Assembly: GCA_025455015.1 (NCBI GenBank)
Contig: JALONI010000002.1
Location: 21,809-85,808 of the forward strand
Direction: 5' to 3'
DNA: 64,000 nucleotides
Source of the DNA: Cyclobacteriaceae bacterium
GTDB taxonomy: Bacteria; Bacteroidota; Bacteroidia; Cytophagales; Cyclobacteriaceae
This document shows, in pieces, positions 1 through 64,000 of this stretch. The translations under genes and the position numbers were made by a program. The notes below the pieces were generated by a model. That model had not been told where the DNA came from. It was given only the letters and a program-made list of their open reading frames with translations, and did no database searches. Position 1 is the first letter of the stretch. Every line of letters begins with the position of its first letter.

Positions 1-2
1 GC

Positions 3-272
3 ATCCAGCGGTTGATTTTAGCGTGTACACACTACCCGCTCATCAAAAAAGAAATCGATGCCTACTACCGCGGGGCAGTCACGTTGTTGGACTCGGCCGA
101 GATTGCCGCCCAGGCGTTAAAAGAATACCTGACCACCACGGGGTTGCTGAACGATAGCCGCCAGGCCACCGAGCAGTTTTTTGTGTCGGACTATACCGAT
201 GCCTTTGCCGCCTCCACCCGCCTGTTTTTTCAACGCGAGGTACCCTTGCAGCGGCATGCGCTGTGGGACTGA
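3..272 (+). CDS. murI: Glutamate racemase, C-terminal part (5' end outside window)
   Basis: Frame open from window start; IQRLILACTHYPLIKKEI matches the C-terminal Cys motif of MurI. Confidence 0.85.
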   Translation: MQRLILACTHYPLIKKEIDAYYRGAVTLLDSAEIAAQALKEYLTTTGLLNDSRQATEQFFVSDYTDAFAASTRLFFQREVPLQRHALWD

Positions 273-387
273 CCGCTTTGTTTAACGTGCCACCGACCGA
301 ATACATGGACACATGTAGGTTTTTCATCGAAATTCTCCATTTCGGTGGCAGTTGAATGAGCATTTTTGCCTAATTAAGCAGGATAAA

Positions 388-1476
388 GTGCCCGTGATCG
401 CCTCAACGCTGTTCTTCTTGTTGCCGTTTCTGGTGCTGTACACTATTCTGGTAGTATATGCCGAGCGCAAGTTGTCGGCCTTTATGCAGGACCGGCTGGG
501 GCCGATGGAAGTGGGATACTACGGGCTTCTTCAAACCGTGGCCGATCTGCTCAAACTCCTGCAAAAGGAGGATTTAACCCCCCAGGGCGCAGACCGCTGG
601 TTGTTCAAGGCTGCCCCATTGCTCATCTTTTTGGCTGTTTTTGCCGGTTTTGCCCTGTTGCCACTCGCGCCTGCCTGGCCCGGCTCCTCGCTCCCGTCCG
701 GCATTTTCCTGCTGCTGGCCATCATTTCGTTGGATGTAATCGGCATCGTGCTGGCGGGCTGGGCCAGCAACAACAAGTATAGCATGATGGGTACCGTGCG
801 GTCGGCTGCGCAAATCATTTCGTATGAAGTGCCCCTGGGGCTGGCCGTAGCCTGTGTGTGCCTGTATGCCGGCACGTTAAATCTGCAAGAGATATCGTGG
901 CAACAAAGCGCGTGGGCCGAGCCGGCCGGGCCCAAAAACTTTTTGGGTATCCCCGGCCTGGACGCCCGCCAAGCCGGTGGTTTTCTGGTGTGGAATGTAT
1001 TTACGATGCCGGTGCTGTGGGTGGCATGGCTGATTTTTTTCATCGCTTCGCTGGCCGAAAGCAACCGCGCTCCCTTTGACCTGCCCGAGGCGGAATCCGA
1101 ACTGGTGGCGGGCTTTCAAACCGAATACTCGGGTTTTCGTTGGGCGGTGATCATGTTGGCGGAATATGCCATGATGCTACTGGTAAGCCTGGTGGGCGTG
1201 ATCTTGTTTTTTGGAAGCTGGACTACCCCTTTGCCCAACCTGGGGCCGGTGCGGTTGGCCGACTGGACCAGCGGCACCGTAGGCCATGGCTCGGCCACCG
1301 CCTGGGGCATCTTCTGGCTCATGGGCAAAGCCGTGCTGATGGTATGCTTTCAGATTTGGGTGCGGTGGACTTTTCCACGCGTGCGCATTGACCAGTTGGT
1401 ATCGTTATGCTGGAAATACCTCACTCCGTTTTCGTTGGTTTGTCTTTTGTTGGTCGCAGTTTGGAAATTGTTATGA
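388..1476 (+). CDS. nuoH: NADH-quinone oxidoreductase subunit H (start uncertain: GTG 388 or TTG 352)
   Basis: YAERKLSAFMQDRLGP, ESNRAPFDLPEAESELVAGFQTEYSG are NuoH signatures. Confidence 0.93.
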   Translation: MPVIASTLFFLLPFLVLYTILVVYAERKLSAFMQDRLGPMEVGYYGLLQTVADLLKLLQKEDLTPQGADRWLFKAAPLLIFLAVFAGFALLPLAPAWPGSSLPSGIFLLLAIISLDVIGIVLAGWASNNKYSMMGTVRSAAQIISYEVPLGLAVACVCLYAGTLNLQEISWQQSAWAEPAGPKNFLGIPGLDARQAGGFLVWNVFTMPVLWVAWLIFFIASLAESNRAPFDLPEAESELVAGFQTEYSGFRWAVIMLAEYAMMLLVSLVGVILFFGSWTTPLPNLGPVRLADWTSGTVGHGSATAWGIFWLMGKAVLMVCFQIWVRWTFPRVRIDQLVSLCWKYLTPFSLVCLLLVAVWKLL

Positions 1477-3509
1477 TGAGATACACGTTCATAGTGCTAC
1501 TGTGTTTTTCCGGAATCGGGGCCGGTTATGCCCAGCCTTCGCTGGACAGCCTGGAGCGCGCGCTGCCCTCCCTCACCAACGACTCGCTGCGGCACCGCGT
1601 GTTGACGCAGTTGGCCGAGGGGCTGCAATACACCGAGTACAAGAAGGCCGAGGCATTCACCACCGAGGCCTTGGCCCTTGCCGAAAAAAACAACTGGAGC
1701 TGGGCGTTGGCCGAAACGTACAAACGCATCGGCTTTTTGTCCACCATCAGCGGTGACTACAGCCGTGCCATCAAATACGACAACCTGGGGCTGGAGTTGG
1801 CCACGCAGCGAAACGACAGCGTGGGCATCGCGGAAGCACTCAACTTTCTCGGCAACGACTACAGCGACCTGGGCCAATACGATCAAGCCTACTATTATTT
1901 CACCCAATCCTACCGCGTGGGTCAGTTGGTGAACGACCGTATGCGCATGACCATTGCGCTGCACAATTTGGGCAACGTATTCCGAAACCTGGAGCAGTTT
2001 GAAGTAGCCCTCAATTACCTGCAGCGGAGCATGCGCATCAGCCAAGAGATTAAAGACCTTGACGGGATTCCCTATTCTTATGAATCGATCGGGGCGGTGT
2101 ACGCTCAAAAGCGGGATTTTGCGCAAGCCAAATTCAATTTCGATCAAGCCTTGGCCACGCTGCGCGAGCGGAAACTCACCGTCATTGAACCGCGCGTGTT
2201 GACGCGCCTGGGCGATCTGTATTCGGAACAAAAGCAGTTTGCGGTGGCCCTCGCCTATTATGACTCTGCCCAAATCTTACAAGAGAACACCCAAAATGAA
2301 TTGGGCCTGGCGGAAATTGCCTTTGGAAAAGCCAAGATTTTCATCGCCCAAAACAACTTTACCGAAGCCACCCAATTGCTGACCGGCAGCATGACCACGG
2401 CCCGGTCGCTCAAGGCGATGAAGCTGTACATCGATTGCCTGAAAACACTTTCTGAAGCCGAGGAGAAAAAGAAGAATTTCCCCGCTGCGCTCAACCACCT
2501 GCAACGCTACTATGCCATGCGCGACAGCATCTACAACTCGGGCATGATGGAAAAACTGTTCCGCGAACAGGTGCGCTACGCCACCGCCAACAAAGACGAA
2601 GAGATTGCCGAACTGAACAAAATCAAGACCCAGCGCGAAAAAGAGCTCAGCGAACAAAAAGAGTTGGTGCAACAGCAATCCTTTGTGCGCAACATCCTGG
2701 TGGTGGTGGTAGCCCTTACCGTGATTTTGCTGTTCACCGTATACCGCAGCGGGCAGCGCAGAAAGCGCATCAACCGCCTGTTGCTCGAACACCAGGAGGA
2801 AATCAAAAAGCGGAGCTTTGAGCTGGAACAGTTGAACAAGGTAAAAGACAAGTTTTTCTCCATCATTTCACACGATCTGCGTTCGCCCATCAATGCCTTG
2901 TACAGCATTGTGGACCTGATTGACCGCAAGCAGATGAGCGGCACCGAGTTGGAAAACATCATGAAAGAGCTCAAGATGCGGGTGAACCATACGCGCACGC
3001 TCATCAACAACTTGCTGGATTGGGCCCTGCTGCAGATGGACAACCTGAAGATACAACTGCAACGCATTGACCTGAAGCCCGTGGTGGACGATACCATTAC
3101 GCTGCTGGCGTCCATGCAGACCAAGGAAATCACCATCGAAAACCGCGTACCCAAAGGCACCCTTGCGCTGGGCGATCTGAACATGGTCAACCTCGTGTTC
3201 CGCAACCTGATCATGAACGGACTCAAGTTTACCGAGGCGGGCGGCAAAATCACCATCGACAGCCAGGACGATGGCCACTACTACCGCATTGCCATTGCCG
3301 ACAATGGCGTGGGCATTGCCCCCGAGGTGCAAAAACTGTTGTTTGAAAAAACCACGGGCTACACCACGCGCGGCACCGCCAACGAAAAAGGAACCGGCCT
3401 GGGCTTGATTCTATGCCGCGAGTTCATTGAGCGCAACGGGGGCAAAATCTGGCTCGAAAGCGAACTGGGCAAAGGCAGCACGTTCTACTTTACCCTGCGC
3501 AAGGCGTAG
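1473..3509 (+). CDS. TPR-containing transmembrane sensor histidine kinase (no receiver domain)
   Basis: Signal peptide, TPR-like repeats, one TM (NILVVVVALTVILLFTVY), H-box FFSIISHDLRSPI, N-box NLIMNGLKFT, G-boxes DNGVGIAP / GTGLGL. Confidence 0.92.
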   Translation: MMRYTFIVLLCFSGIGAGYAQPSLDSLERALPSLTNDSLRHRVLTQLAEGLQYTEYKKAEAFTTEALALAEKNNWSWALAETYKRIGFLSTISGDYSRAIKYDNLGLELATQRNDSVGIAEALNFLGNDYSDLGQYDQAYYYFTQSYRVGQLVNDRMRMTIALHNLGNVFRNLEQFEVALNYLQRSMRISQEIKDLDGIPYSYESIGAVYAQKRDFAQAKFNFDQALATLRERKLTVIEPRVLTRLGDLYSEQKQFAVALAYYDSAQILQENTQNELGLAEIAFGKAKIFIAQNNFTEATQLLTGSMTTARSLKAMKLYIDCLKTLSEAEEKKKNFPAALNHLQRYYAMRDSIYNSGMMEKLFREQVRYATANKDEEIAELNKIKTQREKELSEQKELVQQQSFVRNILVVVVALTVILLFTVYRSGQRRKRINRLLLEHQEEIKKRSFELEQLNKVKDKFFSIISHDLRSPINALYSIVDLIDRKQMSGTELENIMKELKMRVNHTRTLINNLLDWALLQMDNLKIQLQRIDLKPVVDDTITLLASMQTKEITIENRVPKGTLALGDLNMVNLVFRNLIMNGLKFTEAGGKITIDSQDDGHYYRIAIADNGVGIAPEVQKLLFEKTTGYTTRGTANEKGTGLGLILCREFIERNGGKIWLESELGKGSTFYFTLRKA

Positions 3510-3600
3510 CGCGGCCGGTTTGTTCAATGCCCACGGGCGGGCGGGGCAAACAAGACATGACGAGCGTCCTTTTTTTCGGGCAAACGGTGTACCTTTGAGC

Positions 3601-4254
3601 ATGACCGCACAAAGCTATTGGGGCCACTTGGCCGTGGCCTTTCGCACGTTGGCCGGTGGGCTGCGGCTCACGTGGAAACACTTGGCGGCCGCCCGCCACC
3701 CGCGCACCTCGGTAAACATTCGCGAAGCAGGTTATTTTGCCGGGCAACACGGCATTGCCACCGTGCAGTACCCCCACGAGCAGATACCCGTACCCGACCA
3801 GGGCCGCTACCAACTGCACAACGAAATTGACGACTGCATTGTGTGCGACAAGTGCGCGAAAATCTGTCCGGTGGATTGTATCGACATCGAGCCGATCAAA
3901 TCGGCCGAAGAATTTGGCAAGACCTCAGACGGTACGCCCAAGCGCATTTATGCCGCCAAGTTTAACATTGACATGGCCAAATGCTGCTTCTGTGGGCTGT
4001 GCACTACGGTGTGCCCCACCGAATGCCTGACCATGACGCCCCACTACGATTTCAGCACGTTTGATATCACCGATCATAATTTTGCCTTTGGCAACATGAC
4101 CCTGGCCGACATTGCCGCCAAGAAAAGTGCGTGGGAGGAGCACCACAAGAACAAAGCGGCCACCACCACCACCCCCGCCCCACCGCTTTCAACGCCTGCC
4201 GCGGGCGCAAAGCCTGTATTCAAACCGCGGATTCCCCCCACGAAATCGCAATGA
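3601..4254 (+). CDS. nuoI: NADH-quinone oxidoreductase subunit I (2x[4Fe-4S])
   Basis: CIVCDKCAKICPVDCI and CCFCGLCTTVCPTECL ferredoxin motifs; operon context. Confidence 0.93.
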   Translation: MTAQSYWGHLAVAFRTLAGGLRLTWKHLAAARHPRTSVNIREAGYFAGQHGIATVQYPHEQIPVPDQGRYQLHNEIDDCIVCDKCAKICPVDCIDIEPIKSAEEFGKTSDGTPKRIYAAKFNIDMAKCCFCGLCTTVCPTECLTMTPHYDFSTFDITDHNFAFGNMTLADIAAKKSAWEEHHKNKAATTTTPAPPLSTPAAGAKPVFKPRIPPTKSQ

Positions 4255-4745
4255 GCGCAGCCGATTACTTTTTCTACGGATGGTGCCTGGTGATGGTGGC
4301 AGGCCTTTGGGCCATGGCGGTCTCAAAAAAACTCATCCACGCAGCCCTGGGGTTGTTGAGTTGTTTGGTGGCGTTAGCCGGCATTTACGCCCTGCTCTCG
4401 GCCGAACTATTGGCGGTCATCCAGTTGATGGTGTATGCGGGGGGCGTGTTGGTGTTGATTTTGTTTGGCATCATGCTCACCGGACGGCTGTCCGACAAAC
4501 CCATGCGTATTGAATCGCGCAACGTGGCAGTCGGATCGGTGATTGCTGCCGGGTTGTTCATCACGCTGATCGTTTTTGTGGGCCCCGCCTTTTTGTCCGT
4601 TACTTCCACGGGCAGCCCGGGCTCGCTGCGCACGCTCAGCCTGGCGCTGTTTTCGGAGTACACCCTCGCATTCGAACTGGCGGGCGTCTTGTTGCTGATT
4701 TCATTGATCGCGGGGGCGGTCATCGCTTCTTCGCGCCAATCATGA
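4251..4745 (+). CDS. nuoJ: NADH-quinone oxidoreductase subunit J
   Basis: ATGA overlap with nuoI; ELLAVIQLMVYAGGVLVLILFGIML motif. Confidence 0.92.
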   Translation: MSAADYFFYGWCLVMVAGLWAMAVSKKLIHAALGLLSCLVALAGIYALLSAELLAVIQLMVYAGGVLVLILFGIMLTGRLSDKPMRIESRNVAVGSVIAAGLFITLIVFVGPAFLSVTSTGSPGSLRTLSLALFSEYTLAFELAGVLLLISLIAGAVIASSRQS

Positions 4746-5053
4746 TTGCCACACACCATATCTTTATCCTGAGTGCCTTGCTGTTGTCGGTGGGTGTTTT
4801 CATGCTGCTCACCAAGCGCAACGCTATCCTGATCCTGATGGGGTTGGAGTTGATCCTCAACGCGGCCAACCTGAACCTGATCGCCTTTAACCAACGATAT
4901 GCCGATGCCCTTGCGGGCGAGGCCATGGCCGTATTTGTGATCGTGCTTGCCGTATGCGAGGCGGCCGTAGGTGTTGCCATTATCTTACAGGCCTATCGGC
5001 ATTATGCCACCGCGGTGCCCGATCAAATCAGTGAACTAAAAGATCCTGCGTGA
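4742..5053 (+). CDS. nuoK: NADH-quinone oxidoreductase subunit K
   Basis: LLTKRNAILILMGLELILNAANLNLIAF; ATGA overlap with nuoJ. Confidence 0.94.
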   Translation: MIATHHIFILSALLLSVGVFMLLTKRNAILILMGLELILNAANLNLIAFNQRYADALAGEAMAVFVIVLAVCEAAVGVAIILQAYRHYATAVPDQISELKDPA

Positions 5054-6945
5054 ACGTGGCCTCCACCGACTGGAATGCTTGGGTGCCGATTGCGTTGGCC
5101 CTGCCGCTCGTTTCGTTTGTCGTCAGTTTTTGGATGGGGCCGCGGTACGGCTGGCTGGTGCCACTGATGGCCACTGCGCTGTTGCTGGCAGGCTGGGTTT
5201 GCACCACCGTCATACTCGTTGACCATTCGGCAGGCACGAGCCATTTTGCCGTACCGTGGTTCTCCCTCGGCACGGACGTCATTCCCATCGGCTGGTGGCT
5301 GTCGCCACGGTCCGTGACCATGCTGTGGGTGGTGTACACCATTTCGCTGTTGGTACACGTGTATTCCATTGGCTACATGGCAGGCGAAGGGGGCATCGCC
5401 CGCTACTTCGCGTGGCTCGGCTTTTTTACGTTTGCCATGGGCGGGCTGGTGGTCAGTTCAAATTTACTGGTCACGTTTTGCTGCTGGGAGCTGGTCGGGT
5501 TGAGCTCCTATCGGTTGATTGGCCATTGGCACCAGCAGCCCGCGGCCGGTGCGGCTGCCACCAAGGCATTTTTAGTCAACCGCCTGGGCGACATCGGTTT
5601 GCTGGTGGCGCTCATGCTGCTGTGGTCACGCGCAGGCACGTTGGATATGCCCGCACTTACCGCCATGGCCCTGAGCGAAGAAACAAAAACGGCCGTGGGC
5701 CTCTGTGTGTTGTTGGCCCTGGCGGGAAAGTCGGCTCAGTTCCCATTGCTGCATTGGCTGCCCGATGCGATGGCGGGACCTACGCCCGTCTCTGCATTGA
5801 TTCATGCCGCCACCATGGTGGCCGCGGGCGTTTACTTGTTTGTGCAGTTGCATTTTTTGTTTTCGGCCGATGCCCTCGCGGTCGCGGCCGTGGTGGGCTT
5901 GCTCACGTTGTTTGTGGGCGGCTGGGGTGCCCTCACACAGTTTGACGTAAAAAAAATTCTGGCGTACTCCACCATTTCCCAATTGGGGTTGATGGTGGCA
6001 GGGGTGGCATTGGCCTCGCCCGAGGCGGGCTTTGCGCACTTGTTCACGCATGCGTTTTTCAAAGCCGGGTTGTTTCTGGGCGCTGGCGCCCTCATCCACG
6101 CAGTAAGCCGGCACGGGCACGCACCCCAACAAGACATTCGGCACATGGGCGGGCTATGGCAGTCGCACAGGCTGGTGCTCGTGTGCTTTGCGGTGTGTGC
6201 CGCCTCGCTGGCAGGCATGCCACTCACCAGCGGTTTCCTGTCCAAAGAAGGCCTGTTGCTACACGTGCGTCATCACAGCTTTTATTTTGGCGTGATGGCC
6301 ACGGCCTCGTTTGTCACCACGTTGTATAGTGCGCGCATGGTTTTCTATTTGCTGTCGCCCACACCCCAGGCAGCAGCCACCCACCCGGTGCCCGCCATCA
6401 TGCAACTGCCGCTCTTCGTTCTGTCTGTGGGCTCGCTTTTTATCGGCCTTTCGGCATCTCCGTTATCCATCCAATCGTGGTGGCCGGTGTTTGATGCGAT
6501 CGAAAGTGCCCCGTGGGTCATGGTGGTTTCGCTGGCCGTGTTGGTGGTGGGCGTAGGCGTAGCGTGGAGGTTGTATCGTCATCGTCCCACGGCAACGCTA
6601 CACGCACGGTGGGTACCACAAACCTGGTTGGATGCCGCGCAAAAACACATCGCGGTAACGCCTGCCTTGCAGGCGAGCCGCCTGACCCACCATGCCGACA
6701 GGCGCTGGCTCGATGGCGTCCTTCATGCAGCCTCGTATGGCTATGTCACGTGTTCGTTTGTGATCGGTTGGGTTGACCGCGTGTTGATTGACGGATGGGT
6801 GACGACCGTGACCCACGCGGCCAAAGGGGGAGGCAAGCTCTTTCGGTCATTGGTAAACGGAAAAATACAATCGTACCTGGCGTGGGGTATGCTGGCGTTG
6901 CTTAGTTTTATGGTTTGGATGTTGTACCAATTGGCTCACCGTTGA
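5050..6945 (+). CDS. nuoL: NADH-quinone oxidoreductase subunit L (GTG start)
   Basis: CCWELVGLSSYRLIGHW, LLHWLPDAMAGPTPVSALIHAATMV, HAFFKAGLFLGAGALIHA. Confidence 0.95.
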   Translation: MNVASTDWNAWVPIALALPLVSFVVSFWMGPRYGWLVPLMATALLLAGWVCTTVILVDHSAGTSHFAVPWFSLGTDVIPIGWWLSPRSVTMLWVVYTISLLVHVYSIGYMAGEGGIARYFAWLGFFTFAMGGLVVSSNLLVTFCCWELVGLSSYRLIGHWHQQPAAGAAATKAFLVNRLGDIGLLVALMLLWSRAGTLDMPALTAMALSEETKTAVGLCVLLALAGKSAQFPLLHWLPDAMAGPTPVSALIHAATMVAAGVYLFVQLHFLFSADALAVAAVVGLLTLFVGGWGALTQFDVKKILAYSTISQLGLMVAGVALASPEAGFAHLFTHAFFKAGLFLGAGALIHAVSRHGHAPQQDIRHMGGLWQSHRLVLVCFAVCAASLAGMPLTSGFLSKEGLLLHVRHHSFYFGVMATASFVTTLYSARMVFYLLSPTPQAAATHPVPAIMQLPLFVLSVGSLFIGLSASPLSIQSWWPVFDAIESAPWVMVVSLAVLVVGVGVAWRLYRHRPTATLHARWVPQTWLDAAQKHIAVTPALQASRLTHHADRRWLDGVLHAASYGYVTCSFVIGWVDRVLIDGWVTTVTHAAKGGGKLFRSLVNGKIQSYLAWGMLALLSFMVWMLYQLAHR

Positions 6946-8504
6946 TCTCGCTGCTCATTTTTATTCCTGTGGCCATGGGGCTGCTGCTGTTGGTCGTGCC
7001 CGTGCGGTTTCAGTCGGTGTTTCGCATGGCTGCGCTGGTGGTGGGCGTGGCGCAACTGATTCTCTTCGCCTTGCTGCTCGCTTCGTTTGATGCCTCCCAA
7101 CCGTGGCACGGCCTGGAACAGGCCGCGTGGTTTTCGATCGACTTGGGCACGTGGGGAAAACTACAGGCCTCGTATCTGGTTGCCGTGGACGGGCTGAGCG
7201 TGGGGCTGGTGGGGTTGTCCGTTTTGGTTTTGCTCCTCGCGGTGGTCTCGTCTTGGCACGTACAGGAAAACATCAAAGGATACTGGTCGCTGTTGCTGAT
7301 CTTGAACGGCAGCATCATCGGCTCCTTCTGTGCGCTGGACCTGCTCCTGTTCTATGTGTTTTTTGAGTTTATGCTCATCCCGATGTATTTCCTCATCGGC
7401 ATTTGGGGCGGGCCCAGGCGCGAGTATGCTTCCATCAAATTCTTTTTGTACACCTTGGCGGGATCGATCTTCATTCTGATGGGCATCATCCTCGTGTACC
7501 TGTCCTATCAAGATCCCACCCAACCCGCGGTGGCGCATACGTTTAACATCTTGCACATCACCAACCCCTTGCAGTTGCTGATCGACAGCCCGCTCTACAC
7601 AGCGGACGCCACCTTGGGCAGCTACCGGGGGTGGACATTCCTGCTTTTCTTTTTGGGATTTGCCATCAAGCTGCCCGCTGTGCCGTTGCACACGTGGCTG
7701 CCCGATGCGCACGTGGAAGCCCCCACGGCCATCTCCGTGATTCTGGCCGCGTTGCTTTTGAAAATCGGAGGCTATGGGCTGCTTCGGTTTGTCTATCCCG
7801 TGCTGCCCGATGCCGCACAGCATTTCAGCCCGTGGGTGGCCGGGGTCGGGCTGCTGTCCATCATTTATGGAGCCATGAATGCGCTGGCGTCCAAAGACCT
7901 TAAGCGGCTGGTCGCCTACTCCTCCGTATCGCACATGGGTTTTGTGCTGCTTGGGTTGGCCAGCGGCACCAGCGAGGGCGTGGGCGGAGCCGTTTATCAA
8001 ATGATCAGCCACGGCCTCATTTCGGCCATGCTGTTTTTGCTGGTGGGCGTGTTGTATGACCGCACGCACGACCGGCAAATCAGCCACTACTCCGGTTTGG
8101 CCGAGCGCATGAAGCCCTTTACGGCTTTTGTGCTCATCGCCTTTTTTGCGTCCATGGGCATCCCGGGGTTTTCGGGGTTTATTGGCGAAGTCATGATTTT
8201 TTTGGGCGCGTTTCGGGCCGCTGAGTTGGGAATATTTGGCTTGTGGATCGCCATCACCGCCACCACAGGGTTGCTGCTGGGGGCCGCCTATTACCTATGG
8301 ACCATCCAGCGCATGTTCTTTGGGCCCTTTCATTCCCGCGCAGGCGAGCACAACCTGGTGCCGCTGACCACGCGCGAGTACGTAATGCTGCTGCCGTTGG
8401 CCGTGGCAACGATCCTATTGGGTGTTTTTCCGCAGTTGCTGCTGCACTACATTAACCCCTTTGTACAGGCATTTTTGGTGTCCTTCTCCTCATTGACTGA
8501 TTGA
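6915..8504 (+). CDS. nuoM: NADH-quinone oxidoreductase subunit M (start uncertain, TTG 6915 or 6942)
   Basis: FFEFMLIPMYFLIGIWGG, LHTWLPDAHVEAPTAISVILAALLLKIGGYGL. Confidence 0.94.
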   Translation: MDVVPIGSPLISLLIFIPVAMGLLLLVVPVRFQSVFRMAALVVGVAQLILFALLLASFDASQPWHGLEQAAWFSIDLGTWGKLQASYLVAVDGLSVGLVGLSVLVLLLAVVSSWHVQENIKGYWSLLLILNGSIIGSFCALDLLLFYVFFEFMLIPMYFLIGIWGGPRREYASIKFFLYTLAGSIFILMGIILVYLSYQDPTQPAVAHTFNILHITNPLQLLIDSPLYTADATLGSYRGWTFLLFFLGFAIKLPAVPLHTWLPDAHVEAPTAISVILAALLLKIGGYGLLRFVYPVLPDAAQHFSPWVAGVGLLSIIYGAMNALASKDLKRLVAYSSVSHMGFVLLGLASGTSEGVGGAVYQMISHGLISAMLFLLVGVLYDRTHDRQISHYSGLAERMKPFTAFVLIAFFASMGIPGFSGFIGEVMIFLGAFRAAELGIFGLWIAITATTGLLLGAAYYLWTIQRMFFGPFHSRAGEHNLVPLTTREYVMLLPLAVATILLGVFPQLLLHYINPFVQAFLVSFSSLTD

Positions 8505-8513
8505 CCACACCGG

Positions 8514-9983
8514 ATGGAAATAGGCACTTCCCTGCACGCCAACCTCGATAGCCTCGCGCACGTGGGTGCCGAGGGTATCTTGCTGGGCGGCTTCGTGGTG
8601 GTATTGGTAGCCGGGTTGATTCGGTCGTTTGCTACGGTGGGCATGCTGCGCGCCCTCACGCTCACCACCTTGGTGGCGGCTGCGGGTTGGACGGCATGGG
8701 ATTGGCCCACAGACAGCATGCCGCTGTTCGCGGGATTGATCCAGCGCGATGCTTTCGGCTCGTTTTTCAAGATCGTTTTTTGTGTGGCGGGCGGGCTCAC
8801 CACGCTCGTGTCAGCCAATCAACAAAAAAATCCGCACGAGTATTTTCTGCTGCTGCTGGCCGCAGTGTTTGGCAGCCAATGGGCGGTGATGAGCACACAC
8901 TGGCTCATCGTGGTGCTCGCCTTGGAGATGGTGGCGCTGGCCGGCTATGCGCTGGCCGGCTTTGCCTTTACCAAATCCGGGGCTGAAGGCAGCCTGAAGT
9001 ATTTCATCATGGGCTCGGCACTCACCGCGGTGATGATCTATGGGATGTCGTTGCTTTATGGCGCTACGGGGTCGTTGAATTTTTCCGAGGCCGCATTCAC
9101 ACAAGCTCTGCTGCGGGCACCCACCGCGCTCGTCCTGGTGGGCGGCCTGTTTGTGGTGGGCGGCTTGCTGCTCAAAATCGCTTCGGTGCCGTTTCACTTT
9201 TGGGCACCCGACACCTACGAGGCAGCCCCCACCCCCGTAGTGGCCTTCTTTTCCGTGGTACCCAAACTGGCGGGCTTAGCCGTGTTGGTTCGCGTGAGTT
9301 GGGCCCTGTATGCCGGAGGCCAGCACGCAGTGCCCTGGCAGTTCATCATCGGGTTGGCCGCGCTGGCCTCGATGGTTGTGGGCAACCTGGGTGCCCTGGC
9401 ACAGCGGATGCCCAAACGCCTGCTGGCATACTCCTCCATCGCGCAAAGCGGCTTTATGCTGGCAGCCGTGGCGTGCCTGAACCCGGAAAGTGTGGACGCG
9501 CTCTTGTTTTACGCGGTGGTTTTTGCCGTGGCCAACTTCGCGGTGTTTATCGCCCTGGATCGCTTCGAGAAAAGTGACGGATGTGTCGACATCGCCTCCT
9601 TTGCCGGGCTCGGTCGCCACCGGGTAGGTCTGGCCCTGATCATGACCGTGGGCCTTCTGTCGCTGACCGGACTGCCACCCACGGGGGGCTTCACCGCCAA
9701 GTTGTTTCTCTTCACTACGCTGTGGGGCACGTTTGATGGCACCGGCCAACCCCTGTACCAACTGCTGTTTTTTGTGGGGCTGGCCAACACGGTGGTATCG
9801 TTGTTTTTCTATTTGAGACTGCCCTATCTTCTTTTCTTCCGCACTGCGCCCCAACAACCCGCGGGCGCCACCCATGGGCGCGTGGATTGGGTGCTGGCTG
9901 TTGTGGGCGTGGCACTGATAGCCCTTTTCCTGAAACCCGATGCTTTGACGGGTTGGATTAATCGGGTTACCTTTGCCTGGTAG
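8514..9983 (+). CDS. nuoN: NADH-quinone oxidoreductase subunit N
   Basis: FHFWAPDTYEAAPTPVVAFFSVVPKLA; last gene of nuo operon. Confidence 0.93.
   Translation: MEIGTSLHANLDSLAHVGAEGILLGGFVVVLVAGLIRSFATVGMLRALTLTTLVAAAGWTAWDWPTDSMPLFAGLIQRDAFGSFFKIVFCVAGGLTTLVSANQQKNPHEYFLLLLAAVFGSQWAVMSTHWLIVVLALEMVALAGYALAGFAFTKSGAEGSLKYFIMGSALTAVMIYGMSLLYGATGSLNFSEAAFTQALLRAPTALVLVGGLFVVGGLLLKIASVPFHFWAPDTYEAAPTPVVAFFSVVPKLAGLAVLVRVSWALYAGGQHAVPWQFIIGLAALASMVVGNLGALAQRMPKRLLAYSSIAQSGFMLAAVACLNPESVDALLFYAVVFAVANFAVFIALDRFEKSDGCVDIASFAGLGRHRVGLALIMTVGLLSLTGLPPTGGFTAKLFLFTTLWGTFDGTGQPLYQLLFFVGLANTVVSLFFYLRLPYLLFFRTAPQQPAGATHGRVDWVLAVVGVALIALFLKPDALTGWINRVTFAW
9944..9975 (+). promoter_or_regulatory. Putative Bacteroidota promoter for purF-like gene (TTTG-N20-TACCTTTG)
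   Basis: TTTG at 9944-9947, 20-nt spacer, TACCTTTG at 9968-9975 matching -33/-7 consensus; lies in the nuoN 3' end so may be fortuitous. Confidence 0.45.
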
Positions 9984-9999
9984 ACACAGCCCCCGTTTT

Positions 10000-11883
10000 A
10001 TGAGCGATACCCTTCACCACGAGTGTGGCATAGCCCTCATTCGATTGCGAAAGCCTCTTTCGTACTACATCGAAAAGTATGGCACTTCGTACGGGATGAC
10101 CAAGATGTACATCTTGATGGAGAAGCAGAGCAACCGGGGGCAAGACGGGGCCGGTATCGCCAACATCAAAATCAACCAGGAGCCGGGGCATCGCTACATC
10201 AGCCGCTACCGCTCCATGAAGACACAGCCCGTAGCACACCTGTTCCGCAAAATCGGCAAACGCTATAAAAAGGCCCAAAAGGAAGGCAAAGAAAAATTCA
10301 AAGACGAATCGTGGCTAAAGACACACGTGCCCTTTACGGGCGAGTTGTGGTTGGGCCATCTGCGGTACGGCACCCACGGCTTCAATAGCATCGAAAATGT
10401 GCATCCCTTCTTGCGCCAAAACAACTGGCGCAGCCGCAACTTAGTCATGGCCGGCAACTTCAACATGACCAACGTGGATGAGCTGTTCAACATCCTGGTG
10501 GACCTGGGCCAGCACCCGAAAGAGAAAGTGGATACGGTGACCGTTATGGAAAAGATCGGCCACTTCCTGGACGAAGAAGTCCAAAGCCAATTTGACAAGT
10601 ACAAAGACCAGTATTCCAACAAGGAAATCTCCGATATCATCGAAAACGAAATTGATCTGCAGCGCGTGTTGAAGCGCGCGTGCAAGGACTTTGACGGAGG
10701 TTACACGATGGCCGGGCTCACGGGCTCAGGGTCAGCCTTTGTCATGCGCGATCCCTCCGGCATCCGCCCTGCGTACTTCTATGCAGACGAGGAAGTGGTG
10801 GTGGTGGCTTCTGAAAAACCCGCCATCAAATCGGCCTTCAACATCGACTATAACCAGATCGAAGAGATCACCCCCGGGCATGCGCTGATCATCACGAAGG
10901 GTGGCGAGGTAGAACAGCATATGGTGTTGCCCGCGTTGGAAAAGAAATCGTGCAGTTTTGAGCGCATTTACTTTTCGCGCGGCACCGACCCGGAGATTTA
11001 CCAGGAGCGCAAAAAACTCGGCAAGCTGCTGGTGCCACAGGTGCTCAAGAGCATCAACTTCGACCTGAAGAACACCATCTTCTCCTACATCCCCAACACA
11101 GCCGAGACGGCCTTTCTGGGCATGATGGAAGGCATCGAAAACTACCTCATCAGCAAACAAAAAGACATCATCGTAGACGGCAAACCCTCGGTGGATTCAT
11201 TGGATGATATTTTATCGTTCCGGCCGCGCATTGAGAAGATCGTGATCAAAGACGTGAAGCTGCGCACGTTCATCACCGATGACGACCACCGCGATGAGAT
11301 GGTGGCCCAGGTGTACGATACCACCTACGAAGTAGTGACCAAAGGCAAGGACACGCTGGTGGTGATTGACGACTCCATCGTGCGAGGCACTACGCTCGAG
11401 AAAAGCATTTTGAAGATGCTGGATCGCCTGCAGCCAAAAAAGATTGTGGTGGTATCCTCCGCGCCCCAAATACGATTCCCCGACTGCTACGGCATTGACA
11501 TGAGCCGCATGGGCGACTTTGTGGCGTTCCGCGCCATGATTCAGTTGATCAAAGAACACGGCAAAGACTATTTACTAGGCGAAATCTATGAGCGCTGCCG
11601 CCTGGCCAACGAAGACGAGAACCCGACCAACTACGTTCAAACGCTGTACGATCAGTTTACCTACGAAGAGATATCCGAAAAGATCTCGGACATCGTACGG
11701 CCTTCAGACATGAAAGCCGACTTACAAGTCGTGTTTCAAACGGTGGACAACTTGCACAAGGCCATCCCCCACCACGTGGGCGACTGGTATTTTACGGGCA
11801 ACTACCCCACCGGTGGCGGCACGCGCGTGGCCCACAAGGCCTACATCAACTACATGGACGGCAAACTGGTGCGGGCGTACTAG
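10000..11883 (+). CDS. purF: Amidophosphoribosyltransferase-type protein (Ntn glutaminase + PRTase), long Bacteroidota form
   Basis: HHECGIALI (Cys nucleophile after short propeptide), QSNRGQDGAGIA, VVIDDSIVRGTT PRPP motif. Confidence 0.85.
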   Translation: MSDTLHHECGIALIRLRKPLSYYIEKYGTSYGMTKMYILMEKQSNRGQDGAGIANIKINQEPGHRYISRYRSMKTQPVAHLFRKIGKRYKKAQKEGKEKFKDESWLKTHVPFTGELWLGHLRYGTHGFNSIENVHPFLRQNNWRSRNLVMAGNFNMTNVDELFNILVDLGQHPKEKVDTVTVMEKIGHFLDEEVQSQFDKYKDQYSNKEISDIIENEIDLQRVLKRACKDFDGGYTMAGLTGSGSAFVMRDPSGIRPAYFYADEEVVVVASEKPAIKSAFNIDYNQIEEITPGHALIITKGGEVEQHMVLPALEKKSCSFERIYFSRGTDPEIYQERKKLGKLLVPQVLKSINFDLKNTIFSYIPNTAETAFLGMMEGIENYLISKQKDIIVDGKPSVDSLDDILSFRPRIEKIVIKDVKLRTFITDDDHRDEMVAQVYDTTYEVVTKGKDTLVVIDDSIVRGTTLEKSILKMLDRLQPKKIVVVSSAPQIRFPDCYGIDMSRMGDFVAFRAMIQLIKEHGKDYLLGEIYERCRLANEDENPTNYVQTLYDQFTYEEISEKISDIVRPSDMKADLQVVFQTVDNLHKAIPHHVGDWYFTGNYPTGGGTRVAHKAYINYMDGKLVRAY

Positions 11884-11936
11884 GCTGCGCAAACATGGTG
11901 ATTTAAAAACACCGCGGAACGGCACCCGTCCCAATA

Positions 11937-12416
11937 ATGCGAACCAAATGCCGGACGGTGGCCCCGGGCGATGCGTGGGACCATTTTGACAATTACCTCA
12001 TCCACCTGGCAAAAAGCCATCCCGTGGAATTGCTCGGCCTGGAAACGGACAGCATGCAACTGGGTTTGATCCAACAAGAATACGCCACCGCGAATTGGAA
12101 AAGCCTCCGCCCGGAAATTATTTTTTTTATCGATGCCTTACACAACACCCGGGCATACCCACAAGCCTGTGAATTTGCCGATGCCTATCGGGATTTTCGC
12201 ATCGACTATCAACTCAACGGAGACTGCCCCGAAGATGTGCTCATCCGCGAACGCAACCGTGCCTGGATGCCGCTACTCACACCTCTTCTTTCCCAAAAAA
12301 ACTGTTTTGTCGCGGTGGGTCTTCTGCATCTCATGTGCGCGTGTGGGTTGTTGGAGCAGTTTCGGCAACAGGGTTTTGTGGTTCGCTCGATACCCCTGAC
12401 TCGGTCGGGCCCATAA
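11937..12416 (+). CDS. TraB/GumN-like protein fragment lacking the N-terminal half (possible pseudogene)
   Basis: HPVELLGLETDSMQLGLIQQ and LIRERNRAWMPLLTPLLSQKNCFVAVGLLHL resemble the C-terminal half of TraB/GumN proteins; no N-terminal half upstream. Confidence 0.6.
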   Translation: MRTKCRTVAPGDAWDHFDNYLIHLAKSHPVELLGLETDSMQLGLIQQEYATANWKSLRPEIIFFIDALHNTRAYPQACEFADAYRDFRIDYQLNGDCPEDVLIRERNRAWMPLLTPLLSQKNCFVAVGLLHLMCACGLLEQFRQQGFVVRSIPLTRSGP

Positions 12417-12472
12417 GCGCAACCGATCCGCGCGGTTTTATCCCTATCTTGCCCCGCACAACCTACTACTGC

Positions 12473-13876
12473 ATGAACGTCTCTCTCCGCTTCCTGGGGG
12501 CCGCCAAAAGTGTGACCGGATCCAAATACCTGCTGGAAATCGACCACCAACGCATCCTCGTGGATGGAGGACTGTTTCAAGGCCGCAAAGAACTGCGGCT
12601 GCGCAACTGGCAGAAGCTGCCTGTAGACCCCGAAACTATTGACCAAATCATCGTGACGCACGCCCACATCGACCACATCGGCTACTTGCCGCGACTGGTG
12701 CGCGATGGCTTCCATGGCCTCATCCACTGCACCCACGCCACCAAAGACCTGATGAAAATCATGCTCAAAGATGCGGCCAAGCTGCAAGAGGAAGAAGCAC
12801 TGTTTGCACTTAAACAGGGATACTCCAAACACAGCAAGCCCGAACCATTGTTTACCGAAGTCGATGCCGACCACGTGATGACGCTGGTGCGAAGTTGTGG
12901 TATGGAAAAAGCGGTCGCCTTGTCGCCCACGGTCAGCGTTCGGTTTTTCAACTCCGGTCATATTTTAGGATCGGCCATCGTAGAGGTGACGCTGACGGGC
13001 CAAACACAAGAAAAGAAGATTGTCTTCTCGGGTGATTTAGGCCGCTACGATGATCCGATCATGTACGAACCGCACGCGCTGCGGCAGGCCGATGTGTTGG
13101 TGGTTGAGTCCACCTATGGCGACCGCAACAACCCGATGGGCGATGTGGAAGGTAACTTGGCCAACATCGTAAACGAGGCGTATGACCGACAAGGCGCCAT
13201 CCTCATCCCGGCATTTGCCGTGGGACGCACGCAAACGCTTATTTTCTATTTGATCAAGTTGATGAACGCGCGGCAAATCCCGCTGCTGCCGATCTACATC
13301 GACAGCCCTATGGCCATCAACGTGACGGATTTGTACGAGCGCCACAGCAGCCATCACAAGATCAAGGTAACACCCGAGGGCAACGAGCTGATGAGCCTGT
13401 TTGATTCGCGTAACATCCATTTTTGCAACACCAAGCGCGAGTCGCAGGCGCTGAACAGCATGCGCAAACCGGCCATCATCATCTCGGCCAGTGGCATGGC
13501 CACCGGGGGACGCATTTTACACCACCTCTACCATCGCCTGGGTCGCGAAGAAGACACCGTACTCTTTGCGGGCTACCAAGGCGAGGGCACGCGCGGCCGC
13601 GACATCTTAGAGGGAGAGCCTACCGTGCGCATTTTTGGAGAAGAAGTGGCTGTCCGCTGTCAGGTGCGTCAAATCAACGGCTTGTCGGCCCATGGCGACC
13701 AGGAAGACCTGCTGCGCTGGCTTCATAACTTTTCGGAAAACCCCAAGCGCGTGTTTATCACCCATGGCGAAGAAAAAGCGGCTGAGGCCTTTCGCACCGT
13801 GATGGAGGAGGAGCTCGGCTGGCATGCCACCGTACCCGACTACCTGGAAACGGCCGTTTTGTTTGAAGGGGTTTAG
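12473..13876 (+). CDS. MBL-fold metallo-hydrolase with beta-CASP domain (RNA-processing exonuclease-like)
   Basis: THAHIDHIGYLPRL, FSGDLGRYDDPIM, VESTYGDRNN, GRTQTLIFYL, SASGMATGGRILHHL. Confidence 0.9.
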   Translation: MNVSLRFLGAAKSVTGSKYLLEIDHQRILVDGGLFQGRKELRLRNWQKLPVDPETIDQIIVTHAHIDHIGYLPRLVRDGFHGLIHCTHATKDLMKIMLKDAAKLQEEEALFALKQGYSKHSKPEPLFTEVDADHVMTLVRSCGMEKAVALSPTVSVRFFNSGHILGSAIVEVTLTGQTQEKKIVFSGDLGRYDDPIMYEPHALRQADVLVVESTYGDRNNPMGDVEGNLANIVNEAYDRQGAILIPAFAVGRTQTLIFYLIKLMNARQIPLLPIYIDSPMAINVTDLYERHSSHHKIKVTPEGNELMSLFDSRNIHFCNTKRESQALNSMRKPAIIISASGMATGGRILHHLYHRLGREEDTVLFAGYQGEGTRGRDILEGEPTVRIFGEEVAVRCQVRQINGLSAHGDQEDLLRWLHNFSENPKRVFITHGEEKAAEAFRTVMEEELGWHATVPDYLETAVLFEGV

Positions 13877-14388
13877 CCCTTTAGCACCATTTCGCGCTCA
13901 GCCCCTTTGAGTTGGAGCCACGCCACCGCCCGGTGGCGCGAAGGCCAGTAGATGGCCAACAGAAAAACCGGCAGCACAAACGTGATGGCAATCCACTGAA
14001 ACAAGAAAAAAAGATTCAGCAACAAGCCGGGCAGCGATACCCACAACACCAGGCTGAGCTGACGGCCTACGGTTTTGCGATAGTGCTCCAGCCGGTCACC
14101 CAAAGAGGCGGTCGCGCCAAAAACGGGTCGCGATTGGCGCAGCCACCACGTATGGCCAACAAAACCCGCGAGGATGAGTGCCACCGTGAAAGCGGCTGCC
14201 TCGATTTCTGACAGCGGGGGAATGCGATAAAAGTACCTAGGCCAAAACAGCGGCAAGGCAACGGAGCTGCCCACCAGCAGTGCCAAGAGTAACGCATACC
14301 GAAGGGCCAACGTGTGGAGTCGGACAAAAAACTCGGCCAGGGAACTATACCTCATGGTGCGAAGTAACCGCTTTTTGTCCACACCCAA
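13873..14388 (-). CDS. Hypothetical multi-pass membrane protein
   Basis: Long ORF with several hydrophobic segments; stop codon overlaps the convergent MBL gene. Confidence 0.65.
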   Translation of the reverse strand: MGVDKKRLLRTMRYSSLAEFFVRLHTLALRYALLLALLVGSSVALPLFWPRYFYRIPPLSEIEAAAFTVALILAGFVGHTWWLRQSRPVFGATASLGDRLEHYRKTVGRQLSLVLWVSLPGLLLNLFFLFQWIAITFVLPVFLLAIYWPSRHRAVAWLQLKGAEREMVLKG

Positions 14389-14425
14389 AAAAGCAAAGGA
14401 TCCCGCTCGTGCGGGATCCTTTGCT
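14385..14425 (-). terminator. Rho-independent terminator (minus strand) for the 14448-15032 gene
   Basis: Perfect 15-bp stem AGCAAAGGATCCCGC / GCGGGATCCTTTGCT with TCGT loop, followed on minus strand by T6. Confidence 0.9.
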
Positions 14426-14447
14426 TGGTCCGGTTATTGACTGGATC

Positions 14448-15032
14448 CTAATACTTCACTTTCTTCACGTTGCCTTTAAGGTCAGCGATTTCGAACGTAG
14501 GTGTGCCGCGCACGTTGCGCAGGTCATACACCAACGCTGAATTCGGAGCAAACATCCGGCTGTCTTCCAACACCAGTTGAAAGTCGCCATCGTAGATGCG
14601 CACCGCCAACTCCTCTGCTTCACCACTTCCTTTCGCCACCAGGTACTTGGTGCGATCGGTCGTTTTCGCCACGTGGATATTCACCGCGTTTTTACCCTGG
14701 GCTACCACGTTACCCGACACCACCTTCACATACTCAGTCTGCACGATGGCGTTGTCCTCGATCTGAATTTTGTACGTGCCAGCCGGCATGCCTACAAAAT
14801 TCAACGGACGGCTGAAGCCATTCTTACTGTTGATGTCTTCTGCAAAAACCTGCTTCCCGGCTGCATTGAACACACGCAGGGTGATCAGCGAAGAAACGCC
14901 CCGCTCGTAAATCACCTTGAATACACCCGCTTTCTGGCTGATGACCACCATCTGCGGCTTGCCCGGCTTAGCCCATGCCGTCAGGGATACGATCATGGCC
15001 AAGGCGATCGCTACAACATTTTTCGTTTTCAT
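14448..15032 (-). CDS. Secreted hypothetical protein
   Basis: MKTKNVVAIALAMIVSLTAWA signal peptide; segment SLITLRVFNAAGKQVFAEDINSKNGFSRPLNFVGMPAGTYKIQI resembles Por-secretion-like modules. Confidence 0.75.
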   Translation of the reverse strand: MKTKNVVAIALAMIVSLTAWAKPGKPQMVVISQKAGVFKVIYERGVSSLITLRVFNAAGKQVFAEDINSKNGFSRPLNFVGMPAGTYKIQIEDNAIVQTEYVKVVSGNVVAQGKNAVNIHVAKTTDRTKYLVAKGSGEAEELAVRIYDGDFQLVLEDSRMFAPNSALVYDLRNVRGTPTFEIADLKGNVKKVKY

Positions 15033-15057
15033 AGTTTTTTCCTTTTTGTTTTCGATA

Positions 15058-15065
15058 CAAATGTA
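15058..15065 (-). promoter_or_regulatory. Putative -7 box (TACATTTG, minus strand) for the secreted protein gene
   Basis: TACATTTG 26 nt upstream of the ATG; no clear -33 TTG. Confidence 0.35.
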
Positions 15066-15289
15066 CGGGCGTAGCGAAGGCAAGGCCGTGTCTTGTAAGT
15101 AAACTTGATTTTTACCGTAAAAAAACGTTTGCAGTGTTTGGGTTTTGCCTACTAAAAAAATAGACTATCCCATCACTTCAAATTGCCGCAAAAAAAGCAT
15201 CGGCATAAAAACGTTTCGCTGGCAACGTTTGCACCCGCGGGCGCCTGCGGCCCTGTGGAGCCAATTTATGGCGGCAACCTATCGCGAAC

Positions 15290-15320
15290 AAAAAAACCGG
15301 GCGAGGATCGCGCCCGGTTT
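15290..15320 (-). terminator. Rho-independent terminator (minus strand), likely end of the dcw/ftsZ transcript
   Basis: AAACCGGGCG (15294-15303) / CGCCCGGTTT (15311-15320), 7-nt loop, T-run on minus strand (A7 at 15290-15296). Confidence 0.8.
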
Positions 15321-15371
15321 CGTGCCGTTGCCCCAACTCAGGTTTCCAATACGGCCACTTCCTTCCGTTTG

Positions 15372-15562
15372 GAACTTCGTAGTTCGAACATCACTTCGTT
15401 CTTTCTGGAACTTCGTAGTATAAACACTACTTCCCTTTTTGAACTCCGTAGTAGAAACACTTCGTTCCTTTTTTGAACTTCGAAATACAAACACCCCTAC
15501 GTTTCTGGCAAAGCCTCGAAATGTAAACACCCCTACGCTCCTGGCGGAGCTTCGGGGTGTAA
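15372..15562. repeat. Imperfect tandem repeat array, about 33-42 bp units, intergenic 3' of ftsZ
   Basis: GAACTTCGTAGTTCGAACATCACTTCGTTC / GAACTTCGTAGTATAAACACTACTTCC / GAACTCCGTAGTAGAAACACTTCGTTCC / GAACTTCGAAATACAAACACCCCTACG / CTCGAAATGTAAACACCCCTACG / TTCGGGGTGTAAA. Confidence 0.8.
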
Positions 15563-15570
15563 AGAAAAAA

Positions 15571-15651
15571 GGCATTCCGGTACCGGCAAAAAATATTTAC
15601 CACCAACAACCACTACGAATGGAGTAAATAACCAGTCGTACCGGAAATGCC
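15571..15651. repeat. Nested inverted repeat (81 nt)
   Basis: Outer GGCATTCCGGTAC / GTACCGGAAATGCC (one extra nt in the right arm), inner TATTTAC (15594-15600) / GTAAATA (15624-15630). Confidence 0.8.
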
Positions 15652-15661
15652 ATGCTTTACC

Positions 15662-15736
15662 AAATTCAAAATTTCAAATTCAACATCTAAAACTTCTATC
15701 ACGAATGTTGAATCTTACATCTTGAATTTTGAATTT
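15662..15736. repeat. Long A+T-rich inverted repeat directly after the ftsZ stop codon
   Basis: AAATTCAAAATT (15662-15673) / AATTTTGAATTT (15725-15736) plus ATTCAACAT (15678-15686) / ATGTTGAAT (15705-15713), both perfect. Confidence 0.85.
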
Positions 15737-15739
15737 CTA

Positions 15740-17344
15740 TCAATCTACATTGTCATGCAAGAACTTATTGTTTCCCAGCAGGGTATTATCATCATTCAAG
15801 TTGTACCGCGAGATAAACGACTCGGACGAATGCGGCACCCCGTTATCCATCTTCACGCCCCTGCGCAGGTAAGCCGGCAGTGTCCATTTTTCGTTGAACT
15901 CATCCTTGGTCATTTCCGGCTTGGCCATTTTTGCCTTTAGCTTCTCGCGTCTTTCTTTAGCCTGCTGTTCTAACCGTTCTTTCGTCTTGCGGTACTCCAT
16001 CATGCCGTCTTCGTTGATGATCTGATCTGCGCTGACGCCCTTACCCACTGTAAACTCGTCATCCTCCTCTGCAAAGAGCCCTTCCTCGCCCTCGTCTTCG
16101 TGGGTTTCGGCTTTATGAAACAGTTCAAAGGTGTACGTGCGCTCCTCGGTTTTCTTTTCCTCCAGCGGCAGCTTTGTTTCGTCCGGTGGCAGCGAAAGAT
16201 CGGGTGTGTTGAGCACCGGTTTATCTTTATCCGACAACACGGGCGCCTTCAACTGGATTTCCTGCGTGCGTTGATTGACCGAGTTATCGATGGGGGCATC
16301 AAAAAGCGAGATTTGAGTTTTGTCCAGTTCGTGTACTTTTTTGTCCTCGGTTTTCTTCGCGGTGCGCGCCTCGGTTTGGAAACCCGTGGCGATAACGGTT
16401 ACGCGAATGCAGTCGCCCAGGTTGGTATCCACGCCATGGCCAAAAATCACTTCCGCCTCTTCCCCAGCCTGCTGTTGAATGTACTCAGTAATGGTGCTCA
16501 GCTCATCCATCTGCAATTCGGCTTCTTCGCCCGAGATGATCGACAAGAGGATTTTCTTGGCGCCCATGATGTCGTGGTTGTCGAGCAGCGGAGAGGCCAA
16601 GGCATTTTGCGCGGCCAGCAACGCGCGGTTTTCGCCCCGGGTCTCGGCCGAGCCCATAACGGCTGCGCCCGCATTCAGCATCACCGTGCGCACGTCCTGG
16701 AAGTCAACATTTACATAGCCGGCCTGGGTGATGATCTCTGCAATCCCTTTGGCCGCGGTGGTCAACACATTGTCGGCCTCGGCCCACGCTTGCCCTACCC
16801 CCAGGTTTCCGTAAATCTCGCGAAGTTTGTCGTTTAAGATGACCAGCACCGTATCGCACGAAGCGCGCATGGCTTCGATACCCACCTGCGCTTGAGCTGT
16901 TTTCTTCTTTCCCTCAAACGCAAACGGAACGGTTACGATACCCACGGTGAGGATGTCCATATCTTTGGCGATCTTCGCAATGACGGGTGCGGCCCCCGTG
17001 CCCGTGCCTCCGCCCATCCCGGCCGTGACAAACACCATCTTGGTGCCCATCAGCATTTCGCGTACTTGCTCCTTACTTTCAATGGCGGCTGCGCGCCCCA
17101 CTTCGGGGTTTGCTCCGCAGCCCAATCCTTCGGTGAGGTTAACGCCCAGTTGAAGTTTGTTGGGCACCGGGCTGCTGTTGAGCGCCTGTAAGTCCGTGTT
17201 GGCCACCACAAACTCGACATCCTTGATGCCTTGCTTGTACATGTGGTTCACCGCATTGCTTCCTCCGCCCCCCACACCGATCACTTTAATGATCGACTTG
17301 TGGTGCTTGGGAAGCTCAAATTTGTATGATCCTGTTTCAAACAT
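15740..17344 (-). CDS. ftsZ: Cell division protein FtsZ
   Basis: GVGGGGSNAVNHM, GMGGGTGTGAAPVIA tubulin signature. Confidence 0.98.
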   Translation of the reverse strand: MFETGSYKFELPKHHKSIIKVIGVGGGGSNAVNHMYKQGIKDVEFVVANTDLQALNSSPVPNKLQLGVNLTEGLGCGANPEVGRAAAIESKEQVREMLMGTKMVFVTAGMGGGTGTGAAPVIAKIAKDMDILTVGIVTVPFAFEGKKKTAQAQVGIEAMRASCDTVLVILNDKLREIYGNLGVGQAWAEADNVLTTAAKGIAEIITQAGYVNVDFQDVRTVMLNAGAAVMGSAETRGENRALLAAQNALASPLLDNHDIMGAKKILLSIISGEEAELQMDELSTITEYIQQQAGEEAEVIFGHGVDTNLGDCIRVTVIATGFQTEARTAKKTEDKKVHELDKTQISLFDAPIDNSVNQRTQEIQLKAPVLSDKDKPVLNTPDLSLPPDETKLPLEEKKTEERTYTFELFHKAETHEDEGEEGLFAEEDDEFTVGKGVSADQIINEDGMMEYRKTKERLEQQAKERREKLKAKMAKPEMTKDEFNEKWTLPAYLRRGVKMDNGVPHSSESFISRYNLNDDNTLLGNNKFLHDNVD

Positions 17345-17383
17345 GACGATTGTGTTTTAGTGGTTGTATTCGTTCAATGTTTT

Positions 17384-18691
17384 TTAGTATTCGTTTTTGC
17401 CATCCAAGTCGTCAATCAACAGTCCTTTGGTCTTGTTCAGGATGTTGGTGAAGAAGTCGCTGGTGAGCGCGGCCTTTTTGGTTTTCACGGGTGGCTTCAC
17501 CACGGTTTTGGCTTCGCGGTACCGTTCCTCGCGTTCGTCCAGCGAGCGGAAACCCGCCAGCACCAATCCCACGGCAGTGGCATACATGGGGCTTTTCACC
17601 GCCTCGAGTTTGCTCTTGCCCAGGTGCTCGTTAGGATACCCTATGCGCGTGTCCATGCCGGTCATGTACTCGACCAACTGTTTTAAGTTGGCGAGTTGCG
17701 AACCGCCACCCGTGATCACGATGCCGCCCGCCAATCGATTTTCAAACCCCGAGCTGATGATTTCGGTGTGCGCCATTTCAATGATCTCCTCCATGCGTGC
17801 CTGGATGATGTTCGCCAGGTTTTTCACGGAGATTTCCTTAGCTGTGCGGTTGCGGATGCCCGGTATGGACACCACTTCGTTGGGGCTCGCCTCTTCGGAT
17901 ATGGCCTTGCCAAACCGCGTCTTCAACTGCTCGGCCTGCTTGCCCATTACTTGCAATCCGTTTTGAATGTCTTTTGTCAGGATTTCGCCACCAAACGGAA
18001 TGACGGCTGTGTGGCGGATGATGTTATCATAAAAAATGGCGATGTCAGTCGTGCCGCCACCAATGTCGATCAGACAAACACCTGCTTCTTTTTCTTCTTC
18101 GCTCAGCACGGCCAGGCTGGAGGCCAGCGGCTCTAAAATCAAATCGTCAATCTCGATGCTGCTTCTGCGAACACATTTGTTGATGTTGTTGATGGCGCTG
18201 GTTTGCGCAGTAATCACATGGAAATCGGCTTCGAGTTTCACCCCGCTCATCCCAACCGGATCTTTGATGCCTTCCTCATAATCTACTGTGTAGTCCTGCG
18301 GCATCACGTGGATGATCTCACTGCCCGAAGGCACTACCATCCGGTACATGTCATCGGTGAGGCGGCTCACGTCTTCGATCGTGATTTCCCCTTCTTTGGA
18401 ATCGCGCAACATGCTGTTGTGGTGGATGGAGCTGCGGATATGCTGGCCGGCAATACCCACGTTTACCACACCAATGTCAATGCCCGACATATCGCTGGCT
18501 TCTTTGATGGCTTTTTCAATGGCCAGCACGGTTTTGTCGATGTTAACAACAATCCCTTTGATGACTCCTTCGGACTCGGCCTTGCCCATGCCAAGCACTT
18601 CCAGTTTGCCGAATTCGTTTTTGCGGCCCACAATGGCGCATATTTTCGTAGTGCCAATGTCCAGTCCGACTACTATTTTCTCGTTCTCCAT
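17384..18691 (-). CDS. ftsA: Cell division protein FtsA
   Basis: VGLDIGTTKICAIVG, CLIDIGGGTTDIAIF, GGIVITGGGSQL. Confidence 0.97.
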   Translation of the reverse strand: MENEKIVVGLDIGTTKICAIVGRKNEFGKLEVLGMGKAESEGVIKGIVVNIDKTVLAIEKAIKEASDMSGIDIGVVNVGIAGQHIRSSIHHNSMLRDSKEGEITIEDVSRLTDDMYRMVVPSGSEIIHVMPQDYTVDYEEGIKDPVGMSGVKLEADFHVITAQTSAINNINKCVRRSSIEIDDLILEPLASSLAVLSEEEKEAGVCLIDIGGGTTDIAIFYDNIIRHTAVIPFGGEILTKDIQNGLQVMGKQAEQLKTRFGKAISEEASPNEVVSIPGIRNRTAKEISVKNLANIIQARMEEIIEMAHTEIISSGFENRLAGGIVITGGGSQLANLKQLVEYMTGMDTRIGYPNEHLGKSKLEAVKSPMYATAVGLVLAGFRSLDEREERYREAKTVVKPPVKTKKAALTSDFFTNILNKTKGLLIDDLDGKNEY

Positions 18692-18722
18692 GACTCGTAT
18701 GTGTTTAGTGGTTGTTTCTCTT

Positions 18723-19487
18723 TCATTCTGCGATTACTTGTCCTTCGTACTCCAGGTTCACCCGGTCGTAGCGCGTCCAGCCACGCTGCGGCAATATTTC
18801 TTTGTAAAAGACGCGGAGCTTATCAAATTTTTCCTCCATGTTGTCGGGCGTACCAAACTCCACCTTCTGCCCGGTCACTTGAGGATAGAGCGTCACCCGG
18901 CCTTTCGCGTCAATGTCCAGTTGGGCTATCTGCGCCTTCCAAAACCGATCTTCGTTGATGTAGCGAATCATCGCTAACAGTTGTTGCCCCTCATCCAGTC
19001 GGGTCAGGTCTTCTGCCTGCAACAAGCGCTTGACAAACGGCCCGCTCACCAACACCACCCGCGAAGTGTATTTCTCCGACACGCCCATCACCGTGCCATC
19101 TTCTGCGATGTAGGCATCCGGGGCATCTTCTTGAATGATTCTTGCCATGGGCCTTCGCAGCTCTACCTGAACGACCAGGTTGCCCTTTAAATCGCCATAG
19201 AGCTCTGCGTCCAAAATATGTTTGTCGTACATGATCTTGGCCTCCAGTGCTTTCAGGTCAATGCGGTGAAGACCCACGCCTTTGATCGCCTGTCCGCTGC
19301 GCTCAATCAGCCGAAGGATGTCCGCCTCGTCTAAAAAGTGGTTTTCGTGTACGTTGTCCAATTCGACCAACACGTCTTGACACACCGTGCCACCCTGCTT
19401 GCGTTCGCTAAAGGCAATGAGTAGCGACAACGCCAGCAATGCGCTTACCACTTTCACTTCCTTGCGTATGGTTAGCTTCCACTTCAT
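18723..19487 (-). CDS. ftsQ: Cell division protein FtsQ/DivIB-like
   Basis: N-terminal TM, POTRA-like region, position between murC and ftsA. Confidence 0.85.
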   Translation of the reverse strand: MKWKLTIRKEVKVVSALLALSLLIAFSERKQGGTVCQDVLVELDNVHENHFLDEADILRLIERSGQAIKGVGLHRIDLKALEAKIMYDKHILDAELYGDLKGNLVVQVELRRPMARIIQEDAPDAYIAEDGTVMGVSEKYTSRVVLVSGPFVKRLLQAEDLTRLDEGQQLLAMIRYINEDRFWKAQIAQLDIDAKGRVTLYPQVTGQKVEFGTPDNMEEKFDKLRVFYKEILPQRGWTRYDRVNLEYEGQVIAE

Positions 19488-20866
19488 ACGTATCGCTTAA
19501 TGACCATTTCTTTGATGGGGTTGACGAACGTGTCAATATCCCCCGCGCCCACCGTGGCCACAACCTCCAACTCTAAATCTTCCAGGCGGTGGAGTACGTC
19601 TTTCTTTCCGCAGCGAATCTTGACCGGGCTGGTGATGGCGGGGAAGAGCATATCCGATGTTACCCCCGGTATCGGCTCCTCGCGCGCAGGATAGATGTCC
19701 ATGAGCAATACTTGGTCCGCCAGGCTCAGGCTTTTCGAAAAGCCGTCTGCAAAATCGCGGGTGCGCGTAAAGAGGTGCGGCTGAAAGACCACCGTAATTT
19801 TACGCCCGGCATACATAGACCTCAGCGATTTCAAAAACGCTTCGATCTCGGCCGGATGGTGGGCGTAGTCGTCAATGTAGGTAACGCGTGGCGACTTCAC
19901 GACAAATTCAAACCTGCGCTTCACCCCGCGAAACGAATGCAATGCCTGCTTGATCGTCTCGTCTGCAATACCGAGGTGCTTGGCCACCAGAGCGGCCGCC
20001 ATGGCGTTTTCCATATTGTGAAAACCGGGGACACCGAGCTGAATTTTCTCAATCGTCCAGGCGGGGCCTGTCAAATCGAATTCAAAAAATCCGCCCTTCG
20101 CGGTAATATTGCTGGCAAAAAATTGCCCCCGGTCTTTACCATACGTTTCCTGCGCCACTGCGCTGCCGCTGCCCAAAGCCGCCACCGACTCGTGTATAAT
20201 CAATTTGCCCTGCGTTTGTATCTGCCCGACAAAGTCCTTGAAAGAGGTAATCATGGCTGCGTGATCGCCATAGATGTCCAAGTGATCCGCATCGGCTGAG
20301 GTAATCACGGCCACCTCCGGAAACAACCGCAAAAAAGAGCGGTCAAACTCATCGGCTTCCGCCACTACCCACGTGTGGGCCGTTACCTCGCCATGCATGA
20401 CCAAGTTGCTCTCGTAGTTGGTGGTGATGCCGCCCAGAAACGCCACCATGCTGGTGCCGGCCTCCTTCAACACGTGTGCAATCAATGACGAAGTAGTGGT
20501 TTTGCCGTGCGTGCCCGCGACCGCAATGGTGCGGTAGTTTTGGGTGAGTATCCCCAACACTTCGGAGCGCTTCACGATGGTGAATCCGTTGGCTTTCAGG
20601 TAGGCATGCTCTGCGTGATCTTTGGGAATGGCAGGGGTATAGACTACCAACGTTTTTTCGCTTGATACATAACCCGGGATGAGCGCCACGCGATCGTCAA
20701 AGTGAATTTCCATTCCCTCTTCGATGAGTTCATGCGTGAGCGGGGTAGCCGTGCGGTCATAGCCCGCCACGCGCCAGCCTTTATGCTTAAACCAACGCGC
20801 CAGCGCACTCATGCCAATGCCGCCAATGCCCAAAAAATAGATGCTATCGTATTGCTTCAAGTTCAC
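19484..20866 (-). CDS. murC: UDP-N-acetylmuramate--L-alanine ligase
   Basis: YFLGIGGIGMSALARWF, GTHGKTTTSSLIAHVL, YIDDYAHHPAEI. Confidence 0.97.
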   Translation of the reverse strand: MNLKQYDSIYFLGIGGIGMSALARWFKHKGWRVAGYDRTATPLTHELIEEGMEIHFDDRVALIPGYVSSEKTLVVYTPAIPKDHAEHAYLKANGFTIVKRSEVLGILTQNYRTIAVAGTHGKTTTSSLIAHVLKEAGTSMVAFLGGITTNYESNLVMHGEVTAHTWVVAEADEFDRSFLRLFPEVAVITSADADHLDIYGDHAAMITSFKDFVGQIQTQGKLIIHESVAALGSGSAVAQETYGKDRGQFFASNITAKGGFFEFDLTGPAWTIEKIQLGVPGFHNMENAMAAALVAKHLGIADETIKQALHSFRGVKRRFEFVVKSPRVTYIDDYAHHPAEIEAFLKSLRSMYAGRKITVVFQPHLFTRTRDFADGFSKSLSLADQVLLMDIYPAREEPIPGVTSDMLFPAITSPVKIRCGKKDVLHRLEDLELEVVATVGAGDIDTFVNPIKEMVIKRYV

Positions 20867-20868
20867 GT

Positions 20869-21984
20869 TTACCGGATGCGTATCAGTGTTTCAATTTCGT
20901 CTACAATGGCTTGGGTGGCCTGCGGCTTTCCCAGCTTGCCGATGTTCTCGCCCAGGTGCTGGCACGCCACCCGATCGTACAACAGCGTGAGGGCTTCGTG
21001 TACCAACCGGCCACGGGCCTCCGCATCGGGCACCACGCGGGCAGCGTTCTCGTGGGCCAAGGCCATCGCGTTTTTGGTTTGATGATCTTCCGCCACGTTG
21101 GGCGAAGGCACCAGAATGGCGGGCTTGGCCGCCACGCATAACTCAGAAATAGACAAGGCTCCCGCACGCGATATCACCACATCGGCTGCGGCATACGCCA
21201 AATCCATCTGCTTCAAAAAATCATGGATCCGCACCTGCCGTAAGTCTTTGTCTTTCACCTGCGCCTTCACGCTCTCAAAATACGTTTTACCGGTTTGCCA
21301 GATGACCTGAACGTTGGCATCGATGAGTTTGTCGAGGCCTTGCGCCAGACTTTCATTGATGGTGCGCGCGCCCAAACTGCCACCCAATACCAGCAGCGTA
21401 TGTTTCCCTTCCGAAAATCCAAATTGCCCGAGTGCTTTGCCGCGCTTCTCAGCCAAGTGGTCAATGTCTTTTCGCACGGGGTTGCCGGTAACCACGATTT
21501 TGTCTTTTGGGAAATACTTTTCCATCCCCTGATACGCCACGCAAATGCGCGAAGCCTTCGCGGCCACTCGCTTGTTGGTAAGGCCGGCATACGAGTTTTG
21601 CTCCTGTATCAGGGTGGCGATTCCTGCGGCATTGGCCGCCAACATCATCGGCCCGCTGGCATAGCCGCCCGTACCGATGACGACATGGGGTTTGAACTGA
21701 CGTACAATTCTACGGGCCGCCAAATAACTGGACACTAACTTAACGGGAAACAGGAGATTTGACCACGTGAGCTTTCGCTGAAGGCCACTGATCCAAAGAC
21801 CAATAATACGATAGCCTGCTTCCGGCACGCGTGTCATTTCCATGCGGCCCTGGGCTCCTACAAACAGAATCTCTGACTGTGGGTGACGCTCTTTGAACGC
21901 ATTGGCGATAGCCACGGCAGGAAAAATATGCCCGCCCGTGCCGCCACCGCTGATGATCAAACGATATGATTGAGGCGCGGTCAC
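20869..21984 (-). CDS. murG: UDP-GlcNAc:undecaprenyl-PP-MurNAc-pentapeptide GlcNAc transferase
   Basis: IISGGGTGGHIFPAVAIA, VIGTGGYASGP, EQNSYAGLTNK, LGGSLGARTIN. Confidence 0.97.
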   Translation of the reverse strand: MTAPQSYRLIISGGGTGGHIFPAVAIANAFKERHPQSEILFVGAQGRMEMTRVPEAGYRIIGLWISGLQRKLTWSNLLFPVKLVSSYLAARRIVRQFKPHVVIGTGGYASGPMMLAANAAGIATLIQEQNSYAGLTNKRVAAKASRICVAYQGMEKYFPKDKIVVTGNPVRKDIDHLAEKRGKALGQFGFSEGKHTLLVLGGSLGARTINESLAQGLDKLIDANVQVIWQTGKTYFESVKAQVKDKDLRQVRIHDFLKQMDLAYAAADVVISRAGALSISELCVAAKPAILVPSPNVAEDHQTKNAMALAHENAARVVPDAEARGRLVHEALTLLYDRVACQHLGENIGKLGKPQATQAIVDEIETLIRIR

Positions 21985-23153
21985 GCTGCTTTGGCCGTTA
22001 CGGTTTTTTGTTCTTTCAATTCGCTGGCTTGCTGATCCCAGGCCTGATCACGCTCTCCGCGACTGACGCTTAGGATGATCCCCACCGAGAGGCCGGTGAA
22101 TACCATAGCCGTACCCCCCATGCTGATCAGCGGCAATGGCTGCCCCGTGATGGGCCCCAGCCCTACTACCACCCCCATGTTTACCATGGCTTGGCAAACC
22201 AAATCAAAGCTAAGCCCGGCCGATAGCAATCCGCCAAAGGCACGCTCGCTGTTATAGGCCGCCTTCATTCCCCGATGCAACAGAATCAAATACAAGATCA
22301 ACACCACCACGCCTCCAATAAGGCCATATTCCTCGATGACGATGGCATAGATGAAATCGGAATAAGGATGGGGAAGGATGTTTCGCTGCTCACTGTTGCC
22401 CGGGCCCTTGCCCAATAAGCCTCCCGTGGAAACGGCAATCAGCCCATGCTGTGCCTGAAACGAATGCTTGCCGCTGACAAACGCTTCCCAGCGGCTCTTC
22501 ACGGTTTCCCAGCGATTGCCAAAGTGAACAGCCGCAGCACCGGCCAACGCTCCCACCAACACCAACATGGCCAAATACTTGAGCGGCACACGGCCGATAA
22601 ACATGATGAGCATGCAGGTGGCGAACAACAGGATGGCGGTGGATACGTTGGACAGGCCGATGAGGGCACAAATAACACCGCACCAGATGAGCATGGGTAT
22701 CAATGACTCTTTGATGTCATCAATGTTCTGTTGTTTCTTCGAAAGCATGCTGGCGAGGTTGATGATGAGCGCCAAGCTCGCGAAGTCAGAAGGTTGAAAG
22801 GAGGTGTTGATGAGGGGCAGTGTAATCCATCGGGAAGCATCGTTGATCGTGTCACCAAACTTGAAGGTGTAAAGCAACAGCGGCACGCTGACCCAAAGGG
22901 CAAGCCGCGACAGTTTGGAGTAGTAGCGATAGTCGATCTTATGGGCTACCCACATGGCGCCCAACCCCAACAGGATCATGCCCGTGTGTTTGAACAAATA
23001 CGACTCAGGGCTGGTTGTGCGTTTAAATGCCAACGTGCCAATGGAGCTGTACACGACCAGTATGCTCACCATAGAAAGGGCAAAGACAACGGCCCAAATG
23101 ACCGGGTCGCCCTGTAGATGCTTGTCAGCCCATGACTTGATTTTTGCGATCAT
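21981..23153 (-). CDS. ftsW: SEDS-family lipid II polymerase FtsW
   Basis: Multi-TM; FIYAIVIEEYGLIGG, GPITGQPLPLISMGGTAM. Confidence 0.93.
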   Translation of the reverse strand: MIAKIKSWADKHLQGDPVIWAVVFALSMVSILVVYSSIGTLAFKRTTSPESYLFKHTGMILLGLGAMWVAHKIDYRYYSKLSRLALWVSVPLLLYTFKFGDTINDASRWITLPLINTSFQPSDFASLALIINLASMLSKKQQNIDDIKESLIPMLIWCGVICALIGLSNVSTAILLFATCMLIMFIGRVPLKYLAMLVLVGALAGAAAVHFGNRWETVKSRWEAFVSGKHSFQAQHGLIAVSTGGLLGKGPGNSEQRNILPHPYSDFIYAIVIEEYGLIGGVVVLILYLILLHRGMKAAYNSERAFGGLLSAGLSFDLVCQAMVNMGVVVGLGPITGQPLPLISMGGTAMVFTGLSVGIILSVSRGERDQAWDQQASELKEQKTVTAKAA

Positions 23154-24511
23154 GCTGTGGTCTTTTCCGTTTCTTGTTTGAGTGCCTGCACGGCTTCGCG
23201 AAATTGCGTACCGCGGTCTTCGTAGTTTTTGAATAAGTCAAAACTGGCACACGCGGGTGACAGCAGGGCGACATCGCCCGCCCGTCCTTCGCGCAGCGCC
23301 AGCCACACCGCCTCTTTCACCGAGTGTGTCTCGTGCACCACCGGCACCAGGTCGAGGAAAAAATCGCGAAGCTTGGTATTATCCGCTCCCAAGCAGATCA
23401 GGGCCTTCACTTTCTTGCGTACTGCTTCCTGAAGCAACGAGTAATCATTGCCTTTGTCAATGCCACCGGCAATCCAAATCAACGGCTGCTCGTAACTGCC
23501 CAGCGCGTATACCACCGAGTCAACGTTGGTGGCCTTGCTGTCATTGACAAACTCCACACCTTTGACGGTGGCCACCGACTCGAGGCGGTGTGGGGCATTC
23601 TTAAATGTTTTCAAGGCCTGCCGGATGACCTTTTCGGACACGCCCGCGTGCAGTGCAGCCGAGACAGCCGACATCGTATTGATCAAATTATGCGGGCCCT
23701 TGAGTGTGGTTTCGCGCTGGTCAATTGAAAAAGGCTGGCTGCCGCTGCGAAAGAACATGGTGGTGCCGTGGGCATGGGCCGTTGCCTTCGAATCGATCAG
23801 CGATACCGTGGTTTTGCCAGCCGCAATGGATCGGGTTTTTACCTCGTGGGAGGTGATGGCGTCATCCTGGTAAAAAATGAAATGATCCGCGGGCGTCATG
23901 TTGCGCACCAATTGAAACTTGGAGGCCACGTAGTTCTCCATCCGGTACTCATAGCGATCCAGGTGATCGGGTGTGATGTTCAGCAGAATGCCGATGAAGG
24001 GATGAAATGCCTGGGTGCCATCCAACTGAAAACTGCTGATCTCCACCACGTACCAATCGTGTTTTTCGAAGGCCACTTTACGGGCCAGGCTCTCGCCTAC
24101 GTTGCCGGCCAACGCCACCCGGTAGCCGGCCGATTTCAGGAGGTGGTGCGTGAGCAATGTGGTAGTGGTTTTACCGTTGGTGCCGGTAATGGCGATCACG
24201 TTGCCCGTCAGATACCGAAAAGCAAACTCCAGTTCGTCAATCATTTCGATTCCCCTGGCTTTTGCCTTCTGGATAACCTCTGCCTTCCCGGGGATGCCGG
24301 GGCTTTTGATGATCAACTCGGACTGCAAAATACGATCCAGCGAATGCGCGCCTTCCTCAAAGGCAAGGGACTCGCGCACCAGCTCGGCTTTGTATTTTTC
24401 TTTGATCAGCCCTTGGTCCGACACAAACACATCCCAGCCATGGGCTTTCGCCAACAAGGCTGCGCCTGTTCCGCTCTCGCCTGCCCCCAATATGGTTATC
24501 GTCTTGCTCAT
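23150..24511 (-). CDS. murD: UDP-N-acetylmuramoyl-L-alanine--D-glutamate ligase
   Basis: [54 protein letters not shown] overlap with mraY. Confidence 0.96.
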
Positions 24512-25716
24512 CGCAGCTTCAGGGTAGCCAAACTTAAAATCGCCAAAAGAATCCCGACAATCCAAAACCGTGTCACGATCTTGGCTTCGTGAATGTTTTT
24601 CTTTTGATAGTGGTGATGCAAAGGCGACATCAAAAATATCCTGCGGCCCTCGCCATATTTTTTCTTGGTGTACTTGAAATACGATACTTGCACAATCACG
24701 GACAGGTTCTCGATGAGGAAAATGCCGCACAACAGCGGAATCATCAATTCCTTTCGGACTGCCAGGGCCAGTACTGCAATGATACCCCCCAAGGATAGCG
24801 AACCGGTATCGCCCATAAATACCTGTGCGGGGTAAGCATTGTACCACAAGAAGCCCAAACACGCCCCCACAAAGGCGGTGCAGAAGATCACCAACTCACT
24901 CAGGTTGGGTATGTACATGATATTGAGGTAATCGCTAAAGTCAACCCGGCCGGACAGGTAAGCAAAAATGGCCAACGTAAGGCCAATGATGGCCGATGTG
25001 CCCGCGGCCAGTCCATCGATTCCATCCGTAATATTGGCTCCGTTTGAAACAGCGGTGATGATTACAATCACAAAAAGCGTGTACACAATCCACGTGTAGT
25101 TGCGGTCTAAAAACGGCCATAAGGCACTGTAGTCAAACTCGTTATTTTTGAAAAAGGGCACCGTGGTTTTGGTGGAGTGAACATCCTCGTATTGGGCCAC
25201 GGCCACCGTGCCGTTATCCGTGGCAATGGCCTTGGGTTGACGCACGACCACATGGTCGTTAAACGACAGGGTCAGCCCCACGATCAGCCCGATGGTGACC
25301 TGCCCGATAATCTTGAATCGCCCGGCAAGGCCTTCTTTGTTTTTCCGAAACACTTTGATGTAGTCATCCAAGAAACCCACCAACCCCAGCCATAGCGTGG
25401 TGACCACCAGCAGCAGCACATAAACGTTGTCGACCCGTGCAAAAAGTAAGGTCGGAATTAAAATGGCTGCGATGATAATCAGGCCGCCCATGGTGGGTGT
25501 TCCTTTCTTTTGGATTTGCCCCTCCAGCCCCAAATCGCGGATGTCTTCGCCCACCTGCTTTTTGCGCAAAAAGTTGATCAGGTTTTTTCCGAACGTGATC
25601 GTGATAATGAGCGAAAACAGCGCGGCCATACCCGCCCGGAACGAGATGTATTGAAACAATCCGGCCCCGGGAAAGTCAAAGTTCTGTTCGATATAGTCGA
25701 ATAAATAGTACAGCAT
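24508..25716 (-). CDS. mraY: Phospho-N-acetylmuramoyl-pentapeptide-transferase
   Basis: [46 protein letters not shown]. Confidence 0.97.
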
Positions 25717-25723
25717 CAATCCA

Positions 25724-27190
25724 TCAGTTGGCAAACATTTTCATCATTCGCTCCAGCACTTCATGGTCATCAAAAGGGTGTTTCACGCCTTTTATTTCCT
25801 GATAGGTTTCATGTCCTTTGCCCGCCACCAAGATGATGTCTTTGTCTTTGGCCAACATGCACGCGGTTTTGATGGCCTCTTCGCGGTCTACCATCACTAA
25901 TGTTTTGCGGGCATCCGAAGGGCTCACCCCGGTTTGCATGTCTTTGATGATCTGTACCGGGTCTTCATCGCGCGGATTGTCCGAAGTGAAAATCACTTTA
26001 GTGGAGTACTTGCAGGCAATGGCAGCCATCAACGGGCGCTTGGTCTTGTCGCGATTGCCTCCGCAGCCAACCACCGAGATGACTTGCTCGCTTCCGGTGC
26101 GGAAGTGCTCGATTGTTTCCAGCACGTTCTTGAGTGCATCGGGCGTATGGGCATAGTCAACAATGGCGGTAAAACGCGAACCCGGCAAAACGAGCTCAAA
26201 CCTGCCAGACGCACCCGTGAGTGAAGATAATTTCAACAAGACTGTCTCGGGGTCTTCGCCCAACAAACAGGCAGCTCCGTATACCGCCAGCAAGTTGTAC
26301 GCATTGAAGTCACCGATCAATTTAAACCACACGGGCCGGTCGGCAATTTCCAGTTCCAATCCCTCAATGGAATTGGTGATGATTTTGCCTTTGAAGTCCG
26401 CCACCTTCTTCAATCCATAGGTCAGCTTTTGGGCTTTGGTGTTTTGAAGCATCACCATGCCGCGCTTGTCGTCCACATTTACCAGGGCAAACGCCTCGGG
26501 CGACAATCCGTCAAAAAATCCTTTCTTGGCCCGGATGTAGCTTTCAAACGTGCGGTGATAGTCCAGGTGATCGTGGGTGATGTTGGTAAACAAGGCACCC
26601 GCAAACTGCAGTCCTTCTATTCTGCCCTGGTCAACTGCATGTGAGCTTACTTCCATAAAGCAATGCGTGCATCCCGCCTTCACCATCTCAACCAGCAATT
26701 CGTTGATCCGAAGTGGATCAGGGGTGGTGTGCGTGGCCGCGATTTCCTTGTCCACAATTTTATTCACAACTGTGGATAACATGCCACAGGTGAAGCCCAT
26801 GGCGGTGTACAGCTTGAAGAGCAGTGTAGTCACGGTGGTTTTGCCGTTGGTGCCCGTGACCCCTACCAACTTCAGGCGTGCCGATGGATTACCATAAAAG
26901 TTACCGGCCATAACACCCAGCGCGTGGGCACTATTCTTCACCGTAACATAGGTGACCTTTTCGGTCAGCAGTTCGGGCATCTTCTCGCACACCACCACGG
27001 AGGCGCCTGACGACACCGCTTTGCCGATAAAGTCATGGCCGTCACTCTGTGTGCCTTTGATGGCTACAAACAACGCACCGGGTGTTACGTGGCGCGAGTC
27101 AAATTGAACGGAAGTGACTTCGCTGGCCATGTCGCCCGAGGTGGACGTGATGTGAACTCTATATAATATGTCGCGCAGCGTGGCCATCAA
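25724..27190 (-). CDS. murE: UDP-N-acetylmuramoyl-L-alanyl-D-glutamate--2,6-diaminopimelate ligase
   Basis: [41 protein letters not shown] (DNPR is the meso-DAP motif). Confidence 0.96.
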
Positions 27191-29277
27191 CTTAGTTTCA
27201 CGTAAATGGTACTTCCTTTTGAAAAACGGGTGCCGGGCGTCAGCGACTGCTCCGCCACCCGGCCCTTGCCTTGGTATACGACCCGCAAGCCGGCCTTCTC
27301 CAGCAAATACAGCGCATCGCGAAAGGTCATGCCGTTTACATCGGGCACCAGCCCGCGAATGATTTCATTCTTCTTCCATGTTACCGCATTGCCTGTTTTC
27401 ACCGCGCGCACCCACTCCTCCTCGGTAGTGGAATGCGTGGACACCCCCAACTCATTGGTGAGCAGGGTCAGTTCATCTTGCTTGCCTGCACGGATGGTCG
27501 GAAACACGCCAGACTCCAGCACCGTCTTCTTCTCCATGGCGGTGTGTAGTTGCAAGTCGCGCGCGTAAATGTTATCGGCAATTTCTTTGAATACCGGCCC
27601 GGCCACATTGTTGCCGTATTGCTGCCAACCTTTGGGATTTTTCACCACCACGATGGCACTGTACTTGGGCGCGTGTGCGGGAAAGTAGCCCACAAACGAA
27701 GTGATGTATTTCTTGGTGTAGCGCCCGTCTTCCAGTATTTGGGCCGTACCCGTTTTGCCGGCAATGCGGTAATGCGCATCCTTCAGGTTCTTGGCCGTCC
27801 CATGGTCAACCACCCCTTCCAACAGCAGGCGCAATTTGTTGAGTGTTTTGGTTGAGCAGATTCTGCCATTGATCGTCTCGGTCTCAAAAGTCTGCACCGG
27901 CTTGTCGGCCTTCATGATGGACGTGACAAAAATGGGCTTGATCATTTCACCTCCATTGGCCACCGCATTGTAGAGTGTAAGCGTGTGCAAGGGTGACATC
28001 TCCAGACCGTAGCCGTATGACATCCACGGAAGTGAAATACCACTCCAGGACTTCTCGCCCGGGCGGGGGATTTTGGGGAATACCTCGCCTGTGATTTGTA
28101 AACCCAGGGGCTTGGTCAGCTTTAACCGGTCCAGGTGGTTCATGAACTTGTCTGGTTTCAAGCCAAAGTGCTTATCCACCAACTTGGCCATGGCCACGTT
28201 GGAAGACAATTCAAATGACTGCTGGATGGTGACCGTACCAAAGCCGCCCTCGTGGTGATCTTTTACTTTGCGATTGTAGAAGGTGTACTCCCCGTTGCCG
28301 GTCTTAATGCTGTCGCCCAACTCAATATTCGTATCCTCTAAAAGCGCCATGAGGGTGACCAACTTGAGCGTGGAGCCGGGTTCCATGGAGCCGCCCACGG
28401 CATGGTTAAATTTTTCGCTGTAGTTGCCTTTGCCATCGCGCGTCAGGTTGGAGATGGCTTTAACATGCCCGGTTTTTACTTCCATCACCACCACGGTGCC
28501 CTCGTCTGCATCGTGCTGCTGCATGTGCCGATGAAGCGATGTCTCGGCCACGTCTTGCAGGTTAATGTCAATGGTGGTTTGAATGTCCATGCCGTTAACA
28601 GCCTTTATGCTGTTGGCATCGAAAACGGGTTTCCAGGTACCTCCGGCAATTTTTTGAAACAAGGCTTCTCCGTTCTGCCCACCCAGGGCCTCGTTAAAGC
28701 TGTACTCCAGCCCGGCTCCTTTTTCGTCTTCGTTGACAAAGCCTACCGTTCTGCGGCTCAGGTTTGAAAAGGGGCGGTAACGCACATCCATTTTTTCGAA
28801 GATGACACCTCCTTTGTAGCGGCCTTCGCGGAAGATAGGCCACGAAGACATCTCTTTTTTTGTTTGGTAGTTGATCTGTTTGCGGTTGATAATCAGATAC
28901 TGCTTGCCCGTGGCGCGGGCATCGATCAGCATTTCCTTATAGTCTTGCTTGGAGCGGTCTTGGTAATGGCGCGCGAGCATGAGCGCCAATGAATCCACGC
29001 CTTTGTCAAAAACTTCCTTTTTGGGTAAGGTAGGGTCCATGGCCACTTTGTAAAACGGCAGCGAAGTGGCGAGCAAACTGCCATTGTCTGAATAGATGTT
29101 GCCGCGGGTAGCCTTTACGGTCTTGAAATCAAACATGATTTCTTCGGCCATCTTTGCCCATTTGTCGCCCTCCACTACTTGCACATGCCCGATTTTGGCA
29201 GCCACACAAATAGCGAACAGCACCACGCCCAAAAACGCGATGCGTACCCGAATCAGTATGGATTTTTTGATGTTCAT
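27187..29277 (-). CDS. ftsI: Penicillin-binding protein 2/3 (FtsI-type transpeptidase) with C-terminal PASTA domain
   Basis: EPGSTLKL (SxxK), SSN, KTGT motifs; C-terminal PASTA-like VPDVNGMTFRDALYLLEKAGLRVVYQGKG. Confidence 0.94.
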   Translation of the reverse strand: MNIKKSILIRVRIAFLGVVLFAICVAAKIGHVQVVEGDKWAKMAEEIMFDFKTVKATRGNIYSDNGSLLATSLPFYKVAMDPTLPKKEVFDKGVDSLALMLARHYQDRSKQDYKEMLIDARATGKQYLIINRKQINYQTKKEMSSWPIFREGRYKGGVIFEKMDVRYRPFSNLSRRTVGFVNEDEKGAGLEYSFNEALGGQNGEALFQKIAGGTWKPVFDANSIKAVNGMDIQTTIDINLQDVAETSLHRHMQQHDADEGTVVVMEVKTGHVKAISNLTRDGKGNYSEKFNHAVGGSMEPGSTLKLVTLMALLEDTNIELGDSIKTGNGEYTFYNRKVKDHHEGGFGTVTIQQSFELSSNVAMAKLVDKHFGLKPDKFMNHLDRLKLTKPLGLQITGEVFPKIPRPGEKSWSGISLPWMSYGYGLEMSPLHTLTLYNAVANGGEMIKPIFVTSIMKADKPVQTFETETINGRICSTKTLNKLRLLLEGVVDHGTAKNLKDAHYRIAGKTGTAQILEDGRYTKKYITSFVGYFPAHAPKYSAIVVVKNPKGWQQYGNNVAGPVFKEIADNIYARDLQLHTAMEKKTVLESGVFPTIRAGKQDELTLLTNELGVSTHSTTEEEWVRAVKTGNAVTWKKNEIIRGLVPDVNGMTFRDALYLLEKAGLRVVYQGKGRVAEQSLTPGTRFSKGSTIYVKLS

Positions 29278-29305
29278 GGGGAAGGTATGCGGGGGTTGGG
29301 GGGGG

Positions 29306-29701
29306 TTAGTCTTCAACAACAATTTTATAGGGCGGCCGCAAACTTTCTTTGAGCCCCAATTCCTTTACGCGTCTGGCAACTTCACTTTGCTTGCTGGCAA
29401 ACATCACATCCGCCTTGAGCGTGGTATAATCGGCCCGCAGGTCTTCCACTTCGCTTTGCGCGCGGTTGATGGCGCGCGTGGTGCGTTCGGCATGGTGCGT
29501 GTTGCTGATGTACAGCAGACTCAGCACCAATACGAAAAGTATCTTGGGCAAGTACTGTACGGGAAATCCTTCCTCAAAATAGCTTTCCAGTTTCAGTCGT
29601 TTTTCCAACTGTGAGAACGCACTGGTGCCATTACCTTGCGTAGGCTTGATGCGCGCTTCGTTGCCGCGCTCGGGTTCAATTTTGAATTTATTGTCTGCCA
29701 T
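29306..29701 (-). CDS. ftsL: FtsL-like cell division protein
   Basis: Small protein with a single TM and coiled-coil between rsmH and ftsI. Confidence 0.75.
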   Translation of the reverse strand: MADNKFKIEPERGNEARIKPTQGNGTSAFSQLEKRLKLESYFEEGFPVQYLPKILFVLVLSLLYISNTHHAERTTRAINRAQSEVEDLRADYTTLKADVMFASKQSEVARRVKELGLKESLRPPYKIVVED

Positions 29702-30641
29702 GATCTCTGTCCTTTTCGCGGGGCACTGTTTCCCCTATTTTTTCCGCCACCCGCAACTTGGCGCTGCGCGCGCGGCTATTCTGTTCTATTTCTTCTGCCG
29801 AGGCCTCAATCGGTTTCCGGTTGACCGCTTGCAGGGGCCTGAGCGGGTTTCCGAAAAAATCCTTATCCACTTCGCCAAACACTTTCCCGGTGTTGATGTA
29901 GTTTTTCACCATTCGGTCTTCCAGCGAGTGGTAGCTCATCACCACCAGGCGCCCCCCCGGCCGCAGCACTTCGCCACATTGGTGCAAAAAATCTTCAAGT
30001 GCCTGCATCTCTTGGTTTACTTCGATGCGCAGCGCCTGAAACACCTGGGCGAAATATTTGTACTCCTTGCCACGAGGAGCTCTGGTCTGTAGCATGTCGA
30101 TCAATTCGCTGCTGCGCGCAAAGGGGCGCGTAGCCCGATGCTGCACCAGGGCTTGTGCCACCGTTTTGGCGTTTTTGATTTCGCCATACATGCCCAACAC
30201 CTTATGCAGTTCGCGTTCGTCATAGGTGTTGAGGATGTGCGCAGCCGTGATCGGGTTTTGCGCGCTCATGCGCATGTCTAACGGGCCGTCAAAGCGGGTG
30301 GAAAAACCGCGCGCGGGCGAATCGATCTGATGGGAGGAGATACCCAGGTCGGCCAGTATGCCGTGTACCTGTGTTACTCCGTTCAGCTTCAGGTATTTTT
30401 TCAAATACCGAAAGTTGGCCTGACAAAATGTAAAAGAACGACTCTGTATCAGTTCTGCCTGTTTCCGGGCGTCTTCATCCTGATCAAACGCGATCAGCCG
30501 TCCGCCCTTCAACGACTCCAGTATCCCCAAACTGTGGCCCCCACCGCCAAAGGTGGCGTCCACGTAAATTCCCTCCTCCTGCACGCGCAGCCCATCTACG
30601 CACTCGCGAAGCATAACCGGTTTGTGATAGGGTGTGCTCAT
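29688..30641 (-). CDS. rsmH: 16S rRNA m4C1402 methyltransferase
   Basis: HKPVMLRECVDGL, VDATFGGGGHS, GPLDMRMS, YHSLEDRMVKNY. Confidence 0.97.
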   Translation of the reverse strand: MSTPYHKPVMLRECVDGLRVQEEGIYVDATFGGGGHSLGILESLKGGRLIAFDQDEDARKQAELIQSRSFTFCQANFRYLKKYLKLNGVTQVHGILADLGISSHQIDSPARGFSTRFDGPLDMRMSAQNPITAAHILNTYDERELHKVLGMYGEIKNAKTVAQALVQHRATRPFARSSELIDMLQTRAPRGKEYKYFAQVFQALRIEVNQEMQALEDFLHQCGEVLRPGGRLVVMSYHSLEDRMVKNYINTGKVFGEVDKDFFGNPLRPLQAVNRKPIEASAEEIEQNSRARSAKLRVAEKIGETVPREKDRDHGRQ

Positions 30642-30744
30642 CGTTTGGTTTACGTACCGGCCGCGGCTTTGAAGCCGTTTGCCTTACCTACCGATGAAGC
30701 CGGATTTTCGCTCGCAAAAAAATCCCGCTCATCAACACCACCGG

Positions 30745-31188
30745 TCATTGCTCCAAATGCTTCTGCGCCAACTTTGACAACTCACTCGGGTCTTGGATCA
30801 GGTGCTTCTCGTAAGTGGTCGGGTTCCATATCTCCACTTTGTTGCCCATACCCACCAGCGTAGCGTCTTTGTCAATCTGCGCATACGTGAGCATGTTTTT
30901 GGGGATGAGGAACCGGCCGTTCGCATCCAACTCTACCGTGACCACGCCCGACAAAAAATTGCGCTGCAGCGTACGGTACTCTTCGTTGAACTCATTCAGC
31001 CCGGAAATTTTTGAGAAGACCTTTTTGAACTCCACCAGCGGGTACACGATCAGGCACGGCTCGAACCCCCTGCGGATGATCAGCTCCTGACCCTCCCCTT
31101 CGGGAAGCTGGGATTTGATCCGCGCAGGCAGCACCATCCGCCCCTTGGCATCGAGTTTACATTCGTATTGACTGGTGAAGAAAGTCAT
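30745..31188 (-). CDS. mraZ: Division/cell wall cluster transcriptional regulator MraZ
   Basis: YECKLDAKGRMVLPARIKSQL, VELDANGRFLIPKNML (two AbrB-like halves). Confidence 0.95.
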   Translation of the reverse strand: MTFFTSQYECKLDAKGRMVLPARIKSQLPEGEGQELIIRRGFEPCLIVYPLVEFKKVFSKISGLNEFNEEYRTLQRNFLSGVVTVELDANGRFLIPKNMLTYAQIDKDATLVGMGNKVEIWNPTTYEKHLIQDPSELSKLAQKHLEQ

Positions 31189-31206
31189 GACGTAGTGGTT
31201 GTCTTT

Positions 31207-31226
31207 CCTGCCTGCCGTCAGGCAGG
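31207..31226. repeat. Palindromic element CCTGCCTG-CCGT-CAGGCAGG in the mraZ 5' UTR
   Basis: Perfect 8-bp inverted repeat. Confidence 0.85.
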
Positions 31227-31236
31227 TTCTCCAAAA

Positions 31237-31266
31237 CAAACGTAGGGAAATTTATCCCACTTTCAA
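31237..31266 (-). promoter_or_regulatory. mraZ/dcw promoter: TTG-N19-TACGTTTG (minus strand)
   Basis: -7 TACGTTTG (31237-31244), -33 TTG (31264-31266), exactly 19-nt spacer. Confidence 0.8.
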
Positions 31267-31303
31267 CCACTTTATGCCACTTTTTTACATTTTATGCCAT
31301 TTT
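31257..31303 (-). promoter_or_regulatory. MraZ-box operator array
   Basis: Plus-strand CCACTTT at 31257, 31267 and 31277 plus degenerate ACATTTT (31287) and CCATTTT (31297), all in 10-bp phase; minus-strand AAAGTGG repeats. Confidence 0.8.
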
Positions 31304-31318
31304 CATTCCTTTTTGATC

Positions 31319-31374
31319 AAAAAAATAGGCCCGGCCGCGCTTTTTCAAGGCTCCGCCTCAGCCGGAGCGGCCGG
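31319..31374 (-). terminator. Probable terminator between the Rieske gene and the dcw promoter
   Basis: CCGGCCGC (31331-31338) / GCGGCCGG (31367-31374), internal CTCCG/CGGAG, T7 on minus strand (31319-31325). Confidence 0.5.
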
Positions 31375-31525
31375 TTGATCTCGTGGAAAAAATATAAAAT
31401 GACATCAAAAGCCGCTGGCCGCGGATAGCGGTTGGCTGTCGCAAAGGGCCCAAGGCGTGGGCCAAAAGGCGCAAGAAGCCGGGGTTAGTCCGGGCAAATG
31501 TTTGGTCTGAGAACGGTAGCCACCG

Positions 31526-31948
31526 TTACGAAAACACCCGCAGCGAGGTGCCGGTCAGCTCGGTGTTGTACCTGCGCAGCGGGCGGGTGGCGGGCCCTTG
31601 CGTGACGGTGCCGGTGCTTGAAAACTGACTGCCGTGATTGGGACACCGGAAATCACCGGATGAAGGCCGAAATTGTATGGTGGTGCCCTGGTGCGTGCAG
31701 GCTTGACTTAACGCCACGACCTCGGTGGTGCTTAACCGGGCAATAATGATACCATTGGTCGTAAGCGACCCGCCTACATTGTTGAGAGGGCCATTGGGCG
31801 CCACTGTCAAATCCAGCGTGAAATCGACCGGCCCGGCATTGCCCACGGGCGAGGGCTCGTCTTCGCCCGAACAGCCCACCAAACCACACCCCGCACAGGC
31901 CAATACCGCACCCGTACCCATGATTTTCAAAAAAGTTGATCGCTCCAT
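31526..31948 (-). CDS. Rieske [2Fe-2S] lipoprotein
   Basis: CTHQG...CPNHGSQF Rieske ligands; N-terminal lipobox-like sequence. Confidence 0.88.
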   Translation of the reverse strand: MERSTFLKIMGTGAVLACAGCGLVGCSGEDEPSPVGNAGPVDFTLDLTVAPNGPLNNVGGSLTTNGIIIARLSTTEVVALSQACTHQGTTIQFRPSSGDFRCPNHGSQFSSTGTVTQGPATRPLRRYNTELTGTSLRVFS

Positions 31949-32115
31949 GGTCAATGACTTTATGAGAAAATAACAACCATCCCCGGCAAAGGTTTGGCCC
32001 TTGGTCGCACCGGGCCTGAAAATGCGTGGGACACGGTGGGACAAAAAACCAAAAAAACCGGTAACAAATCCGAACACCGTGTATCCAAGGATAAAAAACC
32101 AAGCATTTGCGCACC

Positions 32116-32949
32116 ATGAAAACAAAAACACTATTCACTCTGCTACTGCTATGTTCGATCGCACTGGTGCGGGCGCAATCGCCCTTTCACGTGGCGGTGA
32201 AGGGCAAAGGCCAACCCATTTTGTTGTTCCCGGGGTTTGGTTGCCCGGGCGAAGTATGGGATGAGGCTGTAGCCGAACTCTCCAAAACGCACCAATGTCA
32301 TGTCTTTACCTTTGCGGGATTTGGAAACGTGCCTCCCATTGAGGGCCCGTGGCTGGAAAAAATAAAAAACGGTGTATTAGCCTATGTGAAAGAAAATAGG
32401 CTGGCCAGGGCAACCTTGTTGGGACATAGCCTGGGCGGCACCCTGAGTTTGTGGCTTGCCTCCACTGAGCCGGGCCTGTTTGCCCGCGTGATTGCAGTAG
32501 ATGCGCTCCCGTGTTCGGCCGCGCTGATGATCCCCAATTACCGGGGCGAGCCCATTGCCTACGACAATCCGCAGAGCAATACGATGATGCAGATGGACAG
32601 CGCTGCATTTAATTCCACGAACGCCCAGTCTATGCCCTACCTGTGCCGCAACACCGAAAAGCAAAAGCTCCTGTTGCGTTGGATGAATCAGGCCGACCGG
32701 AAAACCTACGTGCACGGATACATTGACATGCTCAACCTGGATTTACGCGCGGCCATCGCCCAAATCACCATCCCCGTGGTGGTGCTGGGGGCGGCCAATC
32801 CCGACCGCGACACGGTAGAAAAAACGTACCGCGCTCAATACGAAAAATTGCCCGCTACCATTTTCCATTATGCCGAAAATTCCGCTCACTTTGTGATGTA
32901 CGACCAGCCTCAATGGCTGCTGCAAAAACTGACGGAACAGGTACGATAA
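32116..32949 (+). CDS. Secreted alpha/beta hydrolase
   Basis: Signal peptide; LLGHSLGGTLSLWL nucleophile elbow; ENSAHFVMYDQPQ catalytic His region. Confidence 0.88.
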   Translation: MKTKTLFTLLLLCSIALVRAQSPFHVAVKGKGQPILLFPGFGCPGEVWDEAVAELSKTHQCHVFTFAGFGNVPPIEGPWLEKIKNGVLAYVKENRLARATLLGHSLGGTLSLWLASTEPGLFARVIAVDALPCSAALMIPNYRGEPIAYDNPQSNTMMQMDSAAFNSTNAQSMPYLCRNTEKQKLLLRWMNQADRKTYVHGYIDMLNLDLRAAIAQITIPVVVLGAANPDRDTVEKTYRAQYEKLPATIFHYAENSAHFVMYDQPQWLLQKLTEQVR

Positions 32950-32961
32950 CGCGGCTGTACA

Positions 32962-33456
32962 GTGGACAAAAAAATACGCTTCACCGAATTGTACAATACC
33001 CACTACGCAAGCCTCTTTAAGCTTTGTAGGGGGTACTTCAACGGAAACGAGGCGCTGGCCTCCGACTCGGCACAGGAAGTTTTTATCAAGGTATGGGAGT
33101 CGCTGGACACCTTTCGCGGGGAGTCGAGTATCCGCACGTGGATCTATCGTATTGCGGTAAATACCTGTCTGCTCCACCTGCGCAAGCAATCCACAAAAAA
33201 AGAAAAAATCACCACATCCCTCCCCCACGTGGCCGCGGAGGCCGAGGATACCGGAGAAGAAGAGCGATTGCAGCGCATGTATGCCTGCATCCAAAAGCTT
33301 CCGGAAAAAGACCGGTTGATCACCCTGATGATGTTGGAAGGGATCAGCTACCCCGAAATTTCGGACGTGGTGGGCATGACCGAAGAAACGCTTCGCGTGC
33401 GAATCCATCGCATCAAAAAAAACCTAACTCAATGCGTATCCCATGGAAACATTTGA
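32962..33456 (+). CDS. ECF-type RNA polymerase sigma factor (GTG start)
   Basis: SAQEVFIKVWESLDTFRGESSIRTWIYRIAVNTCLLHLRK (region 2); region 4 HTH SYPEISDVVGMTEETLRVRIHRIKK. Confidence 0.92.
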   Translation: MDKKIRFTELYNTHYASLFKLCRGYFNGNEALASDSAQEVFIKVWESLDTFRGESSIRTWIYRIAVNTCLLHLRKQSTKKEKITTSLPHVAAEAEDTGEEERLQRMYACIQKLPEKDRLITLMMLEGISYPEISDVVGMTEETLRVRIHRIKKNLTQCVSHGNI

Positions 33457-34012
33457 TGCCCTGCAAACTCTTTGGAATAAACAGCTCGCGGTGAGCCATC
33501 CGGCATCGGCTGCCGATCTCATGAAAAAAGGCGAAGCGCATTTGCAAAAAATACGGGCCGGCCACCGGGGTACCATCGCCATTATTTCCGCTCTCATCAT
33601 CGTGTTGATCGGCTATTTTGTGGCCATGAAGGCTTATCAAATGAACGGGTTGACGATCGGATTGACGCTCATGATTAGCGTGATGATTGCCCGGGTATGG
33701 CTGGAGGGGATCAGCGCCACCCGGTTTAGAAGGATACGGCCGGATCTCACGCTGGCGGAGTTCAGCGCCCAAATGCAAGCTTACTACACCTGGCGGAAAC
33801 GAGTTCATACCGTTTTTATTCCCACGATCTACGTGCTCTATGTCTTGGGGTTTACCGGGTTGCTGCCCACGCTAAAAGCGAATCTATCACCGGGTATGTA
33901 CCTCTATTGCGTCATCAGTGGTTACAGCTTCCTGCTGCTTTTTGCCATCTTTCTCGTCCGCATTTTGCGAAACGAAAGAAAGCTACTGGAGTTTTTAAAG
34001 GGATTGAACTGA
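33443..34012 (+). CDS. Membrane protein translationally coupled to the sigma factor (candidate anti-sigma)
   Basis: 14-nt overlap with sigma ORF; short cytoplasmic N-terminus then about four TM segments. Confidence 0.7.
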   Translation: METFDALQTLWNKQLAVSHPASAADLMKKGEAHLQKIRAGHRGTIAIISALIIVLIGYFVAMKAYQMNGLTIGLTLMISVMIARVWLEGISATRFRRIRPDLTLAEFSAQMQAYYTWRKRVHTVFIPTIYVLYVLGFTGLLPTLKANLSPGMYLYCVISGYSFLLLFAIFLVRILRNERKLLEFLKGLN

Positions 34013-34023
34013 CCCAAGGCGCA

Positions 34024-36387
34024 TTACGGCCGGTTGGCTGTTGGTTGCAGCACCAACACCCCGGCTGCCGACTGGGCAAAGTCGGCCTTGTTCCAGTACA
34101 TGGTTCGAAACTTGCCTTCGGCAAACAGCACGGCCTGATCATCGTAGAACGCACTCATGACATTTCCTGACTGGCCGGTGGGCGACACGGTAACTCCGCG
34201 CGCAGGGTCAGCCCAATCCACAATTTTCCGCAAGGCCGGCCCGCCCGTGACGGGATAGTAGCCGGTGGTGTCCAGCGCAAACTGTAGGTTGTTGATTACT
34301 TCACTGCCACCGTCCACGGCAAAGGGGCCCACATTAAAAAATCTGTCCAGCGGCTTGACGGCCGCCAGCGGATGGGCATGTGTAAGCGTGTGGATTTTCT
34401 TCCAGGACCAATCCACCGGCTGCGGCCCACTTGTCTGCTTCAGGCGCTCGACCGTCCGGTGCGCGGCTTTCTCCAAAATATCCTTTCGCGTTTCGATGTC
34501 ACGCGTGTGCACGTTGTCCCACCACTTGGACGAATCGTTTTGAAAAAAAGGCTTTAGTACATTTTTGATTTCGCTGGTGGTGCGAAACACAGCATAGGCT
34601 TCGCGGCCCAGTTCATCCTCCAGCGCAAATTTCAACGCATGGGTAAGCATGTGGTAGTAGACCGATGGCTCCATTTGCGCTTGGCGATGATCGCCATTCC
34701 ATTGTTTCAAAATAGAGGCTACCGTGTGGGCATCGTCAAACGTACTGGTCGTCAGCGTGCGGGCCATCTCATGGGCAATGGCGCGGTGTTCATTTGACAC
34801 TACATCCAACATCGTTTTCTTTACTTCCTCCACGGTCCACTTTTTATCTTCCGAGAGCAGCTCAACAATACGGCCGGCACGGCTCTTGGGGAAATAGTAG
34901 CCGGGATACAGTTGTCCGTTGATGGTGTCGGGCTGGTTATTGGCCGAGTACACAAACCCCCAGGGCGGATTCACTGCGTGCGGATTCTCCGAAAACGAAA
35001 AATAGTCCGCTGGCTGGGTATCCGTTGCGGCATCTAAAAATAATTTAGGGTTCTGACCTACCGGCCGCTTGGGTAATTTGGCTACCGCCCACCAGGCTAT
35101 GTTTCCATCGCGGTCGGCATACATCAAATTGAGGCCGGGGGCCGAAAACAAAGATGCGGCTTTCTCCACCTGCTGAAAGTTTTGGGCGTGATTCAGGAAG
35201 TAGGCCGCTTGTAACGATTCGTTGTCGTTGTGCATGAGCGACCACCACAATGACACGGGCCGCTGTCCTGTCAAGTCAATTACGCGATTTACCAAGGGGC
35301 CGCGGGGGGTATGCAGCACCTGCATGACCGTGTCCTCGTGTCCTTTGATTCTGATCACCTCTTCGCGGGTGCGGGCGGTACGTATCGCCTCGGGTGTTTC
35401 GTAGTAAAAATCGGTGTCGTCATTTTCAAACATGGTAAGACCCCAGGCACAAAACTCGTTTTGCCCCAGCAGCCCAAACGGTATACCTGCCAGGTGATGG
35501 CCGTAGAATTTATACCCCGGATATTCGAGGTATGCCTCGTACCATACGGCCGGTTGGGCAAATCCAATGTGAGTGTCGTTGGCCAAAATGGGCTTACCCG
35601 ACAGCGTGCGATCGCCACTGATGGCCCAGCCATTGCTGCCCGACCACAGGGCTACGGGCAGTTGCGTTAACGCCTCGTGTACAAAAGCAATCAAGGAATC
35701 GGTGTGCGGCTTGGGTAGGCCCGAATGGCTTTTGATCATCTCGGCATCTGCCACCGACAGCGCGTTCATATCGCGCAGGTAGTCGGGGCCCAGTTCCTGA
35801 CGTATCTTCTCCAATACCGGATCGGTGCGCAGTCCTTCGGCAAAGCCAAACGACATAAAGCCAATGGCGTGATACATGTCCTCGGGCGTAAAGGGTGTCT
35901 TTGGAATACCGATGATGGTAAACTCTATGGGTGTTTTGCCCGTGCGGATGTATTCATTGATGCCGCGCTGATAGGCAAGGGCGGCCCGCTGATACGGGTC
36001 AGACGAGGCCGATAAAAATTTCTGTGCATGCTGGCGCGCAAACTCGTTGATCCCTAAGGTGCGAAAGAGCTTGTCGACTTTCAGGGTGGCGGGGCCCAGC
36101 ACCTCGGACAGACGGCCGCTGGCCGCCCTGCGCAACATTTCCATTTGAAACAGCCGGTCTTGCGCGTGCACGTAGCCGAGGGCCAGGTAGGCGTCTTCCT
36201 CGTTTTGTGCCTCGATGTGCGGCACACCATACGCGTCATACCGAACGGTCACCTCTGCTTTTAACCCCTCTACCGCCAAGGTGCCCTGATAGGTGGGCTT
36301 GGTGGTTGGCAAATAAATGGCGATACCCGCCACTGCCAGCAGGACGAGGAGCAGCAACCCCAACACGATTCGTTTGAAAATTTTCAT
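34024..36387 (-). CDS. Penicillin acylase family protein (Ntn hydrolase)
   Basis: SGSNGWAISGDRTLSGKPILANDTHIGFAQPAVWYE around the processing-site Ser. Confidence 0.92.
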   Translation of the reverse strand: MKIFKRIVLGLLLLVLLAVAGIAIYLPTTKPTYQGTLAVEGLKAEVTVRYDAYGVPHIEAQNEEDAYLALGYVHAQDRLFQMEMLRRAASGRLSEVLGPATLKVDKLFRTLGINEFARQHAQKFLSASSDPYQRAALAYQRGINEYIRTGKTPIEFTIIGIPKTPFTPEDMYHAIGFMSFGFAEGLRTDPVLEKIRQELGPDYLRDMNALSVADAEMIKSHSGLPKPHTDSLIAFVHEALTQLPVALWSGSNGWAISGDRTLSGKPILANDTHIGFAQPAVWYEAYLEYPGYKFYGHHLAGIPFGLLGQNEFCAWGLTMFENDDTDFYYETPEAIRTARTREEVIRIKGHEDTVMQVLHTPRGPLVNRVIDLTGQRPVSLWWSLMHNDNESLQAAYFLNHAQNFQQVEKAASLFSAPGLNLMYADRDGNIAWWAVAKLPKRPVGQNPKLFLDAATDTQPADYFSFSENPHAVNPPWGFVYSANNQPDTINGQLYPGYYFPKSRAGRIVELLSEDKKWTVEEVKKTMLDVVSNEHRAIAHEMARTLTTSTFDDAHTVASILKQWNGDHRQAQMEPSVYYHMLTHALKFALEDELGREAYAVFRTTSEIKNVLKPFFQNDSSKWWDNVHTRDIETRKDILEKAAHRTVERLKQTSGPQPVDWSWKKIHTLTHAHPLAAVKPLDRFFNVGPFAVDGGSEVINNLQFALDTTGYYPVTGGPALRKIVDWADPARGVTVSPTGQSGNVMSAFYDDQAVLFAEGKFRTMYWNKADFAQSAAGVLVLQPTANRP

Positions 36388-36521
36388 GCGGTGTAAAAAC
36401 ATCAATGACCGTTGAAAGATAAGAATTAGATAACACACGCGCGTTGCCCCTGAGGGCTATCGCGCGGGAGCCGGTGCGTGAGGATAGATATGAAATAACT
36501 ACCTTGACCATCATTTTATCC

Positions 36522-37220
36522 ATGAAATCGATTTTGATCTCGATCGCTGCGGTACTCTCCACGAGTGTACTCATCGCCCAGACCGTCTCTCCGTACGGGC
36601 TGCGCACTACGCGATTGGCCGCCTACCAAGCGTCTGTCGTCCGGAATCCAAACATGGAATTGTTAGACCTGGAGAAAGTGGTGCCCGGCCTTGTGCTGGA
36701 CATCCGCTATGCCACCGAAAACAACTTCATGAGGAAACGCATGTACACGTTGGCGAAAGCCTACGCACGCAAGCCGGTGGCGCAGGCGCTGGCACGGGTG
36801 CAAGCCGAACTAAAAACCGAGGGTCTGGGTCTGAAGATTTTTGATGCCTACCGCCCCTATTCTGTAACGGTTGCCTTTTACGAGTCGTATCGGGATACGA
36901 CTTACGTGGCATCACCGTATCGGGGCTCGCGCCACAACCGCGGGTGCGCACTGGATCTGACACTGATCGACCTGGCAACCGGAAAAGAACTGACCATGCC
37001 CACGGCCTTTGACTCCTTTGAAAAAGCCGCTTGGCCGAGCACACCCGTGGCGGACCCTGTGATTAGAAAAAACCGTGACATGCTCATTCGCGTGATGGAG
37101 AAATATGGCTTTCGCGTAAATGCATCCGAGTGGTGGCACTTCGACTTTATAGGCTACCGTCAGTACGATGTGTTGAATGTAAGTTTTGAGGAACTGGAAA
37201 ATTATGGAACCGACAAATAA
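36522..37220 (+). CDS. D-alanyl-D-alanine dipeptidase (VanX/DdpX-like)
   Basis: SRHNRGCALD (SxHxxGxAxD) and EWWH zinc motifs; signal peptide. Confidence 0.92.
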   Translation: MKSILISIAAVLSTSVLIAQTVSPYGLRTTRLAAYQASVVRNPNMELLDLEKVVPGLVLDIRYATENNFMRKRMYTLAKAYARKPVAQALARVQAELKTEGLGLKIFDAYRPYSVTVAFYESYRDTTYVASPYRGSRHNRGCALDLTLIDLATGKELTMPTAFDSFEKAAWPSTPVADPVIRKNRDMLIRVMEKYGFRVNASEWWHFDFIGYRQYDVLNVSFEELENYGTDK

Positions 37221-37545
37221 TATGACCCTTGACCAAGTCCAGCAACAGGTAGATGTTTGGATAAAAAACCATGGCGTCCGCTATTTTAATGAACTGACCA
37301 ACATGGCCATTCTTACCGAAGAAGTGGGCGAATTGGCGCGCATCATGGCGCGCAGGTATGGCGAGCAGTCCGAAAAAGAGTCGGACAAAAACAAAGACCT
37401 GGGCGATGAAATGGCCGATGTGCTTTGGGTGTTGATTTGCCTGGCTAACCAAACGGGTATCAACCTGACGGACGCCTTCCAGAAAAACATGGATAAAAAA
37501 ACGCAGCGCGATGGGCAGCGGCACAAGCAAAATCCTAAACTATGA
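37204..37545 (+). CDS. MazG-like nucleotide pyrophosphohydrolase
   Basis: LTEEVGELARIMAR ... DLGDEMADVLWVLICLAN. Confidence 0.88.
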   Translation: MEPTNNMTLDQVQQQVDVWIKNHGVRYFNELTNMAILTEEVGELARIMARRYGEQSEKESDKNKDLGDEMADVLWVLICLANQTGINLTDAFQKNMDKKTQRDGQRHKQNPKL

Positions 37546-37582
37546 CCGGGTGGTGGCGGCAACCCGCAACGCGGAGCAAGCG

Positions 37583-38284
37583 TCACACCACCAGCACCCC
37601 ATTTCGTAATCTGGGAAGCACGGCATACTCATTGTGCTTCAAGCAAAATTCAAAATCGCGGTAGATGTTTAGTCGGTTCAATCGCTTGACGTGCGAAGAC
37701 TCGCCCAAAAAAGCCGCCAGGTTGTCTTTGGCCAACGTGTATAAATGCCGGGCTGCCAGCGGTGCATCACAATCCGGGCCCAGGTAGTCTTTGAGCTTTT
37801 CAACCACGGCTCCGGCAAACAGGGTATCTTCTAAGTTAACACGCCCTTTCCAGCCGGCACACACCACCAGTACACTGTTTTCGCCCAACAACAAATACTT
37901 GACCACGGTGGACAAATTGAGAAACGAGCCGATGATCACCTCGCGCGCGCCTTTGGCTTTCTCAATCGCCTGCGTACCGTTGGTGGTCGTAAAAGCAAGT
38001 CGCTGACCTTTGATTTCATCGTTCATGTATTCAAAGGGGCTGTTGCCTTTGTCAAACCCCGGTACCTTCTCGCCATTGCGCTCACCGGACGTAATGTAGC
38101 CTTTCTCGTGCATGACACGGCACTGTTCCAAATCGGCAAAGGGTGTGATGCTGTGCACCCCGTGGGCGAATGCCGTGACCATGCAGGAAGTAGCGCGCAA
38201 GATATCTACCACCACCACCGTACGGTCTTTGACATCATACAGATGCATCAATTCCGGGCTCAGGCAAATGTCAATGGTTTTCAT
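37583..38284 (-). CDS. comB: 2-phosphosulfolactate phosphatase (ComB family)
   Basis: VVVDILRATSCMVTA, TTTNGTQAI, VVCAGWKGRVNLEDTLFAG. Confidence 0.88.
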   Translation of the reverse strand: MKTIDICLSPELMHLYDVKDRTVVVVDILRATSCMVTAFAHGVHSITPFADLEQCRVMHEKGYITSGERNGEKVPGFDKGNSPFEYMNDEIKGQRLAFTTTNGTQAIEKAKGAREVIIGSFLNLSTVVKYLLLGENSVLVVCAGWKGRVNLEDTLFAGAVVEKLKDYLGPDCDAPLAARHLYTLAKDNLAAFLGESSHVKRLNRLNIYRDFEFCLKHNEYAVLPRLRNGVLVV

Positions 38285-38354
38285 TTTATTCTACTTTTTG
38301 TGTTCTCAGCAGCAGCCACCGGTGAAGACCATCCGGTCGTGCCGTTCGGCCAAG

Positions 38355-39437
38355 CTATACAAACGGTGTTTTGGTCACGACAGCCTTGAGGGCTTTGCCG
38401 CGCACCGAAATAAAGATTTCCGAGCCGACTTTGCTGAAAGGCGTAGTCACATAGCCTAGCCCAATGCCCACGCCTAACACGGGCGACTGGGTTCCGGAGG
38501 TGACTTTGCCAAGGGCGTTTCCAGCGGCATCGATAATCGGGTAGTCGTGTCGCGGGATTCCTTTGTCAATCATCTTAAAGCCCACCAGCTTGCGTGTCAC
38601 ACCCGCTTCCTTCTGCGCAGCCAACTGGGCAGCATGGGTAAAAGGCTTGGTAAACTTCGTTATCCACCCCAGGCCGGCTTCCAAAGGCGAAGTGGTATCA
38701 TCAATATCATTGCCGTACAAACAAAAGCCCATTTCAAGCCGCAGCGTATCGCGCGCACCCAGCCCAATCGGCTTGATTCCCTCGGCCTGGCCAGCGTCAA
38801 ACAACGCTTTCCAAACCTGCTCGGCATACGCCTTGTTCACGTACAATTCAAACCCGCCCGCACCGGTATACCCCGTGTTGCTGACGATGGCATCCGGCAC
38901 CCCCGCCACCGTGCCCGTGGCAAAGTGATAATACGGAATAGCCGATAACGCCACGGTTGTCAGTTGTTGAACCACGTCTCTGGCGTTGGGCCCCTGCACG
39001 GCAAACAGGCAAATCTCGTCCGATATATTTTTCATCACCGCACCGGCTGTGTTGTGTTGCGCAATCCAATTCCAATCTTTCTCAATGTTGGATGCATTGA
39101 CCACCAACAGGTAGTCTTCGTCTTTGATTTTGTACACGATCAAATCGTCCACGATTCCCCCCGCGTCATTGGGCAAGCAACTGTATTGGGCTTGGCCACT
39201 CACCAATTTCGAGGCATCGTTGCTGGTGACCCGTTGGATCAAATCCAAGGCGGCCGGCCCTTCAATTTTGAACTCACCCATGTGCGAAACATCAAAAACG
39301 CCCACGGCCTTGCGCACGGTCATGTGCTCTTCAATGTCGGACGAATAGCGCACGGGCATCCAATACCCGGCAAACGGCACCATTTTTCCGCCCAATTTTT
39401 CATGCAGGTGGTGGAGCGGGATTTTTTTTGTTTCCAT
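38355..39437 (-). CDS. gcvT: Glycine cleavage system aminomethyltransferase
   Basis: [36 protein letters not shown]. Confidence 0.95.
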
Positions 39438-39460
39438 AGCTTTTTCTGGTTTTGATGAAC

Positions 39461-42421
39461 TTATTCGCCCAATAGCGCGGGGTGGGCTTGCACAAACTGC
39501 CGAAGCTCGGCCACGGGCAGCAGTTCCCCCAACGTATTCAGCGTTTGTTGCGCTTCCTCGGCATACCCCAACCGGGCCGCCTGCAGGGTATAGGCTTTCA
39601 ATACTTTTATGGACTCGGGCTTGGCCAACAGGCCTTCGGTCAGTATTGAAAGTGGTTCCAACGAAGTGGCATCGGCAGCGGCAAAGAATTCCGCACCGGC
39701 TACAATGGCGTCTTCCAAGAATGGACCATGTGCCGCCACAAACCGATAATGGTCGGCAGCCGCACGAGCGTTTCCTTCCTGCTGGGCCAAGGCCGCCAGG
39801 GCGTATTGGTACTCCGCGCGCCATGGATGCGTGGGCCCCAAAGCCTTCAACTGTTGTTGCACCGCCACCCACTGTTGCGCTTTGACAAACTGAACGAGGC
39901 TGAAAAGAATAATGTCCGTGCGAAGCGAAGACGCGGGCACGGGCCATTCGTTAAGCCTGTTCATGCACGCGCGCGAGGCCGCCTCGTGCCCGGCTGCCCA
40001 CAAGCGCTTGGCACGGTCAACGGTGACGGCCGCTTTTGCCTGTGGTTCGCGAATCGATGAAAGAGCCTGTTCAAACGCTGCCTCGGTGGGCGTCTTGTAG
40101 GTGGCGAAGAGTATCTGCTGGCGGTCACTCCATGCCGGGCTACCTACGGTTGCGCGAAGGACATCCGCTGTTTCGCGTGCGAGGGTGGCCACCGCTGCAT
40201 CGGTGGACGTGGCCAAGCTATCCCACAGGGTGAGCGCATCGGCCCTGCGGCCCTGCTCGATCAAGGCAATGGCCTTTATGACCTCACCTTCGCGGCCTGC
40301 TTCGGCTGCATAGCCTCGGCTGCCTTCCCAGTTTCCTGCGTGGGCATGCCAGAGTGCGAGCAAGTAGGCATACTCCGGGCGCCTGGCCTTGAAGTTCAAT
40401 TCCTGAATCAACGAAACGGCATCGCGCGCGAGGCCCAGCCGGTAATAGCCGTGGGCGGCTGCCATCAACAGCGATGGTTCAAAAAACTGATTGGATGGTC
40501 TTCGCGCCAGCGTGGTCACCGCCTTTAGTGTACCCGTATCCAGACGGTGAAGTTGGTTGATCAGTTGGTTCACCAACCGCACGCTGGTGTACAATGACAA
40601 CACGGTGTCGGCAGGCAGGCGCAAGGGCAGCGTCAGTTCGCGCTGCTGCCTGTTAGCCAAGGCAAACGCGTTGGCCAGCGCGCCTTCGCTATTCGTCTGG
40701 GTAGCCAGCAGCAACGAATCGGCAGGCACCGCCACGCGTACCTGAGCGGCAGTTGCTAAAAAATTGGTTTCCGCTGCCGAGGCAACTTGTGTGGTATTTG
40801 CTTGCGCGAAATAATAAAAGGCTGAATCCGCGGAGTTGATGTGAGCGTGGGTGGATCCCAGCGCCAACCGCACCGCCCCGTCCTGGGGAAATCTTTTCCG
40901 CGCTTTGTGAAGCGTCTCCAACGCATCCAGCGGCTTGCCCTGCTGTAACTGCAGGCTGCTTTGATTGATGTAGGCCCACGCATCATCTCCGGCCATGGCC
41001 GCGTAGCCGTAAGCCTCGATGGCTTCCGTCCATCGTTGATTGACGGTGTGTATGTTGGCCAACACATAGTTGCCGTGATGTGTATATTTTTTGTAGCGTG
41101 CTGCGTTCTCCAACTCTTCCTGCGCGGCTTCCACTTGCCCGTTACTCAAATGCCAATCGGCCAACCCCAAGAGATAGCCCGAGGTGGCGCGGTAGACTGA
41201 GCTTGTCCACACGGCATATACAAAGAAGGCAACCGTGGCGATGGTGGCCCCGATGCGAAACGTGACAAACGGCATCACCTTGGGTTTGTACAACACTTTG
41301 TAAACGGCCACGTTATCGCCCAACAAGGGAACAAAGTTGATGGCCATGTATAGAAAGAAGATGATGCCAAATCCCAAATGGCCGAAGAGAATGATCTGGC
41401 GCGCGAGTTGCAGCAGCGGATCGTTGTGGGTAGCCATGAAAAAGGCCAGCGAACTGGTCACGGCCGTTACCAACGCCACATAAAAGTACGTGGCCGCAGG
41501 GTCGGGCGAAAAGATTGACTCATAGGTGGGGTGCTGCCTCCGAAAGCCCCACACGCCCACCACCATGGTGGCGGTGAGCAGCAGGTACACAAACAAGGGG
41601 TCGATGTTCCAACGGATCAGGTAGATCGAATCGGCATACAACAGAAACACATTGAGCAGATACACCACGGCCCCGATCAGAAAGTGGCGTAAACTCTTCT
41701 GCGGCCTTCCTTGCCCGATGATCCAAACAAAACCCGCCATGATCTCGTGAGCCGATAGCAAGATGACGAGCAACGCCATCAGCAACACGGACGGCACCAG
41801 GCGCACGGCCAACAGCCCCAGCGGATCGGGTACTGAAGCGAAGAAGAAGAGGGTGACCACCACGCCTACCGTAACAACGGAAAAAACCAAAAAGCGCACC
41901 GTCCATTGTGCCTCTCGCCCCACCCAATGAAAATACACAAGGGCAATTGAGTACACACAAACGATGCCCACTAACGGCACTTGATTGGCTAACCCAAAAA
42001 GTCCGAACGCGGGCACGCGCAAGCTTACCCAGCAAACTACCCACACCGCAAATCCCAGCAGAAACCAAAATCGCGGCAACGCAGAAATGACCGTTGCCAT
42101 CACCACCAGGCAGGCCAGCATAAGGGCAACAAAAACGTAGGCGGCCGGGCGATTGGGGTTGAATAAACTACCTTGCACCGATTCATAAATCAGGTAGTTA
42201 TCGGCTGGCTCAGGCAATGAAAAACCACCTACGGAAAGCTGACCGGTGACAACGGGCAGCAGCACGCGTTGCTCCAACTGCTCGGGTTTGATTACCGGAG
42301 CCGGCTGCCGATCATACGCATACCAGACATAGGCGGTGGCAACCAAAAACAGCGCGGCCAGCACGGCCAGCCATCGTTGCTGGTCTGTTGGCCAAAGTTT
42401 CCAAAAACGGAAGGCGTACAT
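39461..42421 (-). CDS. Large hypothetical protein: polytopic membrane N-terminus plus long TPR-like C-terminus
   Basis: 986-aa ORF; multiple hydrophobic segments in the first ~420 aa, then TPR-like helical repeats. Confidence 0.85.
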
Positions 42422-42427
42422 CGCAGG

Positions 42428-42715
42428 CTATTCGATCACTTTGGGAACCCGGAAGTACGTGCCATCGTGGCGAGGCGCATGTTGCAATCCCTTTTCCCGG
42501 GGCAGCATGTGGGCTGGTTCGTCTTCCCGAAGCTGATTGACTTCATGCGTCATGGAGGTGAGCGGTTCCACACCAGCCGTGTCCACTTCGCGCAGTTTTT
42601 CCACAAAAGACAACATCTGGCTCAAGTCCTTCACCATGCCGGCCTCCTCTTCGGGCTTTACCTCCAGCCGCGCCAAGTGCGCCAATTTGTGAAGTGTCTG
42701 TTTGTCGAGTGACAT
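42428..42715 (-). CDS. gatC: Asp-tRNA(Asn)/Glu-tRNA(Gln) amidotransferase subunit C
   Basis: HKLAHLARLEVKPEEE, REDEPAHMLPREKGLQHAP. Confidence 0.9.
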   Translation of the reverse strand: MSLDKQTLHKLAHLARLEVKPEEEAGMVKDLSQMLSFVEKLREVDTAGVEPLTSMTHEVNQLREDEPAHMLPREKGLQHAPRHDGTYFRVPKVIE

Positions 42716-42787
42716 GTATTGGAATCGGGAGCACAAAAATGCAATTTTATCGGCATAATTATTAGCCCGCGCCAAACCTTCCCGCTC

Positions 42788-43918
42788 ATGATCTTTTCCT
42801 CCTTCACCGTGGTGGAGCTTGCCTCTGTACTGGCGGGCCCCAGCGTAGGTCAGTTTTTTGCCGAACTGGGTGCGCGTGTCATCAAAATTGAAAACCCGCG
42901 GGCGGGTGGCGATGTCACACGCACATGGAAATCACCGGGCGAGCGCACGGACGACCGCTCGGCCTACTTCTGCTCGGTAAACTGGGGTAAGCGATCGGTC
43001 GCGTTGGACCTGGGCCAATCCGTGGACCGAGCCATTGCGCACGGCCTGATCCAAAAAGCCGATGTCGTTATTGCCAGCTACAAGCCGGGCGATGCCCCCA
43101 AACTTCAAATGGACTATGAAAGGCTGCAAACCATCAATCCTGCGCTGGTGTATGGAAACATCACGGGGTACGGAGAAGACACCGACCGCGTGGGGTATGA
43201 TGCGGTGGTACAGGCCGAAAGCGGATTCATGCATTTGAATGGAGAAAAAGATGGCGGGCCGATGAAGATGCCGGTGGCGTTGATTGACGTGCTGGCCGCC
43301 CATCAGCTCAAAGAGGGTATCTTGCTGGCCTTGCTGCAACGGCAAATAACCGGGCGCGGAGCCTTCGTAACGGTGTCATTGATGCAAACGGCCTTGTCGT
43401 CATTGACAAACCAAGCAAGCAACTATTTGGTGGGGGGCCAAGCCCCCGGGCGGCAGGGTTCGCTACATCCCAACATTGCCCCCTATGGCGATGTGTTCTC
43501 CACCCGCGACAACCAATCGCTGCTCTTGGCCGTGGGTAGCAACAAACAGTTTTCGCTGTTGCTGGAAGCGCTGGGCCTCGCGCTCACCGCTGATGAGCGC
43601 GAGCTTTTTATGACCAATGAAACACGCGTCCAGAACCGGGCCGCGTTGGCTTCGCGGCTGGCTCCGGTCATCCAAGCCAAGTTGGGCGATCCGCTCATCG
43701 CACAGCTTCGCCAACGCAAAATTCCGGCCGGCATCATTCAACCCGTACCGCGGGCCTTGGCCTTGCCGGAGGCAAGCGCGCTCTTTTTGAAAACGGACTC
43801 GTTTACGGGTCTTCGGAATTTTGTGGCTGACGTCAGCGGCCTTGAGCGGATGCCGCTGTCGCCTCCTCCCCACCTGGGCGAGCACTCCGAAGAAATCAGT
43901 CGCGAAGTGAGGCCCTAA
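42788..43918 (+). CDS. CaiB/BaiF-type CoA transferase
   Basis: VVELASVLAGPSVGQFFAELGARVIKIENPRAGGDVTR. Confidence 0.93.
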   Translation: MIFSSFTVVELASVLAGPSVGQFFAELGARVIKIENPRAGGDVTRTWKSPGERTDDRSAYFCSVNWGKRSVALDLGQSVDRAIAHGLIQKADVVIASYKPGDAPKLQMDYERLQTINPALVYGNITGYGEDTDRVGYDAVVQAESGFMHLNGEKDGGPMKMPVALIDVLAAHQLKEGILLALLQRQITGRGAFVTVSLMQTALSSLTNQASNYLVGGQAPGRQGSLHPNIAPYGDVFSTRDNQSLLLAVGSNKQFSLLLEALGLALTADERELFMTNETRVQNRAALASRLAPVIQAKLGDPLIAQLRQRKIPAGIIQPVPRALALPEASALFLKTDSFTGLRNFVADVSGLERMPLSPPPHLGEHSEEISREVRP

Positions 43919-44811
43919 CGCATCAACAACCCCGCGCCAAACAACAGCACAAACAGCAGCGTAGCCACCGCCATGCGCTTGAGGTAGGGGTCCAACTCGG
44001 AAGAAGGCTTGTGGATGACGGCCCGAGCAATCGGCACGAAAAAAACCACCGTGACCAAGAACAACAATTGCCAAGGCGAATGCCAATGTAGAACGGTGTA
44101 CGCGAGTGCCGCCCCCAATCCCACCACAATCAACCCCGCATGGTAATGGGCTGCCCATTTTTTACCCATGCGCACGGGCAGCGAGAACTTACCGGCTGCC
44201 CGGTCGGACTCAATGTCACGAACGTTGTTGATGTTGAGCACGCCCACTGCAAAAGCCCCGCAACTGATGGCTGGCAAAACAACGGCATAGTCAAGCTGCC
44301 GGGTCAATAAGTAATAGGTGCCCCCCACGCCCACCCAGCCAAAGAAAATCATGACAGACGCATCACCCAACCCCACGTAGCCATAGGGTTTCTTGCCTGC
44401 GGTGTAGCCCACGGCCGCCAAAATACTAAGCAGGCCGAGCGCTAAAAAAAACAAAAACGCGCGTGCGTTCCATCCAAAGGCCATGTACAGCAGCGCGATA
44501 CCCGATACCAGGCTCAGCAGTGCAAAAATCCAAACAGCCCGTTTCATGGCCTGGCGCGTAATGGCGCCCGACTGCACCGCCCGCGCGGGCCCTTGCCTAC
44601 CGGCATGATCAGCCCCGTGCACGGAATCGCCATAGTCGTTGGCTACGTTGGAAAGTATCTGCAACAAGACCGTGGTGATCATACACCCGATCAACACGGG
44701 TAGGTTAACACGGTGAGCCGAAGCGGCCAAAAATCCTGCCATGCCAATGGAGGACAACGCCAAGGGGAGTGTACGCAATCGAAAGGCCGCAATCCAAGGT
44801 TTCCATGACAT
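43915..44811 (-). CDS. menA: 1,4-dihydroxy-2-naphthoate octaprenyltransferase
   Basis: QILSNVANDYGDSVHGAD prenyltransferase motif; NNVRDIESDRAAGKF. Confidence 0.92.
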   Translation of the reverse strand: MSWKPWIAAFRLRTLPLALSSIGMAGFLAASAHRVNLPVLIGCMITTVLLQILSNVANDYGDSVHGADHAGRQGPARAVQSGAITRQAMKRAVWIFALLSLVSGIALLYMAFGWNARAFLFFLALGLLSILAAVGYTAGKKPYGYVGLGDASVMIFFGWVGVGGTYYLLTRQLDYAVVLPAISCGAFAVGVLNINNVRDIESDRAAGKFSLPVRMGKKWAAHYHAGLIVVGLGAALAYTVLHWHSPWQLLFLVTVVFFVPIARAVIHKPSSELDPYLKRMAVATLLFVLLFGAGLLMR

Positions 44812-44895
44812 GCCGCAAAGATAACCGGCCCCATGCCGCGGTCAAACAAGTGACACGGCCGCGCTTCTCCAACAAGCCGTTTTTCCGGCTTGGTG

Positions 44896-45921
44896 CTAAT
44901 CGGGTTTTCTGCGGAGCTTGGTGCCAAACACGGGCACCGACACGCGCACCTGGGTGTAAAAGTTGCGTTCCGTCAGGCCGGGCCGATAGCCCACCTCGGC
45001 CCCGTAGCCCCAACCCCACTTGCGGTTAAACTTGCCGTCCACGCCCAGGCGAAATCCCACATTCCTGACGCTGAGCGCCTCAGTGGAGTAGGTATCACCC
45101 GCATAGCGAATATCATCCAGCCGATACGAAGGGGCGTAGAGCACATCCAAAAAGTACGTGACCAGGCCGTCATCCGCTGCGTTGTCAAATCCGTCAAAGC
45201 TATACGCCACGTTTCGAATCCGCGTAAGCGAGCCACCCAAATACAAGGCGGTGCTGTACACATTGCTGTAAATATTCATGGCGCGGGTCACGTTGTCTTG
45301 GTCTTGATAGGTGGCCGGCAAGACGATGGCGGCATTGCTTGTGCTGGGCAGACTGCTTGGCGTTAAGCCTTGTGCAACCAACGCACGACTGATGTCGGTT
45401 GTGCTGTTCCAAAAAATAACACCGGTCCGCGCCCCGATAATCTGCCGTACTTTGGCCGGTACGCGTGCCTGTTCCGGAATTTTCGCAGCAAAGCGTGTGC
45501 TTTTGTCGGCTGCTTTGTACTTAACCATTTTAGTGGTGCTGTTGATCTCTTTATCCACGATATGGTACGTGCCTCCCAACTCAAAATAGTTAAACACCTC
45601 GGTGTCGTTATCCACGGTGCTGTTGTCCGCGGCCGCGGAGCGCGCCATATCAAAAAACTGGCGTCCGTACGTTTTGCGCAACTGGAATTTCACGTCAAAC
45701 TTGGTGGTGTGGAAGTAACTGACGTCAAACCCAAATCCTGCGTTCACGTTGGTGGCAAACAGCTCGCCATACAGCGGCTGAAAGCCAATGAAAAGCCGGT
45801 TGATGGAGTACGGCTCGTCATACAGTTCTTCATAACCCGGATTTTCGTCATCGGCTTGTGCCCACGCCCACCCGGGCGCCATGGCTGCCAAGACCCACGA
45901 GAGAACGACCATTCGAAACAT
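44896..45921 (-). CDS. Putative outer-membrane/secreted hypothetical protein
   Basis: Signal peptide; alternating amphipathic beta-like pattern. Confidence 0.7.
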   Translation of the reverse strand: MFRMVVLSWVLAAMAPGWAWAQADDENPGYEELYDEPYSINRLFIGFQPLYGELFATNVNAGFGFDVSYFHTTKFDVKFQLRKTYGRQFFDMARSAAADNSTVDNDTEVFNYFELGGTYHIVDKEINSTTKMVKYKAADKSTRFAAKIPEQARVPAKVRQIIGARTGVIFWNSTTDISRALVAQGLTPSSLPSTSNAAIVLPATYQDQDNVTRAMNIYSNVYSTALYLGGSLTRIRNVAYSFDGFDNAADDGLVTYFLDVLYAPSYRLDDIRYAGDTYSTEALSVRNVGFRLGVDGKFNRKWGWGYGAEVGYRPGLTERNFYTQVRVSVPVFGTKLRRKPD

Positions 45922-45995
45922 AGCTGGCAAAAATATTGGTGAAAATAGGGAAAAGCGTGGTCTCGCGCGGATGGGTGTAAGATATTCGGCAAAAA

Positions 45996-47729
45996 TCACT
46001 TAAACGGCTGGTTCACCTCCCAAAACACAGGCTGGCCCTGCCGAAACACGATGAACGGAACCAACCCATTGTCGCCCGCGGGTTGGAGGCGGTAGCCCGT
46101 CATCACATGCCCCTTCACGGTTTGCTCTTGCATAAACGGTTGGAAGTGGTCGCCATACAGGTGCAATGCGCGGCCCATCACCAACATGAATTCGTATCCG
46201 ATTTTGGCGTAGTCGCCCGGCAGCAGGCCATGCATGTTCCAGTAGCGCTTTCGAAATTGGCGCAGGGCCGGGTCGCCCAACAGCGTAAAGTTGGGTGCGG
46301 CCAGCGCTGTCCACACCTTCTCAAATTTGCGGTAGTCCATGGAGGTATCTTCCAGCCAGCTTTCATCGCCAATAACCAAAATGGAATCACCCCGCGCCTC
46401 CACGGCATTCATGATTTTGGTGTAGTACAACGGGTCGTTGGTAGCCGCGAAGATGGCACCGATGCTGTCGCGTTTTAGCTTGAATACCTTGGGGTTTTTC
46501 CACTCATCGTATTCGGTGGCGGCCGTGAGTACCGACAAGATGGTGCCCGAATTTTCGCGCGTGAGCCCTTGGGCAAAAACCACTTTCAACCCGAGGCTGT
46601 CCGCTTTGCCGATGAAGTGTTTGGCCATCACCGAATCGCGCGAGGTGCTCCCGAAATAGACAAGGCAATACTTGTTTTTTGCTTTGGCCGCGGCCAGCTC
46701 GGCCGAACGTCTGGCCACCGTGGCATAGCTGGGCTGAAACAACAAAGCCGATGGGTTGCCCCGCACAAAATCCGGATTCCCCGACACCGGGTTTACCACC
46801 AGGGCTATCTCCTGCTCGCTGGCAAACGCGCTCACCCATTTGGCTTCTTCGGGAAACAACGGCCCTACGATCAAGTCCATCCCCTTCATTTCTTCTTTTT
46901 CGAGAATTCGCCTGGTCACCTCTCCATTCTTTTCATTGTCATACGCCAGCAAATCGATTTTGATTCCCTCTCGCGAAAGCGAGTCCACCGCCACGCGCAT
47001 GCCGCTGTACAAATCCAACACGTATTGGTTTTTCTTTTTGTTGGGCGATGGGTCCAGGGTGGAAGCCAAAAACGGCATGATCACCGCCACCTGGTACTTT
47101 TCTTTCTTGGTGGATGGCGAGGGCGTTACGTAGTCATCCGACAAAAAGCCAAACCGGTTCACCACGGAGTCGACCGTGTGTTGTTCGCGGTGAAACGGAT
47201 CTTTGATTAACTGTTTGAGAAATGCATCAGCCACTTCGCGGTCGTACGGGTTTTCTTCCAGCAGCATGCGCAACGTTTCCACATCGCCCACCTTGGCCAA
47301 GTGAAATTTTTTCAGGTTTTGCAAATCGATGGACAGGCTCTTGGAAACCTCTTGGGCGGCCACCATGGCCTGAAAATATTCGCGCTGCTCAAAAAACAGG
47401 ACGGTGAGCCAGTAATTCACTTCGGGTATTTGCTCCCACCGCGGATAGAGCTTTTTGATTTGAAAAAGCTGGTCGCGCGCGATCGAAAAAAAACCCAGCT
47501 TGTAAGCCGATACCGCATAGTAAAACGAGGCGTATTCGGGGTATGGGTTTTTACGATCGTAGACGGTCAGCGGCATAAAGGCATCCATGGCTTTGCTGTA
47601 CTGCCCGGCCGCGAAGAGTTGTTTGGCGTTGGCAAACTCTTCTTTGAAATCTTGCGCATGCAGCGGCACGCTGGCGGCCAATACCAGCACCCATAGCGCT
47701 CTGTTTATCGTTGCCTTTGCTGTTATCAT
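45996..47729 (-). CDS. TPR + periplasmic-binding-fold (Peripla_BP_6-like) protein
   Basis: Signal peptide, N-terminal TPR-like helices (YSKAMDAFMPLTVYDRKNPYPEYASFYYAVSAYKLG), then VAVIMPFLAS...DLYSGMRVAVDSL...DLIVGPLFPEEA. Confidence 0.85.
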   Translation of the reverse strand: MITAKATINRALWVLVLAASVPLHAQDFKEEFANAKQLFAAGQYSKAMDAFMPLTVYDRKNPYPEYASFYYAVSAYKLGFFSIARDQLFQIKKLYPRWEQIPEVNYWLTVLFFEQREYFQAMVAAQEVSKSLSIDLQNLKKFHLAKVGDVETLRMLLEENPYDREVADAFLKQLIKDPFHREQHTVDSVVNRFGFLSDDYVTPSPSTKKEKYQVAVIMPFLASTLDPSPNKKKNQYVLDLYSGMRVAVDSLSREGIKIDLLAYDNEKNGEVTRRILEKEEMKGMDLIVGPLFPEEAKWVSAFASEQEIALVVNPVSGNPDFVRGNPSALLFQPSYATVARRSAELAAAKAKNKYCLVYFGSTSRDSVMAKHFIGKADSLGLKVVFAQGLTRENSGTILSVLTAATEYDEWKNPKVFKLKRDSIGAIFAATNDPLYYTKIMNAVEARGDSILVIGDESWLEDTSMDYRKFEKVWTALAAPNFTLLGDPALRQFRKRYWNMHGLLPGDYAKIGYEFMLVMGRALHLYGDHFQPFMQEQTVKGHVMTGYRLQPAGDNGLVPFIVFRQGQPVFWEVNQPFK

Positions 47730-49255
47730 TACTCCCATTCAATGGTGGCCGGTGGCTTTGAGCTGATGTCGTACACTACGCGGTTTACACCCTTCACTTG
47801 GTTGATGATGTCTGACGATACGTCACTCAAAAAGTCATGCGGCAAATGCGCCCAATCGGCCGTCATGCCATCTACGCTCACCACGGCCCGCAGCGCCACC
47901 ACCCGCTCATAGGTGCGTTCATCGCCCATCACGCCCACGGTGTACACGGGCAGCAGCACGGCACCGGCCTGCCACACTTTTTCATATAATCCATGTTTGC
48001 GCAAAGCCGCAATGAACAGATGATCCACGTTCTGCAATATTCGTACCTTTTCTTCGGTAATCTCGCCCAAGATGCGAATGCCGAGCCCGGGGCCCGGAAA
48101 CGGGTGGCGCCCGAGGATGAGCGGGTCAATGCCCAGGGTTTTTCCCACCAGCCGCACCTCGTCTTTAAACAATGTGTTCAGCGGCTCCACGACTTTGAGC
48201 TTCATGGTGGCCGGAAGTCCCCCCACGTTGTGGTGCGACTTGATGGTGGCGGAGGGCCCCTTGACCGACACCGACTCGATCACATCCGGGTAGATCGTGC
48301 CCTGGCCCAACCATTTCACATCGGTGATGCGGTGCGACTCTTGGTCAAACACATCAATAAAGGTTTTGCCGATGGCTTTGCGTTTTGCCTCCGGCTCGGA
48401 CAGGTTGGCCAGCGCTTGATAAAATTGATCTTTGGCATCCACGCCCTTGATGTTCAACCCCATGTGCCGGTAAGAAGCCAGCACCTGCTCAAACTCGCCT
48501 TTGCGCAGCAACCCGTTATCGACAAAGATGCAGTACAGGTTTTTGCCAATGGCCTTGTGGATCAGTGTGGCAGCCACGGTAGAGTCTACCCCTCCGGAAA
48601 GCGCCATGACCACTTTGTCATCGCCCAGTTGCTTTTGCAAGGTTGCGATGGTTGATTCCACAAACTGATCGGGTGTCCAATCCTGCGCACAGCCACAAAT
48701 GTGTACCACAAAGTTGCGCAACAAGTTCTTGCCTTCCAGCGAGTGGGTCACTTCGGGGTGAAACTGGATGCCGTACACGGACGCATTTTTCTTTTTGAAG
48801 GCCGCCACCTTGACAGACGGGGTGCTGGCAATTACGTCAAACTGATCGGAAAGAGAGGCTATGGTGTCGGAATGCGACATCCACACTTGCGAATCGAGCG
48901 ATATTTCTTTGAGCAGGTCAACGTGGTGATCTACCGTGGTGAGTTTGGCACGGCCATACTCGCGTATTTGAGACGGCAACACGGTGCCCCCGCTTTTATG
49001 GGCCAGCAATTGCGCTCCGTAGCACACGCCCAACACGGGCAACGCGCCCAGCAGGCCCAGGTCAAGGTCGGGCGAACCGGCATCGCGCACGCTGCACGGG
49101 CTGCCCGACAAGATAACCCCCTTTATGTCGCGGGTGAGGGCGGGCAGGTGGTTGTAGGGGTGAATTTCACAGTAGACGTTCAGTTCGCGTACCCTGCGGG
49201 CGATAAGCTGGGTGTATTGCGAACCGAAGTCGAGGATGAGGATTTGCTCTGGCAT
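47729..49255 (-). CDS. guaA: GMP synthase (glutamine-hydrolysing)
   Basis: [53 protein letters not shown]. Confidence 0.97.
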
Positions 49256-49292
49256 GCGCAAAAATAAGGGGTTGGCGGCAGAGAACAAGAAC

Positions 49293-49646
49293 CTATTCCC
49301 CTAAACCCAACTGGAAGCTGAGGGCTTCAATCACTTCGTCTCGCGTTGCCCGATCGCTTACTTGGCCATATCGAAGGTCCAACCTGCGTTTATCAACCGT
49401 GCGTATTTGATGACACAAAACAATCGACTCGTTGGGCAGCCCAAATTGACCCGCACGAATCAATGCTTCATTAGGATAGATTGTGCGACCCGGTTTTCTG
49501 GATGTGATTGGTAGAATATTGACGGTGTTCAGCAAATCATTGATTTGATCCTCGCTAATGATCAAGACAGGCCTTGACTTACCTTGCTCCGACCCAATTA
49601 CCGGGTCGAGGTTTGCCCTATAGATGGCCCAGCGCTCGTACTTCAT
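49293..49646 (-). CDS. MazF/PemK-like mRNA interferase toxin
   Basis: [26 protein letters not shown] ... ILPITS ... [17 protein letters not shown]. Confidence 0.9.
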
Positions 49647-49649
49647 GCA

Positions 49650-49880
49650 CTATGCGTTATCAGCATCTGCCTGACGGAAATCCAACGAAATTTCATCAAC
49701 ATCGGCTTGAAAAAGTGGATCGGTAGCTGCCCCGCTCAATTTATGCAGCTTTGCATCGTGGCTATCACTCACTTCATCCACTGTAACCCAAACTTTTTTC
49801 TGCGTTAGCAAATGCTTTGGCAGCTTGATTACGAGTTTTTCACCCTCTACTTCATAGATACTCCGATAGGACTTGGTCAT
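49650..49880 (-). CDS. Cognate antitoxin of the MazF-like toxin
   Basis: Small ORF ending 3 nt before the toxin ORF; MTKSYRSIYEVEGEKLVIKLPKHLLTQKKVWVTVDE (AbrB/MazE-like start). Confidence 0.75.
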   Translation of the reverse strand: MTKSYRSIYEVEGEKLVIKLPKHLLTQKKVWVTVDEVSDSHDAKLHKLSGAATDPLFQADVDEISLDFRQADADNA

Positions 49881-49938
49881 AAGCGTTTCCATTAGTATTG
49901 ATGGTGAAAGGTACCAATTTAGCCGCTTCTTTAAAACC

Positions 49939-50784
49939 TCACTCTTCAAAACTCCAACAGTGCTGGGTCAGGTAGCCCGCGGCATCGTCTACGCCTGCCG
50001 CGAAAGCTTTGGCCAGGCAACGGCACGCTTCCGTCTCACGCTTGAGTTCCAGCAGGGCAGCCCCCTGGTAGAAGAGCAAGGTGGCATTGTCGGCATCGAG
50101 GCGTTGCCCCAGTTGCAGATACTCCCATGCTTTTTCGAATCGCTCCTCTTGCAGCGCAAACGAGGCCCCGTACAAATACAACGAGATAACCGTAGCATTG
50201 ATTTCGATGCCCCGATCAATCGCCAAAAAGGCACTGTCGGGTGCACCTGTGTTGAAGTATGCCACGGCCAGGTTCACTTCTACTTCGGGGTCCTCGGCAA
50301 ACTGCCTAACGATCAGCAGATCGCGTTTGGCCGATTCATAATTCCCTTGCCGAAGCGAAAGCGATCCGCGCCAGCGCAACAAGTTGGGGTTCTGCCCCTG
50401 CAGGTCAATGGCGGCATTCACGTCCTCCCATTGCCCCTCCTCATCGCCCAACGCCTGGCGGATCAAACCGCGCAAAATGCGCCCCTGAAAATTTGCCGGG
50501 GCGGCCGTCACCACCACGTTCAGGTCTTTTTCCGCCTTCTCAAATTGCTCGGTGCTGAAGTAACAAACACCTCGTTTATACAGCACGGCATAGGGCATTT
50601 CGCTTTTCGACTTCACGGCATCATTGATGATGCGGGAGTAGAAGGGCTCCGCCTCCACATATCGTTCGACCCGGTACAGCGTATCGCCCTGCGCTTCCCA
50701 ACTCTTCCACAACGCATTTTGGCCCCAAACCCACGCAGCACCCAAGGTCATCACCGCTGTCAACAACGCAGTTTTTAATTTCAT
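49939..50784 (-). CDS. TPR repeat protein, secreted
   Basis: Signal peptide MKLKTALLTAVMTLGAAWVWG; successive TPR motifs. Confidence 0.85.
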   Translation of the reverse strand: MKLKTALLTAVMTLGAAWVWGQNALWKSWEAQGDTLYRVERYVEAEPFYSRIINDAVKSKSEMPYAVLYKRGVCYFSTEQFEKAEKDLNVVVTAAPANFQGRILRGLIRQALGDEEGQWEDVNAAIDLQGQNPNLLRWRGSLSLRQGNYESAKRDLLIVRQFAEDPEVEVNLAVAYFNTGAPDSAFLAIDRGIEINATVISLYLYGASFALQEERFEKAWEYLQLGQRLDADNATLLFYQGAALLELKRETEACRCLAKAFAAGVDDAAGYLTQHCWSFEE

Positions 50785-50827
50785 ACCGTCATTAAAAGTG
50801 GAAAAATACGACAAATGAGGGCTGCAC

Positions 50828-50855
50828 AAAAAACGAAAGCCCTCTTGCGAGGGCT
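50828..50855 (-). terminator. Rho-independent terminator of typA
   Basis: AGCCCTC (50838-50844) / GAGGGCT (50849-50855), TTGC loop, T6 on minus strand. Confidence 0.85.
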
Positions 50856-50881
50856 CTGTGCCGGGGTCGGGGCGTTGCCCG

Positions 50882-52708
50882 TCAGGCCACGCTCGACAAC
50901 GACCGGTTGCGTTCGCGCTTGCGGTCATTCTCATTCAAATAAATCTTCCGCAGGCGGATGGATTTGGGCGTTACCTCCACGTACTCATCGGCCTGAATGT
51001 ATTCCAGCGCTTCTTCCAGCGAAAATTTGATCGGAGGCGCAATGCGCATCTTTTCATCTGCTCCGCTCGCCCGCATGTTGGTGAGTTTCTTGGTTTTGGT
51101 TACGTTAATGACCAAATCGCCACTGCGGCTATGTTCGCCAATCACCTGGCCTTCGTACACGGGCTCACCGGCATCAATGAAAAACTTGCCGCGGTCTTGT
51201 AAATTATGCAAACTGTAGGCAATGGCTTCGCCCTGCTCCATCACGATGAGCGAGCCGTTGATGCGCCCTGGAATCTCGCCTTTGTAAGGCTGGTATTCTT
51301 TAAACCGATGGGTGACCACGGCCTCGCCCGCGGTGGCGTTCATCAAATAGGTTCGCAACCCGATGATCCCCCGCGAAGGGATGTTGAATTTCAAAATCAT
51401 CCGGTCGCCTTTAGGCTCCATGTTGGTCATTTCACCTTTGCGGGTGGATACCGTTTCAATGGCTTTGCCGGCATCGGTTTCGGGCAAGTCAATGGTGAGG
51501 TCTTCGATGGGTTCGCACTTCACCCCGTTGATTTCTTTAAAAATTACCTGCGGCTGTCCGATCTGCAATTCGTATCCTTCTCTGCGCATGGTTTCAATTA
51601 ACACCGACAAGTGTAACACGCCCCGGCCAAAAACCATAAAGCTGTCGGCTGAGCCGGTGTCGCCCACACGCAACGCCAGATTTTTCTCCAGCTCTTTGTC
51701 CAAGCGTTCTTTGATGTGGCGCGAAGTAACAAACTTGCCCTCTTTGCCATAAAAAGGCGAGTTGTTGATGGTGAACAACATACTCATGGTCGGTTCATCA
51801 ATGGCGATGGACTTAAGGGCTTCGGGTTTTTCAAGGTCGGCCACGGTGTCGCCAATTTCAAATCCTTCCAGCCCCACCAACGCACAAATTTCGCCTGCCC
51901 GCACTTCGTCAACTTTTTTCTTTTCAAAGCCTTCAAACACGTACACTTCCTTGATGCGTGTTTTGACAATGGCTCCGGTTTCGCGCTTGACCAGGGCCAC
52001 CTGCTGGCCAGCCTTGACCAAGCCGCGCTGCACACGCCCAATGGCGATGCGGCCGATGAAAGAAGAATATTCGAGCGAGGTGATGAGCAGTTGGGTTGTT
52101 CCCTCGTCCACGCGCGGGGCCGGAATGTATTGGATGATGCCTTCGATCAACGCATGAATATCGGTGGTAGGTTTTTTCCAGTCGGTGCTCATCCAGCCTT
52201 GTTTGGCCGAGCCGTAAAAGGCCGGAAAATCCAGTTGATCTTCGTTGGCATCCAGGGCAAACATCAAATCAAATACTTGCTCGTGCACTTCGTCAGGGGT
52301 GCAGTTTTTCTTGTCTACTTTGTTGATCACCACAATGGGCTTAAGGCCCATCTGCAGGGCCTTCTGCAACACGAAACGCGTTTGAGGCATGGGGCCTTCA
52401 AAGGCATCCACCAACAGCAGGCAGCCATCGGCCATGTTCAGTACACGTTCCACTTCTCCGCCAAAGTCGCTGTGGCCGGGGGTATCAATGACGTTGATTT
52501 TGTAGTCTTTGTAGCGCACGGATACGTTCTTGGCCAAGATGGTGATGCCGCGTTCGCGCTCCAGGTCATTGCTGTCCATGATCAGTTCGCCCGGGTTTTC
52601 ATGGTCTTTGAACAAATGGCCGGCATGCAGCAATTTGTCCACCAGGGTGGTTTTTCCGTGGTCAACGTGGGCGATAATCGCGATGTTTCTGATCTTGTTT
52701 ACTTCCAT
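50882..52708 (-). CDS. typA: Ribosome-associated GTPase TypA/BipA
   Basis: [46 protein letters not shown]. Confidence 0.97.
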
Positions 52709-52746
52709 AAATTCCCCTAAACAGGCTATTTTAACGAATTAGGGCG

Positions 52747-52754
52747 CAAAGATA
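52747..52754 (-). promoter_or_regulatory. Putative -7 box (TATCTTTG) upstream of typA
   Basis: Matches TAnnTTTG, about 40 nt upstream of ATG; no clear -33. Confidence 0.4.
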
Positions 52755-52959
52755 ACCTTATTTGGGCACTTGACCGTGATGGGATTGTGAAATTGTCGCT
52801 TCCCCCAATTTTCCCATTTCAAATTCGGAATACGATTGAATTCCCGGACATTATTCAAAACAAGGGTTGCCGGGTGGCACGATCAGGCCATCATCTGGCA
52901 AGTCATCCACCGCTGGTTTCATATCGTCACGCGTAATCATCGGACGTAACGACACAAAA

Positions 52960-53619
52960 TTATTTTTGCCCCTCAAAAAAGCGGTGCAGCGCCTCCATGA
53001 TTTCATCGGGATCGGTATAGTATTGCACGGCCAGGTATTTTTGATTGAAGGCCTCAATGGAGGCATAGTATTGCTGGTCGGTGAGTTGATAGGTTTCTTT
53101 CATAATGGCCATTACATCGGGGTCGGTGATGACCTGAATGTACACCTGCACCTGATTGAACTCCTCCACCACACGCGCCAGCTTGCGTTTCTCGCGCTCC
53201 CATCGCGAAAAGTATTCCAAAGGCGAAGCGGCTCCATCCAGGGCATCCATGCGCTTCGGCTCGGCTTTGGTGCGGTCTTGGATCTTGTTTGGGTACAACC
53301 GTTTTGCTTTCACCGTTACCTCGGCCAGCATGCGAGTGTTTTCGCGCAGCAGCACCATTACGGCATCTTCCTGAAACAGCAGGGGCAGTTCTACGGATAG
53401 ATACCCCAGATACGTGAACAACAGAGTATCGGTGGGCTGGGCGTAAATCAAAAAATTCCCCAACGCATTGGTGGTGGTTCCCTTGGTGGTGCCTTTCACC
53501 GACACATGCACATCGGGCAGGCTGAACAACTGGGCCGAGTCAGCCACAATGCCCCGATAGAGCCGCTGCGCCCCCGCGGGCAACACTCCGATCGCTAAAA
53601 AAAACCAAACAAGGCGCAC
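52960..53619 (-). CDS. Secreted protein with CarboxypepD_reg-like domain
   Basis: YRGIVADSAQLFSLPDVHVSVKGTTKGTTTNALGNFLIYAQPTDTLLFTYLGY. Confidence 0.82.
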   Translation of the reverse strand: MRLVWFFLAIGVLPAGAQRLYRGIVADSAQLFSLPDVHVSVKGTTKGTTTNALGNFLIYAQPTDTLLFTYLGYLSVELPLLFQEDAVMVLLRENTRMLAEVTVKAKRLYPNKIQDRTKAEPKRMDALDGAASPLEYFSRWEREKRKLARVVEEFNQVQVYIQVITDPDVMAIMKETYQLTDQQYYASIEAFNQKYLAVQYYTDPDEIMEALHRFFEGQK

Positions 53620-53653
53620 GAGTTGATGAGATGCGTGGGCGTGACCAAAAGTT

Positions 53654-54553
53654 TTACGAGCGAAAACGCAAAAACGTTCCCATGGGCAAGTGACGGCCTG
53701 CGTTTGACTTCAGGTAGAACTCGCCCGTCTGCACAGCCGCGTCCGGAAAGTGTGCTTTCACCACGTTCAAGCCCACCAAAGGCGACAGTCCCACCGCATA
53801 CATGGAAAGGATGAAAAAACGATGCTGTTTTTCCAACAGCTCGCTGCTCAGCGCTACCAGTTCGTTCAGCTTTTCTTGCAGGGTCCACTTTTCACCCTCC
53901 GGGCCACGCCCGTAGGGGGGCGGATCCATGATGATACCCTGGTAACGGTTTCCGCGCTTGGCCTCGCGTTTGACAAACTTGAGCGCATCCTCGTACACCC
54001 ACCGGATATCCTTCAGGCCGTTGAGTTCCCTGTTTTGGTTGGCCCAGTTTAATCCGGGCCGCGAGGCGTCCACGTGGGTCACGTCAGCGCCTGCTGCCCG
54101 CGCCACCACCGAGGCCGCTCCCGTGTAGGCAAAAAGATTTAGCACCCGTGGTTTATCTATCGGCCAGGCGCGAAGGGTTTCATCAATAAAATTCCAGTTG
54201 TCGCCCTGTTCGGGGAAAAGGCCCACGTGACCAAAGCTGGTGAGGGCCAGGCGTAATTGAATTCCGATCGCTTCGTGGGTGTAGCGAAGGATCCAACTGT
54301 CAGGCATGGGCTTCAGTTTCTTCCAGCCGCCCTTGATATCCTCTCCAAATCGATAGTTTTCCTTTTGTTCGCGGGTGAAGTGCGCATGTGCTTGCTGTTG
54401 CCACTTTTCGTACGGGAGCACGCGCGGCCAGAGGGCTTGCGGTTCCGGGCGGATGAGCGTCACCTCGCCAAACCGCTCGAGTTTTTCGAAATCGCCACAG
54501 TCGACCAACGCATAGTCCGTCCAGGCAGCAGGATGTTTAAGTTCCAATGTCAA
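53654..54553 (-). CDS. Class I SAM-dependent rRNA methyltransferase (RlmI/RlmK-like)
   Basis: RVLNLFAYTGAASVVARAAGADVTHVDASRPGLNWA; IIMDPPPYGRGPEGEKW. Confidence 0.9.
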   Translation of the reverse strand: MTLELKHPAAWTDYALVDCGDFEKLERFGEVTLIRPEPQALWPRVLPYEKWQQQAHAHFTREQKENYRFGEDIKGGWKKLKPMPDSWILRYTHEAIGIQLRLALTSFGHVGLFPEQGDNWNFIDETLRAWPIDKPRVLNLFAYTGAASVVARAAGADVTHVDASRPGLNWANQNRELNGLKDIRWVYEDALKFVKREAKRGNRYQGIIMDPPPYGRGPEGEKWTLQEKLNELVALSSELLEKQHRFFILSMYAVGLSPLVGLNVVKAHFPDAAVQTGEFYLKSNAGRHLPMGTFLRFRS

Positions 54554-54653
54554 GTTCTAATCCAATTTATCCGAAAGGTAGGAAGAAAGACAGGCAAACG
54601 AGTTCAATTCATTCATGATCATCGGCACCAAATGATGCGGTTTCGAAGTAGGG

Positions 54654-54676
54654 GATTCTTCGCTGCGCTCAGAATC
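54654..54676. repeat. REP-like palindrome GATTCTTCGCTGCGCTCAGAATC
   Basis: GATTCT...AGAATC arms, intergenic between the methyltransferase and thiL. Confidence 0.6.
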
Positions 54677-54726
54677 TGGTTATGGTCAGATAGACTGAGC
54701 GTCAATTAAAGTGACCAAGAAGGAAA

Positions 54727-55761
54727 TCACCTTCCAAAATGATCCCACCCCTGGGCTTTTAAAGGCACTACGGTTCCTTGTTTGCTGATCATCACGTGTT
54801 GATTGGCATTGTCATGCAAATGGCCGATGAAATGAATATCGGCATGGTTTTTCACCTTCTCATAGTCGCTGGGGCCGATGGTGAACAACAGCTCATAGTC
54901 TTCGCCCCCGTTGAGCGCTGCCGTGATCGGGTCCATCTTGAATTCAATGGCCGTTTCATAGGCTGTGTTGTCAATCGGAATTTTATCTTCAAAAATCTTA
55001 ATGCCCACTTCCGACTGCCGCGCCAGGTGCAACAATTCGGACGCCAGACCATCGGATATGTCAATCATGGAGGTGGGCACAATGTTTAGGTCGGCCAATT
55101 CGTGCACGATGTCCATGCGCGCTTCGGGTTTTAGCTGGCGGCCCACCATGTATTCGTATCGTTCCAATGCGGGCTGCATGTCGGGGTTGGTCAAAAACAC
55201 CTGTTTCTCACGCTCCAATACTTGCAACCCCATATAGGCAGCCCCCAGGTCGCCCGTCACGCAAAGAATGTCATTTACTTTTGCTCCGCTTCGGTAGGTC
55301 ACTTTCTCGCGCGGGGCCGTGCCAATGATGGTGACGGATATAACGAGGCCGCTGGCCGAGGAGGTCGTATCGCCCCCCACCAAATCCACCCCATAGTTGG
55401 CGCAAGCCGCCCGCACGCCTTCGTAAAAAAGGTCGATGGCCTCCACCGAAAATCGGTTGCTCAGCCCCAGCCCCATCACGATTTGCTTGGGCGTTCCGTT
55501 CATGGCGGCAATGTCACTCACATTGACGACCACCGCTTTGTAGCCCAAATGCTGCAAGGGCATGTACGACAAGTCAAAATGAACCCCTTCCAGCAGCATG
55601 TCTGTGCTCACCAGTGTCACCTCTTCGCTGCCGGCAATCACGGCCGCATCATCGCCTATCGTTTTGATGGACGCGGCATGAACACGCGAAAATTTTTGCG
55701 CAATCCGGTCGATCAACCCAAACTCGCCCAGTTGTTGTATTTCGGAACGTATATCGGCCAT
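54727..55761 (-). CDS. thiL: Thiamine-monophosphate kinase
   Basis: GDDAAVI, DMLLEGVHFDL, VVVNVSDIAAMNGTP, VGGDTTSSASG, NGGEDYELLFT. Confidence 0.95.
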   Translation of the reverse strand: MADIRSEIQQLGEFGLIDRIAQKFSRVHAASIKTIGDDAAVIAGSEEVTLVSTDMLLEGVHFDLSYMPLQHLGYKAVVVNVSDIAAMNGTPKQIVMGLGLSNRFSVEAIDLFYEGVRAACANYGVDLVGGDTTSSASGLVISVTIIGTAPREKVTYRSGAKVNDILCVTGDLGAAYMGLQVLEREKQVFLTNPDMQPALERYEYMVGRQLKPEARMDIVHELADLNIVPTSMIDISDGLASELLHLARQSEVGIKIFEDKIPIDNTAYETAIEFKMDPITAALNGGEDYELLFTIGPSDYEKVKNHADIHFIGHLHDNANQHVMISKQGTVVPLKAQGWDHFGR

Positions 55762-55769
55762 GTTTCGCG

Positions 55770-56183
55770 CTACGGTTTTGCGGTCGGTTTATCCTGACAG
55801 AGCTCCACCAACACCGAGCCGGTGGTTTTGGGATGCAAAAAAGCAATCAACTTTTGGTCGGCCCCTTCCTTGGGCTGTTTGTTCAACGCCTGAAAGCCCG
55901 CTGCCTCCAGCCGGGCCACCTGTTCGGCCACATCGCGCACGCCAAAGGCCACATGATGTACGCCTTCGCCCCGCTTTTCGATGAAGGAAGCAATGGGCGA
56001 ATCGGGCCGGGTGGCTTCCAGCAGCTCTATTTTCACCCCTCCCACGTCAAAAAACGAAGTGCGCACCCCCTCGCTCGCCACTTCTTCGATTTTGTAGTGC
56101 GGCCGGCCCAGCAATTTGGCAAACAGGGCATTGGCCTGCTCTAAGTTCCTTACCGCGATGCCGATGTGCTCTAATTTGTCCAT
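55770..56183 (-). CDS. mce: Methylmalonyl-CoA epimerase
   Basis: MDKLEHIGIAVRNLEQANALFAKLLG; KRGEGVHHVAFGVRDV. Confidence 0.92.
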   Translation of the reverse strand: MDKLEHIGIAVRNLEQANALFAKLLGRPHYKIEEVASEGVRTSFFDVGGVKIELLEATRPDSPIASFIEKRGEGVHHVAFGVRDVAEQVARLEAAGFQALNKQPKEGADQKLIAFLHPKTTGSVLVELCQDKPTAKP

Positions 56184-56264
56184 ACGCCCTGCCAATACGT
56201 TTTTTGCTAATTTTGCATGAAAGTTGAGAAACTTTTTAGGCCGAACGCAAGTTTTCACATCAAA

Positions 56265-56687
56265 ATGCCAAAAATCACCATTGAAACGACCAGCGATGCC
56301 CACGTGGAGGCCGCGCGCATGCAGCAGCAAATCAAGGATTACCTCGGTTTGCGCACGAGCGATCTGGTGTTTGAGTTTAGCCTGATGGATGGCAAAACCA
56401 AGTTGGATTTGATTACCATCAACCCACGCCACAACCAGTCGTTTTTGTTTCACAGCGAAACCGGCAGCGACAAGGTGGACGCGCTGACCAAGATGTGGCA
56501 CTACGTTCAAAACTACAAGGAGAAAGAAAACTCGTACACCATCCAATGGGTGGCCAAAGGCGATCGTGAACTGCATACTTCGTATTTTCGCGCGTCCAAC
56601 ATTTTGGAGGCGTTGGAAAAACTGTACTACGGACGCGACCGCAACGTTATTACGGTATTTAGCGTGGTATTAAACCCTGTTTCGTAA
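56265..56687 (+). CDS. Conserved hypothetical protein
   Basis: Coherent ORF (start 56217 or 56265), directly upstream of the iscA-like gene. Confidence 0.75.
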   Translation: MPKITIETTSDAHVEAARMQQQIKDYLGLRTSDLVFEFSLMDGKTKLDLITINPRHNQSFLFHSETGSDKVDALTKMWHYVQNYKEKENSYTIQWVAKGDRELHTSYFRASNILEALEKLYYGRDRNVITVFSVVLNPVS

Positions 56688-56692
56688 AGCAT

Positions 56693-57019
56693 ATGATCAG
56701 TGTAACCGACAAAGCGAAAGAAAGAATAGCCGCCCTGCGGGCAGAAGAAGGCCGCGGTGAGCAGCACAACATACGGGTATCGGTAAAAGGTGGGGGCTGC
56801 TCAGGCCTGATGTACGACCTCGGTTTTGACGATCAGATCAAGCCTGCCGACCAGGTATTTGAAGACAAAGGGGTGAAGATACTGATAGACAAAAAGAGTT
56901 TGCTGTACCTGTTGGGCACTACGCTGGACTTCTCAGACGGACTCAACGGAAAGGGCTTTCAGTTTATCAACCCCAACGCTTCGCGCACCTGCGGCTGTGG
57001 CGAAAGCTTTGCGGTGTAG
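56693..57019 (+). CDS. Iron-sulfur cluster assembly protein (IscA/SufA/ErpA family)
   Basis: VSVKGGGCSGLMYDL ... NASRTCGCGESF. Confidence 0.95.
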   Translation: MISVTDKAKERIAALRAEEGRGEQHNIRVSVKGGGCSGLMYDLGFDDQIKPADQVFEDKGVKILIDKKSLLYLLGTTLDFSDGLNGKGFQFINPNASRTCGCGESFAV

Positions 57020-57045
57020 GTTTATTTACTCCAACAGCACAACCG

Positions 57046-57495
57046 ATGATAAAGGCATTGCTGACCGTGGTGGCGATGGCATGTGTTTCGTTGGCATCGG
57101 GCCAGCCCACCGCCCCCGTGCTTCCCGATTCGCTTCTTCTGCACGCGCAACCCAAACATGCCAGACAGGGCAAACCGTTTCAGGCCATCGTGTATGGAGG
57201 CGTCAATTGCGGGTTTGCACGGGTGTTGATCGAAAACATAGATCAGTTTGGTTCGTGCGCGCAGTGGGACGTGGTGGTGGTACTGACCGATTCGCGCGAA
57301 ACTATTCTTAAAACGTATCCTCTGTTAGCCCGCAACTATCCGGTTTTCTCCAACCAAGAGATCAACTGGTCTTTTAAGAAAGATGACATCTCACCACAAA
57401 CCTTTTTGTTTCGAGAAGGATAACTGATTCACCATGTAAAGGGCGTGAAGGAAGGGATGATCACCAAAATGAAAGCCAAGGCAGGCTGCCCGTAG
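57046..57495 (+). pseudogene. Secreted thioredoxin-like protein, apparently interrupted by in-frame TAA at 57421-57423
   Basis: Signal peptide and Cys-rich core end at ...SPQTFLFREG*; the same frame continues LIHHVKGVKEGMITKMKAKAGCP to TAG at 57493-57495. Confidence 0.6.
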
Positions 57496-57496
57496 G

Positions 57497-58078
57497 TTAA
57501 ATGCACAACAGCGATAAGTCAAGCACAAACCCGCTGACCGGCCCCGTCCCCATCAGTGTCCGATCAAAGCCCTGGATCTCTTCCACGGTTCCATCATCCC
57601 GAAAAACGAATACGGTTTGTTGCTGCGGATGGATCAGCCAACCCAATAATGCCCCGTTCTTGATCCACGTATGCATTTTGGCCTTCAAATCACGCAGATC
57701 GTCATGTTTTGATTTCACCTCGATTACAAACTCCGGACAAACGGAAGCGAACCGATCCTTCTCCCCTTCCGACAGATGGTTCCAACGCAAAAACGAAACC
57801 CATGCGGCATCCGGAGAATAGACCGAACGATCCGGCAGAGTAAACCCCGTGGATGAATCAAAGGCCAACCCTTTCTTACTTTGCAGACTCCACGCATAAA
57901 GCTGGGCAAAAGCCGCCCCACTGCTGTAGCTGGACAACGTGGTTACCGGTGCCATAATTACTATTTCCAGGTTACTGTTTCGTTCGATGCGCAAGTCTTT
58001 GTTTTCCTGGCAAAACCAGAAAAACTCCTCATCGGTCATGCGAGTGGTGATGCGGTCCTTTAACACGATGCTATCCAT
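57497..58078 (-). CDS. Uma2 family (DUF820) restriction-endonuclease-fold protein
   Basis: SPDAAWVSFLRW ... CPEFVIEVKSKHDDLRDLKAKMHTWIKNGALLGWLIHP. Confidence 0.9.
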   Translation of the reverse strand: MDSIVLKDRITTRMTDEEFFWFCQENKDLRIERNSNLEIVIMAPVTTLSSYSSGAAFAQLYAWSLQSKKGLAFDSSTGFTLPDRSVYSPDAAWVSFLRWNHLSEGEKDRFASVCPEFVIEVKSKHDDLRDLKAKMHTWIKNGALLGWLIHPQQQTVFVFRDDGTVEEIQGFDRTLMGTGPVSGFVLDLSLLCI

Positions 58079-58130
58079 GAGGGCAAGTTACAAAATCCGG
58101 TTCAAACGTGCGCTTGGCGGCTAGGCGTCA

Positions 58131-58562
58131 TCAAGGCGCATCGATGACCGCAAGGCATTTCAACTCGATGGCAATGGGGGTAGGCAGGGCGTTCACCTCC
58201 ACGGTGGTGCGGCAGGGTTGCGTGTGTTTGTCGGGGAAGTACTGGGCATACAGGCGGTTCATGGTGGCAAAGTCAGCCTTCATGTTTGTGAGAAATACGG
58301 TCACGTCCACCAGGTTTTCCCAGCGCGAACCGCTATCCTCCAAAATCCACTTTACGTTTTGAAACACGGAGTGGCATTGGATTTCAAAGTCATAGGCGAT
58401 GATATTCCGGTTGGCGTCCAGGGTTACGCCCGGAATTTCCGTTGACCCTTTTTTGCGCGGCCCTACGCCCGAAAGAAAAAGCAAGTTGCCTACTTTGCGC
58501 GCGTGCGGATAGGGGCCTACGGGCTCGGGGGCATGCGAGGAATGATAGACGTGCGCACTCAT
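58131..58562 (-). CDS. RidA (YjgF/Rid) family protein
   Basis: SSHAPEPVGPYPHARKVGNLLFLSGVGP; PCRTTVEVNALPTPIAIELKCLAV. Confidence 0.9.
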   Translation of the reverse strand: MSAHVYHSSHAPEPVGPYPHARKVGNLLFLSGVGPRKKGSTEIPGVTLDANRNIIAYDFEIQCHSVFQNVKWILEDSGSRWENLVDVTVFLTNMKADFATMNRLYAQYFPDKHTQPCRTTVEVNALPTPIAIELKCLAVIDAP

Positions 58563-59365
58563 TTGGATGACTCGTTGATCGCAAACACCAAGCTGGCCCA
58601 CGCACTTTCATAATCGGCACCGGTCTTGGCCGAAGGCACCATTTTCACCGAACTGACCATCCACTCGCCCGGGGAGTTGATGGGAAACGTGAGCGTACCA
58701 TCGTTTTCCGTGTACAAATTTTGTAAAAACGTGGTGCGGTTGCGCTTGGTCCATACCTTGACCAATGCGTGGGGCCTTGCCTTACCTGCATAGAAAACTT
58801 TCACCGTCAGGTAATCGCCCGTTTTTAGCGCATAGGGGTTTTGCTGCGGCACGATTTCATGCAACGCACCCAGGGGCCGCGTTACGTGGGGTGTGGTGCC
58901 ATCGCCCACCTGCACCAACAGCTTGGCGTATCGGGTGTAGAACTCGCGCGCGGGCGTGGCCGATTCGTTGCGCTGCGTACGCAATTCCACTATTTCATCG
59001 ATGCCGTCTTCCTTCAAGTAGGCGTTAAACTTTTCGCCCTCCAACTCGATGAAGGCGGCATTGCTTTTCAAAAAAAACTGATGCGTGCCTGCCTGGGCAA
59101 ACGGGTAGGCCACATTTTTGCCAGCCGTAGCGTGTACGGTAGGTAGTAAGTCCAGCGAGGCAGTGCCCTTGTGCAGCGAGAGCTGTTCCACTTTGTGGCG
59201 TTTCATATCCCAGTCCTCGCCTGTAAAATTTTCCCCTACTTTGAAGTCGATCACGGCTGTTTCACCCACCGCGAACAAATATTTTTGCGGTTGCAGCCAA
59301 AACTCGTGCGCTTGGGCGGTTGCGCATACAACGGCCACCACAGCCATACAAAACAGCCGTTTCAT
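58559..59365 (-). CDS. DUF4198-like secreted protein
   Basis: Signal peptide followed by AHEFWLQPQKYLFAVGETAVIDFKVGENFTGEDW. Confidence 0.82.
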   Translation of the reverse strand: MKRLFCMAVVAVVCATAQAHEFWLQPQKYLFAVGETAVIDFKVGENFTGEDWDMKRHKVEQLSLHKGTASLDLLPTVHATAGKNVAYPFAQAGTHQFFLKSNAAFIELEGEKFNAYLKEDGIDEIVELRTQRNESATPAREFYTRYAKLLVQVGDGTTPHVTRPLGALHEIVPQQNPYALKTGDYLTVKVFYAGKARPHALVKVWTKRNRTTFLQNLYTENDGTLTFPINSPGEWMVSSVKMVPSAKTGADYESAWASLVFAINESSK

Positions 59366-60672
59366 CGGGTGCGGGCTTTGGTGTTCATCAGTTCTTCAAT
59401 TTCCTCGACTTCAAGGGGGATGTTCTTCATCAAATCCACCACGCCATTTTTGCGGATCAGCACGTTGTTTTCCAAACGGATCCCCAGTTTCTCTTCCCGT
59501 ATGTAAATACCGGGCTCCACGGTCCACAACATGCCTTCCTTCATTTTATCATACATGTTACCCACATCGTGAACATCCAGGCCAAGGTGATGGCCCGTGC
59601 CATGCATGAAGTATCTGGACACGGCCGGTTTTTCTTTTGTTTGGTTTTTGACATCCGTTTTGTCGAGCAGTTTAAGCCTCACTAGTTCGCCCTCCATCAT
59701 TTGTTGAACTTCTTTGTGATAATCGAAGTAGCGAACGCCCGGCCGCAGCAATTTCATGGCCGCACGCATCACGCGCAGCACCGCCTGGTACACGTCCTTT
59801 TGCCGTTTGGTAAACCGGCCGCTCACGGGGATGGCGCGGGTCATGTCGGCATTGTAGTTGGCATACTCGGCCCCCACGTCCAGCAGCAGCACATCGCCCG
59901 CCTGACACTTTTGATTGTTGGTTACATAATGCAGCACGCAGGCATTGGCACCGGAGGCAATGATGGGCGTGTAGGCAAACCCGCGCGACCGGTTTCGGAT
60001 GAATTCGTGCTGAAACTCGGCTTCAATCTCAAACTCATACACGCCCGGCCTGACAAAATTTAGCACGCGCCTGAAACCCTTCTCGGTAATGTTACAGGCG
60101 GTTTGCAACAACTTCACTTCTTCGGGTTGTTTTACCGCGCGCAGAGTCGCCATGAGGGGGGCCACGCGCTCATACTCATGCAACGGATAATTTTTTTGAC
60201 ACCATCGGATAAACCGTGCGTTGCGCGTCTCCACCGTTATCTCGGCCCGGTAGTGTTCGTTGGTGTCCAGGTAAACGTGCTCCACGTAGCCCATGGCCAT
60301 CATGTGGTGAAACAACTTGGGGAATTCTGACAGCCAAAGCACCGTTTCAATGCCGCTCATCTTCCGCGCCTCCTCCTTGGTCAGCTTGCGGCCTTCCCAG
60401 ATGGCAATATGGTCGCTCGTTTCGCGCAAAAACAGCACTTCGCGGTAGCGCTTGTCGGGAAAATCCGGGGCCAACACCAAAATGCTCTCCTCCTGATCGG
60501 CCCCGCTCAGGTACAGCAAATTGTTGTTCTGGCGGAAGCCCATGGTACCATCGGCATTGGTGGGCATCACATCGTTGGAATGGAAAACTGCGAGCGCGTT
60601 CGGCTTCAGCAGGTTAACCAACCGCTGGCGGTTGGTTTTGAACAGCGTAGAGGGTATGGCAGCGTAGCGCAT
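59362..60672 (-). CDS. pepP: Xaa-Pro aminopeptidase (M24B)
   Basis: LLLDVGAEYANYNADMTRAIPVSGRFT; HGTGHHLGLDVHDVG; TVEPGIYI. Confidence 0.93.
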   Translation of the reverse strand: MRYAAIPSTLFKTNRQRLVNLLKPNALAVFHSNDVMPTNADGTMGFRQNNNLLYLSGADQEESILVLAPDFPDKRYREVLFLRETSDHIAIWEGRKLTKEEARKMSGIETVLWLSEFPKLFHHMMAMGYVEHVYLDTNEHYRAEITVETRNARFIRWCQKNYPLHEYERVAPLMATLRAVKQPEEVKLLQTACNITEKGFRRVLNFVRPGVYEFEIEAEFQHEFIRNRSRGFAYTPIIASGANACVLHYVTNNQKCQAGDVLLLDVGAEYANYNADMTRAIPVSGRFTKRQKDVYQAVLRVMRAAMKLLRPGVRYFDYHKEVQQMMEGELVRLKLLDKTDVKNQTKEKPAVSRYFMHGTGHHLGLDVHDVGNMYDKMKEGMLWTVEPGIYIREEKLGIRLENNVLIRKNGVVDLMKNIPLEVEEIEELMNTKARTR

Positions 60673-60731
60673 GCAGGCGGCATTTTATCCCGCCAAGGTA
60701 CAAACAAACTCACGCAAGCAAACAGCCGCGG

Positions 60732-61187
60732 CTACGACCGGCTCACCTCGTCCGTAGTTACGTAGTTGATGAGGATGAACGTAACCAGCAAGCCCGAAAA
60801 GACGCCCTCCAACAAAACGATGAACGAAGCAATGTAGGGATTCAGGTAACGGCCCATGGGCTCGTTATCGATGATCCACTGCATCATGTTTTTATCGGCC
60901 AGCATGTAGATAAACAAGAACAACGAAAACACCAGCGAAGCCACAGCCGCGGTGGCCACGCCCGTTACCAACGCCCGAAAGTAGTTGATGTGCTGGCCAT
61001 GGGTTTCCTTGAATTTTTTCAGCGCCAGGTAGATGCCGCCCACCAGGATGAGCAGGTTGAGCAGGCGTAACTCTACGTGGTTGCCCAGGCCCACCAGCTT
61101 CATGATCACAAAGTAGCCGATCAGCCCGGCCGCAATTTTCAAACCATAGTTTTCAGGAATACGGTTGGGGTTGGTGAATACGCTCAT
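60732..61187 (-). CDS. DUF4199-like membrane protein
   Basis: Four hydrophobic segments, LKKFKETHGQHINYFRALVTGVATAAVASLVFSLFLFIY. Confidence 0.75.
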   Translation of the reverse strand: MSVFTNPNRIPENYGLKIAAGLIGYFVIMKLVGLGNHVELRLLNLLILVGGIYLALKKFKETHGQHINYFRALVTGVATAAVASLVFSLFLFIYMLADKNMMQWIIDNEPMGRYLNPYIASFIVLLEGVFSGLLVTFILINYVTTDEVSRS

Positions 61188-61303
61188 GGATTTTTAGGGT
61201 TTGTGATGAGCGAAGGTTTGAATTTTTTGAGGGAAAAGCAAACGTTTTCGGTTGTCCTAAAATCCGGTACCTTTCCCCTCCCAAAAATCCAACCCCTTAT
61301 CCC

Positions 61304-61858
61304 ATGAAAATTTTGAAGATTATCGGCATCGGGCTGGTGGCAATCCTGCTGCTGGCCGTGGTTTTTACCGTTTTTCAGTCGCCCCAAAGCCACCTGGCAC
61401 GGTCGGTGGTAATCAATGCCCCCGATTCGGTCATTTTTGAGTATGTGAACAACTACCAAAAATTCAACGCGTGGTCGCCTTGGGCCAAGCTGGATGCCAA
61501 CACCCAATACATGTACGATGGGCCCACCGCGGGCGTGGGTGCCCGCATGAGCTGGGTGAGCAAACATCCGGACGTGGGCACAGGCGCACAATGGATTGTG
61601 GAGAGCGAACCCTACAAGCGCGTGAAGTCCGGCATGCAGTTTGGCGATTTTGAGGGCGAGTTTTTTGCGCAGGTTGACATTGAGCCGGCCGAAGGCGGCC
61701 ATCGGGTAACCTGGCACTACTATGGCGATGTGAGCACCGCCAGTGCTGCGGGTGCGTTTATGGGCAAGTTTTTTGGCCTGTTCATGGATGGCATGCTAGG
61801 CCCGCAATACGAAGACGGCTTGAAGAACCTGAAAGCCGTTGCTGAGTCGGGGCAATAG
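61304..61858 (+). CDS. SRPBCC (polyketide cyclase-like) family protein
   Basis: N-terminal TM; VFEYVNNYQKFNAWSPWAKLDA-like START pattern; GHRVTWHYYGD. Confidence 0.85.
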   Translation: MKILKIIGIGLVAILLLAVVFTVFQSPQSHLARSVVINAPDSVIFEYVNNYQKFNAWSPWAKLDANTQYMYDGPTAGVGARMSWVSKHPDVGTGAQWIVESEPYKRVKSGMQFGDFEGEFFAQVDIEPAEGGHRVTWHYYGDVSTASAAGAFMGKFFGLFMDGMLGPQYEDGLKNLKAVAESGQ

Positions 61859-61864
61859 CCGCGT

Positions 61865-62836
61865 TCAGTCTTCGGTCTCGTGAACTCTCGCGTGGAGGGT
61901 TCGCGCGCGCCAGGCACGCAGTTCGTCTTGGCGTTTTTTTATTTCCTCTTCCGAGGGGCGATAGTCCATGAGGGCCTTCACGTCAGGCTGGCCTGCATCT
62001 ACCCACGCGGTGTACCAGATGCTTCCGGTCATTTTGATGCTGGCGCGCAATTGCCGTTCCACCATGCCGCCCAACAGGCGGTGGTACTCGCGCGCATAGC
62101 TTTCTGAATAGACTTTCACGGTCTGTTTACCTTTTGTCTCAAAGTTGTACTTCCGGTCGCCCATGCGTGAAGACAGTGTGCGTTCGAGCGTCAATACCGA
62201 GTCAACGAGCGCATGGGAGCGCGCCACGGCCTGCCAGGCCGCCAGTTGTACGTTTGTCAGGTACTCAGCCCGGCCCACAAGAAAATCGTACTTATCCAAA
62301 TACAATTCCGGCAAGCGCGACTCCCAAAATCCATGAATTCCCTCCTGATTGGTAAGCTGTCCGTTGTAATTTTTAGTGGTATGAAGAGGCACCTGAGCAT
62401 CCGACACGTAGTGACCTAACTCGGCCGACAGCCGTAAGATGCGCGCGGGGTCTTTGGTCAGAAACGCATCGCGCAGTTGACCGTACACGCGGTAGATGTG
62501 CCATGGCAAAATGCCTTTGGCCAGCAACGAATCTTCGCCCCATTTTTCCACCGCTTGCGTCCAGTAACGCGGCAGTTTATGCACGGCACTGTCGCCATAG
62601 TCATCCAGATCGATGTAATGGCGGGGGGCCTCCTGTACCACCGAATACCTGCGTCTGTCGGGGTTCACGGCCGCTTCTGAGAGATACGCAATATGCTTCT
62701 TGTAAAACCCGATCATTTCGGGCGGCAGCGTGAAAACGGCCAGCCGGTTGATTTTCTTGTGCCCTAAAAAGCCCCAGCCCGGGCACCAAAAGGCCGCAAA
62801 AAGCACCAAAAAAACCAAAAAGAGCCGTTTTGGCAT
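61865..62836 (-). CDS. Zinc-dependent phospholipase C / S1-P1 nuclease-like protein
   Basis: WGFLGHKKINRLAVFTLP; LSAELGHYVSDAQVPLHTTKNYNGQ. Confidence 0.8.
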   Translation of the reverse strand: MPKRLFLVFLVLFAAFWCPGWGFLGHKKINRLAVFTLPPEMIGFYKKHIAYLSEAAVNPDRRRYSVVQEAPRHYIDLDDYGDSAVHKLPRYWTQAVEKWGEDSLLAKGILPWHIYRVYGQLRDAFLTKDPARILRLSAELGHYVSDAQVPLHTTKNYNGQLTNQEGIHGFWESRLPELYLDKYDFLVGRAEYLTNVQLAAWQAVARSHALVDSVLTLERTLSSRMGDRKYNFETKGKQTVKVYSESYAREYHRLLGGMVERQLRASIKMTGSIWYTAWVDAGQPDVKALMDYRPSEEEIKKRQDELRAWRARTLHARVHETED

Positions 62837-62907
62837 AGATCGAAAGATAACACCGAACGGGCTCGACAAAAACCAGGGCAGGGGTTCCTATTTTTGAATT
62901 CTTTGCC

Positions 62908-62915
62908 TACATTTG
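62908..62915 (+). promoter_or_regulatory. Putative -7 box TACATTTG of rpsT
   Basis: TAnnTTTG match 22 nt upstream of the rpsT ATG. Confidence 0.45.
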
Positions 62916-62936
62916 CAGTCCTTTTTACAAATTGAT

Positions 62937-63191
62937 ATGGCAAATCATAAATCTGCGGAAAAACGCATCCGGGCAAACGAAGTAAAACGCGAGCGCAACC
63001 GCTACCAGCACAAGAGCACACGCACGCAGGTGAAGAAACTGTTGGGCACTACCCAAAAAGACGAAGCTCAGACACTTCTGAAGGAAGTGAGTGCCATGCT
63101 CGATAAATTGGCGAAAAAGAACATCATCCACTGGAAAAAAGCTGCCAACCAAAAGTCGAAATTGACCAAGCGCGTAAACGCCCTGGCGTAA
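62937..63191 (+). CDS. rpsT: 30S ribosomal protein S20
   Basis: MANHKSAEKRIRANEVKRERNRYQHKSTRTQVKKL ... HWKKAANQKSKLTKRVNAL. Confidence 0.96.
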   Translation: MANHKSAEKRIRANEVKRERNRYQHKSTRTQVKKLLGTTQKDEAQTLLKEVSAMLDKLAKKNIIHWKKAANQKSKLTKRVNALA

Positions 63192-63215
63192 GCGCCTGCA
63201 TACGTTCTTATTTTT

Positions 63216-63252
63216 CCCTTCCTCATGGCCTGGCCGCGGGGGAGGGTTTTTT
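63216..63252 (+). terminator. Rho-independent terminator of rpsT
   Basis: CCCTTCCTC / GGGGGAGGG stem (two G-U) followed by T6. Confidence 0.65.
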
Positions 63253-63306
63253 ATTGGTGGGCCGCCTGCCAAACGGCTCTGATTCGCTACCTTGCTATCA
63301 TCCGCC

Positions 63307-64000
63307 ATGGACATACACGAATCAAAGCCACTCAAAATCGCCCAGTGGTCGCCTGAGGACCGGCCGCGGGAAAAACTGTTGCTCAAAGGCACAGCCGCGC
63401 TTTCGGATGCCGAACTGATCGCCATCCTGATTGGGTCCGGCACGGCCCACATGAGTGCGGTGGAAGTGGGTAAAAAAATACTGGCGCACGTTCATAACAA
63501 CTTGCATGAATTGGCGCGCCTATCGGTAAAAGACCTGATGAAAATTAAGGGCATAGGCGAAGCGAAGGCCATCACCATTTTAGCCGCCATTGAGCTGGGC
63601 AGGCGCAGAAAAGAATACGAGCCCGAAGAAAAACCCAAAGTGGTCAGTTCCCAAGATGCCTTCCGGCTGCTGCACCCGCACCTGATGGACCTGCCCCACG
63701 AGGAGTTTTGGGTGCTGTTGGTAAACCGGGCGCACCGGGTAACGAAGACCAAGCGCGTGAGCGAAGGCGGGGTGACGGGTACCGTGGCCGACCCCAAAAT
63801 CATTTTCAAGCTGGCCCTGGAGGAATTGGCCACGGGCGTCATCGTGGCCCACAACCACCCCTCGGGCAATCTGACGCCCAGCCAAAGCGATATCGACCTC
63901 ACCAAAAAAATCAAGGAGGCCGGCCGCTTTTTGGAAGTGCAATTGCTCGATCACCTGATTGTGGCAGGACAGTCGTACTACAGTTTTGCCGATGAAGGAT
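63307..64000 (+). CDS. radC: RadC/JAB domain DNA repair protein (3' end outside window)
   Basis: Open frame to window end: DRPREKLLLKGTAALSDAELIAILIGSG ... VIVAHNHPSGNLTPSQSDIDLTKKI. Confidence 0.92.
   Translation, partial: MDIHESKPLKIAQWSPEDRPREKLLLKGTAALSDAELIAILIGSGTAHMSAVEVGKKILAHVHNNLHELARLSVKDLMKIKGIGEAKAITILAAIELGRRRKEYEPEEKPKVVSSQDAFRLLHPHLMDLPHEEFWVLLVNRAHRVTKTKRVSEGGVTGTVADPKIIFKLALEELATGVIVAHNHPSGNLTPSQSDIDLTKKIKEAGRFLEVQLLDHLIVAGQSYYSFADEG

Follow-up and report, generated by a model that had tools for sequence, protein, structure and literature searches.

The mraZ promoter of a Cyclobacteriaceae division cluster carries a phased array of AAAGTGG boxes

The window analyzed here, a 64,000-nucleotide stretch of contig JALONI010000002.1 from a Cyclobacteriaceae bacterium, carries on its minus strand a division and cell wall (dcw) cluster of which mraZ is the first gene. 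The mraZ frame (30745–31188) encodes a 147-amino-acid protein that matches PF02381 in Pfam and resembles solved MraZ structures; it is followed by rsmH (mraW; 29688–30641; PF01795) and by a run of genes from ftsL to ftsZ, spanning 15740–29701 and all on the minus strand. As assigned from gene calls and Pfam, this run consists of ftsL (29306–29701), ftsI (27187–29322), murE (25724–27190), mraY (24508–25734), murD (within the ORF at 23150–24862), ftsW (21981–23153), murG (20869–21984), murC (19484–20866), an ORF without a Pfam match that sits at the position of ftsQ (18723–19487), ftsA (17384–18691) and ftsZ (15740–17344). The gap between mraZ and rsmH measures 103 nt (30642–30744) and could form hairpins (GGATTTT...AAAATCC and GGCTTCAAAGCC); its fold is no better than that of shuffled sequences (z −1.2). 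The cluster may be transcribed as a single long message from mraZ to ftsZ, although this gap, with its hairpins, counts against it.

Inspection of the mraZ promoter revealed an array of short direct repeats on the minus strand, which from 31303 to 31237 reads AAAATGGCAT AAAATGTAAA AAAGTGGCAT AAAGTGGTTG AAAGTGGGAT AAATTTCCC TACGTTTG. Between 31303 and 31251 lie three perfect AAAGTGG boxes with an exact 10-bp period (box 1, 31277–31283; box 2, 31267–31273; box 3, 31257–31263), accompanied by weaker copies in the same phase. The pattern AAAGTGGN3AAAGTGGN3AAAGTGG is matched exactly at 31257–31283, as a first-pass annotation of this DNA had also seen, and was absent from 100 dinucleotide shuffles of the window, even with three mismatches allowed. 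In the whole 3.4-Mb genome the array is the sole match to the looser AAANTGN4AAANTGN4AAANTG, the reversed control giving none. Taken from upstream to downstream, the successive registers match AAAGTGG at 6, 5, 7, 7 and 7 of 7 positions, against a background in which a random heptamer off the array reaches 5/7 at 1.4% of positions and 6/7 at 0.24%.

The promoter itself is interleaved with these boxes. Bacteroidota sigma-A promoters have the consensus TTG (−33), about 19 nt, and TAnnTTTG (−7). The locus follows this pattern, with a −33 TTG (31266–31264) that makes up the 3-nt spacer separating box 2 from box 3, an N19 spacer, and TACGTTTG (31244–31237) as the −7 element, all on the minus strand; box 3 thus lies between the two elements. 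These coordinates agree with the promoter proposed in the first-pass annotation, in which the −33 TTG was likewise set between two boxes. Across the genus, all 33 members have TAnnTTTG in this register, and 26 of them have the full TTG-N19-TAnnTTTG. From the position of the promoter, transcription is presumed to start near 31232; the mraZ start lies 49 nt downstream of the promoter.

Several features of the mraZ leader were recorded alongside the array. Immediately before the start codon, GACAACCACTA (31194–31201, minus strand) is kept in the genus and in a sister genus of the family. A perfect hairpin, CCTGCCTGACGGCAGGCAGG, occupies 31207–31226 (leader fold z −3.0); at the same point, a few relatives have other inserts or hairpins (L016, L029) and most have none, and a near-identical palindrome recurs elsewhere in the genome, once exactly and once with one mismatch. 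The leader element CAACCACT, the reverse complement of AGTGGTTG in box 2, was considered as an inverted box and dropped from the array, because it keeps near the start codon, whereas its distance to the array ranges from 64 to 109 nt.

The array is conserved in the genus and accompanies mraZ in about ten phyla

Comparison of the 33 genus members shows that all of them have three boxes in the same register, each matching at 6/7 or better, and that the boxes are invariant while the spacers between them vary. A three-box score of at least 16/18 is reached upstream of mraZ in all 32 relatives in the genus and in none of the shuffles. The outer registers behave differently from the central three. 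The next register upstream of the strong boxes (AAAATGT, 5/7; 31287–31293, minus strand) reaches at least 5/7 in 52% of the genus, and the outermost (AAAATGG, 6/7; 31297–31303, minus strand) does so in 3%, that is, in this genome only, which makes its function doubtful. Thus, of the five copies counted in the first-pass annotation, the three perfect ones hold throughout the genus, the fourth is kept in about half of it, and the fifth is private to this genome. Downstream of box 3, a weak register (AAATTTC; 31247–31253, minus strand) scores 4/7 at this locus and at least 5/7 in 55% of the genus, many relatives having AAAGTT- or AAAATT-type sequences there.

Beyond the genus, the comparison took in 117 other Bacteroidota, and in 92 of them the mraZ upstream region contains GTGG pairs at a 10-bp step; the other periods between 6 and 16 gave 0–7 each, and shuffles 0.3. 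AAAGTGT-type boxes, as known from Mollicutes, occur in several of the 25 that lack such pairs.

We then scanned one genome per species from 84,980 prokaryotic species for the exact three-box array. The scan gave at least 116 stretches, which are a sample and not a total; among the 116 matches listed, 108 are followed directly by an MraZ ORF in the same orientation or touch the start of one. Judged by the record titles of named organisms, these listed matches come from about ten phyla, among them Bacteroidota, Bacillota, Pseudomonadota, Actinomycetota, Spirochaetota, Fusobacteriota, Cloacimonadota, Omnitrophota, Rokuibacteriota and Levybacteria (Patescibacteria). Five listed matches were left out of the mraZ test since their stretches end too near the match (L054, L065, L087, L111, L115), and three are exceptions, namely L036 and L103, plain tandem repeats in which the motif occurs, and L145, from a Bacteroidales MAG. 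In L145 the three-box array at 5657–5683 (minus strand) is perfect and is preceded by more GTGGGGATAA/ATGGGGATAA copies; the search of its 8-kb stretch found no MraZ ORF.

The converse comparison used 12 MraZ-negative Bacteroidota genomes, in none of which the two-box pattern was found; because most of them belong to one family, they amount to fewer than twelve independent losses. Phased GTGG pairs were likewise absent from all ten rsmH upstream regions taken from MraZ-negative genomes, and in two near-complete Bacteroidota genomes (G156, G135) there was no match to MraZ or to RsmH. The array therefore co-occurs with mraZ and is missing where mraZ is missing, the Bacteroidota controls being mostly of one family.

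Candidate targets away from mraZ were also collected. With one mismatch allowed, AAAGTGGN3AAAGTGG matches a single other place in this genome (L033, CAAGTGGCAAAAAGTGG), which lies within a coding frame and was rejected. Stray two-box matches away from mraZ in three other genomes (G217, G221, G074) lie within coding frames or at their ends and were rejected too, and an extra match in another (G176) proved to be that genome's own mraZ promoter (L294). No conserved second MraZ target was found among the near-matches in this genome and the others.

Correspondence with known MraZ sites

The array was compared with MraZ sites described in other bacteria. In Mollicutes, according to PMC8475190, MraZ recognizes AAAGTG[T/G] direct repeats in the mraZ promoter (Fisunov et al., 2016), and the M. 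genitalium chromosome has a single copy of the motif; as far as that description goes, the window array resembles this site in having direct AAAGTG[T/G] repeats at the mraZ promoter, in a different phylum. In Burkholderia cenocepacia, the PmraBc promoter has four 7-nt repeats with 3-nt spacers that are bound by MraZ and lie downstream of the −10 element, across the start site (PMC7761207). The 10-bp period is the same as in the window; the Burkholderia repeats, however, lie past the −10 element, whereas the window array runs across the −33 element. The E. coli MG1655 mraZ promoter, like that of the window, has three boxes at 10-bp steps upstream of mraZ, with GTGG cores (CAGTGGG, TTGTGGG, AAAGTGG), but they follow the −10 element, 44–24 nt before mraZ, and have less A-rich flanks.

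The window array thus shares with known operators the AAAGTG[T/G] or GTGG-core direct repeats and the 7-nt box with a 3-nt spacer, and does not share the position downstream of −10 seen in E. coli and Burkholderia, a feature that varies among MraZ sites and does not define them. Judged from these comparisons, 10-bp phasing is a general property of MraZ sites. The first-pass annotation had recognized MraZ boxes at the dcw promoter, an assignment borne out by the linkage to mraZ among the listed matches and by the published motif, and had read them as a clear Bacteroidota version in which the helical phasing is extended. A form peculiar to Bacteroidota is not supported by the comparison, as the same AAAGTGG-N3 array occurs in about ten phyla among the matches listed, and both E. 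coli and Burkholderia (PMC7761207) show the same spacing. In the literature searched, whose coverage was incomplete, we found no published description of an MraZ site for Bacteroidota.

The array keeps a fixed register with the promoter and lies over the −33 region

The array spans about −61 to −25 in members of this order and class, and its helical register relative to the promoter is fixed. In 55 of the 56 genus, family, order and class arrays that have a TAnnTTTG, this element begins 38–39 or 49 nt downstream of the first box of the best three, and in the remaining one it does so at 50 nt. Taking TA as −12, the boxes fall at −61, −51, −41 and −31; given these 10-bp steps, an array that begins one box further upstream is shifted by a whole turn. 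Common descent may account for part of this lock, so that it does not amount to statistical proof of a helical constraint.

Placement within this frame differs between lineages. In most of the genus, the window included, box 3 falls between −33 and −7, while order members have strong boxes that begin at −61, −51 and −41 and end just before −33. In other class members with a recognizable −7 element (n = 10), a TTG at 18–19 nt spacing is absent. Among the class arrays L224–L235, nine of the ten with a recognizable TAnnTTTG have no TTG 15–25 nt upstream, the −33 position being held by the box spacers TAA or GTA. Outside the class, TTGAC is found upstream in 43 of 52 Bacteroidota arrays, most commonly 30 nt before the first GTGG (23/43), indicating that the array begins at the −10 element there. 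The first-pass annotation had remarked on position relative to the promoter for this locus alone; the class-wide difference comes from the present comparison.

Predicted function of the array

From its sequence, the array is almost certainly an MraZ operator. Building on the computed array, its uniqueness, conservation, link to mraZ and register with the promoter, we infer that this particular MraZ would bind as a ring whose adjacent subunits each read one AAAGTGG box on the same helix face, one per 10 bp. Since the boxes extend over the −33 element and the −33/−7 spacer, MraZ bound there would be expected to exclude RNA polymerase, and this exclusion would repress both mraZ and the rsmH-to-ftsZ cluster that follows it, forming a negative feedback. 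Autorepression is the likeliest outcome because the array covers the −33 element and spacer, in agreement with E. coli and M. genitalium, for which genetic evidence points to repression by MraZ (PMC8475190). We accordingly rate repression as probable, at a position where activation may also occur. The autorepression predicted in the first-pass annotation keeps its place as the leading expectation.

The same operator could have the opposite sign, with MraZ near or over −33 recruiting RNA polymerase and activating the cluster in Bacteroidia. We consider this unlikely, if worth keeping in view: the interval from about −61 to −25 is one that activators use too, the strong boxes of order members stop just short of −33, most other class members with a recognizable −7 element lack a −33 TTG, and PMC7761207 mentions a description of mycoplasma MraZ as an activator. 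At the window and in most of its genus, however, box 3 lies where a bound activator would normally obstruct, the window promoter has a good −33, and the E. coli and M. genitalium genetics favor repression (PMC8475190). That a regulator other than MraZ binds the array is very improbable. Although the identity of the operator is read from sequence here, the array tracks mraZ in about ten phyla among the matches listed, is missing from MraZ-negative genomes, and equals the MraZ site as given in PMC8475190 and PMC7761207. A functionless chance or low-complexity repeat, a reading that the two plain tandem repeats among the three exceptions would favor, has a negligible probability and is already refuted by conservation, the boxes being invariant amid variable spacers and the period exactly 10 across the phylum.

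The reading of the array as an MraZ operator, with repression the probable sign and activation the lesser possibility, is one that we hold with high confidence as a whole. More tentatively, and with the odds well against it, the array may have slid in class Bacteroidia, with register kept, to the −33 region from its place in other bacteria at the −10/start region, a shift of about four to five turns of the helix, such that MraZ may contact or compete with sigma region 4 and may be an activator in lineages without a −33 TTG. The repeat, its spacing, the gene and its autoregulation are already published in other bacteria; the class-wide shift to −33 is the part worth following up.

These results provide a clean MraZ operator for Cytophagales, as predicted from sequence, and show the AAAGTGG-N3 array to be a nearly universal address of the mraZ gene in bacteria. 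The placement question bears on the conflicting reports of MraZ as repressor and as activator, and the Bacteroidia arrangement makes testable the idea that one conserved regulator and its site may act as repressor or activator by position.
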